Shown here: one piece after another, positions 1-64,000 of the stretch | How the letters are laid out: each line of letters opens with the position of its first letter | How positions within the stretch are numbered: the stretch's first letter is position 1 | Origin: a virus | Direction: 5' to 3' (one strand) | IMG/VR virus record: IMGVR_UViG_3300034198_008895 | Location: 1 to 64,000 of that record | Length of the DNA stretch: 64,000 nt | The notes under the pieces: model-generated | The model's database searches: none | The model's input: the letters and a program-made list of their open reading frames with translations, nothing else | Told to the model about the DNA's origin: nothing | Made by a program: the position numbers and the translations under genes

Positions 1-660
1 ACCAATAACAGAATAAAGATTAGCGTAAGTCGTCTTATCAACTTCAGCGCCGTTACACTTCAAGAAACCGCTAGGTGTGGTCGAATAAGGTTTACGAAGA
101 ATATCACCAACAGCAATACCACCATTACTGATAAGAGCATCAACATACTGCTTGGTGGCTATATGGCTACCAAGAGTAGGTTCATTTGAAATAGTTAAGA
201 AACCAAGCATTGTAGCGCCATTAACACTGACACCATTAGTAATTCCGTAACCACTTAAAGTTGAAGGAAGTGATCCTTGATTAATTTTTGACCAGTTAAG
301 TCCAAAAGGAATGTCAGAGTCATTGATATTTGACCCACCTGTAACAATACCTTTAGAATTAACCGTTACCTTTGAATATTCTCCAGCTATAACGCCGCTA
401 TTATTTAAAGTAAGTTGTGTTGTTCCAGGTGATGACTGAAGATCACCTGTGAAATTCGGAAGACGAGCAGCTGGTAAAGTTCCAGCTGTCAGATTACCGG
501 CATTGATACTGTTATAGTATGCATCAACATACTGTTTAGGAACAGCTTCCAGTGTTTGACTAGGATTACCAGCCAGCAGCAAAGGACCAGAAATATTACC
601 ACCATTTTCTGTGATGCCACCGCCAGAATAACCGCCCTCGGCATATAAATCTAATCTCAT
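1..660 (-). CDS. Tail fibre / tail-collar domain protein, 3' part outside window
   Basis: An open frame runs without a stop from the ATG at 660 to the left edge, giving 220 N-terminal residues of a longer protein. The start is preceded by AGGAGTTAAC. The product is Gly/Ser/Thr/Asn rich. The segment KQYVDA occurs twice (about residues 40 and 171), typical of phage fibre repeats. The last visible part (VGDILRKPY, then GFLKCNGAEVDKTTYANLY) matches the phage tail-collar signature. Inferred role: receptor-binding or baseplate-proximal fibre. It is divergent from the portal gene, with about 110 bp between the two starts. The C-terminus, which would show the fibre type, is not visible. Confidence 0.85.
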   Translation of the reverse strand, partial: MRLDLYAEGGYSGGGITENGGNISGPLLLAGNPSQTLEAVPKQYVDAYYNSINAGNLTAGTLPAARLPNFTGDLQSSPGTTQLTLNNSGVIAGEYSKVTVNSKGIVTGGSNINDSDIPFGLNWSKINQGSLPSTLSGYGITNGVSVNGATMLGFLTISNEPTLGSHIATKQYVDALISNGGIAVGDILRKPYSTTPSGFLKCNGAEVDKTTYANLYSVIG

Positions 661-685
661 GTTAACTCCTTAAGTTAGCCTGTAA

Positions 686-701
686 ATATGGTTCACAGAA
701 T
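686..701 (-). promoter_or_regulatory. Putative late promoter of the tail fibre
   Basis: On the minus strand this reads ATTCTGTGAACCATAT, close to the ATTTTGTGACTATAT motif before the divergent portal gene. It lies about 26 nt before the fibre ATG. The assignment is inference from the shared motif only. Confidence 0.4.
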
Positions 702-741
702 TCTTTTAATCAATTAGCTATATTAAAAAAATAAACCGAGA

Positions 742-756
742 ATTTTGTGACTATAT
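742..756 (+). promoter_or_regulatory. Putative late promoter of the portal gene
   Basis: ATTTTGTGACTATAT ends 14 nt before the chosen portal ATG, just upstream of the AGAGG ribosome-binding site. Related sequences precede other virion genes in this window at 14402, 51141, 56964, 60090, 61400 and 62646. Confidence 0.45.
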
Positions 757-770
757 CAAGAGGAATTGCT

Positions 771-3374
771 ATGCCTGTCAAACCAAGCAGTTTAGTGTCC
801 ATTATTAATCAAAATAAAGACAAGAAACTTGTAGCGTCTAAGATTATTGAGACTAACCCTAAAGTCCTTCCTGTTCTTCCTAAGCTCATTGCCGATGCCG
901 AAACATCGAGAAGTATGGCTAATCCGGATAACAGACTGAACATTAATCGTAGTCTCTTAGAAAATATTTATCATAAAATCAAAAGTGTTAAACAGAATAA
1001 CAAGAACATTATCAAATTGTTTCCTGATATTGAACTTGCCATTCAGATTCTTGTGAGTTCTATTCTGTCTCCTAAAAAAATGACAGATATTCAGTTGAAC
1101 TATAAACTGGATAAGAATTTCGATATCAACACAGTTGTTGTTGCTAACATCATTGAAAAGGTTAAGACCTATATTAATGATGAATATGAGTTAGAAGAAA
1201 AGCTTCCTGAGATTCTTCGTGAAGCTCTCTTTAACTCTGGTGCATATGCATTAGCAGTGATTCCTGAATCGTCGGTTGACGAAATCATTAACACAGATTT
1301 GCTTCCGTCTTATTCTACAGAAGACTTTAAACAACGTGCTGATATTCTTATCAGTAACTTGGTTAAGCCTATTAATATTCTTAACACCCAAGATCGTGTC
1401 GTTCCTTTAGAAACAACTGGTAAACCGACTGCTGATAATCTTATTAAACATATGGCTTCGGAAGCCTTTGTTAGTATCACTGACAATATCGGTGTCCTAA
1501 AGTTTAGTAGTATTCGTGAGAAGATTAATAAGTCTCTTGTGAAGAATGCTATCAAGAGTAATATTGCTATTTCTACTGAGTCAAGAGAAAAGCTTGACTA
1601 CATGGATATATTCCGTCAGAAGAGTTCAATGTCTCAGATTAAAGATATTGAATTCATTAAGACAAAGACTGAAACAAAACGTAAGTCTGTCGGTAAACCG
1701 ATGGTTATTAAGATTCCGACTGAATCAGTTATTCCTATTTTTATTCCTGGTGATGAAACTGAACATATCGGTTATTTCATTCTGTTGGATGAAACAGGTA
1801 AACCATTAAATACAGAAATTAAGGATACCGATTTAAGTCAACTTAATTCTGTTATTAATCAGAGTTCACAGGCTAGTCAGTTAACTCCTGTTCAGAAGGC
1901 TTACAATAGTCTTGTAGGGGATAATACATCCAATGTTGATATCAATCAACTATTTAGTCTTTATAAAGATGTTCTTGAACGTCAAATCTATCAGTCCGTA
2001 AAGAATAGTCTTTACGGTTCTAATATTGAAATTGCCAATAAAAACGATATCTATTTCTTGATGTTTACTCGTGCTCTATCAGAACAAAGGACTTCTGTTC
2101 TTTATGTTCCGAAAGACATGCTTATCTATTTTGCTTTCTATTACAATGAACTTGGTCTTGGTAAATCTCTTCTTGAGAACCTTTCTGTTCTTTGTAGTCT
2201 TCGTGCTATCCTTCTTTTCTCCAAGGTCATGGCCTATGCCAAGCAGTCTATTGACGTGACCAAGGTGAATATTGCTCTCGATCCGAATGATCCTGACCCT
2301 GAGAAGACTATTGAACAAGTTCAAGACTCTGTTTTGAAACTTCGTCAGAATTATTTCCCATTGGGTATTAATAATCCAGCTGACTTGGTTAACTGGATTC
2401 AGAGAGCAGGTTTGCAGTTTAGCTATAGCAATAATCCATTGTTGCCGAATATTCAGATTGACTTTGAAAATGCTAATCTTCAACACACTGTTCCTAGTTC
2501 TGAACTGGAAGAAGACCTTCGTAAGCAGACTATTCTTGCACTGGGTCTTACACCTGAAACGATTGATAGTGGATTCACACCTGAATTTGCTACAACTGTT
2601 GTTAATAATAACATTCTTCTCTCGAAGCGTGTTTCTATTTATCAGAAAGCTCTGATTAAACATCTATCATCTTTCTTGTCTGCTATTATCTATAACGATG
2701 AAGACCTTCGTAACGAGCTTCGTAAAGAAGTTCTGGAAAATGTTGATGCATTGAATGATCAACTTAGCGATGAAGAGAAACAACTTCTCACCAAGAGTAA
2801 AGATGAGTTTATCGAATACTTCTTGAATAAGTTTGGTGAAAGCCTGTATATCGAGCTTCCGAAGCCTGAGAATACTAATCTCACTAACTTGTCTGCTGAA
2901 TACGATATTTATAAAGAAAATCTTGAGAAAGTTCTTGATTCCATTCTTTCTAGTGAAATCTTTACTGAAAATATTGCTGGTGAATTGTCTAATCATATCG
3001 ACACCATTAAAAATGTTTACAAACATCATTTGCTTCGTACTTGGATGGCAAATAACAACTTCTATCCTGAAGCTCTGGAATTTGGCAAACAGAATAATGA
3101 AACAGATGACGCTGATAAGCTTCTCGAAATCATCCAAGAACACTTGGTTGGTACTTCGAGAAATGCTGATAAGCTTATTAATGTTCTTCAGACCTATAAG
3201 GATGCTCTAAATAAGGATCTTGAAAAGGTTAATGGTGAAGGCGGTGCTTCTTCCTCATCAGGTTCATACGGTGGCGGAGGTGGTGACGATGAATCCTCCA
3301 CTGGAGATAATCCTGACGGTGGTGGCGATGATGCATTCGGACTAGGTGCCGGTGATTTAGATCTAAGTTTGTAA
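771..3374 (+). CDS. Portal vertex protein (phiKZ-like jumbo phage type)
   Basis: An 867-aa protein and the only convincing plus-strand gene in the window. The ATG at 771 is preferred over the in-frame GTG at 747 because AGAGGAAT lies directly upstream of it. The central region (about residues 450-640), with the segments NELGLGKSLLENLS, DPNDPDPEKTIEQVQD and EEDLRKQTILALGLTPETID followed by a long helical stretch, resembles portal proteins of giant myoviruses. Its length and position near the capsid gene also fit. It should form the dodecameric DNA channel of the head. The last 45 residues are a Gly/Ser/Asp-rich low-complexity tail. The assignment is by pattern; a structural search against phiKZ gp129-type portals would decide it. 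Confidence 0.65.
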   Translation: MPVKPSSLVSIINQNKDKKLVASKIIETNPKVLPVLPKLIADAETSRSMANPDNRLNINRSLLENIYHKIKSVKQNNKNIIKLFPDIELAIQILVSSILSPKKMTDIQLNYKLDKNFDINTVVVANIIEKVKTYINDEYELEEKLPEILREALFNSGAYALAVIPESSVDEIINTDLLPSYSTEDFKQRADILISNLVKPINILNTQDRVVPLETTGKPTADNLIKHMASEAFVSITDNIGVLKFSSIREKINKSLVKNAIKSNIAISTESREKLDYMDIFRQKSSMSQIKDIEFIKTKTETKRKSVGKPMVIKIPTESVIPIFIPGDETEHIGYFILLDETGKPLNTEIKDTDLSQLNSVINQSSQASQLTPVQKAYNSLVGDNTSNVDINQLFSLYKDVLERQIYQSVKNSLYGSNIEIANKNDIYFLMFTRALSEQRTSVLYVPKDMLIYFAFYYNELGLGKSLLENLSVLCSLRAILLFSKVMAYAKQSIDVTKVNIALDPNDPDPEKTIEQVQDSVLKLRQNYFPLGINNPADLVNWIQRAGLQFSYSNNPLLPNIQIDFENANLQHTVPSSELEEDLRKQTILALGLTPETIDSGFTPEFATTVVNNNILLSKRVSIYQKALIKHLSSFLSAIIYNDEDLRNELRKEVLENVDALNDQLSDEEKQLLTKSKDEFIEYFLNKFGESLYIELPKPENTNLTNLSAEYDIYKENLEKVLDSILSSEIFTENIAGELSNHIDTIKNVYKHHLLRTWMANNNFYPEALEFGKQNNETDDADKLLEIIQEHLVGTSRNADKLINVLQTYKDALNKDLEKVNGEGGASSSSGSYGGGGGDDESSTGDNPDGGGDDAFGLGAGDLDLSL

Positions 3375-3387
3375 AAAAAAAAATAAG

Positions 3388-3415
3388 ACTAGAGAGGGAG
3401 TGATCCCTCTCTAGT
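3388..3415. terminator. Bidirectional terminator between convergent genes
   Basis: A 12-bp inverted repeat (ACTAGAGAGGGA, loop GTGA, TCCCTCTCTAGT) has an A-tract on the left and TTCTTT on the right. It can therefore end both the portal transcript and the opposing minus-strand transcript. Confidence 0.85.
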
Positions 3416-3425
3416 TCTTTATTGT

Positions 3426-4736
3426 TTACATCTTCTTGATAAAGATCTGACCCTTAAGATTGCGGGACAGTTGGATAACATATTTGTCGATGCTAACCAT
3501 ATAACAAACAGCAGTGTTCTGTGCTTCAAACATAAACTCAGCAGCAGATAACAGGAACTTGTTAATTAGATTGTCTTCAATCACAGTGAGTGTAGAAGGA
3601 GCATTGACAATACCAAGTTCATGTGAGTACTTATCGACATAAGCAATGGTGTAAAGTTCCGGAACATATGTAACGGCTTTACCTTCTTGCTGATCAAGTT
3701 GTTTCAAACTATCAAGAGCACCCTTAGTATCTTCAACAAAGGCATTCATATAGTTAATCAATTCGTCTTCAAGATCTTCATCAGTGTCTTCCAGATTACG
3801 GAGGAACTTAAGAAGTTCATTGAAATCGGTCATGAAGGAATCAATATTGACCGGGACAGGACTGTTGACACCAATGAAGTCATTGATAGCTGTAGTCATG
3901 ATTGTGTCAAAAGAATCCAGCAGATGGATATCGTATTTACTAGTCAATGTAGGCCACAAGGCTTTCATTGCTTTATAGATCGCCTTGACATCATTATCAA
4001 GGATCAGTTCGTTAAATTTAGCTTGTTCGAAAGACTTATAGAAGCTATTCTCGACAAGATAATTGCCAATGACCATCAGCTTATTGATACCTTCATCGTG
4101 AGCGTGATCAATAGCACTTTCAACCGCTTCTTCAAAGCAATCGGTCAGCGTAAGCTTATCCTTAAGCGTGAAGATTTGGTTGGGTTTGATTTCATCATAA
4201 AAGCTTGACAGGATAACTTTTGTATTACCTGCAAACTTAACACCCTTACTTACATCAATGCTAAACACTGACGGGGGTTCTTGTGTTTCAACTTGTTGTT
4301 CCACAGCTTGTGTCCCTGTATTAGTATTCAATGACTGAAAGCGAGAATCGGACATCATTTCCATCTCGCCGCTCATAGTACCTGTAAGATGACCAGATAA
4401 CGTTTGATTTTGATTACCAAAACGTCCTGGGTTAGTAGGCATACCACCTTGCATCGGCATCATTCCGCCATGCATCGGCATTCCTACATTCATAGGCATA
4501 CCCGTGTTCATGGGCATCATATTCATATTGTTCGGCATTTGCAAAGCTCCACTAGCTATCAGAGCCTGTGCCTGTTGTGGAGTTACTTGCTGACCATTAG
4601 GAAGTACAATCAATCCATTCGGCAACTGAACCAGTCCGGGAACTTGTTGTTGCTGTTGCTGAACCATTTGCTGATGCTGTTGTTGCATCTGCATGTGGCC
4701 ACCAGCTGGATGTGGACTAGAAAAACGATGATGCAT
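3426..4736 (-). CDS. Unknown 436-aa protein with Gln/Met-rich N-terminus
   Basis: The start has AAAGGAG 9 nt upstream. Residues 16-35 are a Gln-rich run (QMQQQHQQMVQQQQQQ). Residues 70-105 are a Met/Gly/Pro repeat region with recurring GMPM and GGMPM units. The C-terminal 290 residues look globular, with acidic helices (EDTDEDLEDELINYMNAF). No family was recognised. It lies beside the portal and in series with probable structural genes, so a virion or assembly role is possible but unproven. Confidence 0.85.
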   Translation of the reverse strand: MHHRFSSPHPAGGHMQMQQQHQQMVQQQQQQVPGLVQLPNGLIVLPNGQQVTPQQAQALIASGALQMPNNMNMMPMNTGMPMNVGMPMHGGMMPMQGGMPTNPGRFGNQNQTLSGHLTGTMSGEMEMMSDSRFQSLNTNTGTQAVEQQVETQEPPSVFSIDVSKGVKFAGNTKVILSSFYDEIKPNQIFTLKDKLTLTDCFEEAVESAIDHAHDEGINKLMVIGNYLVENSFYKSFEQAKFNELILDNDVKAIYKAMKALWPTLTSKYDIHLLDSFDTIMTTAINDFIGVNSPVPVNIDSFMTDFNELLKFLRNLEDTDEDLEDELINYMNAFVEDTKGALDSLKQLDQQEGKAVTYVPELYTIAYVDKYSHELGIVNAPSTLTVIEDNLINKFLLSAAEFMFEAQNTAVCYMVSIDKYVIQLSRNLKGQIFIKKM

Positions 4737-4756
4737 ATCTACTATTCTCCTTTGAC

Positions 4757-6499
4757 TTAATCAGTGTCAATTTGTTCCATCAATTCAAAATCGTCAGACG
4801 AACTATCATCGTCTTCGAGTTCGACCCCTTCTGCTAACAGTAGATCCGGAACAAACTCGTCACCATCCTGAATGTCTTCCGACACAGTGATGTTAGCGAG
4901 CAGTCTATCCGTTTCTTCAATAATGTTATTAAAGACAGGATGCGGGAGCACAGATCCCGTAGCCAAATCAATATTAACGTAAGGGTTAAGACGAACCACA
5001 GGAACAGGGTTCTTCTTACTCAGTCCGAGAATACTTCCAACTGTCGCCATACTAGCCACAATCTTCTTTCTCTCGGATGTATTTACGTCAGCATTATTAA
5101 TGTTAACGAAATCAGATTCTTGTTGAACAACCATAGCCGTATTTTTCGGATACAGATGATCACCAGAATACTCGATACTCGTTACATATTGTTTGTCTTT
5201 CTTAAGCGAAAATATCGCTCGAGTGACGAAGTATTTCTTAAAGATTTTATCAACAATCTTAGAGTCAAGCTTTTCGTTATTGATACGAAGCTCTTCTTTA
5301 TTAATATCAAGAACTATACGAGTGATACGAGAAGTCAGATGCGACAAAATAAACGATTCGATCTCATATGTCTTGTTATGATATAGACTACGAACTTCTG
5401 CATTCATAATCCAGTTATTAAACTGTTTAAAGATAACACCAAGCAACCCGATCAGGTTGTTAGAGTCAACACCAATATCACGCAGTTTACCAATCGTAAT
5501 CGTATCAAAGCTCGAGTTCAGATCGTTAAAGTGTGCATTGATTTTTTCACTGAGATAAGCAAGACCGTGATTACCAGAGTGGATGATCTCACCAAGCAAA
5601 CGTTTCCAGATAAGCGTGTTATCCAGTTCGTCAATGCTAATAGCTTCAGGGAAGTTATCGATGATGTAAAACAGATTACCAACAACGTAAAGAACATCTT
5701 CGTTGTATTTGTCTTCATCAACAACAAACTTAATACTCGTCTTCTGATAGAGTTGTTTGTTCCTGATATAACCATGAGGTGCGTTACCAGTGCTTGATAA
5801 CACAACCTTATCAGTCTTACTATAATCATACATCGGCTTAGGAACAAACCCAAGCAACATATGCATAGTCTTTGTGAAACCATAGTTAGCAAGCAGGTAA
5901 TGCATAACCGTAGTGTTAGCCTTGGTCGTATCTTCCAGCTTCTTAACTTGATTCTTATAAAGTTCAGTGTTCACAATAGAAACACGATTAAACACACCAC
6001 TGGTTTGACCAGGTTGCTGAACTTGAATACTGAAGTAAGTACGAGTGAAACTATACTTAGCAGTCAGGATGTTAATGAAGATGATCTTATCACCGATACT
6101 GATAACCTTATCCGATAGAACAGGCATCACAAGGAAGTTATTACCACTCAGATGAATGATGTTACCCTTGTTCATATACGGGATATAGAAATGATGACGA
6201 CGAATATTTTCTTCATCACCATACTTAAACATAAACTCAACAAGATAAATATCGTTTTCAGCGATATCGTGAATAACCTTGCTAGTCTTATTAAACAAAA
6301 ACTTATTTTCTTCCTTAGGCAACAGTTCCCTGTAGCCTAAGTATTGTAAATGGGTGTTCGTCTTACTGTTACATGAATACTTAATAAAGTTATCGATATA
6401 TGCAATAGCATTGTTCAATCGGTGGTAGCAGAGACCTTCTACTGCCTGTTGATTGAATTTAGGAGTTTTATCCGCGATAAATTGGGCTAGTGTTTTCAA
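4757..6499 (-). CDS. Unknown 580-aa probable virion-associated protein
   Basis: The start is a TTG codon with a strong AGGAGG ribosome-binding site (AGGAGGTTCCC then TTG). No ATG near the N-terminus has a comparable site. The protein is globular and mixed in composition with an acidic C-terminus (GVELEDDDSSSDDFELMEQ). No known domain was recognised. It lies directly upstream of the Gln/Met-rich gene with a 20-nt gap, so the two are probably co-transcribed. A structural role is suggested by its place between the portal and capsid genes. Confidence 0.85.
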   Translation of the reverse strand: MKTLAQFIADKTPKFNQQAVEGLCYHRLNNAIAYIDNFIKYSCNSKTNTHLQYLGYRELLPKEENKFLFNKTSKVIHDIAENDIYLVEFMFKYGDEENIRRHHFYIPYMNKGNIIHLSGNNFLVMPVLSDKVISIGDKIIFINILTAKYSFTRTYFSIQVQQPGQTSGVFNRVSIVNTELYKNQVKKLEDTTKANTTVMHYLLANYGFTKTMHMLLGFVPKPMYDYSKTDKVVLSSTGNAPHGYIRNKQLYQKTSIKFVVDEDKYNEDVLYVVGNLFYIIDNFPEAISIDELDNTLIWKRLLGEIIHSGNHGLAYLSEKINAHFNDLNSSFDTITIGKLRDIGVDSNNLIGLLGVIFKQFNNWIMNAEVRSLYHNKTYEIESFILSHLTSRITRIVLDINKEELRINNEKLDSKIVDKIFKKYFVTRAIFSLKKDKQYVTSIEYSGDHLYPKNTAMVVQQESDFVNINNADVNTSERKKIVASMATVGSILGLSKKNPVPVVRLNPYVNIDLATGSVLPHPVFNNIIEETDRLLANITVSEDIQDGDEFVPDLLLAEGVELEDDDSSSDDFELMEQIDTD

Positions 6500-6560
6500 G
6501 GGAACCTCCTGGTGGCGACAAACTATTCTAGATTAATTATTAAATTATTAAAAAATAATG

Positions 6561-6585
6561 ACACACCTGTACTTAACAGGTGTGT
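6561..6585 (-). terminator. Terminator after the 486-aa gene
   Basis: A 10-bp hairpin (ACACACCTGT, loop of 5, ACAGGTGTGT), followed on the minus strand by ATTATTTTTTA. Confidence 0.8.
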
Positions 6586-6594
6586 TATATGTTT

Positions 6595-6602
6595 TATATA
6601 TG
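6595..6602 (-). promoter_or_regulatory. CATATATA promoter-like motif in an unusual place
   Basis: The motif sits between the stop of the 486-aa gene and that gene's terminator, 96 nt before the TTG start of the 580-aa gene. A transcript starting here would have to pass the hairpin at 6561-6585, so it may be a chance match. Confidence 0.25.
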
Positions 6603-6623
6603 CGATTGAATAGTCTTCTGTCA

Positions 6624-8084
6624 CTAGGCTTTCCCAAGCTGTTTGACAATAACAAAACCAGTAGCAACAACACCAGCAACGGCAGCAACAGTTTTAAGTG
6701 TTTCGAGAGACGAGTCTCGTTCATGCCGAAGATCATCTCGAGCATACTTTCTTTCATCGAAATGATGTTTCATAGTGTTACTACTCCAATCATAGGCTGC
6801 TTTAGAGTTAAGAGATTCTTGCTCTAATTTATGTTTAAAAGCCGCATGGTCTTCTTCCATTTTTCTAAGTTTAATCTTAGATTCATGTTCGAACTGTGCT
6901 CTTTCAAGCTTTAACTCATTCTCCCTTTCTCTGAAACTAGCTTCTCTATCTTTAAGATCACGCTCACGTTTTTCTCTCAAATTGCATGCATCTCGAGCTT
7001 CATCTTGATGCTCAAAAAGAAAGTCAACAGTGTTAATTTCATTTACAGGAATATGGTATGCTTCAACAACATCAAAGTTCTTATCAAATTTACCAATCCA
7101 GAGACCCCTTTCCCTAGACTTTGATTTGATCTTAGGTACAAGATGAACTTTGTTATGTAATGAATAATAACGAGGTTTCATTTCGTTATCAGGATCTACC
7201 ATGAATATACAAGGAGACCCAGGGACTACATTTTCTTTTAACTCAGCAAAGTCAGAACTACGGCTACACGCTGGGTTAATAATAGGCACGAAGTTTTTAC
7301 TCTTCGTAAAATATAAATCTAAATCACGGAAGAAAACAGAAACTTCTTCTTCAGTTGTATCATCTATAAACATTCTGGGCGTAAGAACACCCATAGTGAT
7401 AGCTTTAATTTCTGGAACATCTGTATCTTCATTTTTCTCAATAAAACTATCCCAAGCCTGAGATACGAAATAACGAAGCTTTAAACTCTGATGAAATTTA
7501 TCACCAGGCATTTTATCCATTTCAGATGGATTAAATTTATGATGATCCAGATAGTCTTTTAAATAATTACCGCTGATTCCAGTTGCTCTACTATGGTTAG
7601 TAGGCGTTGTTATACGATGAATTGCAAAAACAATAATTTTACCTTCAAAGGCTTTTGTTAGTCTATTCTGTTCTACTGGATGGAAAACAGTTGACCCATT
7701 TAGATTGTCATAAACAGTGATCGGTTCAGTCGTGAAATTAGCAACTATAAAAGCAGGACCTAGGGAGAGACCACCCTTTTCAATGATAAATTTATTTTCT
7801 TTACGAACATTGATGTGTAGATTTTTTCTACTATTATTAGGATCATAGTCCTCGATATCTCTGCTAACATTTGTATGGATAACAGGAGAATCAGAATTTA
7901 AACCCTTTTTAACTTCATAGTAACAAAACTTAATACCAGCAGTTGGATTGATATCAAATTGTTGTATAACAGGAAGATAGTTTGTTTCGTACGTCTTATC
8001 GTTAACACCCAAGAATGCTTTATTGAGACTAGTTAAATAGGCAGCAACATTCACCATTCTTAGACTTTTTGTAACTACTTTCAC
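6624..8084 (-). CDS. Unknown 486-aa protein with C-terminal coiled coil and membrane segment
   Basis: GTG start preceded by GGGAGTTCAC. Residues 1-370 are globular with no recognised family. Residues about 375-450 form a highly charged coiled coil (REKRERDLKDREASF and similar). The last 20 residues are hydrophobic (TVAAVAGVVATGFVIV) and end in KQLGKA, consistent with a tail anchor or a membrane-active helix. It lies directly downstream of the capsid gene with its own promoter motif at 8115, so its expression may not be tied to the capsid. Function unknown. Confidence 0.88.
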   Translation of the reverse strand: MKVVTKSLRMVNVAAYLTSLNKAFLGVNDKTYETNYLPVIQQFDINPTAGIKFCYYEVKKGLNSDSPVIHTNVSRDIEDYDPNNSRKNLHINVRKENKFIIEKGGLSLGPAFIVANFTTEPITVYDNLNGSTVFHPVEQNRLTKAFEGKIIVFAIHRITTPTNHSRATGISGNYLKDYLDHHKFNPSEMDKMPGDKFHQSLKLRYFVSQAWDSFIEKNEDTDVPEIKAITMGVLTPRMFIDDTTEEEVSVFFRDLDLYFTKSKNFVPIINPACSRSSDFAELKENVVPGSPCIFMVDPDNEMKPRYYSLHNKVHLVPKIKSKSRERGLWIGKFDKNFDVVEAYHIPVNEINTVDFLFEHQDEARDACNLREKRERDLKDREASFRERENELKLERAQFEHESKIKLRKMEEDHAAFKHKLEQESLNSKAAYDWSSNTMKHHFDERKYARDDLRHERDSSLETLKTVAAVAGVVATGFVIVKQLGKA

Positions 8085-8114
8085 GTGAACTCCCTATGTC
8101 ATATGAACAAGTAC

Positions 8115-8122
8115 TATATATG
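8115..8122 (-). promoter_or_regulatory. CATATATA promoter motif
   Basis: The minus strand reads CCATATATAGT, 31 nt before the GTG start of the 486-aa gene. Confidence 0.55.
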
Positions 8123-8155
8123 GTATTAACATTTCTTCAGAAACAAAAGATAAAA

Positions 8156-8185
8156 ATACCAAGAGGCATTGCTGCCTCTTGGTAT
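8156..8185 (-). terminator. Capsid gene terminator
   Basis: A 13-bp perfect stem (ATACCAAGAGGCA, loop TTGC, TGCCTCTTGGTAT), followed by TTTTA on the minus strand, 17 nt after the capsid stop codon. Confidence 0.88.
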
Positions 8186-8201
8186 CTTATATTGCTACTG
8201 A

Positions 8202-10355
8202 TTAAACAGTATGCATATTGACAGTAACCTTGCCAGTAACTTCCGGCAGACCGGTCACTTCGAGCATGGTCATCATCGGCAGATTGACAGTGTGCAGGAA
8301 GCGCGGAGAAACGATCAGTTCCTTAGAAACTTGACCATCGCGGCTAACCGGCATAACAACGGTCAGTTCCGGCGACCACAGCATGTTGCCGAAGTTCAGC
8401 GGATTGATACCGGTGTTACGAGCAGAGTCAAACACACCGAAGGACACGAAGATCTTGCCCTTGACACGGCTATCCAGAGTCGAAACGATACGGACGTCGA
8501 AGGTTTCACCCAGCGTACGCAGATCGCCATCGGCTTGCAGATAGTTGTAGATCACCGGATCGGTACCAACGATAATGGTCGGCTTGAAGCCAGTGTTGCC
8601 AGTCAGAACAGCGGCAGCAGCCTTGTATTCCGAAGAGCGATACATTTCATTAGCGTAGTAACGCAGCTTTTCAACCAGAGCAGCACGGATGTCCTTGATC
8701 TTCTCATGGGACTTCAGGCTGTCAACGGTGCCTTCCAGATTGATAGCTTCGTGGAAGTAGATCGGCTTGACATACAGATGACCGAAAGCATTGATTTCTG
8801 GCAGGTCGCCGTTAGCGTCAGCAACCGGAGCGTACGAAGCCAGGGAGACTTGAGCACGCAGCAGAGCTGAAACAGCTTCGTTCGAAACACGGATACCAGT
8901 GGTGGTGATCAGGGTTTGCAGAGCGGAGTTGTCATCACCAGAAGCATTAACAACCGGCATGATGATGGACAGCGGTGAACGGTACGGAACCGGAATCACA
9001 CGGTATTCGACTTGAGAGTCGAGCAGCTGACCACGTTGACGGATGTTGCTGTTAGCACGGAAGGCAGTCAGCGTATAGCCGATGACTTCAGCAGCAGCGA
9101 TCTTACCAGCCAGGGTGTTGAAGGTAGCACCAGAGACCAGCATGTCGGAAGCATTACGCAGAGCAACCAGACCCAGCGTACCACCAGAAACCAGGCAGTC
9201 ACCCTTGTCCAGAGACACGTTACCAGAGATAGACAGCTGGATACGAGCCTTGTGAGTAGCCAGTTCAGGCAGAGAAGCCGGAGCAGCACCAGTGACGTCC
9301 AGAGTCGAAGCGTCCAGAACCAGAGCGTCCGAATCCATTGCCAACAGCATACGACGATAGTTGCCTTGCGGAGCATACGTGAACGTAGAGCCCGGCTTTT
9401 CGTCAACTTGAACGCGGATGACATCGGTGTTGGTACCGTCGGTAACCTTCAGGTAAACTGATTCCAGCTTGATGAAGGTGTCCAGAGCGTCTGAAGGACC
9501 CATGATACCGCTGTTCAGCAGTTCGTTGGTCTGAGAAATACCGATCAGATCGATCTTGGTGTCAACCTTAACAGCACCAGTTTGGATACTGATACCACCG
9601 CCGACAGCAACAGTCCAGGCCGGAACATCAGCAACCGGAACGAACTTGTCAGAGTTGTCGTCAGAACCGCCACCGTTACGGAGAACCGGAATAGCACGGG
9701 TCATTTCGTTCTTCAGGATTTCAGCATCAGCATAGGCGCGGATAACACTCTTACGAGCATAGTTAGCCAGCGATCCGGTGACAGAACGCTTGAAGTCATT
9801 GAAGACGTAGAACAGCTTAGCGGACAGGGTAACACCGACTTCATTCGGGTTAACAACGATCGTCGGGAAGAAGGTTTCGCCGAATTCGTCTTGACGTGAG
9901 GCCAGCAGATTGTAGATGATCGAGAACAGCTGTGCATTACGGTTGTCACGCTCGTCATAAGCTTCGGTAGCGACTTGCGGACGTTCCATGAAGCTATCAG
10001 CAACACCAGAAACCATAACGATAGCGTCAGAACCAACGCTCTTCGGCTTGGTGCTCAGGAATTGCTTCGGATTGCTGCCCAGCATACCGGACAGAGTTGC
10101 AGCTTCCAGTTGGAAACCTTCAACAGCCAGACCGAATTGTTGAGCGATCGTCTTCATCGAAGATTCGATGTTGTTATAGACGTTCGTCAGGGCGCTTTCA
10201 GCAGCAGAGTCAAGGCTTTCAGCAGCCAGATATTGACCGATCTTTTCGTCATTGAAACTGCGGGAAGCAGTGATCTGACCAACTTGTTCAGTCAGTTGAC
10301 CAATCGGATCAACAACCAGCGACTTACGACCAGCGAGAAGTTTGTGAATAGACAT
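8202..10355 (-). CDS. Major capsid protein, with probable N-terminal cleavage
   Basis: A 717-aa protein; AGGAGTAACC precedes the ATG. The length and overall pattern fit the phiKZ-like jumbo phage major head protein. Near the N-terminus, residues 76-81 read LAVEGF, almost the same as the IAMEGF, IALEGF and VAMEGI segments of the four internal proteins at 57-62 kb. phiKZ-type head proteins are known to be cut after an A/S-x-E motif by the prohead protease, so cleavage after Glu79 (or after Glu131 in VATEAYDE) is inferred. The gene is much more GC-rich than its neighbours (33 of 60 bases at 8221-8280 against 21 of 60 at 10441-10500), as expected of a highly expressed gene tuned to a GC-rich host. 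Confidence 0.75.
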   Translation of the reverse strand: MSIHKLLAGRKSLVVDPIGQLTEQVGQITASRSFNDEKIGQYLAAESLDSAAESALTNVYNNIESSMKTIAQQFGLAVEGFQLEAATLSGMLGSNPKQFLSTKPKSVGSDAIVMVSGVADSFMERPQVATEAYDERDNRNAQLFSIIYNLLASRQDEFGETFFPTIVVNPNEVGVTLSAKLFYVFNDFKRSVTGSLANYARKSVIRAYADAEILKNEMTRAIPVLRNGGGSDDNSDKFVPVADVPAWTVAVGGGISIQTGAVKVDTKIDLIGISQTNELLNSGIMGPSDALDTFIKLESVYLKVTDGTNTDVIRVQVDEKPGSTFTYAPQGNYRRMLLAMDSDALVLDASTLDVTGAAPASLPELATHKARIQLSISGNVSLDKGDCLVSGGTLGLVALRNASDMLVSGATFNTLAGKIAAAEVIGYTLTAFRANSNIRQRGQLLDSQVEYRVIPVPYRSPLSIIMPVVNASGDDNSALQTLITTTGIRVSNEAVSALLRAQVSLASYAPVADANGDLPEINAFGHLYVKPIYFHEAINLEGTVDSLKSHEKIKDIRAALVEKLRYYANEMYRSSEYKAAAAVLTGNTGFKPTIIVGTDPVIYNYLQADGDLRTLGETFDVRIVSTLDSRVKGKIFVSFGVFDSARNTGINPLNFGNMLWSPELTVVMPVSRDGQVSKELIVSPRFLHTVNLPMMTMLEVTGLPEVTGKVTVNMHTV

Positions 10356-10399
10356 GGTTACTCCTGTTTACGAAAAAAGGGAAAGTTGAAAAATCTGTT

Positions 10400-10933
10400 T
10401 TAGTTAAAACGAGACTTGATAAGATTGAAGTAAGTATCATTCAGCTTCATGCTGACATAGGTCTTGAACAGAGAACTGAACAAGTTAAATTTATATTGAT
10501 AACAGAGGCAATCTAGGATAAACTGTAAGAAGTTTTCCTTAGACTCTGTTACAAATGTCAAGAAGCCTTCTTCGACAACAATCAAAAGAGTGTTATCAGG
10601 AAGGACAACAATTTCATAATATTTTTTATCACTGTAACATTCAGGGGTTACCTTGCCACAGAAATTGACCTTGAAGCTATCTTTTACATACTGACGTTCT
10701 TGAGCACTCAGAAGAATCAGAGCGTCGTAGAAATCATCAGACAGTGATGAGAAGTACAAGAGTTTATTAAGTTCACGATTCAAATTAACAATAGAAGCTC
10801 TTGTCAACAATGAAACATTAGGGAAGTCTTTATAGGGAATTTTAGAAACATCTTCGTTACTAAAACTTGCACCTTGTAAACTTTCATAATTAGTTCGGTC
10901 AACAAAGACCAAAGTTGTATATTTCTTTTCCAT
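10400..10933 (-). CDS. Unknown 177-aa protein
   Basis: The ATG at 10933 is preferred because AGGAGAATATCC precedes it. A hydrophobic beta-type stretch lies at about residues 108-130 (YYEIVVLPDNTLLIVVEEG), followed by an aromatic helix-rich C-terminus. No known family was recognised. The gene sits 44 nt upstream of the capsid gene with no terminator between them and may share its transcript, which suggests but does not prove a head-related role. Confidence 0.85.
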   Translation of the reverse strand: MEKKYTTLVFVDRTNYESLQGASFSNEDVSKIPYKDFPNVSLLTRASIVNLNRELNKLLYFSSLSDDFYDALILLSAQERQYVKDSFKVNFCGKVTPECYSDKKYYEIVVLPDNTLLIVVEEGFLTFVTESKENFLQFILDCLCYQYKFNLFSSLFKTYVSMKLNDTYFNLIKSRFN

Positions 10934-10950
10934 GGATATTCTCCTATAGC

Positions 10951-11334
10951 TCAAAGAATATCGAACGGAATGCCTAGTAATCTAAGCTGATCACGGACAG
11001 CACTATATTGTGCATTAGAAATGTTGTTCAGTCTAATGGTGTAATTCAAACCAGATGACTCTTCAACACTACCACTGATAATCCAAACATCAGCAATCAC
11101 AACATCCTTATCATTGTGTTTGAACAAGTAATAAGTATATTCAATGTGATTAGAATTTGTACCAGGAGGAAGATACGGATAGATTTGTTTATGCAGAAGT
11201 TCAATATTAGAAAACTTCAACGCAGTATTGTAATCCAAAATAGAAACAAGTTTGGCATTCTTATAAACAGTACCCAGAACAGAGTTAGGATAAAGAGAGA
11301 AGCCGTAGTGCTTGTTAAGTGACAAAGTAGGCAT
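10951..11334 (-). CDS. Small protein resembling phage SH3-barrel-like proteins
   Basis: 127 aa. The ATG at 11334 has GGGATAC upstream; a GTG at 11370 is an alternative. The C-terminal part (VVIADVWIISGSVEE, then IRLNNISNAQYSAVRDQLRLLGI) recalls small phage proteins annotated as SH3 beta-barrel fold, in which a beta domain ends in a helix of the type VRxxLxLLG. This resemblance is from memory and weak. It is followed after 17 nt by the 177-aa gene, so both are probably in the capsid transcript. Confidence 0.75.
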   Translation of the reverse strand: MPTLSLNKHYGFSLYPNSVLGTVYKNAKLVSILDYNTALKFSNIELLHKQIYPYLPPGTNSNHIEYTYYLFKHNDKDVVIADVWIISGSVEESSGLNYTIRLNNISNAQYSAVRDQLRLLGIPFDIL

Positions 11335-11388
11335 ATTTGTATCCCGATTGTAATTAATCAAAAAATTCACCTAAAACCAAAAAAAAAA

Positions 11389-11412
11389 AGAACAGAGACT
11401 TAACTCTGTTCT
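11389..11412 (-). terminator. Terminator
   Basis: A 9-bp stem (AGAACAGAG, loop ACTTAA, CTCTGTTCT) followed by a run of T on the minus strand. It ends the 91-aa gene unit. Confidence 0.85.
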
Positions 11413-11420
11413 TATATTAC

Positions 11421-11696
11421 TTACTTCTTTTTATTATGTTCTAGCATACATTCAGAAGTCATTACTCGAAGAGTGGTTTCATCACAAATGTCAATATACC
11501 AGACAGCCTTGCTAAATTCCACAAACTCTTTAATAAAGGTATGAACATGTTCTTTAGCTTTAGACATTAAATAATGAACCTGGTCATCAACTTCTTTGTC
11601 ATCCGACTGATTGATAATAGCAGAAACAACCGGGCGATTGTCCTGTAGATGACGAATAACAACAGCAATTAATTTACCATGATGACTATTACTCAT
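11421..11696 (-). CDS. Unknown 91-aa protein
   Basis: Start at 11696 after AAGGAGAAAGTT. A compact protein with an alternating beta/alpha pattern (KLIAVVIRHLQDNRPVVSAIIN, then VHTFIKEFVEFSKAVWYIDI), bounded by its own promoter motif and terminator, so it is a one-gene unit. No family recognised. Confidence 0.82.
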   Translation of the reverse strand: MSNSHHGKLIAVVIRHLQDNRPVVSAIINQSDDKEVDDQVHYLMSKAKEHVHTFIKEFVEFSKAVWYIDICDETTLRVMTSECMLEHNKKK

Positions 11697-11724
11697 AACT
11701 TTCTCCTTGGTTAAGTTCAATAAG

Positions 11725-11732
11725 TATATATG
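11725..11732 (-). promoter_or_regulatory. CATATATA promoter motif
   Basis: The minus strand reads TTACATATATACTT, 29 nt before the start of the 91-aa gene. Confidence 0.6.
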
Positions 11733-11746
11733 TAACTATAGAAAAA

Positions 11747-11772
11747 TCAGAGACCGGTCACCCGGTCTCTGA
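11747..11772 (-). terminator. Terminator
   Basis: An 11-bp stem (TCAGAGACCGG, loop TCAC, CCGGTCTCTGA) followed by TTTTTC on the minus strand. It ends the unit that contains the 93-aa gene. Confidence 0.85.
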
Positions 11773-11777
11773 CTTGA

Positions 11778-12059
11778 CTATTTTACTTTAAGATTACCAG
11801 AGATAATCTTTCCGCCTTTACGTTTCACCTTAGCTTCTGTGTCGAGAGGAATAGTTCCATATCGAAACACATAAGCTTTGTGCATACGGTTTAACTTCGC
11901 AATATCGTCATCATTAAAGACAGTCACGTTTAATCGACGAGCAGCTCGACTAAGCATCATAAGCTCATGATCATCTTTGAGCAAATGAACAAGTGACTTC
12001 TCAATAAAAACGACAGGTTTGAAACCTTGAGCTTGGACTTCTTGAATTTGTTGTTCCAT
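11778..12059 (-). CDS. Unknown 93-aa basic protein
   Basis: A small alpha/beta protein (VVFIEKSLVHLLKDDHELMMLSRAARRLNVTVFNDDD with a lysine-rich C-terminus). It follows the 148-aa gene after 23 nt and precedes a terminator, so it is the last gene of the 14.4-11.8 kb unit. No family recognised. Upstream of the ATG there is only a weak ribosome-binding site (CTAGGTGT). Confidence 0.78.
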   Translation of the reverse strand: MEQQIQEVQAQGFKPVVFIEKSLVHLLKDDHELMMLSRAARRLNVTVFNDDDIAKLNRMHKAYVFRYGTIPLDTEAKVKRKGGKIISGNLKVK

Positions 12060-12082
12060 TGCTACACCTAGTTAGGTGACAG

Positions 12083-12529
12083 TTATTTTTGTGCTAACAG
12101 TTTAATTTCAAAAATCTTCAGAGGGAGAACAGGATCAGCGTCTGACAGATAATTGATTAAAAGAAGAATATTCTTTACAGGACTCTTGCCGAACATCTGG
12201 GTGTAGATATTATCCTCATCACTGTGTTCGTCCAAATAAACTTCAAAATTGGCAAGGTTAACCGCGATCGGATGAACACGATCACCTTCCATCTTATCAG
12301 AGTAATAAAAGTAATCAGGTTTCAGTGAGTTAGCATCAATCTTAGCAATAAAATCATTAAGATCGGTGACCCAGTTACCAGACACTTTATCTTTAATACG
12401 GTACTGTTCAATACCATCACCATGAACTTTACGTTCAATCAGACGAGTAAGAAAAGCTTGAATAGAGAAAATGCGATCATCGCCAAGATTTGCGACGATA
12501 ACATCTTTTACTTGTGAGTTGGTCATCAT
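12083..12529 (-). CDS. Unknown 148-aa protein
   Basis: Starts with Met-Met (12529 or 12526) downstream of AAGGAGTTTTTTTAA. The sequence is mixed with no membrane segment, signal or recognisable motif. It lies in a tight run with the 140-aa and 471-aa genes (13 and 8 nt gaps), which points to one transcript with the tail-type protein upstream. Confidence 0.83.
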   Translation of the reverse strand: MMTNSQVKDVIVANLGDDRIFSIQAFLTRLIERKVHGDGIEQYRIKDKVSGNWVTDLNDFIAKIDANSLKPDYFYYSDKMEGDRVHPIAVNLANFEVYLDEHSDEDNIYTQMFGKSPVKNILLLINYLSDADPVLPLKIFEIKLLAQK

Positions 12530-12542
12530 TTAAAAAAACTCC

Positions 12543-12965
12543 TTACGAAATTTCAACAGGGTTAATCGGTGTCATGAACTCGTGAAAATCCTTAACAGAA
12601 ATTTTCATGCTGAGATCTATATTGTAAATAACTTCACGCATAGTTAAGCGAATGTTTACAATATCATTCACTTCATTAGTTTCAGTTTCAACACCAACAA
12701 TATCAAAAGTCATGCCTTCAAGTAAAGCAGTGTTAAACTTATGACATACTCCTGGTATTTCTTTCACATTGAAATAGAACTGAGCTAATTTATTCAGTTC
12801 ACCATTATTTATGATTTCACCTTTTTTAAGACGATCAATCAATGGACCAATTTCTGGATCAAGATCTCGTTTAGCGTTTGATCCCTGAGTAGCATCTGTT
12901 GTCGTAGAACTAAACTTTTTTAATACATCTTTCTTACCAATAAGTCTTTGTAGAAATTTTTTCAT
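12543..12965 (-). CDS. Unknown 140-aa protein
   Basis: The ATG at 12965 is chosen over the GTG at 12977, which has no better ribosome-binding site. The N-terminus is very basic (MKKFLQRLIGKKDVLKKF). The C-terminal half has a regular beta pattern (MTFDIVGVETETNEVNDIVNIRLTM split by a turn). Adjacent to the 471-aa putative tail protein and probably co-transcribed. No family recognised. Confidence 0.8.
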   Translation of the reverse strand: MKKFLQRLIGKKDVLKKFSSTTTDATQGSNAKRDLDPEIGPLIDRLKKGEIINNGELNKLAQFYFNVKEIPGVCHKFNTALLEGMTFDIVGVETETNEVNDIVNIRLTMREVIYNIDLSMKISVKDFHEFMTPINPVEIS

Positions 12966-12973
12966 TTTTAATC

Positions 12974-14389
12974 TCACTTACTATTAACAAATACCTGTAA
13001 GGATGTGTGAGCAGTTAAACTAACAGTTTGACTGCGTTGAGACATAACAGGACTCGGATTTGGATTACTATAACTGATGATAGCCATATGAATAACGCCG
13101 AAGACTTCAGTAATACCACCACCTTTATCTTCGTACAAAATTTTACATTTAGCAGCTGGGTATATAAAATCATGGTCTAAGTTGCTAACCTCAACTTTAA
13201 TATAGTTCCCATTCTTACGTAGAAGGTCTGCAGTCAATTTAAACTGATTACCTGACACACTCTTATTAGGTGCAAAATTAAGACCGTCAGAACGCGATTT
13301 AAAGATAACTTCAGAGCTAAGTTCATTACGTTTAAACTTAGGACCAGATTCAGTCATTTCAACAGGTTTCTTCATAAAGCTATTGGCGTTAGACATTCTA
13401 AAACCACTACCTGAAGACATCACAGAAGTTTCTTTGTTATCACTGATCTTGGATATGTTATGCGGCAATATTCTAAGAACTTTATCTTTATACTTATAGG
13501 TGTTATCACCACCAGAGTGACTTGACGAAATAGGAGCAAAGAACATTGTCTTAAACTCTGATTTTTGATATTTGTCTCCATTGTAGAGACTATAAATAAA
13601 CATATTCTTTTTATAAGTATAAGGGTCAGTTCCAAACTTCTGAACATAACATCCTATACCACCGTTATAAACACCAATATTCTTTTCTTGAATTAACTCA
13701 GGAAGTTCAATAATTCGTGTGAATGAAGGAACAGTGACTGCCTTTAAATTATCGGAGTTATCTGGTTCTTCAATATCAATACCATCTAGAGCTGGTTTAT
13801 TTTCAATAAGTATCTTATTGGATTGTTCTGAGATTAGACTCTTAAAGAAAGTCGCAATCCCCATGTCTTTATTACCATTGATACCTTTATCAAAGTTACC
13901 TTGAGTCGTTTTTATCCGCAATGTTTCAACCGAACGATCTAACAACTGAAAAGTAACAATCAACGGCATCTGATTATTTAAATCATCTTTTGTTTGTTTA
14001 ATAGTGTTAGGAACAGAACTATTCTTTTCTAATAAGTAAACACCCTTATAACGTTCTTTAACAGTTAAAGGTGAACCATTGGTTTGACGAAGTTGTTTCG
14101 TCGTAATAATAGTGATTTCGATATTATCGAGTTTATCGTAAACATCATATAAGAAAGTACCAGGAGGTATGCTCAGTTTAACTTCAATATAGTCAGAAAT
14201 ATTTTCAATATAATCTCTAACAATATAGATATCAACAAGAGCAATACCATCAGTATAATCTAAGTCTTTTTCATCTGTATGCAGTTTTGTTTCGAAAGCA
14301 AAAATTGCATCATAATCTTGAGCTGGATTCTCGATGATGTCCTGAATATCTGGATAGAGCATCGAGGATTCTACGGACATTGCAGACAT
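12974..14389 (-). CDS. Putative tail/baseplate structural protein
   Basis: 471 aa from the ATG at 14389, after CTGGGATTATT. It is rich in beta-type segments with repeated short domains: residues about 40-110 (VDIYIVRDYIENISDYIEVKLSIPP), 130-175, and a C-terminal domain ending in QTVSLTAHTSLQVFVN. This composition suggests a tail or baseplate protein, but no specific family was recognised. Its upstream region carries ATTTGACCTATCAT, the motif also found before the internal-protein and portal genes, which supports late expression with virion genes. Confidence 0.7.
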   Translation of the reverse strand: MSAMSVESSMLYPDIQDIIENPAQDYDAIFAFETKLHTDEKDLDYTDGIALVDIYIVRDYIENISDYIEVKLSIPPGTFLYDVYDKLDNIEITIITTKQLRQTNGSPLTVKERYKGVYLLEKNSSVPNTIKQTKDDLNNQMPLIVTFQLLDRSVETLRIKTTQGNFDKGINGNKDMGIATFFKSLISEQSNKILIENKPALDGIDIEEPDNSDNLKAVTVPSFTRIIELPELIQEKNIGVYNGGIGCYVQKFGTDPYTYKKNMFIYSLYNGDKYQKSEFKTMFFAPISSSHSGGDNTYKYKDKVLRILPHNISKISDNKETSVMSSGSGFRMSNANSFMKKPVEMTESGPKFKRNELSSEVIFKSRSDGLNFAPNKSVSGNQFKLTADLLRKNGNYIKVEVSNLDHDFIYPAAKCKILYEDKGGGITEVFGVIHMAIISYSNPNPSPVMSQRSQTVSLTAHTSLQVFVNSK

Positions 14390-14401
14390 AATAATCCCAG
14401 A

Positions 14402-14415
14402 ATGATAGGTCAAAT
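14402..14415 (-). promoter_or_regulatory. Putative late promoter
   Basis: The minus strand reads ATTTGACCTATCAT, 13 nt before the ATG of the 471-aa protein. It is nearly the same as the element before the 574-aa protein at 56964. Confidence 0.45.
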
Positions 14416-14443
14416 CATGAATAGGATAAGTTAAAAAAAAAAA

Positions 14444-14470
14444 AGCACCAGAGTGTTACCTCCGGTGTCT
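14444..14470 (-). terminator. Terminator
   Basis: An imperfect stem (AGCACCAGAG / CTCCGGTGTCT) followed by a run of T on the minus strand, just after the 94-aa gene. Confidence 0.75.
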
Positions 14471-14473
14471 TTT

Positions 14474-14758
14474 TTATTCTGGTTGACTTAAATCTAAAGA
14501 CTTAGGAAGTTTGATAGTTCCATTAGCAATAGCCTTAGACAACATATCGTCTATTTCCTGTAAATCTTTCCTACGTTCTATATCGTCAGGATGCATTGGT
14601 TTTTCATCTTCCTCGATAGGAACAGGTTTCCAATCCATCCAGCTTTGTTCTCTATATTGAAGTTGATCATGATGAACCAATACATATTGAGTAGGTCCAC
14701 CTAGTCTTCCATTCCTATCGGGAACATAAGACCAAGATCTAAAGATACGTATTTCCAT
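14474..14758 (-). CDS. Unknown 94-aa protein
   Basis: The ATG at 14758 overlaps the stop of the preceding gene in a TAATG junction, indicating translational coupling. The N-terminus has a beta/aromatic pattern (IFRSWSYVPDRNG, YVLVHHDQLQYREQSWMDW). The C-terminus is an acidic helix with a DDIERRKDLQEIDDM segment. No family recognised. Confidence 0.82.
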   Translation of the reverse strand: MEIRIFRSWSYVPDRNGRLGGPTQYVLVHHDQLQYREQSWMDWKPVPIEEDEKPMHPDDIERRKDLQEIDDMLSKAIANGTIKLPKSLDLSQPE

Positions 14759-14988
14759 TATCTTTTCAGCACACAAACTTCATAATCACCAATAGGATTA
14801 GCTTTATTTAATTTAGCACAATCCTCTTCAGCTTCTTTAAAATCTTCGTAGCTTGGTTTGATATTTAGCGTCATAGCAGTAAAACTTCCATGACAGGAAT
14901 ACGATGCATGGACTGCATCAAGTTTTGGATCTTCAACAAAATAATGAACCCAAGAAGGTCCAGCATTTTTAACAATAATATATACCAT
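14758..14988 (-). CDS. Unknown 76-aa protein
   Basis: A small acidic protein starting MVYIIVKNAGPSWVHYF and ending CVLKR. It is the first gene of a two-gene unit with its own promoter motif at 15014. The start has AGGAGTAAAC upstream. No family recognised. Confidence 0.82.
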   Translation of the reverse strand: MVYIIVKNAGPSWVHYFVEDPKLDAVHASYSCHGSFTAMTLNIKPSYEDFKEAEEDCAKLNKANPIGDYEVCVLKR

Positions 14989-15013
14989 GTTTACTCCTGA
15001 TTAGTACAATCAA

Positions 15014-15021
15014 TATATATG
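15014..15021 (-). promoter_or_regulatory. CATATATA promoter motif
   Basis: The minus strand reads TTGACATATATATTG, 26 nt before the 76-aa gene. Confidence 0.6.
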
Positions 15022-15046
15022 TCAACCATTTATTTTCAAATATAAA

Positions 15047-15075
15047 AAGAGCTACTGGTGATGCCAGTAGCTCTT
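15047..15075 (-). terminator. nrdJ terminator
   Basis: A 12-bp stem (AAGAGCTACTGG / CCAGTAGCTCTT) followed by a run of T on the minus strand, directly after the nrdJ stop. Confidence 0.88.
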
Positions 15076-15083
15076 CTATTTAA

Positions 15084-17594
15084 TTAACCACAGGTTCCTT
15101 CGTATCCACAAGCTTCGCAAATAGAACAACCATCACGTTTAACAAGATTATAAGCACCGCAGTCAGGACACTTTTTACCGGTTGGTGCAAGTTCCTTAAC
15201 TTCAGATGTCTCATTTTTGACTTCATTATTAGTAACAACCTCATCGACTTCATCAGTCATAGGTTCACCAGTGTCATTAACGATCTTATATTTCTTAGCC
15301 AATTTACCTTCCTTGGTTAAGAAACCATCTTCAATCAGAGCTTGTTCAATAATATAACCCATAGCAGCGGCATCAGAACTATGCCACAGCGGAACAGGTT
15401 TGTTATCCTTCATCTTGGTGCCATATCGAACAGTGCCATGTTCCCAACTGATCTCGCGCAGATTTTCAATCAGTTTAGTGACAGGAACACCGTAACGCGC
15501 ACCAACACTCATCGTACGGAAAGCAGAGTCCCAAGAGGAACTGCTAACACCAAAGTTTGCTTCAAGAATAAATTCAACAGGACGACGAATAGTGATAGTA
15601 CCAAAACGAGTCTTGCGAATGATCTTCATGAAGCTAATAACAATCAGGAACTTCTTTTCACCATCGCTGGTATGGAAACGTTCCTTAATAGTAATGCTAG
15701 GCAGAGTACCATCTTTGCGTGACTCAAATGGTTGAGCATACATTTCATCGATGATCTGATCGAGTGTTTTGCCATTATCATCAAATTCTTCCTTGACGAC
15801 AGGAGCGACAGTTGTCTCTTCCTTCTTAACAGAAAGAACCGCGCCCAGAATGTCATTCGGACGATAGGTGGCAAGACCTTTCAGACCAGACTTCCAAGCA
15901 TACATGTACAGATCTTTAAACTTTTCATACGGATAATCAGCAGGAATATTAACTGTCTTAGAAATAGCTGTATCGATATAAGGTTGAACAGCCTTCATAA
16001 TGTCAGTATGTGCTTCAACCGACATTTCCAAAGCTGTCACAAAGTTATCAGGCAACTTAGTCATGTCATGACCCATTGCACGATAATAACGCCAAGCATG
16101 GTCTGCCACTTCAAAAGTCTTCTTACTACCATCAGCCATACGCTTCAAACGGTCATAAACCCACGAGAACGGAGGTTCAATACCATTGGAAGCATTATCA
16201 GCAAATGCCAAAGAGATCGTGCCGGTAGGAGCGATCGACAGCAGATGGGAGTTACGAATACCATGTTCAGCAATACGATCTTTGATATATTGCGGAAGCC
16301 GAGAAATAAACTTACCTGACAAATACTTTTCTTTATCAAAGAACGGGAAAGCACCCTTTTCAATAGCAAGATCAATTGAAGTCATATATGCGGTGTCGCG
16401 CATAACTTCAGAAACATACTTAGCAAAATCAACACCATCGGACTTGTTATACCACTTACCAAGCATGATGATTGCGTCACCAATGCCAAGGAAGCCAAGA
16501 CCAATACGGCGTTTATTCATTGCTTCTTGACGCTGCTTTTCCAGAGGCCAGGCAGTAGCGTCAAGAACATTATCCAACATACGAATAGCGATACGGACAG
16601 TATCCCTGAAGGCGTCTTCATCAAAGTAAGCTTCAGGTGTAAACGGGTTACGAACAAACTTGGTTAGATTGATGGAACCAAGATCACAGCAACCGTAAGG
16701 AGGAAGAGGTTGTTCAGCACACGGATTAGTGGCTTCAATGGTTTCGCAATAGTAAAGATTATTTTCTTCATTCATGCGATCAAGGAACAGGATACCTGGT
16801 TCGGCAAAGTCGTATGTCGACTTCATGACCAGATCCCAAAGATCAGATGCAGGAATAGTTTTCCAAACCCAGACACCTGTTGCTTCATCTAAGTAGCTAT
16901 TGTTTTCTTCGATATAACCAGGACAAGGTTTAGCTTTGTGAACAAGTTGCCACATAGCTTTATCTTCAACAGCCTTCATGAACTTATCAGTCACACCGAT
17001 AGATAGGTTGAAGTTATTGAATTCACCCTTGGTGCGTTTAGCTGTAATAAAACTAAAGATGTCTGGATGATCACAACGCAGAACACCCATTTGTGCTCCA
17101 CGACGACCGCCAGCAGATTCAACTGTTTCACACGAACGATCGAAAACACGCATGTAAGACAACGGACCTGATGCATGTGACTGAGTACCCTTGACGTACG
17201 CATCGAACGGACGAATGCGACTAAAGTCATACCCCACACCACCGCCACGACGCATCGTTTCAGCAGCTTCACCCAGGGCAATATAAATAGAAGGATAACC
17301 GTCATGATCAAAACCACTGACAGCATCACCAACTGGTTGGATAAAACAGTTAATTAAAGTAGATTCAGAGTTCATACCAGCGGCAGAATTAATGCGACCA
17401 CCAGGAATGAAACCATTCTGTTGTGCTTCAAAGAAAACAGGACCCCAATGATTAGGATCTTGCTCAATAGAAGCTAATGCAACCGCTACACGGCTTTGCA
17501 GTTGCGGAATATCTTGTTCACTACCTTTAGCATACTTCTCCATGAAGGCATCAATGCTAATTTCTTGCGGTTCAAGGTGCACAGCGGTGTTCAT
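15084..17594 (-). CDS. nrdJ: Class II (adenosylcobalamin-dependent) ribonucleoside-diphosphate reductase
   Basis: 836 aa from the ATG at 17594, with AAGGACT upstream; longer in-frame starts are not supported. It reduces ribonucleotides to deoxyribonucleotides using a B12-derived radical, without a separate small subunit. Visible signatures: Cys83 in NCF, GGGVGYDF (117-124), the radical-site segment NPCAEQPL with Cys292 and Glu294, GCCDLGSINL, and the substrate-binding segment SIAPTGTISL. A TSCPD-type domain follows (about 660-790). The last 30 residues are a zinc ribbon with CPDC and CSICEACGYEGTC, which probably holds the redox-active cysteines. No nrdA/nrdB neighbours are present. It provides dNTPs together with dcd and thyA elsewhere in the window. 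Confidence 0.95.
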   Translation of the reverse strand: MNTAVHLEPQEISIDAFMEKYAKGSEQDIPQLQSRVAVALASIEQDPNHWGPVFFEAQQNGFIPGGRINSAAGMNSESTLINCFIQPVGDAVSGFDHDGYPSIYIALGEAAETMRRGGGVGYDFSRIRPFDAYVKGTQSHASGPLSYMRVFDRSCETVESAGGRRGAQMGVLRCDHPDIFSFITAKRTKGEFNNFNLSIGVTDKFMKAVEDKAMWQLVHKAKPCPGYIEENNSYLDEATGVWVWKTIPASDLWDLVMKSTYDFAEPGILFLDRMNEENNLYYCETIEATNPCAEQPLPPYGCCDLGSINLTKFVRNPFTPEAYFDEDAFRDTVRIAIRMLDNVLDATAWPLEKQRQEAMNKRRIGLGFLGIGDAIIMLGKWYNKSDGVDFAKYVSEVMRDTAYMTSIDLAIEKGAFPFFDKEKYLSGKFISRLPQYIKDRIAEHGIRNSHLLSIAPTGTISLAFADNASNGIEPPFSWVYDRLKRMADGSKKTFEVADHAWRYYRAMGHDMTKLPDNFVTALEMSVEAHTDIMKAVQPYIDTAISKTVNIPADYPYEKFKDLYMYAWKSGLKGLATYRPNDILGAVLSVKKEETTVAPVVKEEFDDNGKTLDQIIDEMYAQPFESRKDGTLPSITIKERFHTSDGEKKFLIVISFMKIIRKTRFGTITIRRPVEFILEANFGVSSSSWDSAFRTMSVGARYGVPVTKLIENLREISWEHGTVRYGTKMKDNKPVPLWHSSDAAAMGYIIEQALIEDGFLTKEGKLAKKYKIVNDTGEPMTDEVDEVVTNNEVKNETSEVKELAPTGKKCPDCGAYNLVKRDGCSICEACGYEGTCG

Positions 17595-17850
17595 TATCAG
17601 TCCTTTTCTTGTGTGAAAATTTGAAGAAATCTGTAATCCAAGTGATGGATGATAAAAATAAAAAAATGAATATTCGGGTAAAAATAAAAAGAGAGAGAAC
17701 AAGTTCTCTCTCGGTAAAATACCTGTTTCAACTCATAGCGATATTACCAACTTTGAGTCTCAAAACATGAAAAAATAAACTATTCCTGAATCCTTAGTGT
17801 CGTTATTTTTGTACCTGTGTACAAGGTATTTATAGTAAAATAAATAAAAA
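17595..17850 (-). promoter_or_regulatory. nrdJ leader region with an internal hairpin
   Basis: About 256 nt without a gene. It lacks the CATATATA motif. On the minus strand it contains a small dyad (TTGTAC...GTACAA near 17812-17825), a second dyad (TTTGAG/CTCAAA near 17753-17766) and a strong hairpin (17691-17712). It may be a regulated leader, but no cobalamin-riboswitch box was recognised. Confidence 0.35.
17691..17712 (-). terminator. Terminator-like hairpin in the nrdJ leader (possible attenuator)
   Basis: A 10-bp stem (GAGAGAGAAC, loop AA, GTTCTCTCTC) followed by TTTTTATTTTTA on the minus strand, about 97 nt before the nrdJ start. There is no gene between it and the terminator at 17851, so it could attenuate nrdJ transcription. 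Confidence 0.5.
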
Positions 17851-17875
17851 ATCAGAGGGCTAGATGCCCTCTGAT
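17851..17875 (-). terminator. Terminator
   Basis: A 10-bp stem (ATCAGAGGGC, loop TAGAT, GCCCTCTGAT) followed by TTTTTTATTT on the minus strand. It ends the 19.8-17.9 kb gene cluster. Confidence 0.88.
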
Positions 17876-17879
17876 CTTC

Positions 17880-18083
17880 TTACGTTTGACATGTCTCGCA
17901 AATAGGTCTAACGATAATAAAGTACTCTTTAGTTGAAGAGTCTTGATAGTAAAAATTAGGTTGACAATTAGCCATATAAAGAAAATCTTTCAGGCTATAT
18001 ACTTTTGTCTTTCTTTTAATTTCAGTGTCACATTCAGCACACTGATAGATAACTATTGCCTCAATAGTCTGTTCAATTGTCAT
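17880..18083 (-). CDS. Small zinc-ribbon-like protein
   Basis: 67 aa with two Cys pairs, CAEC (residues 15-18) and CETC near the C-terminus, likely binding one zinc ion. Its start overlaps the end of the 114-aa Cys-rich gene by 11 nt. It is the last gene of a six-gene overlapping run. Role unknown; such proteins often bind nucleic acid or host factors. Confidence 0.82.
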   Translation of the reverse strand: MTIEQTIEAIVIYQCAECDTEIKRKTKVYSLKDFLYMANCQPNFYYQDSSTKEYFIIVRPICETCQT

Positions 18084-18417
18084 TATGATAGTCTCTGAGA
18101 TTCTTCAGACAATTATCACAGAGATGGTAAATAGGACCACAGGAACCTTCATCAGGATCTCGTGTAGCAGTTGTTTTACAATCAACAGCTTGACAATGAT
18201 CACAACTATAATTATATTCAGGATTTTCTTTAGCAGACAAGTACTTGTTATAACACTCGTCACACCAATCAATCAACTCACTACCGAATGAGTCAGTTTC
18301 CCCTACTATACGATGTGTAGCAGGACGATCTTCATGATCATCACACATCATACCTTCAGGAACTTTAAGCTGTTGACCGGGAAGATAACTATTAGGTCCA
18401 ATAACGTCAGCCATCAT
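18073..18417 (-). CDS. Cysteine-rich zinc-binding protein
   Basis: 114 aa with several Cys/His clusters (CDDH, CDEC, CDHCQAVDC, CDNC), enough for two or three zinc sites. The ATGATG start overlaps the stop of the preceding gene (ATGA), showing coupling. Function unknown; it is flanked by another zinc-ribbon gene. Confidence 0.84.
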   Translation of the reverse strand: MMADVIGPNSYLPGQQLKVPEGMMCDDHEDRPATHRIVGETDSFGSELIDWCDECYNKYLSAKENPEYNYSCDHCQAVDCKTTATRDPDEGSCGPIYHLCDNCLKNLRDYHNDN

Positions 18418-18806
18418 ACTTCCACAGTAATGAGTTTATTTTCTATCAGATACTTGGTAACAAATACTTCTGTATCCAAATAACACTCAACATGTTCTTT
18501 ATAAACTCCTGAGTCTATTGTGGTTTCCATATTTTCATTTGTTTTATGTACCATATCTTTATTTTTTCTAGCAAAACTATCAAACAACGTAACCTGAATA
18601 TTAGGTTGCTCGTGATTAAACGGTAAACGAAGTTTTCCAATTCTTTCATTTTTATAATAGATATAGGTCGACGAGTCAAACTTCAGTCCGATTTCGTTGG
18701 ACATTTCATCTACAACAAAAGTACTGTCATCATTTAAATCAAGAAATAGACCAAAGCCTTCATCACCTACATCGAAAGCACGGACATTAATGCAGCGTTC
18801 TTTCAT
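18414..18806 (-). CDS. Unknown 130-aa protein
   Basis: A beta-rich N-terminal half (FGLFLDLNDDSTFVVDEM, FDSSTYIYYKNERIGKLRL). It overlaps both neighbours by an ATGA-type junction, so it is translationally coupled in the 19.8-17.9 kb operon. AAGGAGTAACAAA precedes its start. No family recognised. Confidence 0.84.
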   Translation of the reverse strand: MKERCINVRAFDVGDEGFGLFLDLNDDSTFVVDEMSNEIGLKFDSSTYIYYKNERIGKLRLPFNHEQPNIQVTLFDSFARKNKDMVHKTNENMETTIDSGVYKEHVECYLDTEVFVTKYLIENKLITVEV

Positions 18807-19225
18807 TTTGTTACTCCTTTTTCTTCAGGGAATAGATATTCACGACACCAATCAACACGAGTTTGCATAAACTTGTGCATGTAATCAGCAATGATTTTAT
18901 TATAGAATTCTTCGATCGTAAACTTTTCATCAGGTTTAGGACCAAAGATAATACTTTCACCCAAAGGAACAATACCATTGAATGGAGCCATAATGATCTC
19001 AAGATACAAAGTAGGTCGAGCACCTATCTCGAACTCTTTAATCTGAATCATCTCACGAAAAGCATTATCAATAACAATGAGAATATCTTTCAACCGCATA
19101 TTGTTATGGTATAAAGGACCTAGACACTCACGAAGAGATTCAACAGTAAAAGATTCTGCGTGACGTTTTGAGAAACGAAGAAGCTCGCATAAAGTTTCAG
19201 AAAAAGGTTTTTCTTTGGTTTCCAT
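18803..19225 (-). CDS. Unknown 140-aa protein
   Basis: A mainly helical acidic protein (ETLCELLRFSKRHAESFTVESLRE split by a turn, then FTIEEFYNKIIADYMHKF). Its start overlaps the stop of the 92-aa gene at 19225, and its own stop overlaps the next start. No family recognised. Confidence 0.84.
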   Translation of the reverse strand: METKEKPFSETLCELLRFSKRHAESFTVESLRECLGPLYHNNMRLKDILIVIDNAFREMIQIKEFEIGARPTLYLEIIMAPFNGIVPLGESIIFGPKPDEKFTIEEFYNKIIADYMHKFMQTRVDWCREYLFPEEKGVTK

Positions 19226-19503
19226 TATTTCACCAGTTCAATTTCGTGTTCTCTTACAAGAACGATGTCACTATTATCAGGATAGTTTTCTATCCCGCCC
19301 TTACCAAGTTTATTTTCAAAGAAATCTTGACTTAATAACAAGTAGACCGTAAAAGGTTTACGATCAGTAAAAATATTGGTGAAACCAAAGACATACATGG
19401 TTTCACCACGCTGAGCGGCAGCCCAGCCATTTTCATTAAATAGAGTTTCTTTAATAATAACTTTATCGTTTTGCTTAAACTTAGTTTTGATCGGCGGATG
19501 CAT
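19225..19503 (-). CDS. Unknown 92-aa protein
   Basis: A small beta-rich protein (KFKQNDKVIIKETLF, RGETMYVFGFTNIF, KPFTVYLLLSQDFFE), possibly a single SH3-like barrel, which is inference from pattern only. It overlaps the end of the 115-aa gene by 23 nt and is coupled to the next gene. Confidence 0.82.
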   Translation of the reverse strand: MHPPIKTKFKQNDKVIIKETLFNENGWAAAQRGETMYVFGFTNIFTDRKPFTVYLLLSQDFFENKLGKGGIENYPDNSDIVLVREHEIELVK

Positions 19504-19828
19504 TAGTAGCCTCTCTAGCTGCTTTGTTCAAAGCTTTAAGATATTCAATAATCTTTTCATCTGTCCAAGCATGAACCATAGTGTTATCTTTCGTAACATC
19601 ATCTTCAGTGATAACTTTACGAATACTAGTATCAGACCAATCAATATTGACAACACGTTTGCGGTTACCAATCTCGATCAAACCAAGTGGAGTCTTAACT
19701 AACCACCAAGGGTTAGCCATAATCATATCGACATATGCGGAAGGCCAATATTTGTTTTCAAGTTTCCATAATTTAAGAACTTTGATATCTGCAAGCAGGA
19801 ACAAAGCCTTTACTTTTTCTTCAGTCAT
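19481..19828 (-). CDS. Unknown 115-aa protein
   Basis: First gene of the overlapping six-gene run. AGGAGAAATAA precedes the ATG, and a CATATATA motif lies 31 nt upstream. The sequence has a Trp-rich segment (LWKLENKYWPSAYVDM, ANPWWLVKTPLG) and a helical C-terminus. No family recognised. Confidence 0.84.
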   Translation of the reverse strand: MTEEKVKALFLLADIKVLKLWKLENKYWPSAYVDMIMANPWWLVKTPLGLIEIGNRKRVVNIDWSDTSIRKVITEDDVTKDNTMVHAWTDEKIIEYLKALNKAAREATNASADQN

Positions 19829-19858
19829 TTATTTCTCCTGTACGTTATATACAATTAT

Positions 19859-19866
19859 TATATATG
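19859..19866 (-). promoter_or_regulatory. CATATATA promoter motif
   Basis: The minus strand reads GCCATATATAATAATTG, 31 nt before the first gene of the 19.8-17.9 kb operon. Confidence 0.65.
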
Positions 19867-19900
19867 GCATCATAGTACTTTCTAAAACATAAAAAAAAAA

Positions 19901-19922
19901 ACAAGGGACCGAAGTCCCTTGT
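19901..19922 (-). terminator. Terminator
   Basis: A 9-bp stem (ACAAGGGAC, loop CGAA, GTCCCTTGT) followed by a long T run on the minus strand, just after the 278-aa gene. Confidence 0.9.
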
Positions 19923-19924
19923 TC

Positions 19925-20761
19925 TTATTTGCAAGCAAGCGTTAGCAGAATTTCTTTCATCTGTGTAACACCGCCATTACAGAAGATCAGACCAGGATGT
20001 TCACGAACACAATCTTGGTGACCGTGATTGATGTGACCAACAATCAGAACAACATAGTCACAGTGCTTTGCCTGAGAACGAATTAGGCTTAGGTTTTCTT
20101 CTTGCTTATAAAAACGCAAGTCGAGCATTTCGCCATATTCCGATTCAGTCTGGAAAGCAACTTCTCCCATAACACCAATCACCATGACTCTTGGCAGTTG
20201 TTGTCTCTTTTGCCCTGTGATCTTGCGAGCATCTTCCAACTTCTTAGCGAAGCTTCGTTCAACATTACCGAGGGCTGTGCTTAAAGCAGCTTCAAGTTCA
20301 TTGGTAAGCTGGTCTTCAAACTGCTTTGCCAAACAGCTAGCCATTTCTGAGATCTTGTCACTGAAAGTAAAACGATCAAGAATACCAGGTATTTTCTTTG
20401 GCTTGGTATAATTAGGCATTATTGGCGGAGCAACATCAGGACCTTTGTAAGTCTGTGTTGGTTGAAAACCAGTACCTAGTGATGGAAGTTTGACTTCAGG
20501 CTTTTCAACCGTTTCCTTTGGCTTTTCACCATAGAACAAAGGGTTAACAACAATCTTACCCATGGAGGCTCTTTTCTTCAGATCTTCCGAAATATTGTAA
20601 AAAGTTCCTTTTGAGTAATGTTTTTCCTTAGGAAAAAGATCTGACTGAACTTGCATAAGACAACCGACCCAGGTTGCATTTTTATTTGCATTCTGAAGAA
20701 TTGCTGCATTGTGAACAAGTCTGTCAAGATCTTCTTCAGACATTCTGTATTTTTTCGTCAT
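19925..20761 (-). CDS. Unknown 278-aa protein
   Basis: Has its own promoter motif (20811) and terminator, so it is a single-gene unit. The N-terminal 65 residues are helical. A proline-rich linker follows (about 85-125), then a helical region (135-190) and a C-terminal alpha/beta domain with LPRVMVIGVMG, CDYVVLIVGHINHGHQDC and HPGLIFCNGGVTQM. This pattern recalls a Rossmann-like fold but no family was recognised. Confidence 0.82.
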   Translation of the reverse strand: MTKKYRMSEEDLDRLVHNAAILQNANKNATWVGCLMQVQSDLFPKEKHYSKGTFYNISEDLKKRASMGKIVVNPLFYGEKPKETVEKPEVKLPSLGTGFQPTQTYKGPDVAPPIMPNYTKPKKIPGILDRFTFSDKISEMASCLAKQFEDQLTNELEAALSTALGNVERSFAKKLEDARKITGQKRQQLPRVMVIGVMGEVAFQTESEYGEMLDLRFYKQEENLSLIRSQAKHCDYVVLIVGHINHGHQDCVREHPGLIFCNGGVTQMKEILLTLACK

Positions 20762-20810
20762 TTAATGCTCCTTACTCATTTAAGAGTGTAGTGGTTAATA
20801 TTCCATTTAT

Positions 20811-20818
20811 TATATATG
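20811..20818 (-). promoter_or_regulatory. CATATATA promoter motif
   Basis: The minus strand reads TTACATATATAATAAATGG, 50 nt before the 278-aa gene. Confidence 0.6.
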
Positions 20819-20847
20819 TAATCATAAAAAATTCAAAAAAAAAAAGA

Positions 20848-20869
20848 ACTAGGTGGTTACCCACCTAGT
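20848..20869 (-). terminator. Terminator
   Basis: A 9-bp stem (ACTAGGTGG, loop TTAC, CCACCTAGT) followed by a T run on the minus strand. Confidence 0.88.
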
Positions 20870-20872
20870 CTT

Positions 20873-21031
20873 CTATTTCTTTTTAGACTTCTTACAGTCA
20901 CACTTGATTACATCATATTCAGTCATCGATCCGATCTTATAGGCGGGTCGAAGTATTTCACCAGTATCTTTACATTTAGGACAAGGTGGTTTAGGTTTCT
21001 TTTTAAATAGATTTTTCAACCAGTTAAACAT
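20873..21031 (-). CDS. Small 52-aa zinc-finger-like protein
   Basis: Begins MFNWLKNLFKKKPK and contains CPKC (17-20) and CDC (44-46), so it could hold one metal ion; both ends are lysine-rich. It starts right after the stop of the 137-aa gene (TAAAATG) and ends just before a terminator. Short but well placed, with Cys spacing arguing against chance. Confidence 0.78.
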   Translation of the reverse strand: MFNWLKNLFKKKPKPPCPKCKDTGEILRPAYKIGSMTEYDVIKCDCKKSKKK

Positions 21032-21032
21032 T

Positions 21033-21446
21033 TTAATCATCCAGTTTAATTGTTTCAGGAGGAACTTCAGAAGGATTGAGAATTTTGTAAGTTAAAAACT
21101 CTTGAGCAGATTCTTTTATTGATTCACAGACACAAGAGATATTTCTATAGACTCCTGTGCCGTGCGATTTAGTATTATGCACACGATAAACAATATGTTC
21201 GTAATAACCAAACCACCAATGTTTGCTAACAATTTCAATAATACCAATAGAACCATCTTCACGTTGGAAAGCAGTTCCAATAGCTGGATGATTTTTAATA
21301 CGAGTAATAAGTTCAGGTCTTGAAGTATCTTGACCTATGGCTTCTCGATATTTTCGATACTGACCATAGTTAAAACAATGCTTCATAATAACACCACCGA
21401 TTAGCGGTGTTTCGAATGTATACATTTCACCATCTCTAGTTAACAT
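21033..21446 (-). CDS. Unknown 137-aa protein
   Basis: A beta-rich protein (MYTFETPLIGGVIM, GSIGIIEIVSKHWWFGYYEHIVYRV) with an unusual His/Trp/Tyr-rich centre. AAGGAGATATC precedes the ATG, and a CATATATA motif lies 28 nt upstream. No family recognised. Confidence 0.84.
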   Translation of the reverse strand: MLTRDGEMYTFETPLIGGVIMKHCFNYGQYRKYREAIGQDTSRPELITRIKNHPAIGTAFQREDGSIGIIEIVSKHWWFGYYEHIVYRVHNTKSHGTGVYRNISCVCESIKESAQEFLTYKILNPSEVPPETIKLDD

Positions 21447-21473
21447 GATATCTCCTTTTTATTAGTCAGTAGA

Positions 21474-21481
21474 TATATATG
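21474..21481 (-). promoter_or_regulatory. CATATATA promoter motif
   Basis: The minus strand reads TTGCATATATATCT, 28 nt before the 137-aa gene. Confidence 0.6.
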
Positions 21482-21498
21482 CAATTATTTAATATTCA

Positions 21499-22206
21499 CT
21501 AACCTTTAAGTTTAGTAGTAACAAGATATTCTAAAGCACCTAATACCTTCTTAAGAGAATCTACCATATTAAAAACATAAATAACTTCGTCTTTGTCAGG
21601 TGTTTTGGTCATGTAAGTAGACCAACCCTGAAGTGCTTTAACAACGTCCTCTTCTTCTGCTAAAGAAGAAACATTCATCGTAACTTTAATTTCTTTATAA
21701 AGAGCTACAAATTGTGTTTTATTGATATCAAGTTTTACTTTCCTCATGAGTTGTTTAGCACGCGCATAGTCGTACTGTTCAATCATGGAATCACAATTAA
21801 ATGTAATTGGTTTTGTTTTTACAAACCAGTAAAAAGGAATTAATTTTTCAGAATTACTGTCATAGTTAGTTGAAGCATCTGCGTAAGATAAAACAGCATA
21901 ACTCCACTCGTCACAAATTTGTTTATAAAGTTTTAGTTCTTTATCTGTTGTAGGTTTTTTCGGAAGATAAACAAATGTAATTAATTCTGTTTGTAATTTA
22001 TCAGAAGGATAAAGATAAGCTTTATATAGAAGATTATAGTTTGTTTGGCTATATTTCTTTGTTGGTGTAATAATAATAGGCGCAGAAGAAACAGTTGTTT
22101 CGCGTTGCATCTCTGGAGGTGATTCTAAAGTTCTTATTTCAGAAACTTTAGTAGCTGAACAACCTGTTATAAAAATTACAGCAAGAAATAAAATAAACTT
22201 AGTCAT
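21499..22206 (-). CDS. Lipoprotein of unknown function
   Basis: 235 aa from the ATG at 22206 (GGAG 13 nt upstream). The N-terminus MTKFILFLAVIFITGC is a type II signal peptide with lipobox ITGC, so Cys16 should be lipidated and the mature protein anchored on a membrane, probably the outer one. The mature part is mainly helical with no recognised domain. It overlaps the upstream two-helix membrane protein gene by 8 nt, which suggests the two act together at the envelope (lysis, spanin-like bridging or superinfection control). This is inference. Confidence 0.85.
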   Translation of the reverse strand: MTKFILFLAVIFITGCSATKVSEIRTLESPPEMQRETTVSSAPIIITPTKKYSQTNYNLLYKAYLYPSDKLQTELITFVYLPKKPTTDKELKLYKQICDEWSYAVLSYADASTNYDSNSEKLIPFYWFVKTKPITFNCDSMIEQYDYARAKQLMRKVKLDINKTQFVALYKEIKVTMNVSSLAEEEDVVKALQGWSTYMTKTPDKDEVIYVFNMVDSLKKVLGALEYLVTTKLKG

Positions 22207-22456
22207 TTTCTTCTTTCTCCGCAAGTTGAGTTGGTTCTACCTTTTCTTGAGATAGCTCATAAATCTTTGCTAACAAAAGAAAAATGAAAATTGAAAAAAG
22301 AAACGTGAACATAAAGAAAAGAATAATCTCTTCCTGATCACCTAACCCATAATGCCTAACTTCAACTGCTGTCAGAATAATCGACACAATTAAAGTTAGT
22401 AACAGACCTAAGGGTGCTACCTTCCCTTGAAGAAAACAGATTAATTTTTCTAACAT
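22199..22456 (-). CDS. Small two-helix membrane protein
   Basis: 85 aa from the ATG at 22456 (GGGAGTTATA upstream). Two hydrophobic helices lie at about residues 14-33 (APLGLLLTLIVSIILTAVEV) and 46-67 (IILFFMFTFLFSIFIFLLLA), followed by a charged tail. It partners the overlapping lipoprotein gene. Candidate roles are lysis or envelope modification; no family recognised. Confidence 0.83.
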   Translation of the reverse strand: MLEKLICFLQGKVAPLGLLLTLIVSIILTAVEVRHYGLGDQEEIILFFMFTFLFSIFIFLLLAKIYELSQEKVEPTQLAEKEEND

Positions 22457-22505
22457 TATAACTCCCAAAAAGCTATTTACCCAAATTAGTTAGAAAAAGA
22501 AAAAA

Positions 22506-22528
22506 GACACCAGGAGTAACCTGGTGTC
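22506..22528 (-). terminator. Terminator
   Basis: A 9-bp stem (GACACCAGG, loop AGTAA, CCTGGTGTC) followed by TTTTTC on the minus strand. Confidence 0.87.
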
Positions 22529-22533
22529 TTCTA

Positions 22534-22770
22534 TCATTCAGCTGTAAGTATAAGCTGATAATTACCTAAATCAGAAACATCAACATTGACATTCAGTTTA
22601 GCTTCACAAACAGGACATTCAGCTTTCACATTTTCTTCCCTGTCGAATGCCGGACTATATTCTTCCAACCTATCACAGAGTTCATCAATAATTGGACTCT
22701 TAGAGCGTTTGTCAGAAAGCAGCTGAAGAAGTTCTTTATCAGTGTAATTTGAATAGTTAGTGTGACTCAT
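22534..22770 (-). CDS. Unknown 78-aa protein with a Cys pair
   Basis: The ATG at 22770 overlaps the end of the zinc-finger gene (14 nt). The N-terminus has a helical YTDKELLQLLSDKRSKSPIIDELCDRLEE type segment (shown here in part), common in small phage proteins. CPVC follows at about residues 52-55. No clear ribosome-binding site is visible, consistent with coupled translation. Confidence 0.78.
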   Translation of the reverse strand: MSHTNYSNYTDKELLQLLSDKRSKSPIIDELCDRLEEYSPAFDREENVKAECPVCEAKLNVNVDVSDLGNYQLILTAE

Positions 22771-23128
22771 TCTGGTTAGCTTCGCGGTAAGGTTCAAGAG
22801 AACTTGACAGCAAAGACATAGTGGAAGTAATACTCTTAGCTGCCTCATTGTAAATGTTGATAGCCTTAGATAAACGAAGCAACTCGGCGTGTTGCGACTT
22901 CTTATCATTTTCCAAAGTCTGAACTTTATGAATCAGAATTTGGTTATCCATCATTAACTTACCAAAAGCAATATTAGCTTGTTCAAGTGTAGCAAACTTA
23001 CCAACCATCTTATAAGGTAAGTCATGATCATTCGGATGAACTTTTGCACAATGTTGAAGAAGTTGATCTTCTTTCTCACACTCAAATCCACAACAGCTAC
23101 AACGATAATTCATTTTCTTCTTACCCAT
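22757..23128 (-). CDS. C2H2-type zinc finger protein with coiled coil
   Basis: 123 aa from the ATG at 23128 (GAGAAGGAAA upstream, inside the end of the preceding gene). Residues 9-30 read CSCCGFECEKEDQLLQHCAKVH, written here only as CSCC...H...H, a classical C2H2 finger. A coiled coil follows (QILIHKVQTLENDKKSQHAE and on). A nucleic-acid-binding role is likely but the target is unknown. Confidence 0.84.
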   Translation of the reverse strand: MGKKKMNYRCSCCGFECEKEDQLLQHCAKVHPNDHDLPYKMVGKFATLEQANIAFGKLMMDNQILIHKVQTLENDKKSQHAELLRLSKAINIYNEAAKSITSTMSLLSSSLEPYREANQNESH

Positions 23129-23345
23129 TTTCCTTCTCCCGGAATTTGATAAGAATTTCACAGGTCTTCATGTTGCAGAGCATGCCATCAACATGAGCAC
23201 AACCTTCCTTCTTATAAACATCACAGTGTTTAACCGGATCGTCTTTACGACCAAAAATCGCATCATGTCGATTACCAAATTTCTCACGATCGGTAATAGG
23301 ACGTTCAGCAGATCCTTTACCACCAGCACCAGTAACGATACCCAT
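23121..23345 (-). CDS. Unknown 74-aa protein
   Basis: A Gly-rich start (MGIVTGAGGKGSAERPITD) followed by a Cys/His-containing second half (KHCDVYKKEGCAHVDGMLCNMKTC) that could bind metal. It overlaps the zinc-finger gene by 8 nt. No family recognised. Confidence 0.82.
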   Translation of the reverse strand: MGIVTGAGGKGSAERPITDREKFGNRHDAIFGRKDDPVKHCDVYKKEGCAHVDGMLCNMKTCEILIKFREKENG

Positions 23346-23371
23346 TTATTTATTCTCCGTATTGGAAAGAG

Positions 23372-23662
23372 TTATTTAAAGTAGTAACTAATCACATCAA
23401 GTGCTATTGCGCCATAGCGATAAATAATATAACCAACCAAAACAACAATGATTAGTCTAACAGAAATAAAAACGAGTTTATTGTCTACACCACAGTTAGA
23501 ATCACAATCCTCGTGATTTATATTTCTCTGTGTAAAAACAATAGCTGGTGACACACCGCCATGTTTAACAATAGAACATTTACGACATTTTTCACTTTGC
23601 TCTTTGTTAAATACAAAGAAGGATTTTATTTTCTCTATACCTCTGTTGATGAAGTTAAGCAT
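23372..23662 (-). CDS. Small single-helix membrane protein
   Basis: 96 aa. The first half is basic and soluble, with CRKC, and a C-terminal transmembrane helix lies at about residues 72-90 (FISVRLIIVVLVGYIIYRYG). AGGAGAAGCAT precedes the start. No family recognised; an envelope role is possible. Confidence 0.8.
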   Translation of the reverse strand: MLNFINRGIEKIKSFFVFNKEQSEKCRKCSIVKHGGVSPAIVFTQRNINHEDCDSNCGVDNKLVFISVRLIIVVLVGYIIYRYGAIALDVISYYFK

Positions 23663-23710
23663 ATGCTTCTCCTAATTATATCATGATATTATTATTATAG
23701 TAAAAAACTA

Positions 23711-24088
23711 TTATAAGCTGTCACGAATAATATTAAGCTTCTTAGTCATCTCGACAGCTGATTCTTTACCACCATGTTTATCAGGATGACAAAGTTGAAT
23801 AAGAGACTTTAGATCTTCTTTACTCAATTGAATACCTGCGGGTTGAAATGTTGCATTTTGAAGAAATTGTTCTCCGCCTTTTTCATTGATACGTTTAACT
23901 AACTTATTATACTCATTAAGAAGTTGTTCATAACGAGCTTTATACATAATAGAATTAATAGTGTTATCAAAAGCTCTATTAGCTTCTTCTAACTGTTTCT
24001 GACGGTGTTTCTTTTCTTCTTTAATAGCGTAATGAGCTTCCTTGACAGCATACCAGACTCTCATAATTTTCTTAATAAATTCTACCAC
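23711..24088 (-). CDS. J-domain (DnaJ-like) protein
   Basis: 125 aa. The N-terminal 70 residues are a basic coiled coil. The C-terminal about 38 residues are a short J-domain: LSKEDLKSLIQLCHPDKHGG with the HPD motif at residues 101-103, then a helix (AVEMTKKLNIIRDSL). J-domains stimulate the ATPase of Hsp70 (DnaK), so this protein probably recruits host DnaK for folding or assembly of phage proteins. The first helix of a full J-domain is short, so its activity is uncertain. Confidence 0.8.
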   Translation of the reverse strand: MVEFIKKIMRVWYAVKEAHYAIKEEKKHRQKQLEEANRAFDNTINSIMYKARYEQLLNEYNKLVKRINEKGGEQFLQNATFQPAGIQLSKEDLKSLIQLCHPDKHGGKESAVEMTKKLNIIRDSL

Positions 24089-24116
24089 GGTAATCTCCTA
24101 ACAGATATTGTCAAGT

Positions 24117-24124
24117 TATATATG
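24117..24124 (-). promoter_or_regulatory. CATATATA promoter motif
   Basis: The minus strand reads CACATATATAACTTG, 29 nt before the J-domain gene. Confidence 0.6.
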
Positions 24125-24150
24125 TGTAATTAAATTAACATCAAGAACAA

Positions 24151-24176
24151 GATAAGGTAGCCTTAGCTACCTTATC
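24151..24176 (-). terminator. Terminator
   Basis: An 11-bp stem (GATAAGGTAGC / GCTACCTTATC, loop of 4), directly after the HNH gene. The T run after it is weak. Confidence 0.8.
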
Positions 24177-24180
24177 TTTC

Positions 24181-24663
24181 TTAAATCACAAAAGTTGCAT
24201 TACCTTCATCGTCTAACTGTAACTCATAAATATCAACATCTACATACTTATTAGGTTTAGTGTAATCAATATTACCACGACGACGAAGATGCATGTCCAG
24301 CATATTATCGTCATGAGTTCCTATTTCTAAATGATCAGGATTACAACAAGGAGGATTGTCACAAACTTTGTGTCGTACAATCATACCAGGAGGAATTTCA
24401 ACACCTTCCGATAAAGTTTTAGCAACACGATGTGCTTTTAGATCATATTTGTTTCTACTTCCATCTGGGTTACGTTCTCCTTCAACCATGATGAGACCGT
24501 AACCACGTTCAGACACACGCCCTTTCCATTCCCAGCAACGATTACCTTGCTGTATATCTACATTAGACCAGAAACGTTCTTTGTCATTTGCATCCATCTT
24601 ATCAAGAATAGGAACTGTAACGTAGTGCGGGTCTTTTTCTTGGTTTTGTACTTCGTTTTGCAT
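24181..24663 (-). CDS. HNH endonuclease (HNH_3-like)
   Basis: 160 aa from the ATG at 24663 (AAGGAGTATAAA upstream). It carries the free-standing phage HNH pattern: CWEWKG (43-48), AHRVA (78-82), VRHKVCDNPPCCNPDHL (97-112, with His98, Asn108 and His111 as HNH residues) and GTHDDNMLDM. It probably cuts DNA as a homing-type nuclease. Unlike the two HNH genes at 29.7 and 54.4 kb it is not next to a tRNA and is a different subtype. Confidence 0.9.
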   Translation of the reverse strand: MQNEVQNQEKDPHYVTVPILDKMDANDKERFWSNVDIQQGNRCWEWKGRVSERGYGLIMVEGERNPDGSRNKYDLKAHRVAKTLSEGVEIPPGMIVRHKVCDNPPCCNPDHLEIGTHDDNMLDMHLRRRGNIDYTKPNKYVDVDIYELQLDDEGNATFVI

Positions 24664-24710
24664 TTTATACTCCTTTTTGCGTTGTATCAAAAAGTTTAAT
24701 AAAAAATAAA

Positions 24711-24740
24711 AAAAAAGACGAGAGTAACCCCGTCTTTTTT
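24711..24740 (-). terminator. Terminator
   Basis: A 10-bp stem (AAAAAAGACG / CGTCTTTTTT) with a 10-nt loop, just after the 308-aa gene. Confidence 0.82.
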
Positions 24741-24747
24741 GATTAGG

Positions 24748-25674
24748 TCAATAGTACTTAACTTGACTATTTACGGAAAGTTTATCTTTCATAACTTTCG
24801 GTGCATTGATTTTGAATTGTGTTCCATTAATCTCTACAGTCTGTTGACCGCGAAGATAAGATGTAACATCAATATCAATACCATTCTTCAGCCTACGTTT
24901 ATGAGACTCAATCAGATGCAGAACAGGTCTTTTACGACCAGTCTCTGTAACTGGCAGAGAGCGCGCATACAGAAGAGATTTTATTTCTTCCTGCATGCAA
25001 CCAAGATGAACTTTTGCCTTTTCTTCTTGAGCAGTAATTGTCCAGCAAAAACGACGGTCGGCCGAGATTTGCAAAACAACTGAACCCATCATTTCTGTTT
25101 CTTTGAGAATAACAGGTTCTGTTTCAATTACCTGGTGTTTGTAATAACCAGCAGGTGATTGAAATACTTGTTTACATGGGAAAACCATTCCGGTTTTATC
25201 AACCGTAATATAACGACGTTCACCCATAATTCCACCAGCTTTAAGGGCGTAAAGAAAAGTCAATTCATATAAAGTTCCACCACTTTGCTGCCGCCAGTAT
25301 TTCCCGAGAATATTAGCTTTCTTGAAATGAACAGTGATAGCATAAGTATCGGGATTGGTTTCTGCAGTTTTCCCTTCTGGCAAAATAGTGTAACAACCAG
25401 ACTCAGGCAGAACATCGTTTTGCATATCAAAACCCCAACGAGTTTTGAAGATGTCCTCTTCGTCATATGCTTCAGCAGTAAGAAATCTAGAGCTGCTTGC
25501 AATATAAGGACCTGATTGACGTATGGCAAAAAGACGTTCTTCCGTTAAACGATCAGGAGGCGGCGCTCCTTTTAACTTTTTAATCTTGGTTTCAAAACAA
25601 GATATCAAAGCACTAGATACAGTTTCTTCAAAATCTTCTTGTGTCCAAAAATCTTTATCAGTTGCAGTGTTCAT
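24748..25674 (-). CDS. Unknown 308-aa protein
   Basis: A single-gene unit with a promoter motif at 25714 and a terminator at 24711. AAGGAGAAATAA precedes the start. The C-terminal part, with LHLIESHKRRLKNG, IDIDVTSYLRGQQTVEI and FKINAPKVM, resembles a segment seen in phage proteins of unknown function in large phages. No enzymatic motif recognised. Confidence 0.85.
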   Translation of the reverse strand: MNTATDKDFWTQEDFEETVSSALISCFETKIKKLKGAPPPDRLTEERLFAIRQSGPYIASSSRFLTAEAYDEEDIFKTRWGFDMQNDVLPESGCYTILPEGKTAETNPDTYAITVHFKKANILGKYWRQQSGGTLYELTFLYALKAGGIMGERRYITVDKTGMVFPCKQVFQSPAGYYKHQVIETEPVILKETEMMGSVVLQISADRRFCWTITAQEEKAKVHLGCMQEEIKSLLYARSLPVTETGRKRPVLHLIESHKRRLKNGIDIDVTSYLRGQQTVEINGTQFKINAPKVMKDKLSVNSQVKYY

Positions 25675-25713
25675 TTATTTCTCCTTAAGGAATTGATAGG
25701 TTCCATCTTTTAA

Positions 25714-25721
25714 TATATATG
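25714..25721 (-). promoter_or_regulatory. CATATATA promoter motif
   Basis: The minus strand reads TACATATATATTAAAAG, 40 nt before the 308-aa gene. Confidence 0.6.
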
Positions 25722-25751
25722 TATTTAAAAAAATATCAAAAACAAAAAAAA

Positions 25752-25775
25752 AACACCAGGAGTTACCCTGGTGTT
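25752..25775 (-). terminator. Terminator
   Basis: A 9-bp stem (AACACCAGG, loop AGTTAC, CCTGGTGTT) followed by a long T run on the minus strand. Confidence 0.88.
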
Positions 25776-25788
25776 CTTCTTATCGAGC

Positions 25789-26379
25789 TTATTTGTTGTA
25801 CAGAATATCTGCGCAAACAAGTTCTGCTTCACGAATCGGCATAACCCGTTTACTGGAACCACTGCCCAGATTCAGGTTACTGTTACCGACATACTTGGCA
25901 ACAAAGTAGATCGGACGACCGACAGACACATTGTCACGCAACCACTTGGTTGTCTTAACGGTATTGAGCGAATAACCCCATTCACGAGAACCACCGAGGT
26001 TTGTCGTGCGGGTATAAATCTCACTACCGTTGACACCAATAATTTCCGTCACATCAGAGAACAACTGTCCCTGAGGTTGCGGCTTGATTGCTTCGTTGTT
26101 GCGCGTAACACTGAGACCGTACGGACGAGAGCCGATTTCAGAGCTGGGAATTTTTACTTCAGCAATATCGTTACACGACTTGATATTTGCATAGTTCCCT
26201 GCCATGACTTGAGACTTCAGCGGAATCTTCTGTTTGTCGAAGAAGTCAGCACCAACTGCCGATTTCTTACCACCGACATAATTGTCTGCGCAGTCATCAT
26301 CATCCGGATGACAAGCAGCGATAGCATTCCCACTAACTATCGAAAGAGCAAGAAAAACAATACTAATCAAATGTTTCAT
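25789..26379 (-). CDS. Secreted/periplasmic protein of unknown function
   Basis: 196 aa with a clear type I signal peptide (MKHLISIVFLALSIVSGNAIA, cut after AIA at about residue 21). The mature protein is rich in Cys early (CHPDDDDC) with two more Cys later, suggesting disulfides, and is beta-rich in the second half. The gene is more GC-rich in codon use than its neighbours and has its own promoter motif and terminator. A periplasmic role is inferred; no family recognised. Confidence 0.85.
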   Translation of the reverse strand: MKHLISIVFLALSIVSGNAIAACHPDDDDCADNYVGGKKSAVGADFFDKQKIPLKSQVMAGNYANIKSCNDIAEVKIPSSEIGSRPYGLSVTRNNEAIKPQPQGQLFSDVTEIIGVNGSEIYTRTTNLGGSREWGYSLNTVKTTKWLRDNVSVGRPIYFVAKYVGNSNLNLGSGSSKRVMPIREAELVCADILYNK

Positions 26380-26418
26380 TTTATCACCTCATGAAGGAAT
26401 TGAATTTACTACACTTAT

Positions 26419-26426
26419 TATATATG
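26419..26426 (-). promoter_or_regulatory. CATATATA promoter motif
   Basis: The minus strand reads TTACATATATAATAAGTG, 40 nt before the secreted-protein gene. Confidence 0.62.
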
Positions 26427-26460
26427 TAACCAAGATTTTTTCAAACGTATAAAAAAGAAA

Positions 26461-26480
26461 AAGGTAGCCGAAGCTACCTT
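26461..26480 (-). terminator. Terminator
   Basis: An 8-bp stem (AAGGTAGC, loop CGAA, GCTACCTT) followed by TTTTTCTTTTTT on the minus strand. Confidence 0.88.
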
Positions 26481-26487
26481 AATCTGA

Positions 26488-26823
26488 TTAAATATCGTAA
26501 TAATCCCAAGCATGTGGTTCATGCTTATTCATAAAGTCTTGAAAACCTTCTTCAGTGTCCACATACACTTCTTCTTCAAAGTTTCCCCACACTCGTCCGT
26601 AGACAGGATGGATTGCTTCAAAGTCATTAACCCAATAGTAATAATCCTCAACAATCCTACCAGATATGATCCAACCATCAGGATGAACTCTGACGAATGT
26701 ACCAGTCTCACGGTTATGATTCTCAAGAACTTCTTCTGGATTTAAAGTATAAGCAGCGGCACTAAAGAATTTTTTCTGCTCTTCTTCAACAAAAAAATCT
26801 ACACCAAGTTTTTTCGTAATCAT
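26488..26823 (-). CDS. Unknown 111-aa acidic protein
   Basis: A Trp/Tyr/Glu-rich protein (HPDGWIISGRIVEDYYYWVNDFEAIHPVYGRVWG, shown here in part as a marker) with an acidic C-terminus. Its upstream region (26824-26920) lacks a good CATATATA core; AATATAGATT-like sequence near 26908 is the nearest. No family recognised. Confidence 0.83.
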   Translation of the reverse strand: MITKKLGVDFFVEEEQKKFFSAAAYTLNPEEVLENHNRETGTFVRVHPDGWIISGRIVEDYYYWVNDFEAIHPVYGRVWGNFEEEVYVDTEEGFQDFMNKHEPHAWDYYDI

Positions 26824-26926
26824 GATATCACCTTAGACAGTTAAACAGCTGGTCTAAAGCTAAGATGATCACAATTACCACAATTACTATTTACTTAGTG
26901 TCAATTAATATAGATTTAAATAAAAA

Positions 26927-26952
26927 AACAAGGTGACCAAAGTCACCTTGTT
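26927..26952 (-). terminator. Terminator
   Basis: An 11-bp stem (AACAAGGTGAC, loop CAAA, GTCACCTTGTT) followed by TTTTTTA on the minus strand, after the 49-aa membrane gene. Confidence 0.9.
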
Positions 26953-26956
26953 CCTG

Positions 26957-27106
26957 TTATGCTTCTTTCTTTTTACTGAACTTCGCAGTGAGAGAATCCT
27001 TCATAGCTTTAGCTTTCCAACCAAGCCAGAAGAATAGGACACCAGTCATTCCCATTGCAAGAATAACGTCACCCCGTCCTGCGAATATACCAACCGCTGT
27101 GTTCAT
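26957..27106 (-). CDS. 49-aa single-helix membrane protein
   Basis: Begins MNTAVGIFAGRGDVILAMGM with one transmembrane helix (VILAMGMTGVLFFWLGW, about 14-30) and a lysine-rich tail. The start overlaps the lipoprotein stop (ATGA). Its small size, single helix and coupling to a lipoprotein gene resemble spanin or superinfection-control pairs, but this is inference. Confidence 0.8.
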   Translation of the reverse strand: MNTAVGIFAGRGDVILAMGMTGVLFFWLGWKAKAMKDSLTAKFSKKKEA

Positions 27107-27555
27107 TTACCGGTGAACGACTTGAATGGCAGCTTAATGCCGAGGTTACACTGCTTCAGCTCTTTGTAGAAAGCAGTATCGATAAAGTCCTTCTCAAGGA
27201 AGCAACCCATCTGAGCAGAGTGGGTCGAGCAGTAAGCCTTGTACTTTTCGACTTCCTTGGTCTTCTCGTTCTTTTCACCCATGAACGAAACCCAGATCCA
27301 ACCGGAACCTTGCAAGCACTCGGATGTCATCATCAAATCAGGATGAGTCACAATCTTCATACCAGTAAGGCGTGGATTAGCATCACGATACTCACGTGCC
27401 AGTGTATCGGCATTGCTGATCGTGGTGGCACGATAAGAGTCCAGGATATCAGCATTGCGGATAGCCAGTTCATCCTTCGTTGGTGCGCGTTCACCACAAC
27501 CAACCATGATGAATGCGGCCAGAGCAATACAAACCATACCAAACATCTTCTTCAT
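27103..27555 (-). CDS. Lipoprotein of unknown function
   Basis: 150 aa from the ATG at 27555 (AAGGAGTTTCGT upstream). Signal peptide MKKMFGMVCIALAAFIMVGC with lipobox MVGC, so Cys20 should be lipidated. The mature protein holds five further Cys. It lies directly downstream of the tmRNA terminator and overlaps a one-helix membrane protein gene. Candidate roles: outer spanin, lysis or exclusion of other phages. No family recognised. Confidence 0.85.
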   Translation of the reverse strand: MKKMFGMVCIALAAFIMVGCGERAPTKDELAIRNADILDSYRATTISNADTLAREYRDANPRLTGMKIVTHPDLMMTSECLQGSGWIWVSFMGEKNEKTKEVEKYKAYCSTHSAQMGCFLEKDFIDTAFYKELKQCNLGIKLPFKSFTGK

Positions 27556-27604
27556 ACGAAACTCCTTTTTATTGAAAGTTGCTACTGGAAAAAACAAAAT
27601 AAAA

Positions 27605-27629
27605 AGACATGAACTATTTGTTCATGTCT
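27605..27629 (-). terminator. Terminator after the tmRNA coding piece
   Basis: A 10-bp stem (AGACATGAAC, loop TATTT, GTTCATGTCT) followed by TTTTTATTTTG on the minus strand. It separates the RNA island from the lipoprotein gene, which has no promoter motif of its own. Confidence 0.85.
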
Positions 27630-27639
27630 GTAAGGAAAG

Positions 27640-27893
27640 AGAAGGTCCACCTGCCTATTTGGGTAATAAGGACTCCGTCATGATCGGGAGAGCAGGTGGC
27701 TTGGAAGACCGAAGTCAACCAATGACCCCATCGCTAGTCAACTTAGGCTAACCGCTGTTAGGCGGCGAGCTTCAGCTGAGGTGCGAACTGTGCATCATTT
27801 GCGGCAGTTATTGAGTTTGCTAGATTTACGTCATTCGCCTGACGTGTCGTTCCTTATCCACTAGTTATGCGCTGTCGAAACCTGTACATCCCC
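27640..27893 (-). ncRNA. ssrA: tmRNA coding piece (permuted two-piece tmRNA)
   Basis: The RNA 5' end GGGGATG (27893-27887) pairs over 7 bp with CATCTCC of the acceptor piece upstream. It is followed by TACAGGTTTCGACA, the conserved tmRNA D-loop region, then CAGCGCAT (27874-27867), which can form the P2 helix with GTGTGTTG of the acceptor piece. The tag frame runs from the GCA at 27802 to the TAA at 27758 and encodes ANDAQFAPQLKLAA. Pseudoknot-like stems follow, including CCACCTGC/GCAGGTGG. It should rescue stalled ribosomes and tag nascent proteins for proteolysis. The 3' end is placed approximately, before the terminator. Confidence 0.9.
27758..27802 (-). other. tmRNA tag-peptide reading frame
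   Basis: Fourteen codons and TAA: Ala-Asn-Asp-Ala-Gln-Phe-Ala-Pro-Gln-Leu-Lys-Leu-Ala-Ala. The AND start and LAA end are typical of bacterial tmRNA tags. The resume codon is taken as the GCA at 27802-27800; the codon before it is GCC. Confidence 0.85.
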
Positions 27894-28010
27894 ATCAGAG
27901 ACAGTCTGAACCAATCGGTCACAATTAACACGTTGACTGCGGTTTTATCCGGAGGCGCTTAACTGTAAATGCCGTTCGCCTTAAACAAGCAAACGCAACC
28001 AGACTGTCTT
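27894..28010 (-). ncRNA. Excised spacer between tmRNA pieces
   Basis: The 117-nt segment between the CCA end of the acceptor piece and the G1 of the coding piece. Its ends carry AGACAGTCTG and CAGACTGTCT, a perfect 10-bp stem that brings the two processing sites together. This is expected for a circularly permuted tmRNA precursor. Confidence 0.75.
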
Positions 28011-28090
28011 TGGTGGAGATGGGGGGAATCGAACCCCCGTCCAACACACTTTCATTTCTAAAGTCTCAGAGAGTTACCTCTCCATACGAC
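28011..28090 (-). ncRNA. ssrA: tmRNA acceptor piece
   Basis: The RNA 3' end reads GGACGGGGGTTCGATTCC, then CCCCATCTCCACCA: a T-arm with a GGGGG/CCCCC stem, the acceptor strand CATCTCC, discriminator A and an encoded CCA (28011-28013). This is the tRNA-Ala-like 3' half of tmRNA. GTGTGTTG (28049-28042) can pair with the coding piece to make P2. A GAGAG/CTCTC hairpin lies at 28069-28082. The 5' end is estimated from usual acceptor-piece length. Confidence 0.88.
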
Positions 28091-28094
28091 AATA

Positions 28095-28625
28095 TTCCTT
28101 CGCCATTGATGAGCATGGGCCGAAGATTGAAGCTAGTTAGTCCTCGGGCATTCTATCCCGAATTAGATGCTCTCACATCCCACTTGTTTTAAAGTTCCTG
28201 GTGAGAGACCAGATCCTCTTTGTCAAGCGTTTACGTCAATGTCCGTAGAACTAAAAAGCAAACTTGCCTGGTTACACATCCAGGTTGCTGGGATTAAGCA
28301 ATGCGAACGGATCTACATTTCAATAGTCCGGTTGTTAATCGAATTACACTTATAGATGAGCGACATCTATAAGACACTTGTGAAAGGTCCCACTTTCATC
28401 AAGAACTGAGCATGTAAGAGCTAAAGATATGGCAGTGGAGAGATCATGTTTAGACGTGACCATGACCCCTAAACCCCACTATTCTGTCTCGATGTAGCAG
28501 ACCGCGATATCCACATCATCGTCGAGCCATATCCTTAGCAAACTAGTCGGGATTCGTCCTAGCCTTAGACGATATCTCTCCGAGATAGTGAGGAAGTTGA
28601 ACCTCACATAAATCCCTTACTCGTA
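28095..28625 (-). ncRNA. Large structured RNA of unknown type, upstream of the tmRNA
   Basis: About 0.5 kb with no gene on either strand. It contains many local hairpins: 28144-28160 (CGGG/CCCG), 28198-28212 (CTGGT/ACCAG), 28267-28284 (CCTGG/CCAGG), 28349-28373 (10 bp, CTTATAGATG/CATCTATAAG), 28381-28398 (TGAAAG/CTTTCA), 28574-28586 and 28588-28607 (GTGAGG/CCTCAC). No terminator or promoter motif separates it from the upstream protein gene or the tmRNA, so it should be cut from a common transcript. Size, phage location and tRNA/tmRNA neighbourhood recall the GOLLD and ROOL ornate phage RNAs, but no identity was established. The strand is inferred from context. Confidence 0.6.
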
Positions 28626-28629
28626 GTGC

Positions 28630-28959
28630 CTAAGCACAATTCTTTTGTTCAGCTCGCCGCGCATTCAAGCGATCAGCCGTAGTGGTTGACTTGCGAGAAT
28701 TAAGACGGTTAGCCAAAGCGATCGGGTGAATACGATAAACACCCTTAGCGATGCGGCGAGTATATTTACGCCATGTCGGAGAATGTTCGCTGGTATCCAT
28801 CTCAGCGTTACTGAGAAGAACACCGGTATAAGACTTCTTGATCTTCTCAAAAAAGTCCATAACTTCCTGACGAGTTACGATCAAACCTTTACCGATTTGA
28901 CCATCAAGCATAGCATCCAGAAGCGAGTCATGAATGCTGCTAGTGACGTATGTTGCCAT
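28630..28959 (-). CDS. Unknown 109-aa basic protein in the RNA island
   Basis: ATG at 28959, after AAGGAGACTGTG. The N-terminus is helical (SSIHDSLLDAMLDGQIGKG). The C-terminal 45 residues are strongly basic (WRKYTRRIAKGVYRIHP, ANRLNSRKS, RLNARRAEQK). It is the only protein gene between tRNA-Leu and the large RNA/tmRNA, so it could bind one of these RNAs; this is inference. No family recognised, and it is not SmpB-like. Confidence 0.82.
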   Translation of the reverse strand: MATYVTSSIHDSLLDAMLDGQIGKGLIVTRQEVMDFFEKIKKSYTGVLLSNAEMDTSEHSPTWRKYTRRIAKGVYRIHPIALANRLNSRKSTTTADRLNARRAEQKNCA

Positions 28960-29017
28960 CACAGTCTCCTTAAAAGAGAGGGTTAAGATTTACTGCGGTT
29001 TATACGTGAAGAGTTAA

Positions 29018-29103
29018 TGGTGCCGGGAACGGGAATCGAACCCGTACACTCAATGAGCGAGAGATTTTAAGTCTCTTGTGTCTACCAATTTCACCACCCC
29101 GGC
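29018..29103 (-). tRNA. tRNA-Leu(UAA)
   Basis: Acceptor GCCGGGG/TCCCGGC, anticodon loop CTTAAAA with UAA, long variable arm, T-arm ACGGG TTCGATT CCCGT, encoded CCA. It decodes UUA/UUG. First element of the transcript that includes the large RNA and tmRNA. Confidence 0.96.
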
Positions 29104-29130
29104 AACTTTAAAACTCTTTAGTACAAATAA

Positions 29131-29138
29131 TATATATG
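29131..29138 (-). promoter_or_regulatory. CATATATA promoter motif for the RNA island
   Basis: The minus strand reads AACATATATATTATTTG, 28 nt before the tRNA-Leu 5' end. No other copy lies between here and the tmRNA terminator, so it may drive tRNA-Leu, the 109-aa gene, the large RNA and the tmRNA. Confidence 0.6.
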
Positions 29139-29152
29139 TTATTAAAAAAGTA

Positions 29153-29575
29153 TCAGCTGCAGATCTCTTCGTCAGCATCTGAAGCTAGTGATTTATAACC
29201 TTTGTAAGTAGGATGAATTTTATCCTTACTTAAATCAGACTTTCTAGGACTAATAGTAGTGTCTCTATATATACCAGCAACTTGCCTTACAAATTCATAT
29301 TGTTCTGGTTTAATATCTTTATTGGGTAATATCCAAGTAACACATTTACTTCTAATTCCCATCCTTAACTTCAGAAGAGAGTTAAAAGTTGGTGTGACCT
29401 TTGTATCATTTGTTCCCAAACTAATAATAGTATGTTTATTATATATGTTAACTGGTCCATATCTATTAACATAATTTTCCGAATTGATTCCAGATTGAAC
29501 GTATGCTTGACATTCTTTTCTGACTTGTGAAATTCCTACACCAATGGAATCTCCAAGTATCAGGCATTCTAACAC
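29153..29575 (-). CDS. Small SGNH/GDSL-family hydrolase
   Basis: 140 aa; GTG start with AAGGAGTTAACA upstream. It carries the family's conserved blocks: GDSIG with nucleophile Ser10, Gly30, GTND with Asn56, and DKIH with Asp118 and His121. The full SGNH set is therefore in place for ester or acetyl-group hydrolysis. It is shorter than usual family members (about 200 aa). It sits between tRNA-Leu and tRNA-Arg. Possible roles are deacetylating a surface polysaccharide or a small-molecule ester; there is no signal peptide, so it probably acts in the cytoplasm or in the virion. Confidence 0.82.
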   Translation of the reverse strand: MLECLILGDSIGVGISQVRKECQAYVQSGINSENYVNRYGPVNIYNKHTIISLGTNDTKVTPTFNSLLKLRMGIRSKCVTWILPNKDIKPEQYEFVRQVAGIYRDTTISPRKSDLSKDKIHPTYKGYKSLASDADEEICS

Positions 29576-29596
29576 TGTTAACTCCTTGAGAAATGA

Positions 29597-29672
29597 TGGC
29601 CTCCCGTAGACGGTTCGAACGTCTGACCTGAATCTTAGAAGGATTCTGCTCTTCCAACTGAGCTAACGGGAG
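29597..29672 (-). tRNA. tRNA-Arg(UCU)
   Basis: Acceptor CTCCCGT/ACGGGAG, anticodon stem GAATC/GATTC with loop CTTCTAA (UCU), T-arm AGACG TTCGAAC CGTCT, encoded CCA. It decodes AGA/AGG, codons rare in GC-rich hosts. Its 5' end overlaps the stop codon of the HNH gene by 10 nt. Confidence 0.95.
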
Positions 29673-30127
29673 TTATTTTGAAACGGACTATTCTTACTAA
29701 TTGTATTATGAAATCTAGCAGAACAACTTCTAGAACAAAAAAGATGTTGAACACCCTTTCTAATTCTATTATTTATTTCACCTTGAGTTATATAAAATAA
29801 ATTTCTACAATTATCACATGGAACTATTGTCCATTGTACAACCATAGCGGAATACCACCATTGTTGTTTTAATAAATTCTGCTCTTGCGATAGCAATTGT
29901 AGATTATTAATATCATCATTAGTTTTATCATCGTCCTTATGATCTACTTCAAAGTCATCAGGAACTTCATATCCAAGTTTAATACCCATAAGGTATCTAG
30001 CATAAGAAATAGTTGTTCTATCTGAATTTGAATTAAACAGATCAACTATTCTTCTATTTTCATTTGATATTCTTAAGTAACCTTTTTTCCATTTACTTCT
30101 AAAAGGTTCTTGTAATTCTATTAACAT
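29663..30127 (-). CDS. HNH homing-type endonuclease abutting tRNA-Arg
   Basis: 154 aa; ATG after TTTTGGAGCATTAGC. The HNH core is VDHKDDDKTNDDINNLQLLS (61-80), with an N-terminal DNA-binding region. A C-terminal zinc knuckle is formed by CDNC (104-107) and CSRSC (131-135). Residues 61-77 are identical to those of the HNH gene at 54.4 kb. The stop codon lies inside the tRNA-Arg 5' end, and a tRNA 5'-half remnant lies upstream. This looks like an endonuclease gene that has moved into a tRNA locus. Confidence 0.88.
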   Translation of the reverse strand: MLIELQEPFRSKWKKGYLRISNENRRIVDLFNSNSDRTTISYARYLMGIKLGYEVPDDFEVDHKDDDKTNDDINNLQLLSQEQNLLKQQWWYSAMVVQWTIVPCDNCRNLFYITQGEINNRIRKGVQHLFCSRSCSARFHNTISKNSPFQNNSR

Positions 30128-30157
30128 GCTAATGCTCCAAAAGCTATTGACATGTAT

Positions 30158-30165
30158 TATATATG
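30158..30165 (-). promoter_or_regulatory. CATATATA promoter motif
   Basis: The minus strand reads AACATATATAATACATG, 31 nt before the HNH start and directly after the tRNA remnant. Confidence 0.6.
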
Positions 30166-30178
30166 TTATTGAATAAAT

Positions 30179-30204
30179 CCCATATCCAACTGAGCTATAG
30201 GCAC
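30179..30204 (-). pseudogene. tRNA 5'-half remnant
   Basis: The minus strand reads GTGCCTATAGCTCAGTTGG followed by ATATGGG: acceptor 5' strand and D-arm only, close to the 5' end of this phage's tRNA-Ile(CAU) (GGGCCTATAGCTCAGTTGG). There is no anticodon or T-arm. It lies 52 nt upstream of the HNH gene start. Confidence 0.65.
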
Positions 30205-30243
30205 ACTTACTCTTTACAAACTATGTTGTTATCTAGTATTTTT

Positions 30244-30450
30244 TTAAAACCTTGGTGGCGGTGAAGGATACATAAACATAACAGAAAGATCCATCATAAA
30301 TTCTCCAGGCGCGGGATTATCTACAATCTCAAATCCTGGATCTTTTTTCATTCCCTCAAAAAGTTTTTGAAGTTCAGGGTTACCACAGTTTAAAGAAGCT
30401 GATTCCAGATCACCCATATGTCCACGTGACACTCTGATTTTACCAGTCAT
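30244..30450 (-). CDS. Unknown 68-aa protein
   Basis: A small Gly/Pro-containing protein ending MYPSPPPRF. The start follows GGAGAAAATAA, 13 nt after the stop of the 169-aa gene. No terminator is visible between it and the tRNA remnant. No family recognised. Confidence 0.8.
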   Translation of the reverse strand: MTGKIRVSRGHMGDLESASLNCGNPELQKLFEGMKKDPGFEIVDNPAPGEFMMDLSVMFMYPSPPPRF

Positions 30451-30463
30451 TTATTTTCTCCAG

Positions 30464-30973
30464 TTACTTATTGTGAGAAGTTTTATAGATCATATATTCT
30501 AGTTCACCTCGGCCTATACGTAAATTATTTTTTGCTAATATTGGTACGTCTTTTCCTTCACCACCAATTTCTTCAAATGTGAAAGATTTAAATTCTTTTA
30601 TTATTTCTATCTTTCCTTTTGTCAATGCCACTAAATCAATATAACCGATTCTAACCATTTCAATAGGTCTGATAAACCAATGCTCGTGATTTTTTCTAAA
30701 ATCAGACACAGCAGGTGGTAAGTAAGGTCTATCAGAAGTCATATAAATAGCCGGAGGATTCCAACCATTTTCTTCATTTCTGCATTCGATAATAATATCC
30801 ATACTGTAAAGTTGTTTATTGCTAGAAATAGATCTTAAGCAATAAAGTAATTCTGGTGCAACACAAACTCTAGGTATATTACCTTCCTTATTTATGATAG
30901 CTGATTCAGGAAGTTTTGGTCTGAATTTAAAAACAGGACCGTGATCCTTTTTTGAAACATGGTAAAACAACAT
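30464..30973 (-). CDS. Unknown 169-aa protein
   Basis: Begins MLFYHVSKKDHGPVFKFRPK and has FWF-like aromatic segments (HWFIRPIEMVRIGYIDLVAL), with a pattern loosely like ADP-ribosyl-transferase-like phage proteins (YHVSK at the N-terminus), though the catalytic residues were not identified. AGGAGAAATAA precedes the start. Function unknown. Confidence 0.8.
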   Translation of the reverse strand: MLFYHVSKKDHGPVFKFRPKLPESAIINKEGNIPRVCVAPELLYCLRSISSNKQLYSMDIIIECRNEENGWNPPAIYMTSDRPYLPPAVSDFRKNHEHWFIRPIEMVRIGYIDLVALTKGKIEIIKEFKSFTFEEIGGEGKDVPILAKNNLRIGRGELEYMIYKTSHNK

Positions 30974-30992
30974 TTATTTCTCCTAGTAAAAA

Positions 30993-31022
30993 AAGAAGAG
31001 AGGGATTTCTCCCTCTCTTCTT
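30993..31022 (-). terminator. Terminator
   Basis: A 13-bp stem (AAGAAGAGAGGGA, loop TTTC, TCCCTCTCTTCTT) followed by TTTTTTAC on the minus strand. Confidence 0.9.
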
Positions 31023-31023
31023 C

Positions 31024-31209
31024 CTAGTCGTTTAAAGACTCTTCAATGAACTTCCTGAAGAAAACCTTCTCACTACCGCGTTTCTTTTTCCGCATGAACT
31101 TAACGCGCTTAGGTCCTTTAGGAGCAGGAGTGCAACAAGCACACTTCCAACCACCAGGTCCCAGCTCTTCGCTCTGAATCATACGAATAAAACGTTTTTC
31201 ACTAATCAT
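31024..31209 (-). CDS. Unknown 61-aa basic protein
   Basis: Contains CACC (20-23) and a very basic middle (APKGPKRVKFMRKKKRGSEK). AGGAGCAATATC precedes the ATG. It could bind nucleic acid; no family recognised. Confidence 0.78.
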   Translation of the reverse strand: MISEKRFIRMIQSEELGPGGWKCACCTPAPKGPKRVKFMRKKKRGSEKVFFRKFIEESLND

Positions 31210-31278
31210 GATATTGCTCCTGTTAAGATCAATGGTTCATGATAGCCTCCATTTGGTTATTAAACTACAGGAAAAAGT

Positions 31279-31491
31279 TTACATATTAATCAGATTCCGA
31301 AAGGCGTCGCAAGCCTCCTTCGCTTCCTTCAAACTGCACTCATTATTCTGCTTACGATAAGCACGAATACCAAGCACATGAAGATCACGGCTGACCAGAT
31401 GCCTCCAGTCATATTCCAAAATCTCCTTATCAAGAAGATCAAGAGTTTTGTTAACGTGTTTGCGAACTTCCAGAATTTCAGTCAAAGTCAT
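31279..31491 (-). CDS. Unknown 70-aa helical protein
   Basis: All-helical small protein (TLTEILEVRKHVNKTLDLL, LKEAKEACDAFRNLINM). The ribosome-binding site is weak (TAGGAACAATC). A separate gene in a run of small ones, with no terminator either side. No family recognised. Confidence 0.78.
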   Translation of the reverse strand: MTLTEILEVRKHVNKTLDLLDKEILEYDWRHLVSRDLHVLGIRAYRKQNNECSLKEAKEACDAFRNLINM

Positions 31492-31550
31492 GATTGTTCC
31501 TAAGAACTATGGCAACATTACCATAGATTATTCATGACAATCTCCTTATG

Positions 31551-31787
31551 TTAGTTAATGGTTCTAGGCGTTCCTATTTTGTCAAGAACACTACAAGCAG
31601 CCTCAACACATTCTGTCGGAGACTTATTATTTTTATGTGCATCAAGAAGAGCATGTTTAGCCTCTTCTATACGAGCACACATTTCTCTAATAAAGGCAGC
31701 CTTTTCAGCCTGAGACATGCCTTGTAATTTTTGTTTAACCTTTTCTAACTCTGCGTCAAGATCAGGTATAGGTGGAAATTCAATCAT
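31551..31787 (-). CDS. Unknown 78-aa helical protein
   Basis: Coiled-coil-like (DLDAELEKVKQKLQGMSQAE, ARIEEAKHALLDAHKNNKS). It starts 2 nt after the stop of the 104-aa gene and is probably coupled to it. No family recognised. Confidence 0.8.
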   Translation of the reverse strand: MIEFPPIPDLDAELEKVKQKLQGMSQAEKAAFIREMCARIEEAKHALLDAHKNNKSPTECVEAACSVLDKIGTPRTIN

Positions 31788-31789
31788 GC

Positions 31790-32104
31790 TTAATAAAGGT
31801 TTTCAGAGTACAGAGTACCACCATTAGCGGTATCCCCACCACAGCGATAAACAATTTGCCCAGCGGCCTCTGCAACTTTCCAAGCCTCTGTGCGAGACAT
31901 GAAGACACCCCACTGATCGATAAACCCTTGATCATCGTAATCATGAAAGTCAAGATCAAGACACAGACGAACATGCATTCGCATGACATCATCCATATGA
32001 CGAGGTCCTAAAACAATACGACCTGTTTTACTTGAACGACATGCTGCGCAGACAACACGACGTTGTTTTGTTAATTCATCTTTAGTACATCCATCTGCAA
32101 ACAT
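31790..32104 (-). CDS. Conserved phage protein of unknown function, 104 aa
   Basis: The ATG at 32104 (AGAGGTATAAA upstream) is preferred over a longer frame that would lie inside the preceding gene. The pattern VVCAACRSSKTGRIVLGPRH, DDQGFIDQWGVFMSRTEAW, AGQIVYRCGGD and LYSENLY is one recalled from many phage proteins, in which a hydrophobic core is followed by a QGF...F.R.EA module and an L.SE.LY end. The function of that family is not known. Confidence 0.85.
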   Translation of the reverse strand: MFADGCTKDELTKQRRVVCAACRSSKTGRIVLGPRHMDDVMRMHVRLCLDLDFHDYDDQGFIDQWGVFMSRTEAWKVAEAAGQIVYRCGGDTANGGTLYSENLY

Positions 32105-32105
32105 T

Positions 32106-32765
32106 TTATACCTCTGACAGTTTCTTCTGCCTGTAGAAATTATAAGCAGAATAGAATTCAACATAGAAATCTCTTAATTTCAATATATGACTATCATTAG
32201 GATTTTCTAATGCAAGTTCTTGATATTGTTTATACCGAGAACAAACATCTTCATAGGTAAGCTCACCAGCTTTGTGCTTGAGAGCATAAAGATACATCTC
32301 TGGATCTTTAAGTGAACGTTCTGATGCTTTTTCTTGAGCCATCGATATTCTGACAGTGTCAAGAATATTTAATAAAAGAGCAGGTTTGATTTTCTTGATA
32401 ATGTCTTTGCAAACAATAAGACATTTTTTAGCTTCTTCAATTTCTTCTTCATCAAAACCCATTGCTTCAAACATACGGTTCTGAAGAATTTGTAATGGAT
32501 AAGTATTGTATGTAACATTGTTCTTGTTACAGTAAATAGAAATGATCTCAATATAAACCTTTAAAGAACTTACAAAGGACTGGTTATTACCAGCACCATC
32601 TTTAAAGATAAACATCCCTTCTCCATCTACTTCAACTTCCCCTGTTTCAAGTAGACGATCAAGTGCTTTCTCAAAAGGAAGAAAGGAGTTCATTTGTGTC
32701 ACGAGACTAGGATAACGAATATCTCTAGGCACGTATTTCTTTTTTGGTTTCTTATTGTTTGCCAT
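32106..32765 (-). CDS. Unknown 219-aa protein
   Basis: Basic start (MANNKKPKKKYVPRDIRYPS) followed by a mainly helical body. Its stop overlaps the upstream ribosome-binding region of the 104-aa gene, and it starts 2 nt after the preceding stop. No membrane segment or motif recognised. Confidence 0.84.
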   Translation of the reverse strand: MANNKKPKKKYVPRDIRYPSLVTQMNSFLPFEKALDRLLETGEVEVDGEGMFIFKDGAGNNQSFVSSLKVYIEIISIYCNKNNVTYNTYPLQILQNRMFEAMGFDEEEIEEAKKCLIVCKDIIKKIKPALLLNILDTVRISMAQEKASERSLKDPEMYLYALKHKAGELTYEDVCSRYKQYQELALENPNDSHILKLRDFYVEFYSAYNFYRQKKLSEV

Positions 32766-32767
32766 GA

Positions 32768-33136
32768 TTATTGATTTTTAAAGTCAATAACAACAAAAAC
32801 AGTTTGAATAATTTCAACATCATCAGCAGACTGAATAGCTGAACAAAATTCTGGTTTTGATTTCTTACCAGGAAACAATTTTGTTACTTCTCGTGTGACA
32901 ACATGAAATGAATGAACAACATCTTTCACAATACCAGCTGTAACATGATTATGAAAAATAATATTATCTTTATGATCGGAATGAACATTCTTAAAAATAA
33001 GATCGAATAGGTTCATTTTTAATTTTATTGTTTCACCGATCTGAGGTATCTGACCAACTTCAATTTCACAACCACGTCGAATTTCAGTTGAGTCAGTATT
33101 ACTATCACCGTATAAACATGGAATAATTTTCACTTT
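32768..33136 (-). CDS. Unknown 122-aa protein, GTG start
   Basis: The GTG at 33136 follows AAGGAGATTAAA. A longer frame to 33160 would run into the promoter motif at 33161 and is rejected. Beta-rich protein (VKIIPCLYGDS, CEIEVGQIPQIGETIKLKM, DVEIIQTVFVVIDF). First gene of the 33.1-30.2 kb run. No family recognised. Confidence 0.82.
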   Translation of the reverse strand, partial: KVKIIPCLYGDSNTDSTEIRRGCEIEVGQIPQIGETIKLKMNLFDLIFKNVHSDHKDNIIFHNHVTAGIVKDVVHSFHVVTREVTKLFPGKKSKPEFCSAIQSADDVEIIQTVFVVIDFKNQ

Positions 33137-33160
33137 AATCTCCTTATTAATTACAATCAT

Positions 33161-33168
33161 TATATATG
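33161..33168 (-). promoter_or_regulatory. CATATATA promoter motif
   Basis: The minus strand reads ACCATATATAATGATTG, 25 nt before the GTG start at 33136. It decides the start of that gene. Confidence 0.65.
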
Positions 33169-33196
33169 GTAATGTTTTTTATTCTAATGCAAAAAA

Positions 33197-33220
33197 AAGA
33201 AGGACCCAAAGGTCCTTCTT
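33197..33220 (-). terminator. Terminator
   Basis: A 10-bp stem (AAGAAGGACC, loop CAAA, GGTCCTTCTT) followed by TTTTTTTGC on the minus strand. Confidence 0.9.
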
Positions 33221-33225
33221 CTTAT

Positions 33226-33624
33226 TTATGCAGCTTTATCACACATAACGCCAGAGCGATTACCCTTAGCAGGAGATGCAAGCATCCGCATAAAGTCCAG
33301 AAGACGCCAGCAGTCATCTGGATTGGTAATATCGATCAGACGAATTTCATGTGACCGAGACACACGAACAGCCAAACGAATACCAACATACTCGTTATTC
33401 TTGGTAAAGGCACGCAGAGTGTATTTGGTGCCTTCGACATTCGTAAACTGATGAACATTGTGACCCTGTTCCCAGGTTTCAAAACCAAGAGTTTCAAGAG
33501 GTTTTTCAAGACGCTCAATGAACGGCTTGATTGCTTCCGCATGGTGATCAGCATTGCGTTTGGTACCAACAATACCAAGACCATTTGCACGAAGAGGGAT
33601 GATGTTAGTTTGAGGTTTTTTCAT
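33226..33624 (-). CDS. Unknown 132-aa protein
   Basis: Mixed alpha/beta protein with a middle segment KYTLRAFTKNNEYVGIRLAV and a basic C-terminus. The 100-nt gap upstream holds no recognisable promoter motif or gene. Last gene before a terminator. No family recognised. Confidence 0.83.
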   Translation of the reverse strand: MKKPQTNIIPLRANGLGIVGTKRNADHHAEAIKPFIERLEKPLETLGFETWEQGHNVHQFTNVEGTKYTLRAFTKNNEYVGIRLAVRVSRSHEIRLIDITNPDDCWRLLDFMRMLASPAKGNRSGVMCDKAA

Positions 33625-33723
33625 TTTGTTGCCTTTCTGACGTTCAACGTCGAGTGGGTGCTACTATTAAAATGACCGCTAGGGTCGTTAACACTGGAGC
33701 ATAAACTCTCAGTGGTACTACAA

Positions 33724-34719
33724 CTACAATGTTGCTACTTCTGCTTTATAAGGACGTGAGTAGGTTTTGTTGAGATAGTCAATAAGTTCATCAACTGTTC
33801 CAATATACATCTTTTCAATATGATGCAACTTGATATAATCATCGACAGTTTTTAGAATGCCGTCAGGGAAAGCTTCACGAGGTGCAACTTCATGAGGCAT
33901 GACAGAGCTTGAAGAAACAAGATCATTAGGAAGATATCCCACACCGATGCAGTAATCATCAGTGAAGAAGAAAACTTCATTGTTCCTGATGCAAGTGATT
34001 GTCTGACCTTTATCGACTTTCTCTTGCATCTCTTCCTTAGTCAGAACACCCTTGATCTGCTTACCACTCTTAGCAAGCAGTTTTGACATGTGGGAATTGT
34101 TTAACAGTGTTTCCTTATCGAAAACAAAGTCAACCGAATAATCACGTTGATCGATATGATAGTTCATTGCTAAATGATCATTATAGTCTTCTTCCCAGTC
34201 CCTTGTCATTTCATCCAGTGCATCACCCATCTGGTCACATGAGTCATCATGTTCACAGATATAATTGATGTAGCTTACAGCTTTCAGACAAGCGTCCAGG
34301 ATGTAAGCTTTGATCTGCCGCTCACTCAAGTATGTCCTGGGACCTTCCTGGTTATAATTGGTGTAGACCGACTCGTAACGATAATCGTTCTTGGGGTCAA
34401 GATGAAGCTGAATGCCACCGTAACGATGATTAAGCTTACGCTTACAGATGATACCAGATTCAACCTGCTTCCAAATTTCCTTGAAAGCGAATTCAGCAAA
34501 GCCAGGTTTACTGGCACCTTCCATCATGGCAGCAAAGCCACCTTTAGCCTTGCGTTGCTCATGATAATGCCGACGAATGTTTTCTTCATCAGGTTTATAA
34601 CCCATGAGATAAACATACGCAGCACCTGCGATTGTACGACCAACTTCCGTGTCATTGATCTGCCAAACTTTCTTACCTACACGGAAATTATTCATCAGCC
34701 ACGACATTGTTCTTTGCAT
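33724..34719 (-). CDS. Unknown 331-aa protein
   Basis: A His/Asp/Tyr-rich soluble protein with segments GRTIAGAAYVYLMGY, CEHDDSCDQMGDALDEM and EVFFFTDDYCIGVGYLP. No signal, membrane segment or known motif. It starts 2 nt after the stop of the 164-aa gene, so the two are coupled. Confidence 0.86.
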   Translation of the reverse strand: MQRTMSWLMNNFRVGKKVWQINDTEVGRTIAGAAYVYLMGYKPDEENIRRHYHEQRKAKGGFAAMMEGASKPGFAEFAFKEIWKQVESGIICKRKLNHRYGGIQLHLDPKNDYRYESVYTNYNQEGPRTYLSERQIKAYILDACLKAVSYINYICEHDDSCDQMGDALDEMTRDWEEDYNDHLAMNYHIDQRDYSVDFVFDKETLLNNSHMSKLLAKSGKQIKGVLTKEEMQEKVDKGQTITCIRNNEVFFFTDDYCIGVGYLPNDLVSSSSVMPHEVAPREAFPDGILKTVDDYIKLHHIEKMYIGTVDELIDYLNKTYSRPYKAEVATL

Positions 34720-34721
34720 TT

Positions 34722-35216
34722 TTAAATCTCCTTATTGGGATTATCGATCCAATTAATCGCTTCTTCGACAGTGTGGAATCCATCTTTAGCTACCTGTTTG
34801 GTATCCGGTTTATGGAACACACAGACATGGTTTTGACAACCACCCATGGAAATACCTGCTGTTGAAACACTGACCAGATACTCTTTATAGTAGAACTGAC
34901 AGAGAGCATCGATCGGAAGATATCCAGACTGTGCGTCACCGATGATATGGAAATCACGAATCTGAAGCATGTCCTTGTGTTCATAAGGTCCCGGCATCGG
35001 ACAAGGACGAAGGTATTTCCAACCTTTGGTATCGACATAAATACCAGTACCGACATTACCTGAATGACTCCAGCGTTGAACACCAGGGTTCCATTGAAGA
35101 ACAACTACTTCGTGCTCACGCCCATCAAAATCGATGTGTTGCACCCAGTGGTGACCACCAAGTCGAGAATGATGACCGGGAGGTTTCGGTTCAACCTGAA
35201 TTTGTTCTTTAATCAT
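34722..35216 (-). CDS. Unknown 164-aa protein
   Basis: The ATG at 35216 follows AAGGAGTATAGAA. It is rich in His, Gly and Trp (PGHHSRLGGHHWVQHIDFDG, VLQWNPGVQRWSHSG), with a beta-type centre and a final helix (FHTVEEAINWIDNP). Possibly a small carbohydrate- or metal-binding fold, but no family recognised. Confidence 0.84.
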   Translation of the reverse strand: MIKEQIQVEPKPPGHHSRLGGHHWVQHIDFDGREHEVVVLQWNPGVQRWSHSGNVGTGIYVDTKGWKYLRPCPMPGPYEHKDMLQIRDFHIIGDAQSGYLPIDALCQFYYKEYLVSVSTAGISMGGCQNHVCVFHKPDTKQVAKDGFHTVEEAINWIDNPNKEI

Positions 35217-35256
35217 TTCTATACTCCTTAAGGAATTGAAGATATCCATCAACTTT

Positions 35257-35264
35257 TATATATG
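35257..35264 (-). promoter_or_regulatory. CATATATA promoter motif
   Basis: The minus strand reads TTGCATATATAAAAG, 41 nt before the 164-aa gene. Confidence 0.6.
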
Positions 35265-35294
35265 CAATCAATTTAATTTCAAATGAAAAAAAAA

Positions 35295-35320
35295 AAGAAG
35301 AGGGATTACTCCCTCTTCTT
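35295..35320 (-). terminator. Terminator
   Basis: An 11-bp stem (AAGAAGAGGGA, loop TTAC, TCCCTCTTCTT) followed by a T run on the minus strand. It overlaps the end of the 331-aa gene stop. Confidence 0.9.
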
Positions 35321-36314
35321 ATGCCGCTAACAATGTTCCGTTGGTAACACCAACTTCACCAATGTTTGCATTAATATAAGCACCGCGACCTTTCCTACGT
35401 TCAGGAAGAAGTTTAGGTTCAAGGTAATCGACTTCAGAAACAATCAATTCCTTTAATGCCTTATCCTGAGTAATACCGAAGAAGTTAGCTTCTCGCAACA
35501 GATCTTCTTCATTACCAGACTTGACATACATAGCGACCATGAAAAGTTGGTCCAGCATCGGGGTATCTACCGCATATACACAAAGATTTGCGATATGAAT
35601 CCCTGTCTTAGTAAATAGTTCTAAACCGAAAGGTGTTCCATGTCCTGGTCTTTCAGTTCTTTCAATGATATTGTTATATCTTCTCTTGGTGAGTACAAAC
35701 TTAAACAAAGAGTCTGGATGACTAACTTCGATCTCATCACCTTTAAGAAAGATTTTAGTATCTTCTTCCATACCAAAGTTATCAAGAAGTTTCAAGGCTC
35801 GTTTGATAGAGTTCTTAACAGGCTTCCTGACTTCTCGTGGTGTAGATTTTCCACAGACTACTCTTCCTGTTGTATAAACAGGAACACATGGATTACCATT
35901 GTAATAAACAAAGTTACCATTATCCGTTTGATAAACAGCTAATGTTGTCTGTGTTATACAAGTCCCAGTAGTGCTAGCTGTTCCTTCTTGGAAGTAAGGC
36001 CATGTTACTGAACTTGTTGATGTCGCGGATGTATTAACCCAGATTCTATTCGTTTGAATTTGGTCTGGACCAATTGTTCTATCAGTAATATAGATACCTG
36101 TGGCATTCGTATAAATACGTGTAGTTCCATTTGCCGGTAACTGTATAGATGTATTATTGGGTAAAGCTATTAAGCCTGTGTTTGGTGTTGCTGGTACCGG
36201 ATCAGGCTCAATAACTGGAACAGGAAGATCAGGAATCTCATCAGGAAAGATATTAGCTAGTAACATCGATTGTGTTATTTCTGCTTCCCGTTCCGCAAGC
36301 CTAAGGAAAGACAT
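35319..36314 (-). CDS. Unknown 331-aa protein with Thr/Asn-rich beta region
   Basis: N-terminal helix, then a proline-rich linker (VPVIEPDPVPATP), then a Thr/Asn/Ser-rich beta region (about 45-150) of the kind found in fibre or surface proteins, and a soluble C-terminal domain (VRKPVKNSIKRALKLLDNFG onward). It overlaps the 146-aa gene by one base at 36314. It may be virion-associated, judged from composition only. Confidence 0.83.
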   Translation of the reverse strand: MSFLRLAEREAEITQSMLLANIFPDEIPDLPVPVIEPDPVPATPNTGLIALPNNTSIQLPANGTTRIYTNATGIYITDRTIGPDQIQTNRIWVNTSATSTSSVTWPYFQEGTASTTGTCITQTTLAVYQTDNGNFVYYNGNPCVPVYTTGRVVCGKSTPREVRKPVKNSIKRALKLLDNFGMEEDTKIFLKGDEIEVSHPDSLFKFVLTKRRYNNIIERTERPGHGTPFGLELFTKTGIHIANLCVYAVDTPMLDQLFMVAMYVKSGNEEDLLREANFFGITQDKALKELIVSEVDYLEPKLLPERRKGRGAYINANIGEVGVTNGTLLAA

Positions 36315-36754
36315 TACCCGCCACGAATAGGTTTCATAGCAACAGAGTTAGACTCAACAACTTCTTCAGCTGTCTTTGCCTTCTTCATTGCTTGTAGATC
36401 CTTACCTTTCTTGATCTTACCTACACGCGCTTTATCATTCTTAACAAGTGTCGCAAGATCAGCATCATCAAAATCAGCCATCATTTTTTCGAACTGTTCG
36501 TCGGTAATGATGATATCTTCAAGTTTACCACGGCGAAGATCTCGTTCGGTAACTTCACCTTTACGTTTAATCTGACCGAATAGATACTTCTTGGTTGTGA
36601 AGAAAACATAACCTTCTTTCATCTTACGACGAATAACCTCAAGGATATGTTCTTTATTCTGTTCATCCCATTGTATAGTAAGATCTCCCAGCATTCCTAA
36701 GAATGTACAGGAAAAAGTTTGTTCAGTTACAGTGTTTTCAAGAACAGCTTCCAT
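36314..36754 (-). CDS. Unknown 146-aa protein
   Basis: Beta-rich N-terminal half (FSCTFLGMLGDLTIQWDE, GYVFFTTKKYLFGQIK), then a charged helical C-terminus ending MKPIRGG. TGGAGAAATTC precedes the start. Similar small proteins occur in other giant phages as hypothetical proteins; no function known. Confidence 0.84.
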   Translation of the reverse strand: MEAVLENTVTEQTFSCTFLGMLGDLTIQWDEQNKEHILEVIRRKMKEGYVFFTTKKYLFGQIKRKGEVTERDLRRGKLEDIIITDEQFEKMMADFDDADLATLVKNDKARVGKIKKGKDLQAMKKAKTAEEVVESNSVAMKPIRGG

Positions 36755-36769
36755 GAATTTCTCCAGTTT

Positions 36770-37186
36770 TCAGTTTTCAGTTTTAGAAATACCAAGTATT
36801 GGTCGCCAGCCATTAGTTGTAAAAATATAACAACACTCTAAACGATCTTTTGTTTTTTCATCAAGAGGATACCCAAGATAAGTCTTAGGTGTAAAATAAA
36901 ATGCATCACCTTCTTCAGCCACATCTGGAAAGTAATCAGAAGGAGGGTACCATGTCATCCCCGTAAAGAAAGCTGGTCCTGGTACTCTTGCTAAAGATTT
37001 TGTATTAGCGGCGCCGAAATGATCAACAGTTAAATGATCAAATTTACCAAGAGTAACCTTTTTACCATCAACATAGATACCAGGTTCTGGATTAATGATA
37101 GTTGGTTTTTGTTTAGCAGGAAGAGTCGGAGCAACAGCTAACCCAACAAACCCAGCTAAAGATTGAAGAAATCCACGACGTTTCAT
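36770..37186 (-). CDS. Protein with Tat (twin-arginine) signal
   Basis: 138 aa beginning MKRRGFLQSLAGFVGLAVAP, a twin-arginine signal with RRGFL, a hydrophobic stretch, and a possible cut after PAKQ or nearby. The mature part is beta-rich and aromatic (FFTGMTWYPPSDYFPDVAEE, GDAFYFTPKTYLGYP). The Tat route exports folded proteins to the periplasm. A Tat signal is uncommon in phages. It starts 1 nt after the stop of the 165-aa gene. Confidence 0.8.
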   Translation of the reverse strand: MKRRGFLQSLAGFVGLAVAPTLPAKQKPTIINPEPGIYVDGKKVTLGKFDHLTVDHFGAANTKSLARVPGPAFFTGMTWYPPSDYFPDVAEEGDAFYFTPKTYLGYPLDEKTKDRLECCYIFTTNGWRPILGISKTEN

Positions 37187-37187
37187 A

Positions 37188-37685
37188 TCACACTCCTAGT
37201 TGTTTCTTTTTATCCAGCAATAAAGCATAAATTGCTAGAAGTTCATCAAGACATAATTCACTACCTAATTCAGCGTGAATCTTTCCATCTATAATTTTAC
37301 ACGTCTTAAAGTTACAATAACCATTAGCACGATATTTATAAACTTGTTCTGCTACATCATATTCCATGATAGGAAGTTTAAGATTATTCTCTTCATCAAA
37401 TAACAAATTAGCACATAAGAAACCATGCTGTGTGTCATCTATTTCTGTAAAGTTAATAATAAAAGGAATATCGATACTAATAACTTCTTGACTAACAACA
37501 GCAGCATAAACGAATAAAGCATAAATTTCATCTTCAGAAACCATACCATGATCAAACCAATATCGACCACCTTTGCTTGGTGAAAAATAAGGAAGATTGG
37601 ATGGCTTTAATTTATTACATGTCTTTTTGTTAATAACCGGATTAGGATTCTCTAATAGAATCTTAAATGCTTCATTGATGTTCAT
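37188..37685 (-). CDS. Unknown 165-aa protein
   Basis: Soluble acidic protein with a beta/helix mix (GRYWFDHGMVSEDEIYALFV, HGFLCANLLFDEENNLKLP) and a C-terminal helix (ELCLDELLAIYALLLDKKKQ). First gene of the 37.7-35.3 kb unit, with a CATATATA motif 29 nt upstream. No family recognised. Confidence 0.84.
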   Translation of the reverse strand: MNINEAFKILLENPNPVINKKTCNKLKPSNLPYFSPSKGGRYWFDHGMVSEDEIYALFVYAAVVSQEVISIDIPFIINFTEIDDTQHGFLCANLLFDEENNLKLPIMEYDVAEQVYKYRANGYCNFKTCKIIDGKIHAELGSELCLDELLAIYALLLDKKKQLGV

Positions 37686-37713
37686 AATAACCTCAACTAT
37701 ATATCACAATTAT

Positions 37714-37721
37714 TATATATG
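37714..37721 (-). promoter_or_regulatory. CATATATA promoter motif
   Basis: The minus strand reads TTCATATATAATAATTG, 29 nt before the 165-aa gene. Confidence 0.62.
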
Positions 37722-37751
37722 AAGTTAAAAAACATTCCATAACAAAGAAAA

Positions 37752-37775
37752 AAGAAGGACCCGAAGGTCCTTCTT
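37752..37775 (-). terminator. Terminator
   Basis: A 10-bp stem (AAGAAGGACC, loop CGAA, GGTCCTTCTT) followed by TTTTTCTTTG on the minus strand. Confidence 0.9.
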
Positions 37776-37776
37776 C

Positions 37777-37971
37777 TTACATTCCGTTAGCGTCTTTAAA
37801 CGCTTCCAGATAACCCTTACGCCACAACCAGTGACGGCAGTCACTTTCAGGATATGGGTTATTAGCACACATGTCCTTACCACCGGCGTGAGCACGATAA
37901 CCATCATCCTTGATTTCCTGTTGCTGCTCAGGAGTATAAAGGTTGTTAGCAGTCGTAGTGTGATCTTGCAT
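37777..37971 (-). CDS. Rmf/CrpP-like small protein
   Basis: 64 aa. The segment GYRAHAGGKDMCANNPY (24-40) then HWLWRKGYLEA (47-57) fits the Gly-x2-Ala-x2-Gly ... Asn-Pro-Tyr ... Trp-x2-Gly pattern of the ribosome modulation factor/CrpP family. Rmf dimerises ribosomes, and CrpP has been linked to ciprofloxacin modification. A role in modulating host ribosomes is possible but inferred from the short pattern only. Confidence 0.7.
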   Translation of the reverse strand: MQDHTTTANNLYTPEQQQEIKDDGYRAHAGGKDMCANNPYPESDCRHWLWRKGYLEAFKDANGM

Positions 37972-37980
37972 AATTCCTCA

Positions 37981-38484
37981 CTAAGTTTGATTAATCCTCG
38001 CTAAATCATCAGCAAGGTAAGTTTTAATATACTCTTTGGTTTTCTCGATATAACGTTCAACATTATTATCACGTTCACCAAAGGTATGACCATATTTTAA
38101 AAGATCGTTAGGATCAGTTAATAGTTCAAGAAATACACCATCATCCAAGTTATATTCTTGATCCAGTTCAGAAATATCACGAATGCCTTTAGCGTCAAAT
38201 ATCAGATTTGAAGTTGTATCAACAACACAGAAAGCATGGACAAGTCCATTTGCTATTTCTTTAACTTCCTGTAGTGGTGATGGAGTATAACTGACCTCAG
38301 GAATACCAACCAGCTTTCCTTCTTCGCCGACAATCACGACACGTTTTTCAAGAAGTGCTCCAACTTGAATAGGTGCAGCTAATTCAGCCAGAGCAATCGT
38401 GAAGATATGACAACAACCATTTAGATAATCTTCCTTTTCTGACATAGGAAGAACATCAGGTAGATCAAATACTACTTCAGACAT
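37981..38484 (-). CDS. Unknown 167-aa protein
   Basis: Acidic soluble protein with beta segments (RVVIVGEEGKLVGIPEV, LVHAFCVVDTTSNLIFDAKG) and a helical end. It shares one base with the 423-aa gene at 38484, with TGA/ATG coupling. No family recognised. Confidence 0.84.
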   Translation of the reverse strand: MSEVVFDLPDVLPMSEKEDYLNGCCHIFTIALAELAAPIQVGALLEKRVVIVGEEGKLVGIPEVSYTPSPLQEVKEIANGLVHAFCVVDTTSNLIFDAKGIRDISELDQEYNLDDGVFLELLTDPNDLLKYGHTFGERDNNVERYIEKTKEYIKTYLADDLARINQT

Positions 38485-39755
38485 TACTCAACTCCTTGTG
38501 TTGCTTCATCACCTTTCTGCTCAGCTAAGCGATTAGTGATGGAATTATTAAAACGCAACATGATATCATCCTTCTTTGCGAGAAGTTGACCACCATAATA
38601 AAGAACAAATAGTTTATAGTCTTCACCATAGTAACGAAGAGCAGTTTCTGTGTCACGAGAACTATCTGTTTTTGTATAACCATCAAATGTTACTTCAGAG
38701 TTTTCTTCTTTTCTATTAAGCAAGCTATAATTAAGAGACTGAGAAACACCATCCAACTTAATTTTAATTTTATCAACAGAACCGAAGTGATGATCTTCAA
38801 TTTTTATATTGATATACTTTCTATTACTAGACGATCCATCTTGGTCATCTGGCAATTTAAATACAAACTGGAAAGTAGTTGCGTGACTACCGACACTAAA
38901 CTTAAAGTCAGAATCATATACCAAATCGAAGTTACCATATTCATAGTCTTTACGTTTGATATTTGACCAATCTTCATAACGAGTTTTCAGGAAAGCAGTG
39001 AGAAGTTCTTCCAAGAAAAGCATAAACTGATTATTGACTTCTTGAAATTTAAAGTAGTCAAAACCAAGTTGTTCTTTATAGGCATTATTAACTGCGTGGC
39101 TAATATTCTCGTCAAGTTCAGGGCAGCTATTTATTGAGCTAAGCCTGACAAAACCTTGTAAGCTATTATCCAGCTGAATATCGAACATATTCATATTGTT
39201 ATCATATCTGAAAGTTACAGGAGCATTTGCTTCCCAGATATCAGATTCAGAACTAGCAATCTTAATATTGTTCTTTACATTATAACCAAACACATTTGAT
39301 AACTTATCCAGAGACATAATTGGATTGGGAATAGTGGTTCTTCCGTCTGTTGAGAACCCCTTAGAATAAGTTTCAGAATAATAATTATTATCCCAGTAAA
39401 TAAAATATTTCTTAAATGTTCTATCCAAACGTTCACGTTGATTAGGGTCAGCGACAAGCTTCAGAAAATCAATATGACGTTTAAAGGTAGTGATAACTTC
39501 GGTGTCACCTTGAAGGATATCAATACTATCATTAACAGTGTTGATTAAACTAGCAATGGAACCATGTTGAACAACCATAGGCATAATAGGATTTTGCGGA
39601 AAGTTAGCACGAAAAGAACTTTCTACATTTATACCAACTTGAATTAACATTTGTTCCATTGTGGTGAACTTTGTCATTAAGTCATTTTTGATCTTATCTT
39701 TTTCAGCTTTGATAGACTTAATAGTTTCACGAATAAATTCACGAGTCATTTCCAT
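38484..39755 (-). CDS. Unknown 423-aa protein
   Basis: N-terminal helical/coiled-coil region (EFIRETIKSIKAEKDKIKND) then a large globular body with many aromatic and Asp residues. Gene-specific features such as a signal, membrane segment or motif are absent. It has a degenerate CATATA motif upstream and is the first gene of the 39.8-37.8 kb unit. Virion-associated status cannot be judged. Confidence 0.84.
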   Translation of the reverse strand: MEMTREFIRETIKSIKAEKDKIKNDLMTKFTTMEQMLIQVGINVESSFRANFPQNPIMPMVVQHGSIASLINTVNDSIDILQGDTEVITTFKRHIDFLKLVADPNQRERLDRTFKKYFIYWDNNYYSETYSKGFSTDGRTTIPNPIMSLDKLSNVFGYNVKNNIKIASSESDIWEANAPVTFRYDNNMNMFDIQLDNSLQGFVRLSSINSCPELDENISHAVNNAYKEQLGFDYFKFQEVNNQFMLFLEELLTAFLKTRYEDWSNIKRKDYEYGNFDLVYDSDFKFSVGSHATTFQFVFKLPDDQDGSSSNRKYINIKIEDHHFGSVDKIKIKLDGVSQSLNYSLLNRKEENSEVTFDGYTKTDSSRDTETALRYYGEDYKLFVLYYGGQLLAKKDDIMLRFNNSITNRLAEQKGDEATQGVE

Positions 39756-39798
39756 TTATATAGCTCCTTGAAAACATATGAGAGATTGTTTCAAATAG

Positions 39799-39804
39799 TA
39801 TATG
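39799..39804 (-). promoter_or_regulatory. Degenerate CATATA promoter motif
   Basis: The minus strand reads ACACATATACTATTTG, 44 nt before the 423-aa gene. A weaker match to the CATATATA motif. Confidence 0.4.
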
Positions 39805-39836
39805 TGTTATTAAAAAAACACCCAACACAAAAAAAA

Positions 39837-39862
39837 AAGAAGAGACCCGGAGGTCTCTTCTT
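39837..39862 (-). terminator. Terminator
   Basis: An 11-bp stem (AAGAAGAGACC, loop CGGA, GGTCTCTTCTT) followed by TTTTTTTTTG on the minus strand. Confidence 0.9.
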
Positions 39863-39865
39863 CTA

Positions 39866-40069
39866 TTACGCAAACAGAATGTGTGCTTCCTTGTGATCCC
39901 AGATCAACGGAGGGTTACTGTAAATCATGATATCTTCATCATGTTCTACGGCAACAGATTGTTTAACACGCTCACGAGCTTGATCACGACTATTAGCCGT
40001 AACCACAAACCGTTTGATCTTCTTTTCCTTGTCCTGGGTATGGATAAAGAAAACAGTACGATTACTCAC
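39866..40069 (-). CDS. Unknown 67-aa protein
   Basis: Begins MSNRTVFFIHTQDKEKKIKR, with a helix (SRDQARERVKQSVAV). It overlaps the end of the 91-aa gene (ATGA) and has AAGGAGGC upstream. The second half is acidic/His-containing. No family recognised. Confidence 0.8.
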   Translation of the reverse strand: MSNRTVFFIHTQDKEKKIKRFVVTANSRDQARERVKQSVAVEHDEDIMIYSNPPLIWDHKEAHILFA

Positions 40070-40341
40070 ACAGCCTCCTTTCGTTTTTCTTTTCGATCTT
40101 GTTCAAGCTGTTCTATTTTCCGACCAGCTGCAACACCGACATCATAAACAGACCGAAAAACACTGAGAAGACTATCGCCATTTAATAGAGTCTTTCCTTC
40201 AAATAGCTTTTTCATGTTTTCTTCAAATGGTCTGTAGAAGTTATCGGCATGAAGTTTTACAAACATTTCATCGACACCGACAAACCCTTTAAAGGGGTCA
40301 GCCGGTGTCTCAGATGTCGGTGCTATATTAGCAGTTGGCAT
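40066..40341 (-). CDS. Unknown 91-aa protein
   Basis: The ATG at 40341 (AAGGATCTTGAGG upstream) is preferred over 40377 because the latter lies further inside the preceding gene; the overlap with that gene is then 14 nt. Helical, with a basic C-terminus (KIEQLEQDRKEKRKEAV). No family recognised. Confidence 0.75.
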   Translation of the reverse strand: MPTANIAPTSETPADPFKGFVGVDEMFVKLHADNFYRPFEENMKKLFEGKTLLNGDSLLSVFRSVYDVGVAAGRKIEQLEQDRKEKRKEAV

Positions 40342-41044
40342 CCTCAAGATCCTTATCGAATATATGTTCGAGGACATAAGTTTCAGCCTTCTCGATCATA
40401 GGTAGATATTTTTGGTAGTTATCAATAACCCATTGGTCTGACATATGTTTTTCATTGTCACCAAACTCCTTAGTGTAAGTCAACAAGAAAAGCAGACTAC
40501 CACGATTGAAATTGATACCGTGTTTTTCCCAATCACGTTCATACCCACGACACTTATCACCGTGAGCAGAAACAATACCACCGCACCACATTTCAGATGG
40601 AGTCTTACCGAAGACTTCTTTCCAGAAGGGTTCGAGAATACGATTGAGATAATCATAGTGACTGGAGAAGTAAACCTTCTTAGTATTGTAGACTAAGATT
40701 TCGCAAGGCTTAAAACCCTTACCGGACCAACGCATCGGTGTTTCAGACCACATGCGTTCCATAAAGATATCGATAGCAGAGTCTTGTTGATCGATAGGCC
40801 AGTATTCACCACCGCCACAGATACTGTATTTTTCACCAGGTTCGGTTGCCTCAGGATCAAACTCAGCAAACAGAATCTCGTAAAGATCAACAGGTTCCTT
40901 CATCAGGAACTGAACATCGTTACTACGGCGAATACAGAGGATGTTGTTATTAGGAAGTTTATAGTGAACTTCCAGTCCTTGGTTGAGCTTCTTGATAATG
41001 GTTTGTTTGTCAAGAGCTTCTTTATGAGTGGTGCAGAATTCCAT
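40328..41044 (-). CDS. Unknown 238-aa protein
   Basis: The ATG at 41044 follows GAGGTTAAC, just after the stop of the 195-aa gene. Contains CGGGEYWPIDQQDSAIDIFM and a long Trp-rich body (WCGGIVSAHGDKCRGYERDW). Mixed alpha/beta with several Cys. No family recognised. Confidence 0.82.
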   Translation of the reverse strand: MEFCTTHKEALDKQTIIKKLNQGLEVHYKLPNNNILCIRRSNDVQFLMKEPVDLYEILFAEFDPEATEPGEKYSICGGGEYWPIDQQDSAIDIFMERMWSETPMRWSGKGFKPCEILVYNTKKVYFSSHYDYLNRILEPFWKEVFGKTPSEMWCGGIVSAHGDKCRGYERDWEKHGINFNRGSLLFLLTYTKEFGDNEKHMSDQWVIDNYQKYLPMIEKAETYVLEHIFDKDLEDANC

Positions 41045-41054
41045 GTTAACCTCG

Positions 41055-41642
41055 TTAGTGAAGTACTTTGTGTTCTTGTTGTTCGGCTTGTTCATTATCC
41101 ATATCAAACATCTGGAATTGAACATTACCACCCAAACTTTCCAGCAAGTGTGTCAAAGGGTTAGTTTGATTTTCGTACTTGTTGTACATAGTCTTCAGAA
41201 CACTTGGAAGAGAATCCACGTCAAACTGTGTTTCGACAAATATTTCAGGTGTCAGCAAACCTGTAAGAATAGGTGTCTCTTCCATATGAACATCAGCTCG
41301 AAATAAACGAAACGCTGCCGCGACCATCTCGTCGATTTCTTCAGACTTTTCATAGATCTGTGTCGGTGACAATGACCCACCTAATCCGACAGTGAAGAAA
41401 CAGGTGTCAACAATATAACTAAACACCGGTTTATTATCACGATCTTCAGAGTTTATAAAGGTAGTAATGACATCTTTGAAGTCATTAGTCTGTTTAACTA
41501 CCGAGTCAGATGCCAGATTAAACAAACGAGCAAACATCAAAGCAAAAGAAGCAACAAGAAAATCTACACGCTTGTTCAGTGCTTCTTCGGTAGACACACC
41601 AGCTTTACACCACATGCATTTGCAACCTTCTTCTTTTTCCAT
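41055..41642 (-). CDS. Unknown 195-aa protein
   Basis: An N-terminal Cys cluster (CKCMWC, residues 8-13) suggests a metal site, followed by helical regions and an acidic C-terminus (MFDMDNEQAEQQEH). AAGGAGAATAAA precedes the start. No family recognised. Confidence 0.84.
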   Translation of the reverse strand: MEKEEGCKCMWCKAGVSTEEALNKRVDFLVASFALMFARLFNLASDSVVKQTNDFKDVITTFINSEDRDNKPVFSYIVDTCFFTVGLGGSLSPTQIYEKSEEIDEMVAAAFRLFRADVHMEETPILTGLLTPEIFVETQFDVDSLPSVLKTMYNKYENQTNPLTHLLESLGGNVQFQMFDMDNEQAEQQEHKVLH

Positions 41643-41666
41643 TTTATTCTCCTTGCCATTTAAGGC

Positions 41667-41894
41667 TTAATTGAATACAAAAATTTCCTTGATCAAATTG
41701 ACAGCATGTTCACCGTCTTTCGCATACAGATTATGCAACGAAGTTTGATCATCGATCTTGTGCAGATTCATTTTGTTGTAAAAAGCCTGACCAAGACGCT
41801 GGGTACCGTACTTACCCTTCTTGAAGTCAGCCATGAAATTATCGAACGTACGTTGTTCGATGCTGGGTTTAACCAACTTAACCGTTTCCGACAT
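41667..41894 (-). CDS. Unknown 75-aa protein
   Basis: Small helical protein (RTFDNFMADFKKGKYGTQRLGQ, VNLIKEIFVFN). Its start lies within the end of the 90-aa gene (17-nt overlap), with GAAAGGAAAGAAG upstream. No family recognised. Confidence 0.8.
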   Translation of the reverse strand: MSETVKLVKPSIEQRTFDNFMADFKKGKYGTQRLGQAFYNKMNLHKIDDQTSLHNLYAKDGEHAVNLIKEIFVFN

Positions 41895-42150
41895 CTTCTT
41901 TCCTTTCAGGTCTTTGAGCCTTAACTGCTAAAATGACACTGCAAACTTCAGGGCCAAGTGCTTCCCATAGCTTATACCAGTGACCTAGCGTGAGTCCTTC
42001 AACATCACATTTGACCGCTGGCATTTTGTTAAACCCTAAACGACTTTTGATATCTGCTTCGCGACAGATATTCAGCACTGCTTGAATAACAGCGTCAGGA
42101 TCTTTTACCTGAACATCTTTCGGAAGTTTTAGATCAGTGTTGCGTTTCAT
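41878..42150 (-). CDS. Unknown 90-aa protein
   Basis: Helical small protein (DPDAVIQAVLNICREADIKS, HWYKLWEALGPEVCSVILAV). ATGA overlap with the 47-aa gene upstream. No family recognised. Confidence 0.8.
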   Translation of the reverse strand: MKRNTDLKLPKDVQVKDPDAVIQAVLNICREADIKSRLGFNKMPAVKCDVEGLTLGHWYKLWEALGPEVCSVILAVKAQRPERKEDVGNG

Positions 42151-42290
42151 TTTGACCTCTCAGTTCTACACTGACGAAGAAGTTCTTTAAGAGCAACTTC
42201 ATCTCCATTTTTTGCTAAGCCAGAAAGCATAGGAATACTCATCTTAGAATATTCTTTATCTCTATGGTTAATTTTCTTTGGTTTCTTCAT
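42147..42290 (-). CDS. Small 47-aa basic protein
   Basis: Begins MKKPKKINHRDKEYSKMS and ends RQCRTERSK. It overlaps the upstream gene by 23 nt and the downstream gene by ATGA, fitting the coupled pattern of this run. No clear ribosome-binding site. It is short but fills the only gap in the run. Confidence 0.65.
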   Translation of the reverse strand: MKKPKKINHRDKEYSKMSIPMLSGLAKNGDEVALKELLRQCRTERSK

Positions 42291-42621
42291 CGATCAATTC
42301 CACCTGATCAAGTCCATATTCAAAGGTACTACCAACAGCATTCTGCATTCCAGAAGCTGTGATAGTCACATAGACCGGAAATCGACCACCTGGATAGAAA
42401 CCACGATCAGAAGTATTCGGTCCTTTGACCACACCAGTGTGACTGGTGTACTTAACCTTACACTTACGACCAATCCAACTAGTCACTAATTCAATAACTT
42501 CAGGTGCTGGTGCATCACGATCACCTTGAAGATCCTTGTAAAGCTTATACACATCGTCCTGAGAAGCTCCATTACTTGCAGCTTGCAAAAGAAGACCAGC
42601 AGTAACACCGTCGAATGACAT
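42268..42621 (-). CDS. Unknown 117-aa protein
   Basis: Helical N-terminus (GLLLQAASNGASQDDVYKLY) and a beta-rich rest (KCKVKYTSHTGVVKGPN, GRFPVYVTITASGM), possibly an SH3-like barrel. It starts immediately after the stop of the 99-aa gene. No family recognised. Confidence 0.82.
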   Translation of the reverse strand: MSFDGVTAGLLLQAASNGASQDDVYKLYKDLQGDRDAPAPEVIELVTSWIGRKCKVKYTSHTGVVKGPNTSDRGFYPGGRFPVYVTITASGMQNAVGSTFEYGLDQVELIDEETKEN

Positions 42622-42921
42622 TTATTTATCCTTATATGGATTTTCGGCATTAGCACCGATATGGTAAATGGTTTCAGTGTTCGATATGTTGCTAACACCA
42701 ACTTTGAACTTAATGGTTGCAATCGGATAATCAAAGTTAGAACTTGTGATTTCTATCACATCACCAGGTTGAGCAAAGAACATAACCCAACCAGGAGCTT
42801 TGGCAACAGCATTTTCAAGTTTGCTGTAATACCGTGTCCAGAGAACAAGAGATATTTTCTTACCCTTGTGACGAAGAAGCTGAGCACGTATCTTACGTTT
42901 GTACTCTTTGAACTTAGCCAT
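42622..42921 (-). CDS. Unknown 99-aa protein
   Basis: Basic N-terminus (MAKFKEYKRKIRAQLLRHKG), then a beta-rich body (PGWVMFFAQPGDVIEITSSN, YPIATIKFKVGVSN). AAGGAGTTTTAATT precedes the start. First gene of the 42.9-39.9 kb run. No family recognised. Confidence 0.83.
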   Translation of the reverse strand: MAKFKEYKRKIRAQLLRHKGKKISLVLWTRYYSKLENAVAKAPGWVMFFAQPGDVIEITSSNFDYPIATIKFKVGVSNISNTETIYHIGANAENPYKDK

Positions 42922-42953
42922 AATTAAAACTCCTTATCAGAATGATCATTTTT

Positions 42954-42961
42954 TATATATG
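42954..42961 (-). promoter_or_regulatory. CATATATA promoter motif
   Basis: The minus strand reads TACATATATAAAAAATG, 33 nt before the 99-aa gene. Confidence 0.62.
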
Positions 42962-42989
42962 TATTTAAAATCATTTCAAATAAAGAAAA

Positions 42990-43014
42990 AAGAACGGGTA
43001 GTTAGCCCGTTCTT
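42990..43014 (-). terminator. Terminator
   Basis: A 9-bp stem (AAGAACGGG / CCCGTTCTT) followed by TTTTTCTTTA on the minus strand. Confidence 0.87.
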
Positions 43015-43018
43015 CCTA

Positions 43019-43762
43019 TTACTTCTTCATGATAGCTGATAGCTCTTCATTAGCAATCTCACCAGCAGCCACAGAATCAATCGCTGGCTTGATCAAATGA
43101 CCAACAAGCATCATGTGTTCAAGTTTCTCTTTAGAAGCTTCCTGTGACGCATACAGCCACGGGAATTCGTATTCCTTAGCACAGTCTTTACAAAGAACAA
43201 TAATGCCAGTCATACGAACAAGTTGAACTTTATCTTGTTGATTTTTACGATTGATAACTTGTTTCAGTTTCCAGTCAGGATAGGTAGCATTAACCTCAAT
43301 ACGACGAAGAGGGACTTTGTCTTCACCTAGCTCTTTACGAACCATATCACGTACTTGTTGATTAGGACCAAATACACCGTCCTTTACGTCAAAGGCAGGA
43401 ATAGGTTCAGAAGAACGAAGTTCTGCTTTGGACATATTAATTAAGTAACGTTCCATAATGATATGTTCATAAACACCATCCTTATGACAACACCAGCAAT
43501 GTTTATTGGGATCTTTAAATCCCATTGATGAAAACATCTCATCACGTGTCATCTCTGGTTGGTTCTTATTAAAGTTCCAACTAGGACGTTCAGCACGATG
43601 TTTGCTTTGTTCAAGATCAGCTTTCTTAGCTTGTTCATTAACACTATGAGCTTCTTGAACTTCAGGGTGGTGTCGACAAGCACGACCATCCTTGTAAGCG
43701 TAAGACTGAGGTTTACTAACTTCAGCTTGACAGATCACACATTGAAAAGTTTTAGCAGCCAT
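43019..43762 (-). CDS. Zinc-binding protein of unknown function
   Basis: 247 aa with three Cys/His sites: CVIC with CRHH near residues 8-37, CWCCHKDG near residue 88 and CKDCAKE near residue 193. A lysine/glutamate-rich helical linker lies between the first two. Likely nucleic-acid or protein binding; family not recognised. AGGATAAA precedes the start, and the 63-aa gene lies 14 nt upstream. Confidence 0.84.
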   Translation of the reverse strand: MAAKTFQCVICQAEVSKPQSYAYKDGRACRHHPEVQEAHSVNEQAKKADLEQSKHRAERPSWNFNKNQPEMTRDEMFSSMGFKDPNKHCWCCHKDGVYEHIIMERYLINMSKAELRSSEPIPAFDVKDGVFGPNQQVRDMVRKELGEDKVPLRRIEVNATYPDWKLKQVINRKNQQDKVQLVRMTGIIVLCKDCAKEYEFPWLYASQEASKEKLEHMMLVGHLIKPAIDSVAAGEIANEELSAIMKK

Positions 43763-43776
43763 TTTATCCTCTTGTA

Positions 43777-43968
43777 TTAAGAAGTAAGAACCTTGACCGC
43801 AACTTCCAGCCAGGCGTCTTTAGAACGACGTTCAAGATACTCAAACTTCTTACAATAAGTATCTTGGATAAGATTCATTCTTTTTTGATAAACATCAAAA
43901 AGTTCTTCAGCTTTTGCTTGAATTACTTCTTGCGGAATAGTGACAGTTACTGAACCATCAGCGTTCAT
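43777..43968 (-). CDS. Unknown 63-aa protein
   Basis: Helical small protein (IPQEVIQAKAEELFDVYQKR, CKKFEYLERRSKDAWLEVAV). AGGAGATAAAAA precedes the start, and a degenerate promoter motif lies 31 nt upstream. No family recognised. Confidence 0.8.
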   Translation of the reverse strand: MNADGSVTVTIPQEVIQAKAEELFDVYQKRMNLIQDTYCKKFEYLERRSKDAWLEVAVKVLTS

Positions 43969-43998
43969 TTTTTATCTCCTAACAGTTAATGTCAATTA

Positions 43999-44007
43999 AT
44001 AAATATG
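43999..44007 (-). promoter_or_regulatory. Degenerate CATATTTA promoter motif
   Basis: The minus strand reads TACATATTTATTAATTG, 31 nt before the 63-aa gene; one base differs from the CATATATA core. Confidence 0.45.
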
Positions 44008-44042
44008 TAATTAAAAAAACTTCTATCGTAGAAAAAAAAAAT

Positions 44043-44076
44043 AACAATCCACGGCCAGTGATAGCCGTGGATTGTT
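44043..44076 (-). terminator. Terminator of the 44 kb RNA island
   Basis: A 13-bp stem (AACAATCCACGGC / GCCGTGGATTGTT, loop of 8) followed by ATTTTTTTTTC on the minus strand. A second small stem (GTCGC/GCGAC, 44083-44098) lies between it and tRNA-Ile. Confidence 0.88.
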
Positions 44077-44110
44077 TAAAAAGTCGCCGTAGCGCGACTC
44101 AAGGGGTTCG

Positions 44111-44187
44111 TGGTGGGCCCAGTCTGACTTGAACAGACGACCAATGGATTATGAGTCCACTGCTCTAACCAACTGAGCTATAGGCCC
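44111..44187 (-). tRNA. tRNA with CAU anticodon, probably tRNA-Ile2
   Basis: Acceptor GGGCCTA/TGGGCCC, anticodon loop CTCATAA (CAU), T-arm GTCTG TTCAAGT CAGAC, encoded CCA. The TTGGTTAGAGCAG...CTCATAATC pattern matches minor tRNA-Ile (lysidine-modified, reads AUA) rather than elongator or initiator Met. AUA is rare in GC-rich hosts. Confidence 0.9.
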
Positions 44188-44189
44188 TA

Positions 44190-44521
44190 AAACTTTACAA
44201 CTAGTAGGCGAAAGGATACTTGGCAGTACACTTTCGGCTACTACTCTGAATTCTATCCAGAGCACTAGATTTAACACCGATAGTCAGATGGGCCTTATCC
44301 GACAATGGCGCCGGTTGCTTCTCACTGCGGCTAAACGGTTTCCAAAGAAAGGATACCAACGCGGCTAGAGAAACAGCTTCAAGTCCAATTGAGTTTACCC
44401 AACACTCAAAAGTTCCTGCGTACAGTTTATGACTGGGTTGTCAAACTTGTATAGGACGCGCGCTTTACACTGTTAGTTAGCGGACGAACATTTGGCAAAC
44501 AGCATGGAGCTATAAGCCAAA
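44190..44521 (-). ncRNA. Structured RNA of unknown type between tRNA-Asn and tRNA-Ile
   Basis: About 330 nt without a gene, but with base composition and hairpins unlike the AT-rich spacers elsewhere: TTTGGC/GCCAAA closing 44491-44521, TTGAG/CTCAA near 44389-44410, CTCTG/CAGAG at 44244-44262. A CATATATA promoter lies immediately upstream (44525) and tRNA-Ile immediately downstream, so it should be transcribed. No match to RNase P, 6S or tmRNA signatures was seen. Confidence 0.55.
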
Positions 44522-44524
44522 TAG

Positions 44525-44532
44525 TATATATG
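44525..44532 (-). promoter_or_regulatory. CATATATA promoter motif for the RNA island
   Basis: The minus strand reads TTACATATATACTATTTGG. It lies between tRNA-Asn and the structured segment, directly at the segment's 5' side. Confidence 0.6.
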
Positions 44533-44561
44533 TAACCAGTTATTTTCCAGTTACATAAATG

Positions 44562-44637
44562 TGGCTCCCCGACCTGGGCTCGAACCAGGGACCTACGGAT
44601 TAACAGTCCGGCGCTCTACCGACTGAGCTATCGAGGA
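44562..44637 (-). tRNA. tRNA-Asn(GUU)
   Basis: Acceptor TCCTCGA/TCGGGGA, D-arm AGCTCAGTCGGTAGAGC, anticodon loop CTGTTAA (GUU), T-arm CCTGG TTCGAGC CCAGG, discriminator G and encoded CCA. Confidence 0.96.
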
Positions 44638-44680
44638 ATTACGTTACTCTTTTCAAATAATACTGGAAACTAGTAACTTT

Positions 44681-45148
44681 TTAATATGGTTTAGGAATAG
44701 GTCCAAAAACCTCAAAGATTTCTAGGGCTTGACTATTACCTTCGTAGGCCCAGTAATTCATATTGTTAACTTGTAACCATTTTCTATTAGGTTCAGTGTC
44801 ATCCCGGCATTCAGCAGGGAAGAAAGGACCATTTGTTCCTTTGCTACAAACCCAATAATAATGATTAGCTATTAACTGATTATTAGAAGTGATCTTCTCG
44901 AAATGAAGATTGTTTTTCTCCGGATCTCGAGATTTCAATAAAGCTTCGATCTGGTCAACCAAAGCTATGCGTTTATTGAGTTCTTCATCATTATCCAAAA
45001 TAAATGGATATTGTTTATCTTTATACCAAACTGACAACTTCACACTGTTATCAGAGTAGTACAATGCATGTGCTTTATTTTCACCAGGAGGAAGTCGTCT
45101 GTGCAATTCTTGTAGAACTACACCAATAGAAGTTGACATTGTAGTCAT
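44681..45148 (-). CDS. Unknown 155-aa protein
   Basis: Mixed alpha/beta protein with a Trp-rich centre (NHYYWVCSKGTNGPFFPAEC) and a beta-type C-terminus ending FGPIPKPY. AAGGGAAATAA precedes the start. It follows dcd after 9 nt and leads into tRNA-Asn without a terminator between. No family recognised. Confidence 0.83.
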   Translation of the reverse strand: MTTMSTSIGVVLQELHRRLPPGENKAHALYYSDNSVKLSVWYKDKQYPFILDNDEELNKRIALVDQIEALLKSRDPEKNNLHFEKITSNNQLIANHYYWVCSKGTNGPFFPAECRDDTEPNRKWLQVNNMNYWAYEGNSQALEIFEVFGPIPKPY

Positions 45149-45157
45149 TTATTTCCC

Positions 45158-45940
45158 TTACATCTTAGGAAGAACTGGTCCTGCTTCCTGATGCTGATAT
45201 TTACCATCACGATCAGCATAAGAAGTGAAACAATTCTCACCTTCAAAGAAAAGCACTTGTGCAGCGCCTTCGTTTGCGAATAGCATTGCAGGAAGAGGTG
45301 TCGTATTGGAGAACTCCAATGTAACATAACCTTCCCATTCTGCTTCAAGTGGTGTAGCAATACACACAATACCACAACGAGCATAAGTAGACTTACCAAG
45401 AACAACTCCAGTCACATTGCGTGGCATACGAATATATTCTTTCGATGCTGCAAGTACAAATGAGTTCGGAGGAATAATACAAACATCACCTTCAAACTCA
45501 CTAAACGAACCACGGTCAAAGTTCTTAGGATTAACAACTGTAGAATTAATATTGGTAAAGATTTTAAATTCATGACCAATACGAAGATCATAACCGAAAC
45601 TTGATGTTCCATAAGAAATAATCTTATCACCTTTTTCATTTTTATTAACGCTACCAAAATGGAAAGGTTCAATCATGGGTTTCCAATTGTCCAGTTCCTT
45701 TTCAGTGATAGGACGAATAATATTGGTTTCCATTACAGGAAGTTGTGGGTGTCCTACCTTACCAATTTCTTCATTGGTAACAAGTAGTTCATGATAAACA
45801 TCTTGATGATGTTGAATTTGTTGCTGCATTGGAGTAAAGAATGGATGCACTGCGTATTCAATACTACCATCATACTTCTCAACAACATGCGTCGGCCGTT
45901 GAGATTGTGCACGTAGCCACAGATCAGACTTGATGCTCAT
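45158..45940 (-). CDS. dcd: dCTP deaminase
   Basis: 260 aa. Converts dCTP to dUTP (some members go on to dUMP), feeding thymidylate synthesis. The family segments are [10 protein letters not shown] (117-126), the phosphate-binding GKSTYARCG (182-190), and [16 protein letters not shown] (197-212) with the probable catalytic Glu209, then AQVLFF. An N-terminal extension of about 70 residues makes it longer than the usual roughly 190-aa enzyme. The start overlaps the end of the 157-aa gene (ATGA). It acts with thyA at 62.7 kb and nrdJ at 15 kb in dNTP supply. Confidence 0.93.
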
Positions 45941-46410
45941 TTCCTTTTCTTCCTTTTTGGACGACCGATATAAGAGGTCTTGTTTTGTTTCTGGAGTTTC
46001 ATTAGCTCCAGCTTAAGGTCAATTCGATTCGGATGTTTTTGTACAGCTTTTTGCAACTCCTCAAGTGTCCACTGAGTATGCATTTTATTATACGCAGACT
46101 CGGTGAACACTTGGGTTATTTTCTTCATACCGTTCCAGATAACTTTACAAGCTTTAGCAAAATCTTCTTGCTCTTTAGTTACACCTGGACGTTCTTGTCT
46201 TATTTTTTCATGAAGTTCTGGAAATGCAAACCGAAGTCTATCTTTTTCATAATCTTCACGAGGAATAATAAATGGCATAGGAGGACGATGACAAGCCTCT
46301 TTATAAAGTCTCTCCATTTCTTCCGGAGATCTATTAAGTAGAGAATGACCATAATTGATATTCTCTATAATTTCTTCATGAGATAATTCTTTCCAACCAG
46401 GAAGTATCAT
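45937..46410 (-). CDS. Unknown 157-aa protein with basic tail module
   Basis: The N-terminal 100 residues are specific to this protein. The C-terminal 42 residues ([20 protein letters not shown] then LMKLQ...RPKRKKRK) closely match the end of the adjacent 92-aa protein, so one end was probably duplicated. It overlaps both dcd and the 92-aa gene by ATGA-type junctions. Function unknown. Confidence 0.83.
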
Positions 46411-46685
46411 TTCTTTTTCTTCCTTTTACCGATCTTCGGTTTGACTCGACTTTGAAGTTTCATTAACTCCATTTTCAAATCGGTACGTTGTGGATGTTTA
46501 GCAACAAGTTTTTGCAGTTCAGCTAAACGATCAAGATCCACATGACTATTGCCACGAACATCAACACTATTAAAATTAGTTTGATGATGATATGGATAAA
46601 TTACATTAATAGATGTCCCGGCAGTAATACAACCAGTGATTGTTAAAGTCCCACTGGTTGCGTTATAGTCAGAAAATAACCCCAT
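46407..46685 (-). CDS. Unknown 92-aa protein with basic tail module
   Basis: N-terminal half is beta-type (GLFSDYNATSGTLTITGC, GTSINVIYPYHHQTNF). C-terminal half is LAELQKLVAKHPQRTDLKME then LMKLQ...KRKKKK, paralogous to the neighbouring 157-aa protein. The highly basic end could bind nucleic acid. AGGAGAAAGTT precedes the start. Confidence 0.83.
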   Translation of the reverse strand: MGLFSDYNATSGTLTITGCITAGTSINVIYPYHHQTNFNSVDVRGNSHVDLDRLAELQKLVAKHPQRTDLKMELMKLQSRVKPKIGKRKKKK

Positions 46686-46694
46686 AACTTTCTC

Positions 46695-46940
46695 CTAAAC
46701 AGGAATTTGCATTGGTCGATAATGCGAGTTATAATTGCGACGCTGGATTGATAAATTAATACCGATACGTTTTGATTCTTGTTCACATTTAATCTGGAAC
46801 CAAGTCTTACGTTTGGTGACACGGTTTTCATAACGAAGACGCCTAAGAGTACCACGAACGCCAGCGGGACGATGTCGAACAAAACGCTTAGTCCAGAAAA
46901 TCGAAATATAAGGACTGATATACTTAAAACAATTAGCCAT
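46695..46940 (-). CDS. Unknown 81-aa basic protein
   Basis: Arg/Lys/Tyr-rich (RHRPAGVRGTLRRLRYENRV, RNYNSHYRPMQ), pI clearly high. A competing longer frame on the same strand at 46643-46957 was rejected because it lacks a ribosome-binding site and overlaps the promoter. GGAGATAATAA precedes this ATG. It may bind nucleic acid; no family recognised. Confidence 0.75.
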   Translation of the reverse strand: MANCFKYISPYISIFWTKRFVRHRPAGVRGTLRRLRYENRVTKRKTWFQIKCEQESKRIGINLSIQRRNYNSHYRPMQIPV

Positions 46941-46969
46941 TTATTATCTCCTATCATATAGACAGTTAT

Positions 46970-46977
46970 TATATATG
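46970..46977 (-). promoter_or_regulatory. CATATATA promoter motif
   Basis: The minus strand reads TACATATATAATAACTG, 30 nt before the 81-aa gene; it probably drives the 46.9-44.7 kb unit including dcd. Confidence 0.62.
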
Positions 46978-46987
46978 TAGGTAAAAA

Positions 46988-47395
46988 TTATCCTATTGTT
47001 AAAGATTGCAAATGTTCAGAATAAGGTTCAATATACTGTCTATCATCATGATCAACATGTTCTAAAAGAATTTTATGCAGTCTCTGAATTAATAAATATT
47101 TATTACTACCTTTATCTTTTAAACTAGTAATAATTTTATTAAACTCACATTTAAGTCTGGTGTGAGAATCAAAGTGAGCTACTATATATTTGAAATTAAT
47201 TTGTCTCATTAATTCTTCTTCATATTCTAAATGATAAATAAAAATTTTATTTAACTCTTCTATTTTTTCAAACAACGTTTCTATTGCTGAAGTTTTATTT
47301 CTTAATATTTCATTTGATATCATGAGAATAGATAGATGTTGTTTATCTATTTCTTCTATGTTTGTTTTGTAGTGTACAAATGCTTCAGGGGACAT
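46988..47395 (-). CDS. Hemerythrin-like protein (complete)
   Basis: 135 aa, the whole four-helix hemerythrin domain. All seven di-iron ligands are in place: His20 (in IDKQH), His55 and Glu59 (HLEYE), His74 and His78 (HFDSH), His113 and Asp118 (HVDHDD). The spacing matches classical hemerythrins (54/58/73/77 there). It should bind O2 or NO reversibly or sense oxygen; no partner domain is attached. The start (ATG at 47395) lacks a strong ribosome-binding site. Rare in phages. It lies between the 188-aa gene and the dcd unit. Confidence 0.88.
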   Translation of the reverse strand: MSPEAFVHYKTNIEEIDKQHLSILMISNEILRNKTSAIETLFEKIEELNKIFIYHLEYEEELMRQINFKYIVAHFDSHTRLKCEFNKIITSLKDKGSNKYLLIQRLHKILLEHVDHDDRQYIEPYSEHLQSLTIG

Positions 47396-47422
47396 CGCTA
47401 AATCTTTCTTTAAACTAATTAA

Positions 47423-47989
47423 TTATGAGAAACGACCACCAGAATCACCACCACCAGGTTTACGTTTAATTAGATTACGTATGCCTTGGTAATCTGGTTT
47501 CTCAACAACCTTGCGCTCTTCTTCAGCTCTAACCAATGGGTTAACCAAACCAATGTTAACCTTCTTACTAATAAACAGATTATCAATAACTTCACGAGGT
47601 TTAGCTTTCTCGTAAATATGTTTAGATAGTTTTTCAAGAGCCGTTATAAGCTCTTTATTATTCTGAGCATCCATTTGTCCATGAATACTCACACGAATAT
47701 ATTCTTTCCATTCTGCAAGATATAATTCAATATGCTTATGCATAGTAATCATATCTTCACGATTAGGAATTTGTACTTCTATACCTCGATCATAATAATC
47801 AAGAATTTTGCTAATAGGAATTTTAACCATTGTAAGATTATTTTCAAGCATCTTATCAACGTTTTTATTCTGAGTAATATAAGTTCCAAAACGTCTAATG
47901 TGTTCTGGATCTAATGTAGTTTGTTCTGGAATATAAACTGTGTAAAGATTATCCCATATCTTCGGCGCGTGCATTGACGGGAACGTCAT
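47423..47989 (-). CDS. Unknown 188-aa protein
   Basis: Starts MTFPSMHAPKIWDNLYTVYI after AGGAGTACATC. Helical centre, and a C-terminal basic/Gly end (NLIKRKPGGGDSGGRFS) typical of small phage structural or scaffolding-related proteins. Followed by the hemerythrin gene after 28 nt. No family recognised. Confidence 0.82.
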   Translation of the reverse strand: MTFPSMHAPKIWDNLYTVYIPEQTTLDPEHIRRFGTYITQNKNVDKMLENNLTMVKIPISKILDYYDRGIEVQIPNREDMITMHKHIELYLAEWKEYIRVSIHGQMDAQNNKELITALEKLSKHIYEKAKPREVIDNLFISKKVNIGLVNPLVRAEEERKVVEKPDYQGIRNLIKRKPGGGDSGGRFS

Positions 47990-48039
47990 GATGTACTCCT
48001 AGCATTAATCAATTTATTTTGTTAAATATAAAAAAAGAA

Positions 48040-48065
48040 AAGAGACTACCATATGGTAGTCTCTT
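48040..48065 (-). terminator. Terminator
   Basis: An 11-bp stem (AAGAGACTACC, loop ATAT, GGTAGTCTCTT) followed by TTCTTTTTTTAT on the minus strand. Confidence 0.88.
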
Positions 48066-48069
48066 ATTT

Positions 48070-49119
48070 TTAATACCGAACTGTTTTAATTTTCATGATG
48101 ATGGTGTCACCATTTCTTAAAACAAAAGTAAAAATATCACCGCTGACAGATACAGCCTCATTTATATTTGTAGGTTCAATATACTCAGGCATACTGAATT
48201 TATCTGTAGAAATAAAGTTAAAGTTTATATAATTATCACGAACATCAGGTCGAATAGTTTTAGGATCTACTTTTGTACCATCAGCCTTTGTATACGAGAT
48301 AACCTGAACTTCTTCTTGTTTAGGGTCACGACAGAGGCTAACATTTAATATTTCCAAATGTTCAGCCAATTTACCGCCATAGAGTTTCCACTCATTGATT
48401 AAGCAACTAACAATATCAAAACTCAAGACCTTTAACTTTGTACAAAGTGCAAGAAGTTCTTTAGTAACTTTTTCAGGAACTTTCATATCGTCACAATACT
48501 CCTGAATAACATCATCACTAAGGCGAGCATACTTGAAGTGGTAGTGAACACGACCAGGTCGATTTAATAAATATTCAGAAATAAGCCCAACATCATTTTC
48601 TGTAAATAGATGTAGACGCTTAGAATTACCAAGTCCATCTAGTAGACTTAATAAACCAGATTGTGTAGGAACACCACCGCCACTATCATAAGTCTTATAG
48701 TTTTTACCGAACTCGTCAAAAACCAAAACACAGTTTCCAACGTTTTCGATAAAATTAAATATTTCTGCACCTGGATAAGGTTTATTAATTTGGATAACAG
48801 GGGTACCTGTGTCAATCATTGCATTTGCAATGAACTTAGTGAAAAGAGATTTACCAGAACCTTTAAGACCTGTTGACAGAATTCCTGTATTACCTTGCTT
48901 ACGAAGATGTGTTTTAATAACACGTTCTGCCGCCGCAGCATAATTCCCATATGTTTTAGCAGGTAATGAATATTTATCAGCAACTTCTAAAAGGTAAAAA
49001 CCATTATCTCTATCAAATTCCAGAGAGTAAAGTTTAGAATTAAGACTTTCAGTCTTTAGTCCATCGGGCAACTTTTCAACAAAAGTCTTTTGCCCAGAAA
49101 TAATGAATTGTACCGACAT
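48070..49119 (-). CDS. AAA-type P-loop ATPase
   Basis: 349 aa. Walker A is GLKGSGKS (84-91), Walker B is VLVFDEF (131-137) with Asp135 and Glu136, a TEN sensor-like segment lies at 173-175, and RPGR (187-190) supplies candidate arginine fingers. A small C-terminal domain follows. It has a single AAA core and no DNA-binding or protease domain. It may act as a remodelling or DNA-handling ATPase in replication or assembly. Alone in its unit with terminator and a degenerate promoter motif. Confidence 0.87.
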   Translation of the reverse strand: MSVQFIISGQKTFVEKLPDGLKTESLNSKLYSLEFDRDNGFYLLEVADKYSLPAKTYGNYAAAAERVIKTHLRKQGNTGILSTGLKGSGKSLFTKFIANAMIDTGTPVIQINKPYPGAEIFNFIENVGNCVLVFDEFGKNYKTYDSGGGVPTQSGLLSLLDGLGNSKRLHLFTENDVGLISEYLLNRPGRVHYHFKYARLSDDVIQEYCDDMKVPEKVTKELLALCTKLKVLSFDIVSCLINEWKLYGGKLAEHLEILNVSLCRDPKQEEVQVISYTKADGTKVDPKTIRPDVRDNYINFNFISTDKFSMPEYIEPTNINEAVSVSGDIFTFVLRNGDTIIMKIKTVRY

Positions 49120-49183
49120 GTTTCGTCCTCAATAAGTTTCAACCGATGTGACAAATATTTTTTATTCAATCAAAGCCAATTAT

Positions 49184-49189
49184 TATATG
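49184..49189 (-). promoter_or_regulatory. Degenerate CATATA promoter motif
   Basis: The minus strand reads TACATATAATAATTGG, 65 nt before the ATPase gene. Confidence 0.45.
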
Positions 49190-49215
49190 TATAGTTATAA
49201 CTGATTCAAAAACAA

Positions 49216-49245
49216 ATAAGACTGGAGGGTAACCTCCAGTCTTAT
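49216..49245 (-). terminator. Terminator
   Basis: A 13-bp stem (ATAAGACTGGAGG, loop GTAA, CCTCCAGTCTTAT) followed by TTGTTTTTG on the minus strand. Confidence 0.9.
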
Positions 49246-49247
49246 CA

Positions 49248-49742
49248 TTACCAATTTTCTAAACTCTTTTTATCTTTGATCATCTCTTCTAATTTATCAA
49301 GAGCTTGTAATTTATCAGGTATATATTCTTTATCTGACGCAGAGTTAATTTTTTCACGTGCATTTTTCATAGTTTCCCATGAATAAGGCACAGCGTCTCC
49401 TTCTGAATCATGTTTAGAATCATCTTTACGTACATATTCAGCAGTAACCCAGATATCTGTACTACCTTTATAAAGTTTAGCTCTTTCAGGTTTATCAAAC
49501 TCAAATTCATGAGTAATCTCTAATCCAATAGGTTTTACATTTTTAATAAGAATACCAACTTCTTCTAAACATTCTTTAATAGCCGTATTGATAAGATCAT
49601 CGCCATTATCAAATCCACCGCCAGGAAAAATATATGAAGAAAATTTACCTTTAATATATTTCTTACAAAGAAGAATAGAGTTACCATTTGTGATAATAAC
49701 TCTAACACATTTTCGAAGTGTTCTTGTATCTTGTTCCGACAT
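49248..49742 (-). CDS. Nudix hydrolase
   Basis: 164 aa from the ATG at 49742 (GAGGTTAAT upstream). The Nudix box spans residues 42-64 (GG...DD...AIKECLEEVGI): Gly42, Asp48 in place of the usual Glu, Lys56 in place of Arg, then Glu57, Glu60, Glu61 and Gly63 as expected. It hydrolyses a nucleoside diphosphate linked to another group; the substrate is unknown. It lies directly downstream of the 457-aa structural gene and may be expressed with it. Confidence 0.88.
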   Translation of the reverse strand: MSEQDTRTLRKCVRVIITNGNSILLCKKYIKGKFSSYIFPGGGFDNGDDLINTAIKECLEEVGILIKNVKPIGLEITHEFEFDKPERAKLYKGSTDIWVTAEYVRKDDSKHDSEGDAVPYSWETMKNAREKINSASDKEYIPDKLQALDKLEEMIKDKKSLENW

Positions 49743-49753
49743 ATTAACCTCAG

Positions 49754-51127
49754 TTAAGAATTTACTTTTATTAAGAACCAAAGGACAGGAAGCAAATAAA
49801 GCTGATGAAGTAAACTAAACTCCATATACTTTTCAATAGCAATAACTAGATCTTCTTTAGCAATAGCTTGTTTAGTCACATGCTTAAAGATTAAAAGTTC
49901 AATATAACTCAGATTAGCAAAGGTGGAATTATCTGTTATATAGTTATAAAAGTTTTCAGATACTACATAGTAGTCATCTAAGAATAATTCATGTAAAAGA
50001 TGCTGATTAAAAACAGCATTATTATTGACAGCCTGGATAGGAATAACAGGAACAAAATAGTTCTTAGTCGACTTAACTGACTCAATAAAGGAATTCAGTT
50101 CAGCGTCAGGAGCAATTTCATCTATATTTACAGACGTATTAGGTTCCACAGGAAAATTAATGTAGTCAGCACCTGTGTGAAATACAGTCCCAAGCCTAGC
50201 TCTATTCGGAAGCATATGACTTGGTATAAAATTATAACGTTTATTAATACCGCTGATAGTATTAATATTTCTGGTAAATAATAAGTCAAATATGGATTTT
50301 TGGTTAATGTACTTATTATCACCGTAATTGTGCCTAAAGAATGGAACATCTGCTAACTCACGATAGTCAATGATCTTAGAGAGAAAACCTAATAACAAAG
50401 GATCATAGACTTTGTAAGGTAATCCAGGAATAAGAATAGTACCAGCTTCTTTTTGCGCAAACGTGGAGAAGTAGTAATCCTTAGATTCCTGTGTTAAAAC
50501 TCTAAGACGATCAATAGCTTCTTTAACAGACGGCTTTATAAGCACATCACGATTAAAGTAGTTTGTATCTTTGTTAAAGAAATAAGAATCCTGGATACGT
50601 GCTTTAAGACTAGCAATGAAATCAGGTTCTTCTGATGTATAGTAAAGAAGATTATAATTAATTTCGTAAATAGAATCTTTACGGAATGTTTTACGAACAA
50701 CACTGTTAACCATGAAGACAGCATCTTCACCAGAGTCAACAGGTGCAATGAAGATATCACCTACATTAGGTGTTAAACTATAAGGACTTAGCGCTGATCC
50801 AGTAACAGTAGTGATACCTGTAGCGGCATCATAACTACTAGATAACGGAGAAGAAACTTGAATAACCATACCGTTAACTTCATAGTAAGGTTGATTCAGG
50901 TTAGGAACACTCGGATCAAAGTTCTCAAGTGTATTATTCTTATTTAGAATTTGTCCATAGAAGTTAACAGTCCAAGGATAACCTTCAACATACTTCAATA
51001 AAGATGTAATTTTAGATTCAGGTACCAAGGTTGTAAATATAGATTTAGATGGTTCTTGAATTGCCTGTGGCAGTGTTTGTTCTGCCGCAACCGGTGGTTG
51101 GTCAGGTTGTAATCTAACTAAGCCCAT
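49754..51127 (-). CDS. Putative virion structural protein, 457 aa
   Basis: ATG at 51127 after AAAGGAACAATC. The N-terminus is proline/glutamine-rich, then a large beta-type region (about 60-150, PLSSSYDAATGITTVTGSAL) and a helical C-terminal half ending YLLPVLWFLIKVNS. The sequence has the feel of baseplate or tail proteins of giant phages. A late-type motif precedes it, which fits virion expression. No specific family recognised. Confidence 0.72.
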   Translation of the reverse strand: MGLVRLQPDQPPVAAEQTLPQAIQEPSKSIFTTLVPESKITSLLKYVEGYPWTVNFYGQILNKNNTLENFDPSVPNLNQPYYEVNGMVIQVSSPLSSSYDAATGITTVTGSALSPYSLTPNVGDIFIAPVDSGEDAVFMVNSVVRKTFRKDSIYEINYNLLYYTSEEPDFIASLKARIQDSYFFNKDTNYFNRDVLIKPSVKEAIDRLRVLTQESKDYYFSTFAQKEAGTILIPGLPYKVYDPLLLGFLSKIIDYRELADVPFFRHNYGDNKYINQKSIFDLLFTRNINTISGINKRYNFIPSHMLPNRARLGTVFHTGADYINFPVEPNTSVNIDEIAPDAELNSFIESVKSTKNYFVPVIPIQAVNNNAVFNQHLLHELFLDDYYVVSENFYNYITDNSTFANLSYIELLIFKHVTKQAIAKEDLVIAIEKYMEFSLLHQLYLLPVLWFLIKVNS

Positions 51128-51140
51128 GATTGTTCCTTTA

Positions 51141-51155
51141 TATAGAGTCAAATCA
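51141..51155 (-). promoter_or_regulatory. Putative late promoter
   Basis: The minus strand reads TGATTTGACTCTATA, 14 nt before the ATG of the 457-aa protein, similar to the motifs at 14402 and 56964. Confidence 0.45.
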
Positions 51156-51175
51156 TTTTTAAACAAAAAAAAAAA

Positions 51176-51201
51176 CACCTACCCCCTGTTTGGGATAGGT
51201 G
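51176..51201 (-). terminator. Terminator
   Basis: A stem with one mismatch (CACCTACCCC / GGGATAGGTG) followed by TTTTTTTTTTG on the minus strand. Confidence 0.8.
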
Positions 51202-51208
51202 CTCTTTA

Positions 51209-51730
51209 TCAGTTCACAGTCTTACTGACAGGAACAGTTGCGCTGCTATCCATCATATCAGCTTGAAGTGTGTGAGCAAGATTATCAATGAACTGATCAA
51301 ACCCACCAGCATCTTGAATCATTTCATCAACTTTCTCATGGTTAATTGTGATAATACCTGGTTCATTAGGAATAGTAAAACCATCCCACCAGTGACCACA
51401 ATAATCCATAGCAGCTTGCAACACTTCTCGAATATCCTTAATTCTGATCTGACCATTCTTATGTTCGATCAAACCAGATATTTCAGGATGAGCCATTTGA
51501 TTATAAACCCTAGCGTGTTGCAAAGGCTTAATCCAACGGAACAATTCATGCTGACCAAAATTGATCGATGTTTTTTCTTCTTTCTCCATCATGGTGACCA
51601 TGAGTATATCATCAACGATACTTTGCCGAAGTTCCTCATCCGACATATTGTTGATGCTGAAGATATTATTATGAACAACGCTAAACATCAAAACGTCATT
51701 CATTGTTTCTTCAATACTTCTTTTAAACAT
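51209..51730 (-). CDS. Unknown 173-aa protein
   Basis: Acidic, Met-rich protein (MFKRSIEETMNDVLMFSVVH and DDILMVTMMEKEEKTSINF) with a Trp-containing middle (YCGHWWDGFTIPNEPG). It starts 8 nt after the 201-aa gene's stop and ends at a terminator. No family recognised. Confidence 0.84.
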   Translation of the reverse strand: MFKRSIEETMNDVLMFSVVHNNIFSINNMSDEELRQSIVDDILMVTMMEKEEKTSINFGQHELFRWIKPLQHARVYNQMAHPEISGLIEHKNGQIRIKDIREVLQAAMDYCGHWWDGFTIPNEPGIITINHEKVDEMIQDAGGFDQFIDNLAHTLQADMMDSSATVPVSKTVN

Positions 51731-51738
51731 GTCAGCTC

Positions 51739-52344
51739 CTAGCAGACGTATTTAACTTTCTGAGATTGATGAATTTCTTCCAACCGTTTACAGTGCGGTG
51801 TGTTGACAGTATAGAAAGAATCTTTCTTGACCCGTTGCATGAAGGCTTCTACAGAAAAAGCAATATCATCCGGAGAAAAGTACTGACCGTTAGCCATCAT
51901 GTAATGATGACTATTTTCTTCATCATCGGAATCACCGCTGTAAGTACCCTTGAAGTATTCACCGAAAGTCAGTTCGATATATTCCACCCAAACAGTTTCA
52001 TTGTTCAGATGGAACAAACCCCAGCTATGAGACAGAACAACAATGTCTTCATTTTCCAGTTTTACCTGGATACTGTTACTGGTTTTCAGAATGTTCAGGA
52101 TATCAGTCATAGATTTCATCAAGAAATCATTCTTATTTATTTCGAAATTCTTGAACGGCACCCATTCTTTTTTCTGTTGATCACGATAATGGGTGTTGGA
52201 AATACCATTATCATACCAATCAACAGCATTAACAGAACCACCGCCATAACCGGCAGCTGCGAAAGCTTTGTCGATGGTTTCGCCATAGATATGAGACTTC
52301 GAACCATCCAGCCAGTAGACGGTAAACCATTGATTCCTATCCAT
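51739..52344 (-). CDS. Unknown 201-aa protein
   Basis: Beta-rich acidic protein (QWFTVYWLDGSKSHIYGETI, NEDIVVLSHSWGLFHLNN, HHYMMANGQYFSPDDIAFS). AGGAGAAACAA precedes the start. Probably co-transcribed with the 173-aa gene. No family recognised. Confidence 0.85.
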   Translation of the reverse strand: MDRNQWFTVYWLDGSKSHIYGETIDKAFAAAGYGGGSVNAVDWYDNGISNTHYRDQQKKEWVPFKNFEINKNDFLMKSMTDILNILKTSNSIQVKLENEDIVVLSHSWGLFHLNNETVWVEYIELTFGEYFKGTYSGDSDDEENSHHYMMANGQYFSPDDIAFSVEAFMQRVKKDSFYTVNTPHCKRLEEIHQSQKVKYVC

Positions 52345-52379
52345 TTGTTTCTCCTAATAACTTAATAATTTAAAAAAAC

Positions 52380-52399
52380 AAGAGACCCGAAGGTCTCTT
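52380..52399 (-). terminator. Terminator
   Basis: An 8-bp stem (AAGAGACC, loop CGAA, GGTCTCTT) followed by GTTTTTTTA on the minus strand. Confidence 0.87.
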
Positions 52400-52403
52400 A
52401 TTC

Positions 52404-52640
52404 TTAGAAGTGGATAACCACTTGTTCTTCTTCAACAACCGGTTCCCATTTGAAAGGGAGATCTGCTGACGTCAAACCGTCGAGCGGAGTATGGATGGTC
52501 AGGTAAATTTTACCTGTACCTTCTTTACCGTTGTTAAACACAGAAAACGGTTCCATCTCTTTGCCAGCAAAAACAGCATCGATGATGGTGTCAGATTTTT
52601 CACGAACAGACAATTGTTTTTGCCCTTGAATCAGTTCCAT
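52404..52640 (-). CDS. Unknown 78-aa protein
   Basis: ATG at 52640 after AAGGAGTTAAAAAA; the in-frame extension upstream is rejected because this site is strong. Beta-type protein (FNNGKEGTGKIYLTIHTPLD, FKWEPVVEEEQVVIHF). Single-gene unit between two terminators. No family recognised. Confidence 0.83.
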   Translation of the reverse strand: MELIQGQKQLSVREKSDTIIDAVFAGKEMEPFSVFNNGKEGTGKIYLTIHTPLDGLTSADLPFKWEPVVEEEQVVIHF

Positions 52641-52715
52641 TTTTTTAACTCCTTTGTCCTTTTGGTGGAATAGTTTAAAGTAAGGACATAAACTTTGAAC
52701 TATATAGTCAGATTT

Positions 52716-52723
52716 TATATATG
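52716..52723 (-). promoter_or_regulatory. CATATATA promoter motif
   Basis: The minus strand reads TTACATATATAAAATCTG, 76 nt before the 78-aa gene, a longer leader than usual. Confidence 0.55.
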
Positions 52724-52747
52724 TAACCAAACATTTTTCAAACACAG

Positions 52748-52771
52748 CTAGCAGGGATTTCTCCCTGCTAG
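52748..52771 (-). terminator. Terminator
   Basis: A 10-bp stem (CTAGCAGGGA, loop TTTC, TCCCTGCTAG), directly after the 265-aa gene. Confidence 0.8.
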
Positions 52772-52778
52772 TTTTTTA

Positions 52779-53576
52779 TTACTGAAACTCGTGTTTGTGT
52801 TTAGCCCAAAGGTCATTAATTTCTTCATCATCAAAACCAATAAAGAAGTTAACAGGCGCTACACCGTGCATTAATACTTCTAATACACTATTAGGTTGAA
52901 TAGTAAGCGAGGTTTGTTCAGGCACTATCTGAACATCTACCATAGATAAGAAATTTTTATTTTGTTCAGTATTATACTTATGCCCAGTAATAAGTGATTT
53001 AATTACATCGTTCTTAAAATGGGTAAGTTCAATAGAAAATTGTTCTGTTAATTGCGGCGATACACCATTAGGCATCGCCTGAGTTTTAATCTTTTCAACA
53101 GTGTAATCAAACAACTGTTGAGCAAATTCTTTTTGTCTAATAGGATTATAAATAGTTGTCAAACACTCTATTACTCTATCTTTTTCAACAAGAGTTGGAT
53201 ATTCAAAAAAGTTTGTCTTTGGTTCAGTGATAGGAATAACTGCCTGTGTAACTGTACCAAGTTCTTTAGCAACTTCCATATACTTCAGAACTTTTCTCTT
53301 CTTGGCTTCAATCTTGTCACGATTGTCAATTCCGAAAAGAGGAACACCGGCTTCTTGAAGAAGTTCAACACAAGCTTTCAGATCAATTAGCTCATTAACA
53401 AGCATCTCGATCTTAGTCAATCCAGTTGCAGGATCAACATCAGTAAAGCCAAAACGAAGAGCTTTGTGAAGATCTTTCGAAAGCTTAAGAGATACCTTAC
53501 CAAGTTCAAAAGCTAGTTCAGCAACTTCACCAGCTTCTTCAGATGTACAAACAGTCAGATGGTTAATTGGTGTCAT
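52779..53576 (-). CDS. Protein with N-terminal MazG-like (all-alpha NTP pyrophosphatase) domain
   Basis: 265 aa. Residues 8-75 (SEEAGEVAELAFELGKVSL, KALRFGFTDVDP, LVNELIDLKACVELLQEAG) fit the phage all-alpha NTP-PPase pattern with EExxE (13-17) and ExxD (62-65) metal ligands. Such enzymes hydrolyse NTPs or dNTPs to monophosphates, or lower (p)ppGpp, which may help phage growth. The C-terminal 190 residues are of unknown fold. The 66-aa gene overlaps its start by 14 nt. Confidence 0.78.
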   Translation of the reverse strand: MTPINHLTVCTSEEAGEVAELAFELGKVSLKLSKDLHKALRFGFTDVDPATGLTKIEMLVNELIDLKACVELLQEAGVPLFGIDNRDKIEAKKRKVLKYMEVAKELGTVTQAVIPITEPKTNFFEYPTLVEKDRVIECLTTIYNPIRQKEFAQQLFDYTVEKIKTQAMPNGVSPQLTEQFSIELTHFKNDVIKSLITGHKYNTEQNKNFLSMVDVQIVPEQTSLTIQPNSVLEVLMHGVAPVNFFIGFDDEEINDLWAKHKHEFQ

Positions 53577-53763
53577 TTTTTTCTTTCAGTTTCCAGTTAC
53601 AGTTTTCATTATCCCAGACATAGTCATCATTATTACCTTTAAACCCGAAAGTATATTCCTTCAAACCTAATGCATCACAGGCACCTTGAAAGGAAGTGGC
53701 ATTGATGACATGGCGTTTACCATTGCTGGAATAAATGGTAAACGCCTCAAATTTAACTTGCAT
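53563..53763 (-). CDS. Unknown 66-aa protein
   Basis: Begins MQVKFEAFTIYSSNGKRHVI and ends with a Trp/Asn-rich acidic part (NDDYVWDNENCNWKLKEKND). It shares one base with the upstream 135-aa gene's stop and overlaps the MazG-like gene. No family recognised. Confidence 0.82.
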   Translation of the reverse strand: MQVKFEAFTIYSSNGKRHVINATSFQGACDALGLKEYTFGFKGNNDDYVWDNENCNWKLKEKNDTN

Positions 53764-54170
53764 TAGTGAATAGGGTTGATATAAGCTTCATCAGTGTTAG
53801 GATTAACCGTAACATGAATAGACTTAGCATTGGACATAAGTTCTTTCACATGGTCGGTATCTTCGATTGCTTCATAAGCAAACTTAAGGATATCACCATT
53901 AAGCAGAGCTTCTTCAATCTTCTCTTTGTCGATAGAGAAGTGAATACTCAACAAAATATAAAGCGTCATATGGAATATCTTATCACTACGACGATACAAC
54001 GTATGGTACATATTCTTATGTTGATCGAAGAATGCATTCATAGGTTCTGAATTTTCAGGTGAACCATACATATCACGATTAGTTTTGTTACGGATATAGT
54101 CATTCAGTAAATAGATCTTGGCACTGTCGTCCACATATTCAGCATCAATATGAGCTGTAGGGTGAGTCAT
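53763..54170 (-). CDS. Unknown 135-aa protein
   Basis: ATG at 54170 after AAGGAGAATAAA; the frame extends upstream into the tRNA region and that part is not coding. Helical centre (HKNMYHTLYRRSDKIFHMTL, KEKIEEALLNGDILKFAYEA) and a beta end (KSIHVTVNPNTDEAYINP). First gene after the tRNA-Tyr unit's terminator. No family recognised. Confidence 0.83.
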   Translation of the reverse strand: MTHPTAHIDAEYVDDSAKIYLLNDYIRNKTNRDMYGSPENSEPMNAFFDQHKNMYHTLYRRSDKIFHMTLYILLSIHFSIDKEKIEEALLNGDILKFAYEAIEDTDHVKELMSNAKSIHVTVNPNTDEAYINPIH

Positions 54171-54200
54171 TTTATTCTCCTTGGTGGTGAAAGATGAAAA

Positions 54201-54232
54201 AGTATAGACAGAGGTTAACCTCTGTCTATACT
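54201..54232 (-). terminator. Terminator of the tRNA-Tyr/Ser unit
   Basis: A perfect 32-base palindrome (16-bp half AGTATAGACAGAGGTT) in a hairpin, 11 nt after the tRNA-Tyr CCA, followed by TTTTCATC on the minus strand. Confidence 0.8.
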
Positions 54233-54242
54233 CTTTTAGTTG

Positions 54243-54327
54243 TGGTGGACCGGGCATGATTCGAACATGCGAAGCACGAGGCGTCAGATTTACAGTCTGA
54301 TGGGTTTGACCGCTCCCCAACCAGTCC
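54243..54327 (-). tRNA. tRNA-Tyr(GUA)
   Basis: Acceptor GGACTGG/CCGGTCC, anticodon loop CTGTAAA (GUA), long variable arm, T-arm GCATG TTCGAAT CATGC, encoded CCA. Confidence 0.95.
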
Positions 54328-54344
54328 AGAGTACTACAAATGTT

Positions 54345-54432
54345 TGGCGGAGGCGGTGAGATTCAAACTCACGAAGGGTTTCCCCTTGCTGGTTTTCAAG
54401 ACCAGTGCAATCGATCGCTCTGCCACACCTCC
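54345..54432 (-). tRNA. tRNA-Ser(UGA)
   Basis: Acceptor GGAGGTG/CGCCTCC, anticodon loop CTTGAAA (UGA), long variable arm with AAGGG/CCCTT, T-arm GTGAG TTTGAAT CTCAC, encoded CCA. It decodes UCA. Its 5' end lies 1 nt after the HNH stop. Confidence 0.95.
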
Positions 54433-54433
54433 T

Positions 54434-54919
54434 TTAATCTTTATATTTAGTTCCATGCTGTCCATATTGATTTGCAGCATTGTATTTGGATCTACAAGAT
54501 CTGCTACAGCATAAATCATCTGTAACTTTTATTCTGTCTTTATACTCACTGTCTGAAAGATAAAACAATTCATTACAGTAAGAACAAGGTAATATATGAT
54601 AGTTAAGCAATTCTTCAAACTGCTTCAACTCATATTTCTTTTTGTTTTCCTCAGATGTAAGAACCTGAAGATTATTAATATCATCGTTGGTTTTATCATC
54701 GTCCTTATGATCTACTTCTTCATCAGGAGTTAATAAACGATCAAGTTTATCTTCCATCATTACTCTTGATAGAGCTTTAGACGGAGTGTTACCTTTTTCA
54801 AAATAGATGACGCATCTTTTCCTACCATCCTTACTTTCATAAGGACCTAAGATGTTTTTGCATCCATATAGCTTCTTCAGCTTTTCTTTGTCAAATGGTA
54901 TATCTGTTTCTTTCGACAT
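54434..54919 (-). CDS. HNH homing-type endonuclease abutting tRNA-Ser
   Basis: 161 aa. Core VDHKDDDKTNDDINNLQ (69-85) is identical to residues 61-77 of the HNH protein at 29.7 kb. The C-terminus has the same CSYC (112-115) and CCSRSC (137-142) zinc knuckle. The stop abuts the intact tRNA-Ser; a tRNA-Ser 5'-half remnant lies upstream. Repeated insertion of one homing-type gene at tRNA loci is inferred. The start has no strong ribosome-binding site. Confidence 0.88.
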   Translation of the reverse strand: MSKETDIPFDKEKLKKLYGCKNILGPYESKDGRKRCVIYFEKGNTPSKALSRVMMEDKLDRLLTPDEEVDHKDDDKTNDDINNLQVLTSEENKKKYELKQFEELLNYHILPCSYCNELFYLSDSEYKDRIKVTDDLCCSRSCRSKYNAANQYGQHGTKYKD

Positions 54920-54948
54920 AATGATACTAACTGTATTGCGACAATTAA

Positions 54949-54956
54949 TATATATG
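54949..54956 (-). promoter_or_regulatory. CATATATA promoter motif
   Basis: The minus strand reads GACATATATATTAATTG, 30 nt before the HNH start and directly after the tRNA-Ser remnant. Confidence 0.6.
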
Positions 54957-54976
54957 TCATTAATTAGTATTCTATT

Positions 54977-55008
54977 GGAGGTGCTTTCAACCGCTCAGCC
55001 AAACCTCC
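54977..55008 (-). pseudogene. tRNA-Ser 5'-half remnant
   Basis: The minus strand reads GGAGGTTTGGCTGAGCGG then TTGAAAGCACCTCC: acceptor 5' strand, D-arm and a short pairing end (GGAGGT/ACCTCC). Its first half resembles the intact tRNA-Ser(UGA) 58 bp downstream of the HNH start region. Anticodon, variable and T arms are missing. Confidence 0.65.
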
Positions 55009-55033
55009 TTTTCCAATCTATTATGTAAACTAG

Positions 55034-55222
55034 TTAATTTTTAATGAGTCTATGGTGATGGAAGTCACAACAAACTACATTTGTGTCAGAACTAAAGTGT
55101 TCGATTAATTGATTATTCTTAAACCTAGTTTCTTTAATTAGTTCAAGAGTATTTAGCATTTGTTCTTCCATTTTATCCATTACTTCATTAAGCTTTATAA
55201 GATCTTTAAGCTCAACAGACAT
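55034..55222 (-). CDS. Unknown 62-aa protein
   Basis: ATG at 55222 preferred over the GTG at 55228. Helical N-terminus (MSVELKDLIKLNEVMDKMEE) and a Cys/His end (NVVCCDFHHHRLIKN). It follows directly on the 574-aa gene's stop. No family recognised. Confidence 0.75.
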   Translation of the reverse strand: MSVELKDLIKLNEVMDKMEEQMLNTLELIKETRFKNNQLIEHFSSDTNVVCCDFHHHRLIKN

Positions 55223-55224
55223 GA

Positions 55225-56949
55225 TCACTTGTCCTGTCTTAAAGCTATAACATGAGTATTCATAACTGACTTCATAACACCTTCAACGTCATTATAGTTG
55301 TAAGTAGATCTAAAGTTTTGTTTTGAATCTTCTATGAATCCACGTTGACTAATATAGTTAAATAGTTCAGGGAACATATTAAACAAAATATCAAATAACT
55401 GAGTGTAGATATAAGGATTAGTTTTTACTACCAATAGAAAATCTTTAAGAGAATTATCATCATCTATCATTCTGTAATGGTTAAGGATGTGAATAAAGAC
55501 TCTAAAAAGATCATTCATTGTATCGAATATTCTACTAAATTCTGTTTTAAAGTTATCAAACGCATTCATCCATTCTTTAATAAATAAAAATAGAACAGGT
55601 TTATTATTAAGTAAACGATCTAAGGCGCGTTTATCAAGCATTGTTATATCGACAATAATGCTTAATGTAACTCTAACTGGTTTAAACAAACTTAATTCAT
55701 TAACAGATTTAATAGTTAAGTTTTGATCTATTTCACCGTAAGCATCAAATAAAGCACCATCCTGATGTAGTCCAACATAAATGAACGACATATAAGGATG
55801 TTTAATAAATTCATGTTCACCATCACTAATATAATTTAATAGAATATCAGGAATATAAAATGGGTCAATTTCTTTTAGATTTAGTAATGTCTTCTTATCT
55901 GTTTCATCGACTTCAGTTAAGAATGATGCAAGAATAACATAACCTTTATGAGCTTGACGAAGATTAAAATCGTCGAACGCAGGAACATTAATAGGGTAGT
56001 TAATATCGACTCTATTTTCTAATTGACGATGAGCTTCAAAATGACTTAAAGCATGAAGGCTCTGTGTATAACTTAAGTTACGCTTTCTTTCTTCAATAGA
56101 ATTAACCTTAGCATCTTCAATGAACTGTACATACTTAGCAGGTAAAAGCTTATTACAGATCATGACAGGATAACGGATACCTATAGCTCTAGGAACATCG
56201 AAAGATAATTTATAACTGAAACTTACTTTATAGTTGGAGTTTTCATTATCAGCATCAACCTTCTCAGGCATGCTACTAAAATCAAAAAGACCAAGTATAC
56301 GAACTTGTTTTTCAAAAATTGCGATCTTTGCATTTTCCTTGTTAGCCATGTCTGTAATCAGATGCATGCGCTTCGTAGAATGCTCTCTGAAATATTCCTC
56401 AAGAGACTGAGGAACAAGTCTGTTCTTTAGTGTATGTACATCTGCAATAAATTCTTCAACGATATCAGGAAGAAGAATATCGTACTGGATATCATGGATA
56501 CCAATGTTTCTGGTTTGGGATAAACGAATACGGATATCATCTCTTATTCTGTTAGCTTCTGTTTTAGAAGGAGTGAAGTAACTGAACTCAATCGTTATAT
56601 CAGATTTAACATAAATAGGGAAAACAAAGACATCAATTTGTCTATCTTCAAAAATAGGGAAAGCGTTAACTTGATGAACAGCTGTTGTGGTCAGTTCATC
56701 TTCATTATACTCTTCTATAATGTTTGCACTGATACGTCTTAATGACGCAGTTGAAGGAAGATTCTTCTTCTCAACTCCTGTTTCATTTGTTTTGTTATCA
56801 GTGAGTGTATAGTCAATATCCTTATGCACAGCAATAACAGCTGTATGTGGGATTTTTGTTGCTTCGACGATATCACCGATAATCTTAAAATAAGCTTCAT
56901 TCAAGATAGTACGGTTTGTATCCTCTAGGGTTAAGGAAACTGTAGGCAT
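55225..56949 (-). CDS. Unknown 574-aa protein in the virion block
   Basis: ATG at 56949 after AAGGAATTCCAA. Large mixed protein with beta-rich first half (AVIAVHKDIDYTLTDN, IDVFVFPIYVKSDITIEFSY) and a helical C-terminus. It lacks the AxEG motif of the four neighbouring paralogues but shares their late-type promoter context. A structural or assembly role is likely from position; family not recognised. Confidence 0.75.
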   Translation of the reverse strand: MPTVSLTLEDTNRTILNEAYFKIIGDIVEATKIPHTAVIAVHKDIDYTLTDNKTNETGVEKKNLPSTASLRRISANIIEEYNEDELTTTAVHQVNAFPIFEDRQIDVFVFPIYVKSDITIEFSYFTPSKTEANRIRDDIRIRLSQTRNIGIHDIQYDILLPDIVEEFIADVHTLKNRLVPQSLEEYFREHSTKRMHLITDMANKENAKIAIFEKQVRILGLFDFSSMPEKVDADNENSNYKVSFSYKLSFDVPRAIGIRYPVMICNKLLPAKYVQFIEDAKVNSIEERKRNLSYTQSLHALSHFEAHRQLENRVDINYPINVPAFDDFNLRQAHKGYVILASFLTEVDETDKKTLLNLKEIDPFYIPDILLNYISDGEHEFIKHPYMSFIYVGLHQDGALFDAYGEIDQNLTIKSVNELSLFKPVRVTLSIIVDITMLDKRALDRLLNNKPVLFLFIKEWMNAFDNFKTEFSRIFDTMNDLFRVFIHILNHYRMIDDDNSLKDFLLVVKTNPYIYTQLFDILFNMFPELFNYISQRGFIEDSKQNFRSTYNYNDVEGVMKSVMNTHVIALRQDK

Positions 56950-56963
56950 TTGGAATTCCTTCT

Positions 56964-56978
56964 TATAGGTCAAAAAAT
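56964..56978 (-). promoter_or_regulatory. Putative late promoter
   Basis: The minus strand reads ATTTTTTGACCTATA, 14 nt before the ATG of the 574-aa gene, just after the terminator of the gene before it. Confidence 0.5.
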
Positions 56979-57002
56979 GTCCGGAGGTTTCCCTCCGGAC
57001 AT
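56977..57002 (-). terminator. Terminator
   Basis: An 11-bp stem (ATGTCCGGAGG, loop TTTC, CCTCCGGACAT) followed by TTTTTGACC on the minus strand. Its T run overlaps the late promoter motif. Confidence 0.88.
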
Positions 57003-57008
57003 CTTCTA

Positions 57009-58607
57009 TTAGAATTGCTTGGCACACTTATAGAGATACTTAATCATCTCATATCGACATTCTTGATGAATACCCATCAGTCCAACTGAAACTTCTTTCA
57101 AGAGAACCTGGATAACATTAAGATAGTTAATAATAAATTTATGCAGATCTTCAAGTTTATCAATAACTTCTTTGCTATGTCTAGTCGGCTTATCGTTATT
57201 TCCACTATTACCAAAATCTAATTCAGGTTCATCTAAATTAGGTCTTCTGGTAAATCCAGCGGCACCCAACATATCATTAGCCTGACTAGCTGAAATAGTG
57301 CTGGAAGATTCATCTTCATCTGTAGCCGTAACTGGGAAAGGATCGTCTTCCGTTGGCATTACATTTTCAGTAGCAATTGTAAAAGGATCACGAATAGTAG
57401 TTGTCAGTCTGTCAATTTCTTTGTCAAACTTTTCAACAGTTTTCTGAACTTGTTCAATTTTTACTGTTTTACTAAAGTCTTTATAGAAATCATAAAGACG
57501 CAAGAGATTTTCACGAGAACTAATTGTTTCAAGATTATTCTCTGTGATATTATTTCTTTCTGAGTTAGATGTAATAAGCACCTTAGATGAATTGGATGTT
57601 TCACTAACAGCAAAATCACACTTAACGTGATAAATATTAAAATCTCTGGGAAGCATTTGATTCGGATTTTTATCCGGGATCGCGCTGAAGAAAGAAGAAC
57701 CCTTGATTTCTGAAGAATCAAAAGCATTCATAATGTCATTCTGAACATCATCAGGCAGATTGTTAAAATGAACAGAATTTGTAAATAAAGTTTGGAAAGT
57801 GTCAGCAAGTCTATGTCTGATATTATCAACATCAGACGCTGTTAAAACAACACTCTTGTCTTTAAGCTTAGAAATAAGACTGTTCATCTCGGCAGTAAAA
57901 CCAGGATGAAAGTTTTTATCAATTTCACCAGTAAAGACTTTAATAAATGTTGAAAGATTAGAAAGCTTCTGTTTACCTTTAGTAATCAGATAATCAGATC
58001 TCATCGTTTCAATATCAGGTGTGCCTAACAAGCTCGGGAGCTTAGAGTCAACCTTAATTTGTGTAACTGAATTTTTATCGCTACGCTTAACTTTATGCAT
58101 TAAGTCTTCGATATACATTTCATACTCTTCCATCTGAAGATTAGCATTAACTAATCTCTTAAAGAAAAGCATAACACGTTTAAAGAAGTCCTTAAAGAAG
58201 GATTTAATCTTTTCCCAAATAGACCGCATGAATTCCATAAAACCTTCCATGGCGATCTTATGTGAAGTTTCAACACCATAAGGATTCTTGAAATCTTCCA
58301 TAGAAGGAATTTTAGCTCTTACACCAAGATTGTTAGCAACACTCTTCATGTATAATGAATAATTCTCCATAGACGTGAAGTATTCAACGCTAGAGAGCTT
58401 TTTAGATTCAATTGATGCCTTGACATCCCTAAGGATATAAAGCTCGTTAGAAGCTCTTGCAACACCTTCCACAGCTACCTGAATAGCATCTTCATGAAAT
58501 TCAACGATATCAGGAATATCACTGTTTTCAATCTTTGCTTCAATAAGCTTTTCGGGAGCTGAAGGCTGCTCTATATCTAGTTCTTCACTTGCGAATAACT
58601 TTGCCAT
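57009..58607 (-). CDS. Internal head protein, inner-body type (paralogue 1)
   Basis: 532 aa with residues 118-123 IAMEGF, then an amphipathic basic/aromatic segment (RSIWEKIKSFFKDFFKRVML). The other three members share this layout: an acidic N-terminus, A-x-E-G, then an aromatic-basic helix. In phiKZ-like phages internal (inner-body) proteins are cut after A/S-x-E during head maturation, so cleavage after Glu121 is inferred. Mature protein would be packaged with DNA. The rest is mainly helical. 9 nt after the stop of paralogue 2. Confidence 0.7.
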   Translation of the reverse strand: MAKLFASEELDIEQPSAPEKLIEAKIENSDIPDIVEFHEDAIQVAVEGVARASNELYILRDVKASIESKKLSSVEYFTSMENYSLYMKSVANNLGVRAKIPSMEDFKNPYGVETSHKIAMEGFMEFMRSIWEKIKSFFKDFFKRVMLFFKRLVNANLQMEEYEMYIEDLMHKVKRSDKNSVTQIKVDSKLPSLLGTPDIETMRSDYLITKGKQKLSNLSTFIKVFTGEIDKNFHPGFTAEMNSLISKLKDKSVVLTASDVDNIRHRLADTFQTLFTNSVHFNNLPDDVQNDIMNAFDSSEIKGSSFFSAIPDKNPNQMLPRDFNIYHVKCDFAVSETSNSSKVLITSNSERNNITENNLETISSRENLLRLYDFYKDFSKTVKIEQVQKTVEKFDKEIDRLTTTIRDPFTIATENVMPTEDDPFPVTATDEDESSSTISASQANDMLGAAGFTRRPNLDEPELDFGNSGNNDKPTRHSKEVIDKLEDLHKFIINYLNVIQVLLKEVSVGLMGIHQECRYEMIKYLYKCAKQF

Positions 58608-58616
58608 ATTAACCTC

Positions 58617-60074
58617 TTAACCAAAATGTTTCAGAGACAAGACACTGTAGTCAACAACACCGTCAGCTGAATCAAGTGCCATTTCTAAAACGTTCTTGCA
58701 GATTTTGTTGTAATTGTTGAAGAAAGTCTTAGCCATGTTAAGGCGTTTCTTGACTTTATTATTCAACACTTTCTTATATTTACCTAAATTCTCTTCAGGA
58801 ACTTTATTAATATCATTGATAATTTTATCAACCTTATTCAGGTTATCCATAATCTTATCATTAATCTTACCATAAACAGTAGAAAGCTTTTCAGCTTCAG
58901 TAATATTTTCTAAGACTGACTTGAGAAGTTTGAGCAATGTTGCTTTATCTTCAAGGATAATACCATTAGGTGTTTCTTTTTCTTCGTCAGTCTCAATTTC
59001 GATACCTGATTCAGGATTGACCTTAACTTCCTTAATGATCTTTCCTTTGACTAAGGTTTTGCCTTTGACTTTATTAAGAACATCAGCTAAAGATTTAATG
59101 AAACTTTCAAATTCACGACGGGCTTCTTCACCCTTCTTATCTTCTGTTTCATCGTCAGATTCACCAGCAGTTATTTTACTGATAGTTTCTTTACTGTCAG
59201 CAATTTTATTTGCACTGTCTTTAGCTTCTTTTTCTAAAGAACTATTTTCCTTATTAAGGGCACTATTTTCTTTCATGGTTTGTCTAATTGACTTACCATT
59301 AAAATCAGTATAAGAACCCTTCTTATCATTATTTTCAGACATCTTAGCATTGTTAGAATCAATGCTTTCACGAAGCTTAGAAATATTAGCTACAAAATCT
59401 TTATCAAGAACATCTTTATTAGCAAATGCTTCTGCCTTCTTATTAACTTCACCAAAAGAAGCTAACAAAGTTTCAACAGAAAGAACTGCTTCAGAAATAA
59501 CATTGATATCAATTTCACCGCTAACAGGAAACTTACTAGCTAAACCACCAGGAACTTTGTCAAGGCGAGATTTAGCGATATCTTTGTTTGTTTCACCAAT
59601 AACCTCGATAAGGTTAGCAATCTTATTCTTAACACGACCAAGGCGTGTAAAATACTTCTTGAAGAATTCTTTAATAGTGTTATAGATCTTAGAGAAAATT
59701 TCCTTGATCTTATTCCACATATCTCCGATAAAACCTTCAAGCGCGATGTGGTGGTTCAATGCAGTTGTCGGAAGAGTATTTATAGTTTCCTGAGAAATAA
59801 CAGGAACATATTTCATATTTAGATTTGATGTGACAGACTTAATATATTCATTGTAAAGGATATAATTACCTTTATCAATGAAGTTATAGTTTTCGTTAGC
59901 GATCTGTTCGTCAATCACATTAAGACTATTAAAAGCCTTGACATGGTTATTGAATTCAGCAACCTGCTGATCAATAGACGCAGATTCAATATCAGTTGTT
60001 TCGTCTTCTGTGGCATACTGAACCACATCACCCATTTTGGGTTTAGGTTCTTTAACCTGGTCAAAAAGTTTCAT
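58617..60074 (-). CDS. Internal head protein, inner-body type (paralogue 2)
   Basis: 485 aa. Residues 110-115 are IALEGF, followed by MWNKIKEIFSKIYNTIKEFF-type helix; cleavage after Glu113 inferred. An extended charged coiled-coil region lies at about 240-340 (NDKKGSYTDFNGK, LNKENSSLEKEAKD). Terminator hairpins lie upstream, and a late-type motif at 60090 precedes it. Paralogue 1 follows without a terminator. Confidence 0.7.
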   Translation of the reverse strand: MKLFDQVKEPKPKMGDVVQYATEDETTDIESASIDQQVAEFNNHVKAFNSLNVIDEQIANENYNFIDKGNYILYNEYIKSVTSNLNMKYVPVISQETINTLPTTALNHHIALEGFIGDMWNKIKEIFSKIYNTIKEFFKKYFTRLGRVKNKIANLIEVIGETNKDIAKSRLDKVPGGLASKFPVSGEIDINVISEAVLSVETLLASFGEVNKKAEAFANKDVLDKDFVANISKLRESIDSNNAKMSENNDKKGSYTDFNGKSIRQTMKENSALNKENSSLEKEAKDSANKIADSKETISKITAGESDDETEDKKGEEARREFESFIKSLADVLNKVKGKTLVKGKIIKEVKVNPESGIEIETDEEKETPNGIILEDKATLLKLLKSVLENITEAEKLSTVYGKINDKIMDNLNKVDKIINDINKVPEENLGKYKKVLNNKVKKRLNMAKTFFNNYNKICKNVLEMALDSADGVVDYSVLSLKHFG

Positions 60075-60089
60075 TTGGAAATCCTTACT

Positions 60090-60107
60090 GGAAAAGTCAA
60101 AAAATTG
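60090..60107 (-). promoter_or_regulatory. Putative late promoter
   Basis: The minus strand reads CAATTTTTTGACTTTTCC, about 15 nt before the ATG of paralogue 2. Confidence 0.4.
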
Positions 60108-60125
60108 AATAAAAAAATAAAAAAG

Positions 60126-60151
60126 AACAGTAGGGAGAAATCCCTACTGTT
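60126..60151 (-). terminator. Terminator
   Basis: An 11-bp stem (AACAGTAGGGA, loop GAAA, TCCCTACTGTT) followed by a T run on the minus strand. Confidence 0.9.
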
Positions 60152-60158
60152 TCTCTTA

Positions 60159-61388
60159 TTAAGCGAATCTTACAGAACGATTGATATATTCAACACCGGC
60201 ATCCATAGCACGGTATGTTATGTTTGTAAATTTAGTCGAAAACAATTTAACAAAAGCAATAATGGCACAAATCAATGCATAGTAAAATGCGTAGATAGAA
60301 ATGATCCAACCTAAAGCTAATCCAAAACCAAAACCAATAGCAGCTGAAACCATGCCAGCAACCCAAGCGCCAATGTGAACCAATGTGCCCTTAATTGTAG
60401 ACATGAGATAATCAGCTGTATGGAATAAGGTATCTGTCCTATTTTCCATCAAGGTGACTAAGTTATTTAACTCTTTCAAAATCTTTGTTGCATCAGACTT
60501 ATTGGCTGTTTTCATCAGCCCAGGTTCAGATGCATTTTTACCATCAACAATTTTAACATTAATACTTCCCTTACTAAAACTATAAGTCTTCATATGTGCT
60601 TCATCTAGTTCGACTTCAATAGACTTACCTTCAGCTAAATCAATATTCAAACCAGTTTTAGAAACATTCATAAGTTTCATAAGGTTATTAATAGCTGAAT
60701 CAATTTCAGATTTAACCTTTGTTTGTTTATCTTCTGCCTTAGCTTTGGCAATAACATAAGTCATTGCCTTAATGTCAGATTCAGAAATTTTGACAATACT
60801 ATCTCTTGCAGAGAAAAGAGCATCAGCCACTTTTGAATGATTCTGAAGAATATGCAAAACATCTTCGGGTTTCAATGTGTTCTTATTATAAGGCACACGG
60901 AAAGAATTGCTGATAGAATTTGTTATCTGGGCTTCATTACTACTTGACCCCATTGAACGAACAACTTCATCCAATTGAGAAATTCTTTTCTTAACAAAAC
61001 GGAATCCACGAATATTTTTATTCCATGTATTTTCCAAGAATCCAAATGTACCATTAACCAGAGTTTGAATTTTAAGAGTCATCTTACCAACAATATCGCT
61101 AATACCTTCCATAGCAACTTCTTTATTGTTAGACTTAAATGCTTCTAATACATACTCAGTGTCTTTCTTAGGAACACCAAGACCACGATATACAGAACTA
61201 ACAAGAAGCTGCATTGATTCTGCGCTGATGTCACTGCTTGTTTGAATTTGTTGTTGAATTTGGAAAAGTGTTTCCAATTGCTCTAATGCTGTTTCAAATG
61301 TGTCCAGATTGTTTTCAACTTTAAAGTCTGTAAACTCATTGTCCAGAATTAGTTCTTCAAACGAAATTTCGTTATGTTCAATTGACAT
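60159..61388 (-). CDS. Internal head protein, inner-body type (paralogue 3), with C-terminal membrane segments
   Basis: 409 aa from the ATG at 61388 (GAGGAATTTAAA upstream). Residues 91-96 are VAMEGI, cleavage after Glu94 inferred. Unlike the others it ends in two hydrophobic stretches (about 345-365 and 370-395, VSAAIGFGFGLALGWIISIY and YALICAIIAFVKLF), so it may insert in a membrane when delivered or be a membrane-active internal protein. Confidence 0.68.
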   Translation of the reverse strand: MSIEHNEISFEELILDNEFTDFKVENNLDTFETALEQLETLFQIQQQIQTSSDISAESMQLLVSSVYRGLGVPKKDTEYVLEAFKSNNKEVAMEGISDIVGKMTLKIQTLVNGTFGFLENTWNKNIRGFRFVKKRISQLDEVVRSMGSSSNEAQITNSISNSFRVPYNKNTLKPEDVLHILQNHSKVADALFSARDSIVKISESDIKAMTYVIAKAKAEDKQTKVKSEIDSAINNLMKLMNVSKTGLNIDLAEGKSIEVELDEAHMKTYSFSKGSINVKIVDGKNASEPGLMKTANKSDATKILKELNNLVTLMENRTDTLFHTADYLMSTIKGTLVHIGAWVAGMVSAAIGFGFGLALGWIISIYAFYYALICAIIAFVKLFSTKFTNITYRAMDAGVEYINRSVRFA

Positions 61389-61399
61389 TTTAAATTCCT

Positions 61400-61419
61400 C
61401 AAAAATAATCAAAAAATTA
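61400..61419 (-). promoter_or_regulatory. Putative late promoter
   Basis: The minus strand reads TAATTTTTTGATTATTTTTG, 12 nt before the ATG of paralogue 3. Confidence 0.4.
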
Positions 61420-61421
61420 AA

Positions 61422-61443
61422 CAGTAGGGATTTCTCCCTACTG
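61422..61443 (-). terminator. Terminator
   Basis: A 9-bp stem (CAGTAGGGA, loop TTTC, TCCCTACTG) followed by TTTAATTTTTTG on the minus strand. Confidence 0.87.
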
Positions 61444-61450
61444 CTGTATA

Positions 61451-62635
61451 TTAGCTATGAGTTAAACAAAAATGAGAATAAGATGCAATTGATCTTGCAA
61501 GCTTAACATTCGAAACAATCATTGTTCCAAGTAGTTTAGGAATACTGCTATTTATTCGATATATTAGTCTAAGTGTGGTTTTATAATTAACCATTAATTT
61601 AGTCTTATTCTGACTTATATCATCAAAGTCAATAACAAGTCCGTTATTTTGCATATGGCTGTCATAAGTCTTGGTTACATTATTAAATTCTGTTTGTAAC
61701 TGATGTTGTGTTTCTTTATAATGCATTGTTTGTTTAATGATGTCAAGAGCTTTCATAATCACGGTCTTAAGATGAGAAGCTGTGACAAGATAGATTCTAC
61801 GATTATCATCGTAATCAATTTTATTTGTTTCTGCATTAAACTGAATATCAGTACCATCATCCATGACATAATCAATGTCGATATATTCACCAGAGATCAT
61901 TGGTGAACGTTCTGTACCAAGTTTAAATGTGTGAGTAGTGAACTCTTTACAGATATGCCCTAAAACATCCTGAACACCTGATTCAAAATCACTCTGATTA
62001 ATATCTTTAACATGCTTGTTAAAGTACTTTGTATTTTTAATAAGACTATCGATTGTATTAAAGTTATTATAATGCGCAGAGATAAAGTTAATCAATGTTC
62101 GATCATTAATATCTTCGCCATTATTAAAGTTTAAAAGAATATGTTCATCCATTTTATCTGAAACAACTTGGGATGAATTTTTGTATTTTGAGTTGACTTC
62201 TTCTAAAGCATGTTCTAAAGCAGCTTTAATTTTATTCAGAGAGGCAAAGTTATCATTCCAAAATTCGCCTATCTTATTCCAAAGTTCTTCTATGGATTTT
62301 TTAATCTTCGACCACAGATCATTAACAAATAGTCTCATATCTTCCAATACTACTTGTTTAGAGTAAGATTCTGCAGAGATAGAGAAATACTTAGTTGAGT
62401 CGGCACCGAGGTTCTGACAGATAGATTCAATCGCTAACTGAATAGATTGTAGTGTGATATGTGAAATAGGTTCAGCGTTAGGGATATCTGAAACCACACT
62501 TTGGATATTATCTGCAAATACACTAGTAGCTAATGCGTCGGCTGTAGCATCGTGTCGTTCAATAACTTCGTTTTGAATATGATTTACTTCTAACTCTTCT
62601 TCAGCTAAAATAGCTAAAACATGTGTGTTGGACAT
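61451..62635 (-). CDS. Internal head protein, inner-body type (paralogue 4)
   Basis: 394 aa from the ATG at 62635. Same layout as paralogues 1-3: an acidic N-terminus, processing-like motifs SISAES (85-90) and VVLED, then an aromatic-basic helix (DLWSKIKKSIEELWNKIGEF). The exact A-x-E-G is replaced by S-x-E, which also fits the phiKZ-type protease. The rest is helical. The ribosome-binding site is weak (CGAGATAACGTT). Confidence 0.66.
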   Translation of the reverse strand: MSNTHVLAILAEEELEVNHIQNEVIERHDATADALATSVFADNIQSVVSDIPNAEPISHITLQSIQLAIESICQNLGADSTKYFSISAESYSKQVVLEDMRLFVNDLWSKIKKSIEELWNKIGEFWNDNFASLNKIKAALEHALEEVNSKYKNSSQVVSDKMDEHILLNFNNGEDINDRTLINFISAHYNNFNTIDSLIKNTKYFNKHVKDINQSDFESGVQDVLGHICKEFTTHTFKLGTERSPMISGEYIDIDYVMDDGTDIQFNAETNKIDYDDNRRIYLVTASHLKTVIMKALDIIKQTMHYKETQHQLQTEFNNVTKTYDSHMQNNGLVIDFDDISQNKTKLMVNYKTTLRLIYRINSSIPKLLGTMIVSNVKLARSIASYSHFCLTHS

Positions 62636-62645
62636 AACGTTATCT

Positions 62646-62665
62646 CGATAACTAATCACAAAATT
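62646..62665 (-). promoter_or_regulatory. Putative late promoter
   Basis: The minus strand reads AATTTTGTGATTAGTTATCG, 11 nt before the ATG of paralogue 4. Confidence 0.4.
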
Positions 62666-62668
62666 AAA

Positions 62669-62694
62669 ACAGTAGGAGGTTTCCCTCCTACTGT
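62669..62694 (-). terminator. thyA terminator
   Basis: An 11-bp stem (ACAGTAGGAGG, loop TTTC, CCTCCTACTGT) followed by TTTTAATTTTG on the minus strand, just after the thyA stop. Confidence 0.88.
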
Positions 62695-62701
62695 CTATTT
62701 A

Positions 62702-63730
62702 TTACACAGAAATTGGATAATCGATTTTCTGATGTGATTGATAACCAACCAGAGTAAAGTCATCAATAGTAAAACTAAAGATGTCAGTCTTATTCGGGTT
62801 GATTTTCATTACCGGCAAATCATAAGGTTCATTGACAGATTGCTCTTCAATAAACTTTGCGATGTGATTATTATAGATATGGCAGTCACCAAAAGTATGA
62901 ATGAATTCACCAGGAATCATATTCACACACTGAGCAACCATCATCGTAAACAATGCATAGGATGCAATATTAAACGGAACACCCAGAATGTAGTCAGCAG
63001 ATCGTTGATACAGCTGACAGTCCAGTTTAAACTTAGGAATATTCAGACGAGTAAAGATCTCTTCGATCTCATCGTCCATAGAAGATTTGTTAGCTGGTTC
63101 GATATAATCAGGATAACGATCTACAAGAACAATACAACGTTCTTCAAAAGTCATTTCACGAACATAGAACTGGAAAAGACAGTGACAAGGGGCCAATGCC
63201 ATTTTACCTTGCTTAACGTTTTCTTGTGGAGAAATAGATTCATCAGGAAGATCTTCCACATTCCATGCAGATACGATATGACGGCGAGAAAATGGTTTCT
63301 TTTTCAAACCAGTGATCAGATCAGAAATCTGATCATGTTTCTGCCGAACAGGAGTTCCGGTGAAATGCATCTGATCAGCGTCACGTGTAGTCGGCGTGAC
63401 ATCAGACATACCAATGACTTTGCCTTCCCAACAACGCCACTGCTTACCATACACAGGACCAAGGTCACCATTCTCAGCCGCCCATTCATCCCAAATGTGG
63501 ACATTCTTTTCAACAAGAATATTGTTATTGGTATCACCGTTCAGAAACCAAAGTAGTTCTTCAATGATACCACGAGTAAACATCTTCTTCGATGTAAGCA
63601 AAGGAAATCCCTTGCTAAGATCAAAACGCATTTGCGGACCAAAGATACTAATTGTACCAGTACCTGTACGATCACCGCGACGATTACCTGTTTGTAGAAT
63701 ACGATCAGCAAGTTCGAGATATTGTTTCAT
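62702..63730 (-). CDS. thyA: Thymidylate synthase
   Basis: 342 aa. Makes dTMP from dUMP with methylene-tetrahydrofolate. Signatures: DRTGTGT (20-26), [11 protein letters not shown] (59-69), IWDEWA (79-84), GPVYGKQWR (91-99), the active-site Cys182 in [23 protein letters not shown] (237-247), [10 protein letters not shown] (251-260), [12 protein letters not shown] (278-289). Two insertions make it longer than the usual roughly 264 aa: about residues 104-134 and 191-234. AAGGATGCCGGA precedes the ATG, which overlaps the stop of the upstream gene (ATGA). Confidence 0.96.
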
Positions 63731-64000
63731 TCCGGCATCCTTTTCAATTGAGAATAAGTTAAAGGGTGATATTTGATTCTATAGCTACCATCGCTCCAGT
63801 AGTCTTTTCTTACTTCACAAAGCACCAAGATAGTTGTATCAGGTGTCTTTAAACTACAATGGGTATGAATATAACTTGGTTCATTACCCGAAAGAATTTC
63901 TTGTTGTATTGTAGAGTTAGGTATAACCCATTCTCTTCCTAGCACTTGAGACTCATAGCAGTAATCAGCTAAAGCTGCAACAGTAGTTAGAACCGCCGAG
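63727..64000 (-). CDS. Unknown protein, 5' end outside window
   Basis: An open frame with no stop from the right edge to TGA at 63727, at least 90 residues ([20 protein letters not shown] ... [11 protein letters not shown]). A GTG at 63945 gives a 72-aa alternative but the frame continues upstream to 64000, so the true start is probably outside. It contains Cys and His residues in the middle ([17 protein letters not shown]). It is translationally coupled to thyA by an ATGA overlap; a small accessory protein of nucleotide metabolism is possible. No family recognised. Confidence 0.7.

Follow-up and report, generated by a model that had tools for sequence, protein, structure and literature searches.

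Phage-encoded tmRNAs have been surveyed on a large scale, with 402 tmRNA-bearing phages carrying 133 unique forms, 53 of which are two-piece; 50 of these 53 come from marine or aquatic samples (PMC9004378). The methylophage Melnitz and the marine phages in that work encode a permuted ssrA with a tag frame, and the two-piece tmRNA of Melnitz, which is of the alphaproteobacterial type, was reported with a glutamine riboswitch (PMC9004378). Phage-encoded tmRNAs are likewise described for mycobacteriophages of the Bxz1 type and for Bacillus phage G (PMC4131195). In an article of the chimallin literature (PMC11877940), the word tmRNA appears only among the references, as part of the name of a program, and a jumbo-phage review (PMC13282480) leaves it unmentioned. 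The locus described here lies in a 64,000-nucleotide stretch of viral DNA (positions 1 to 64,000 of IMG/VR record IMGVR_UViG_3300034198_008895; hereafter, the window), and it shares with the above examples that the tmRNA is encoded by a phage. The Bxz1-type and phage G tmRNAs are one-piece. The window gene is permuted, as in Melnitz, but it is of the betaproteobacterial type and is borne by a phiKZ-type phage, and no riboswitch was found by Rfam in the window.

On the minus strand, positions 28145-27697 hold a complete circularly permuted tmRNA gene. Searching the whole window with Rfam places RF04321 (tmRNA_permuted) at 28068-27758 with 102 bits (E 9.5e-19) and RF01850 (beta_tmRNA) at 28145-27697 with 96.2 bits (E 6.2e-28), both on the minus strand and over the full model. 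Both scores exceed the gathering thresholds, which are 47 bits for RF04321 and 84 bits for RF01850. ARAGORN, which is independent of Rfam, reports a tmRNA* at 28103-27667 with the tag AANDAQFAPQLKLAA and a stop. The two covariance models and ARAGORN thus confirm the permuted two-piece gene proposed in the initial annotation. That annotation had placed the gene at 27640-28090, where it is indeed located, although its 5′ end reaches further, to about 28103-28145. The piece boundaries were given correctly: the acceptor half, ending in ...CATCTCCACCA at 28011, lies upstream of the coding half, which starts with GGGGATG at 27893, and 117 nt lie in between. The features of the gene and its immediate surroundings are as follows.

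29597..29672, minus strand: tRNA-Arg(TCT), upstream of the tmRNA on the same strand (ARAGORN)
29018..29103, minus strand: tRNA-Leu(TAA), upstream of the tmRNA on the same strand (Rfam, ARAGORN)
28012..28145, minus strand: acceptor piece upstream of the CCA end, with variable 5′ region and T arm (RF01850 match, ARAGORN start 28103; mature 5′ end approximate)
about 28049-28042, minus strand: 3′ strand of P2, in the acceptor piece (8 of 8 paired)
28011..28017, minus strand: 3′ end of the acceptor piece, TCCACCA with encoded CCA
27894..28010, minus strand: 117-nt intervening sequence with paired ends AGACAGTCTG/CAGACTGTCT and TGAT abutting the coding piece
27697..27893, minus strand: coding piece with the GGGGATG acceptor strand, D-region TACAGGTTTCGACA, 5′ strand of P2 CAGCGCAT, tag frame and 3′ part
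27758..27805, minus strand: tag reading frame, AANDAQFAPQLKLAA and stop (ARAGORN)
27605..27629, minus strand: terminator-like hairpin of 10 bp, then a T-rich tract, 3′ of the tmRNA gene

The acceptor stem in the window pairs at 7 of 7 positions, the T stem at 5 of 5, and P2, formed between the pieces by GTGTGTTG and CAGCGCAT, at 8 of 8. Both the 7-bp acceptor stem with a single G-U pair, which is G3-U70, and a P2 joining the pieces had been predicted earlier, and rightly so. In a non-redundant set of 27 viral and bacterial permuted genes, G3-U70 occurs in every one, and the P2 and T-stem pairs covary. Several pair types are seen in P2 columns 3-7, and column 4 is C-G, G-U, A-U or U-G. The tag codons in the window (GCC GCA AAT GAT GCA CAG TTC GCA CCT CAG CTG AAG CTC GCC GCC TAA) read as A-ANDAQFA-PQLK-LAA, that is, a betaproteobacterial-type AND..FA start and an LAA end with additional residues, and the frame is present together with a resume region and a stop codon.

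The window is phage DNA of the phiKZ type. It encodes a phiKZ-type major head protein (phrog_3231, 5e-156) along with ribonucleotide reductase, thymidylate synthase, virion proteins and phiKZ-type structural families. The nearest relatives of the major head protein are those of Burkholderia phage FLC9 (40% identity) and Xanthomonas phage LucasX (35%). A 189-kb IMG/VR record, G004, matches the window at 100% identity wherever the two were compared, 12,320 bases through and around the tmRNA among them, and it extends the phage by ∼68 kb before window position 1. The two records may come from one sample and are therefore not independent assemblies. A 614-residue ORF on G004 is chimallin, as evidenced by direct comparison with PDB PhuN (3.9e-15) and Goslar chimallin (1.1e-13). 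A profile search gives 7.1e-47; the underlying alignment (A1) includes one wrong-strand row (L039), the profile still retrieves chimallin structures, and the direct comparison is independent of the alignment. The PhuZ tubulin adjoins chimallin on the same record (PDB PhuZ, 2.7e-15). With both genes on an identical overlapping record, the phage has the gene content that marks the nucleus-forming family (Chimalliviridae), and it probably builds such a nucleus. What is notable, and less expected, about this finding is the carrier family: the kind of tmRNA is itself known, and the context of this phage family is new.

None of 22 reference phiKZ-type phage records (7 + 15) contains a permuted tmRNA. 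Searching IMG/VR by major head or virion protein returned only the identical record and one relative. The latter (L043/L048, IMGVR_UViG_3300028549_001530) is a second, distinct chimallin-encoding phage with a 62% identical virion protein, and its contig appears to stop before the tmRNA position. SmpB was not found in either record of the window phage (G000 and G004); both are fragments, and SmpB could therefore lie in unseen DNA.

The best Rfam subtype of the window tmRNA is betaproteobacterial, and the likeness to the betaproteobacterial permuted tmRNA (RF01850, within RF04321) includes the gene order, the acceptor and T stems, P2, the D-region, the resume region and a tag of the AND...-AA type. 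The gene is nonetheless divergent, as its RF04321 score of 102 bits lies below those of bacterial beta genes, which reach 160.8. It further differs from the betaproteobacterial genes in a tag of 15 residues, as compared to 10 in 13 sampled bacterial genes, in its much longer intervening sequence (117 nt versus 24-42 nt in the sampled bacteria), and in being carried by a phage in whose records SmpB was not found. No other copy found exceeds 74% identity to the mature sequence. In a tree of the mature parts, which was built before the larger viral set and holds only earlier viral copies, the window groups with bacterial genes L108 and L109 (support 90/85), apart from the viral copies then included. 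Identity to L108 is 74%, and among the matches listed from the larger, later set some viral copies also reach 74%. L108 and L109 are of the order in which the collection places Azoarcus, Burkholderiales in GTDB. The sequence therefore appears nearest to betaproteobacterial (Burkholderiales) genes, which is a modest claim for a short RNA. Together with the relation to phage FLC9, this grouping suggests a betaproteobacterial host or donor.

Phage-borne permuted tmRNAs are fairly common. In the first two pattern scans of IMG/VR, 17 of 24 records had a permuted tmRNA above the cut-off, and a third scan gave at least 114 new loci, at least 111 of them called permuted, on contigs some of which may be bacterial pieces misfiled as viral. 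Together with the 53 two-piece forms in PMC9004378, these counts contradict the initial view that a phage tmRNA of the split type is unusual. Among the matches listed from the third scan, the tag ends in LAA in 87 of 111 permuted viral copies. The remaining viral contigs with a tmRNA from these first two scans, many of them short, yielded no chimallin. In two viral contigs, of 242 and 172 kb (L015:4301-4661 and L020:5202-5562), the permuted tmRNA has a tag of 21 residues, DTTNNWIATGSYDFSNEDVLA, that neither starts with AND nor ends in LAA as is usual.

A permuted tmRNA is also present in Pseudomonas phage SM1 (L126:1140-1560; KU245542.1, about 54041-54461), with a score of 118.6 bits and the tag ANDTSFDVRLAA. 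Six records, of SM1 and relatives including PaMx31, FBPa45, UF_RH6 and PA_L9, hold the gene, which was left unannotated in the annotated records examined. Pseudomonas aeruginosa, the host of this group, has a one-piece tmRNA of its own. SM1 is a 93-kb Samunavirus, far smaller than the window phage, of another genus and with a different tag, but the tmRNA is of the same type, with a similarly long intervening sequence (about 112 nt) and the same flanks. In the window, a 10-bp stem formed by AGACAGTCTG and CAGACTGTCT closes the intervening sequence, which ends in TGAT directly before GGGG. SM1 and the window have the flanks, AAAGACA...TGTCTCTGAT, in common, a G-C pair within the stem is swapped for C-G, and the predicted processing stem is thus kept between the two with a compensatory change. 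Among the viral matches listed, the median length of the intervening sequence is 72 nt. TGAT before the coding piece is common to the window, SM1, many viral copies and the nearest bacterial genes, L108 and L109; the third-scan loci were selected by TGAT and are uninformative on its frequency.

The G+C content of the tmRNA stretch is about 45-50%, versus 37% overall. Upstream of the tmRNA, the gene-free stretch 28140-28630 (about 480 bases, 45% G+C) has a fold z of -4.9, and of -4.2 in a repeat; its plus strand gives -4.1. We considered this stretch as a new large structured RNA and rejected it, as its fold stability is unexceptional for this phage: other 490-base stretches have a mean z of -2.4 (sd 1.3), with several at -4.4 and one at -6.0. 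Rfam, searched to E 10, returns only one implausible eukaryotic snoRNA far under the cut-off, and no DNA relatives were found among the phage and plasmid collections. Strong folds are also seen at 26801-27000 (z -5.6), mostly between the ORFs 26488-26823 and 27103-27597, and in 30973-31790, where ∼800 bases lack an ORF of at least 80 aa and the minus strand folds stably (z -5.6 for 30973-31463). Between the two tRNA genes, a 140-aa ORF (29153-29575) has GDSI, GTND and late H-P motifs like those of SGNH hydrolases and is without a match in Pfam and PHROG. Finally, a 53-bp repeat, 94% identical, occurs at 29898-29950 and 54666-54718, inside two ORFs that each adjoin tRNA genes; the ORF holding the 29898-29950 copy is an HNH endonuclease.

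Taken together, the locus is very probably a genuine permuted ssrA of a chimallin- and PhuZ-encoding phiKZ-type phage, one that would mature to two RNAs and support ordinary ribosome rescue. We infer its transcription, processing, charging, tagging, timing and export from the sequence. The precursor would be transcribed from the minus strand, and the 117-nt intervening segment would fold on its terminal stem, thereby positioning both halves of the tRNA-like domain. Cleavage by host RNase P would fall before the GGGG at 27893 and the encoded CCA at 28011 would be freed by host enzymes of tRNA 3′ processing, with the 7-bp acceptor stem and P2 keeping the two RNAs together. Charging by the host alanyl-tRNA synthetase through G3-U70 would follow. 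With host SmpB, the RNA would rescue stalled ribosomes and add AANDAQFAPQLKLAA, whose LAA end would direct degradation by host ClpXP-type proteases. With SmpB not found in the two phage records, the RNA would have to rely on the host for SmpB, alanyl-tRNA synthetase and RNase P. The most likely role would be to maintain ribosome rescue at a time of falling host transcription and abundant truncated mRNAs. If a phage nucleus forms, export of the precursor would have to precede its processing.

The same absence of SmpB from the phage records would also fit a decoy or competitor, in which the tRNA-like domain diverts SmpB from the host tmRNA and thereby blocks or redirects host rescue; such a role has been suggested for the domain-only RNA of mycobacteriophage DS6A (PMC4131195, PMC11915505). 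Unlike DS6A, however, the window gene has a full tag frame, a stop codon, a resume region and an LAA end, and tagging is apparently kept among phages, since most permuted viral copies listed end in LAA. The intact stems and the LAA tag favor ordinary trans-translation, and a DS6A-like role is improbable. The initial annotation had proposed that the phage may replace or modify host ribosome rescue; the canonical AND...LAA tag likewise points to a gene that would supply ordinary trans-translation rather than alter host rescue.

Alternatively, a non-functional host fragment, acquired passively with a tRNA island, would account for a stretch of raised G+C beside two tRNA genes and for the absence of the gene from the 22 reference relatives. 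A dead copy would be expected to lose pairs, however, and here the stems, tag frame and processing stem are all intact despite at least 26% divergence from every relative found, which makes a passive fragment quite unlikely. Among bacteria, the gene is most closely related to ordinary host ssrA genes, as would be seen if a bacterial tmRNA had been joined to the phage contig through an assembly error. Yet G004 agrees with the window through and around the gene, the flanking genes are without bacterial families, and the nearest bacterial copies are only 74% identical; contamination is accordingly scarcely credible.

An extension of that reading, which we regard as possible but short of probable, is that a nucleus-forming phage carries its own two-piece rescue RNA, which would be transcribed in the phage nucleus, exported and matured by cytoplasmic host RNase P, making rescue independent of host ssrA once the host chromosome is silenced or degraded. 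The finding extends phage-encoded ribosome rescue to a phage with nucleus genes, where transcription and translation would be apart, and it raises the question of how a structured RNA would be exported from the phage nucleus and matured. Many phages, including some of P. aeruginosa, where the host tmRNA is one-piece, carry permuted tmRNAs that have LAA tags and long processing stems, and this recurrence argues for trans-translation as a function that phages retain for its usefulness.
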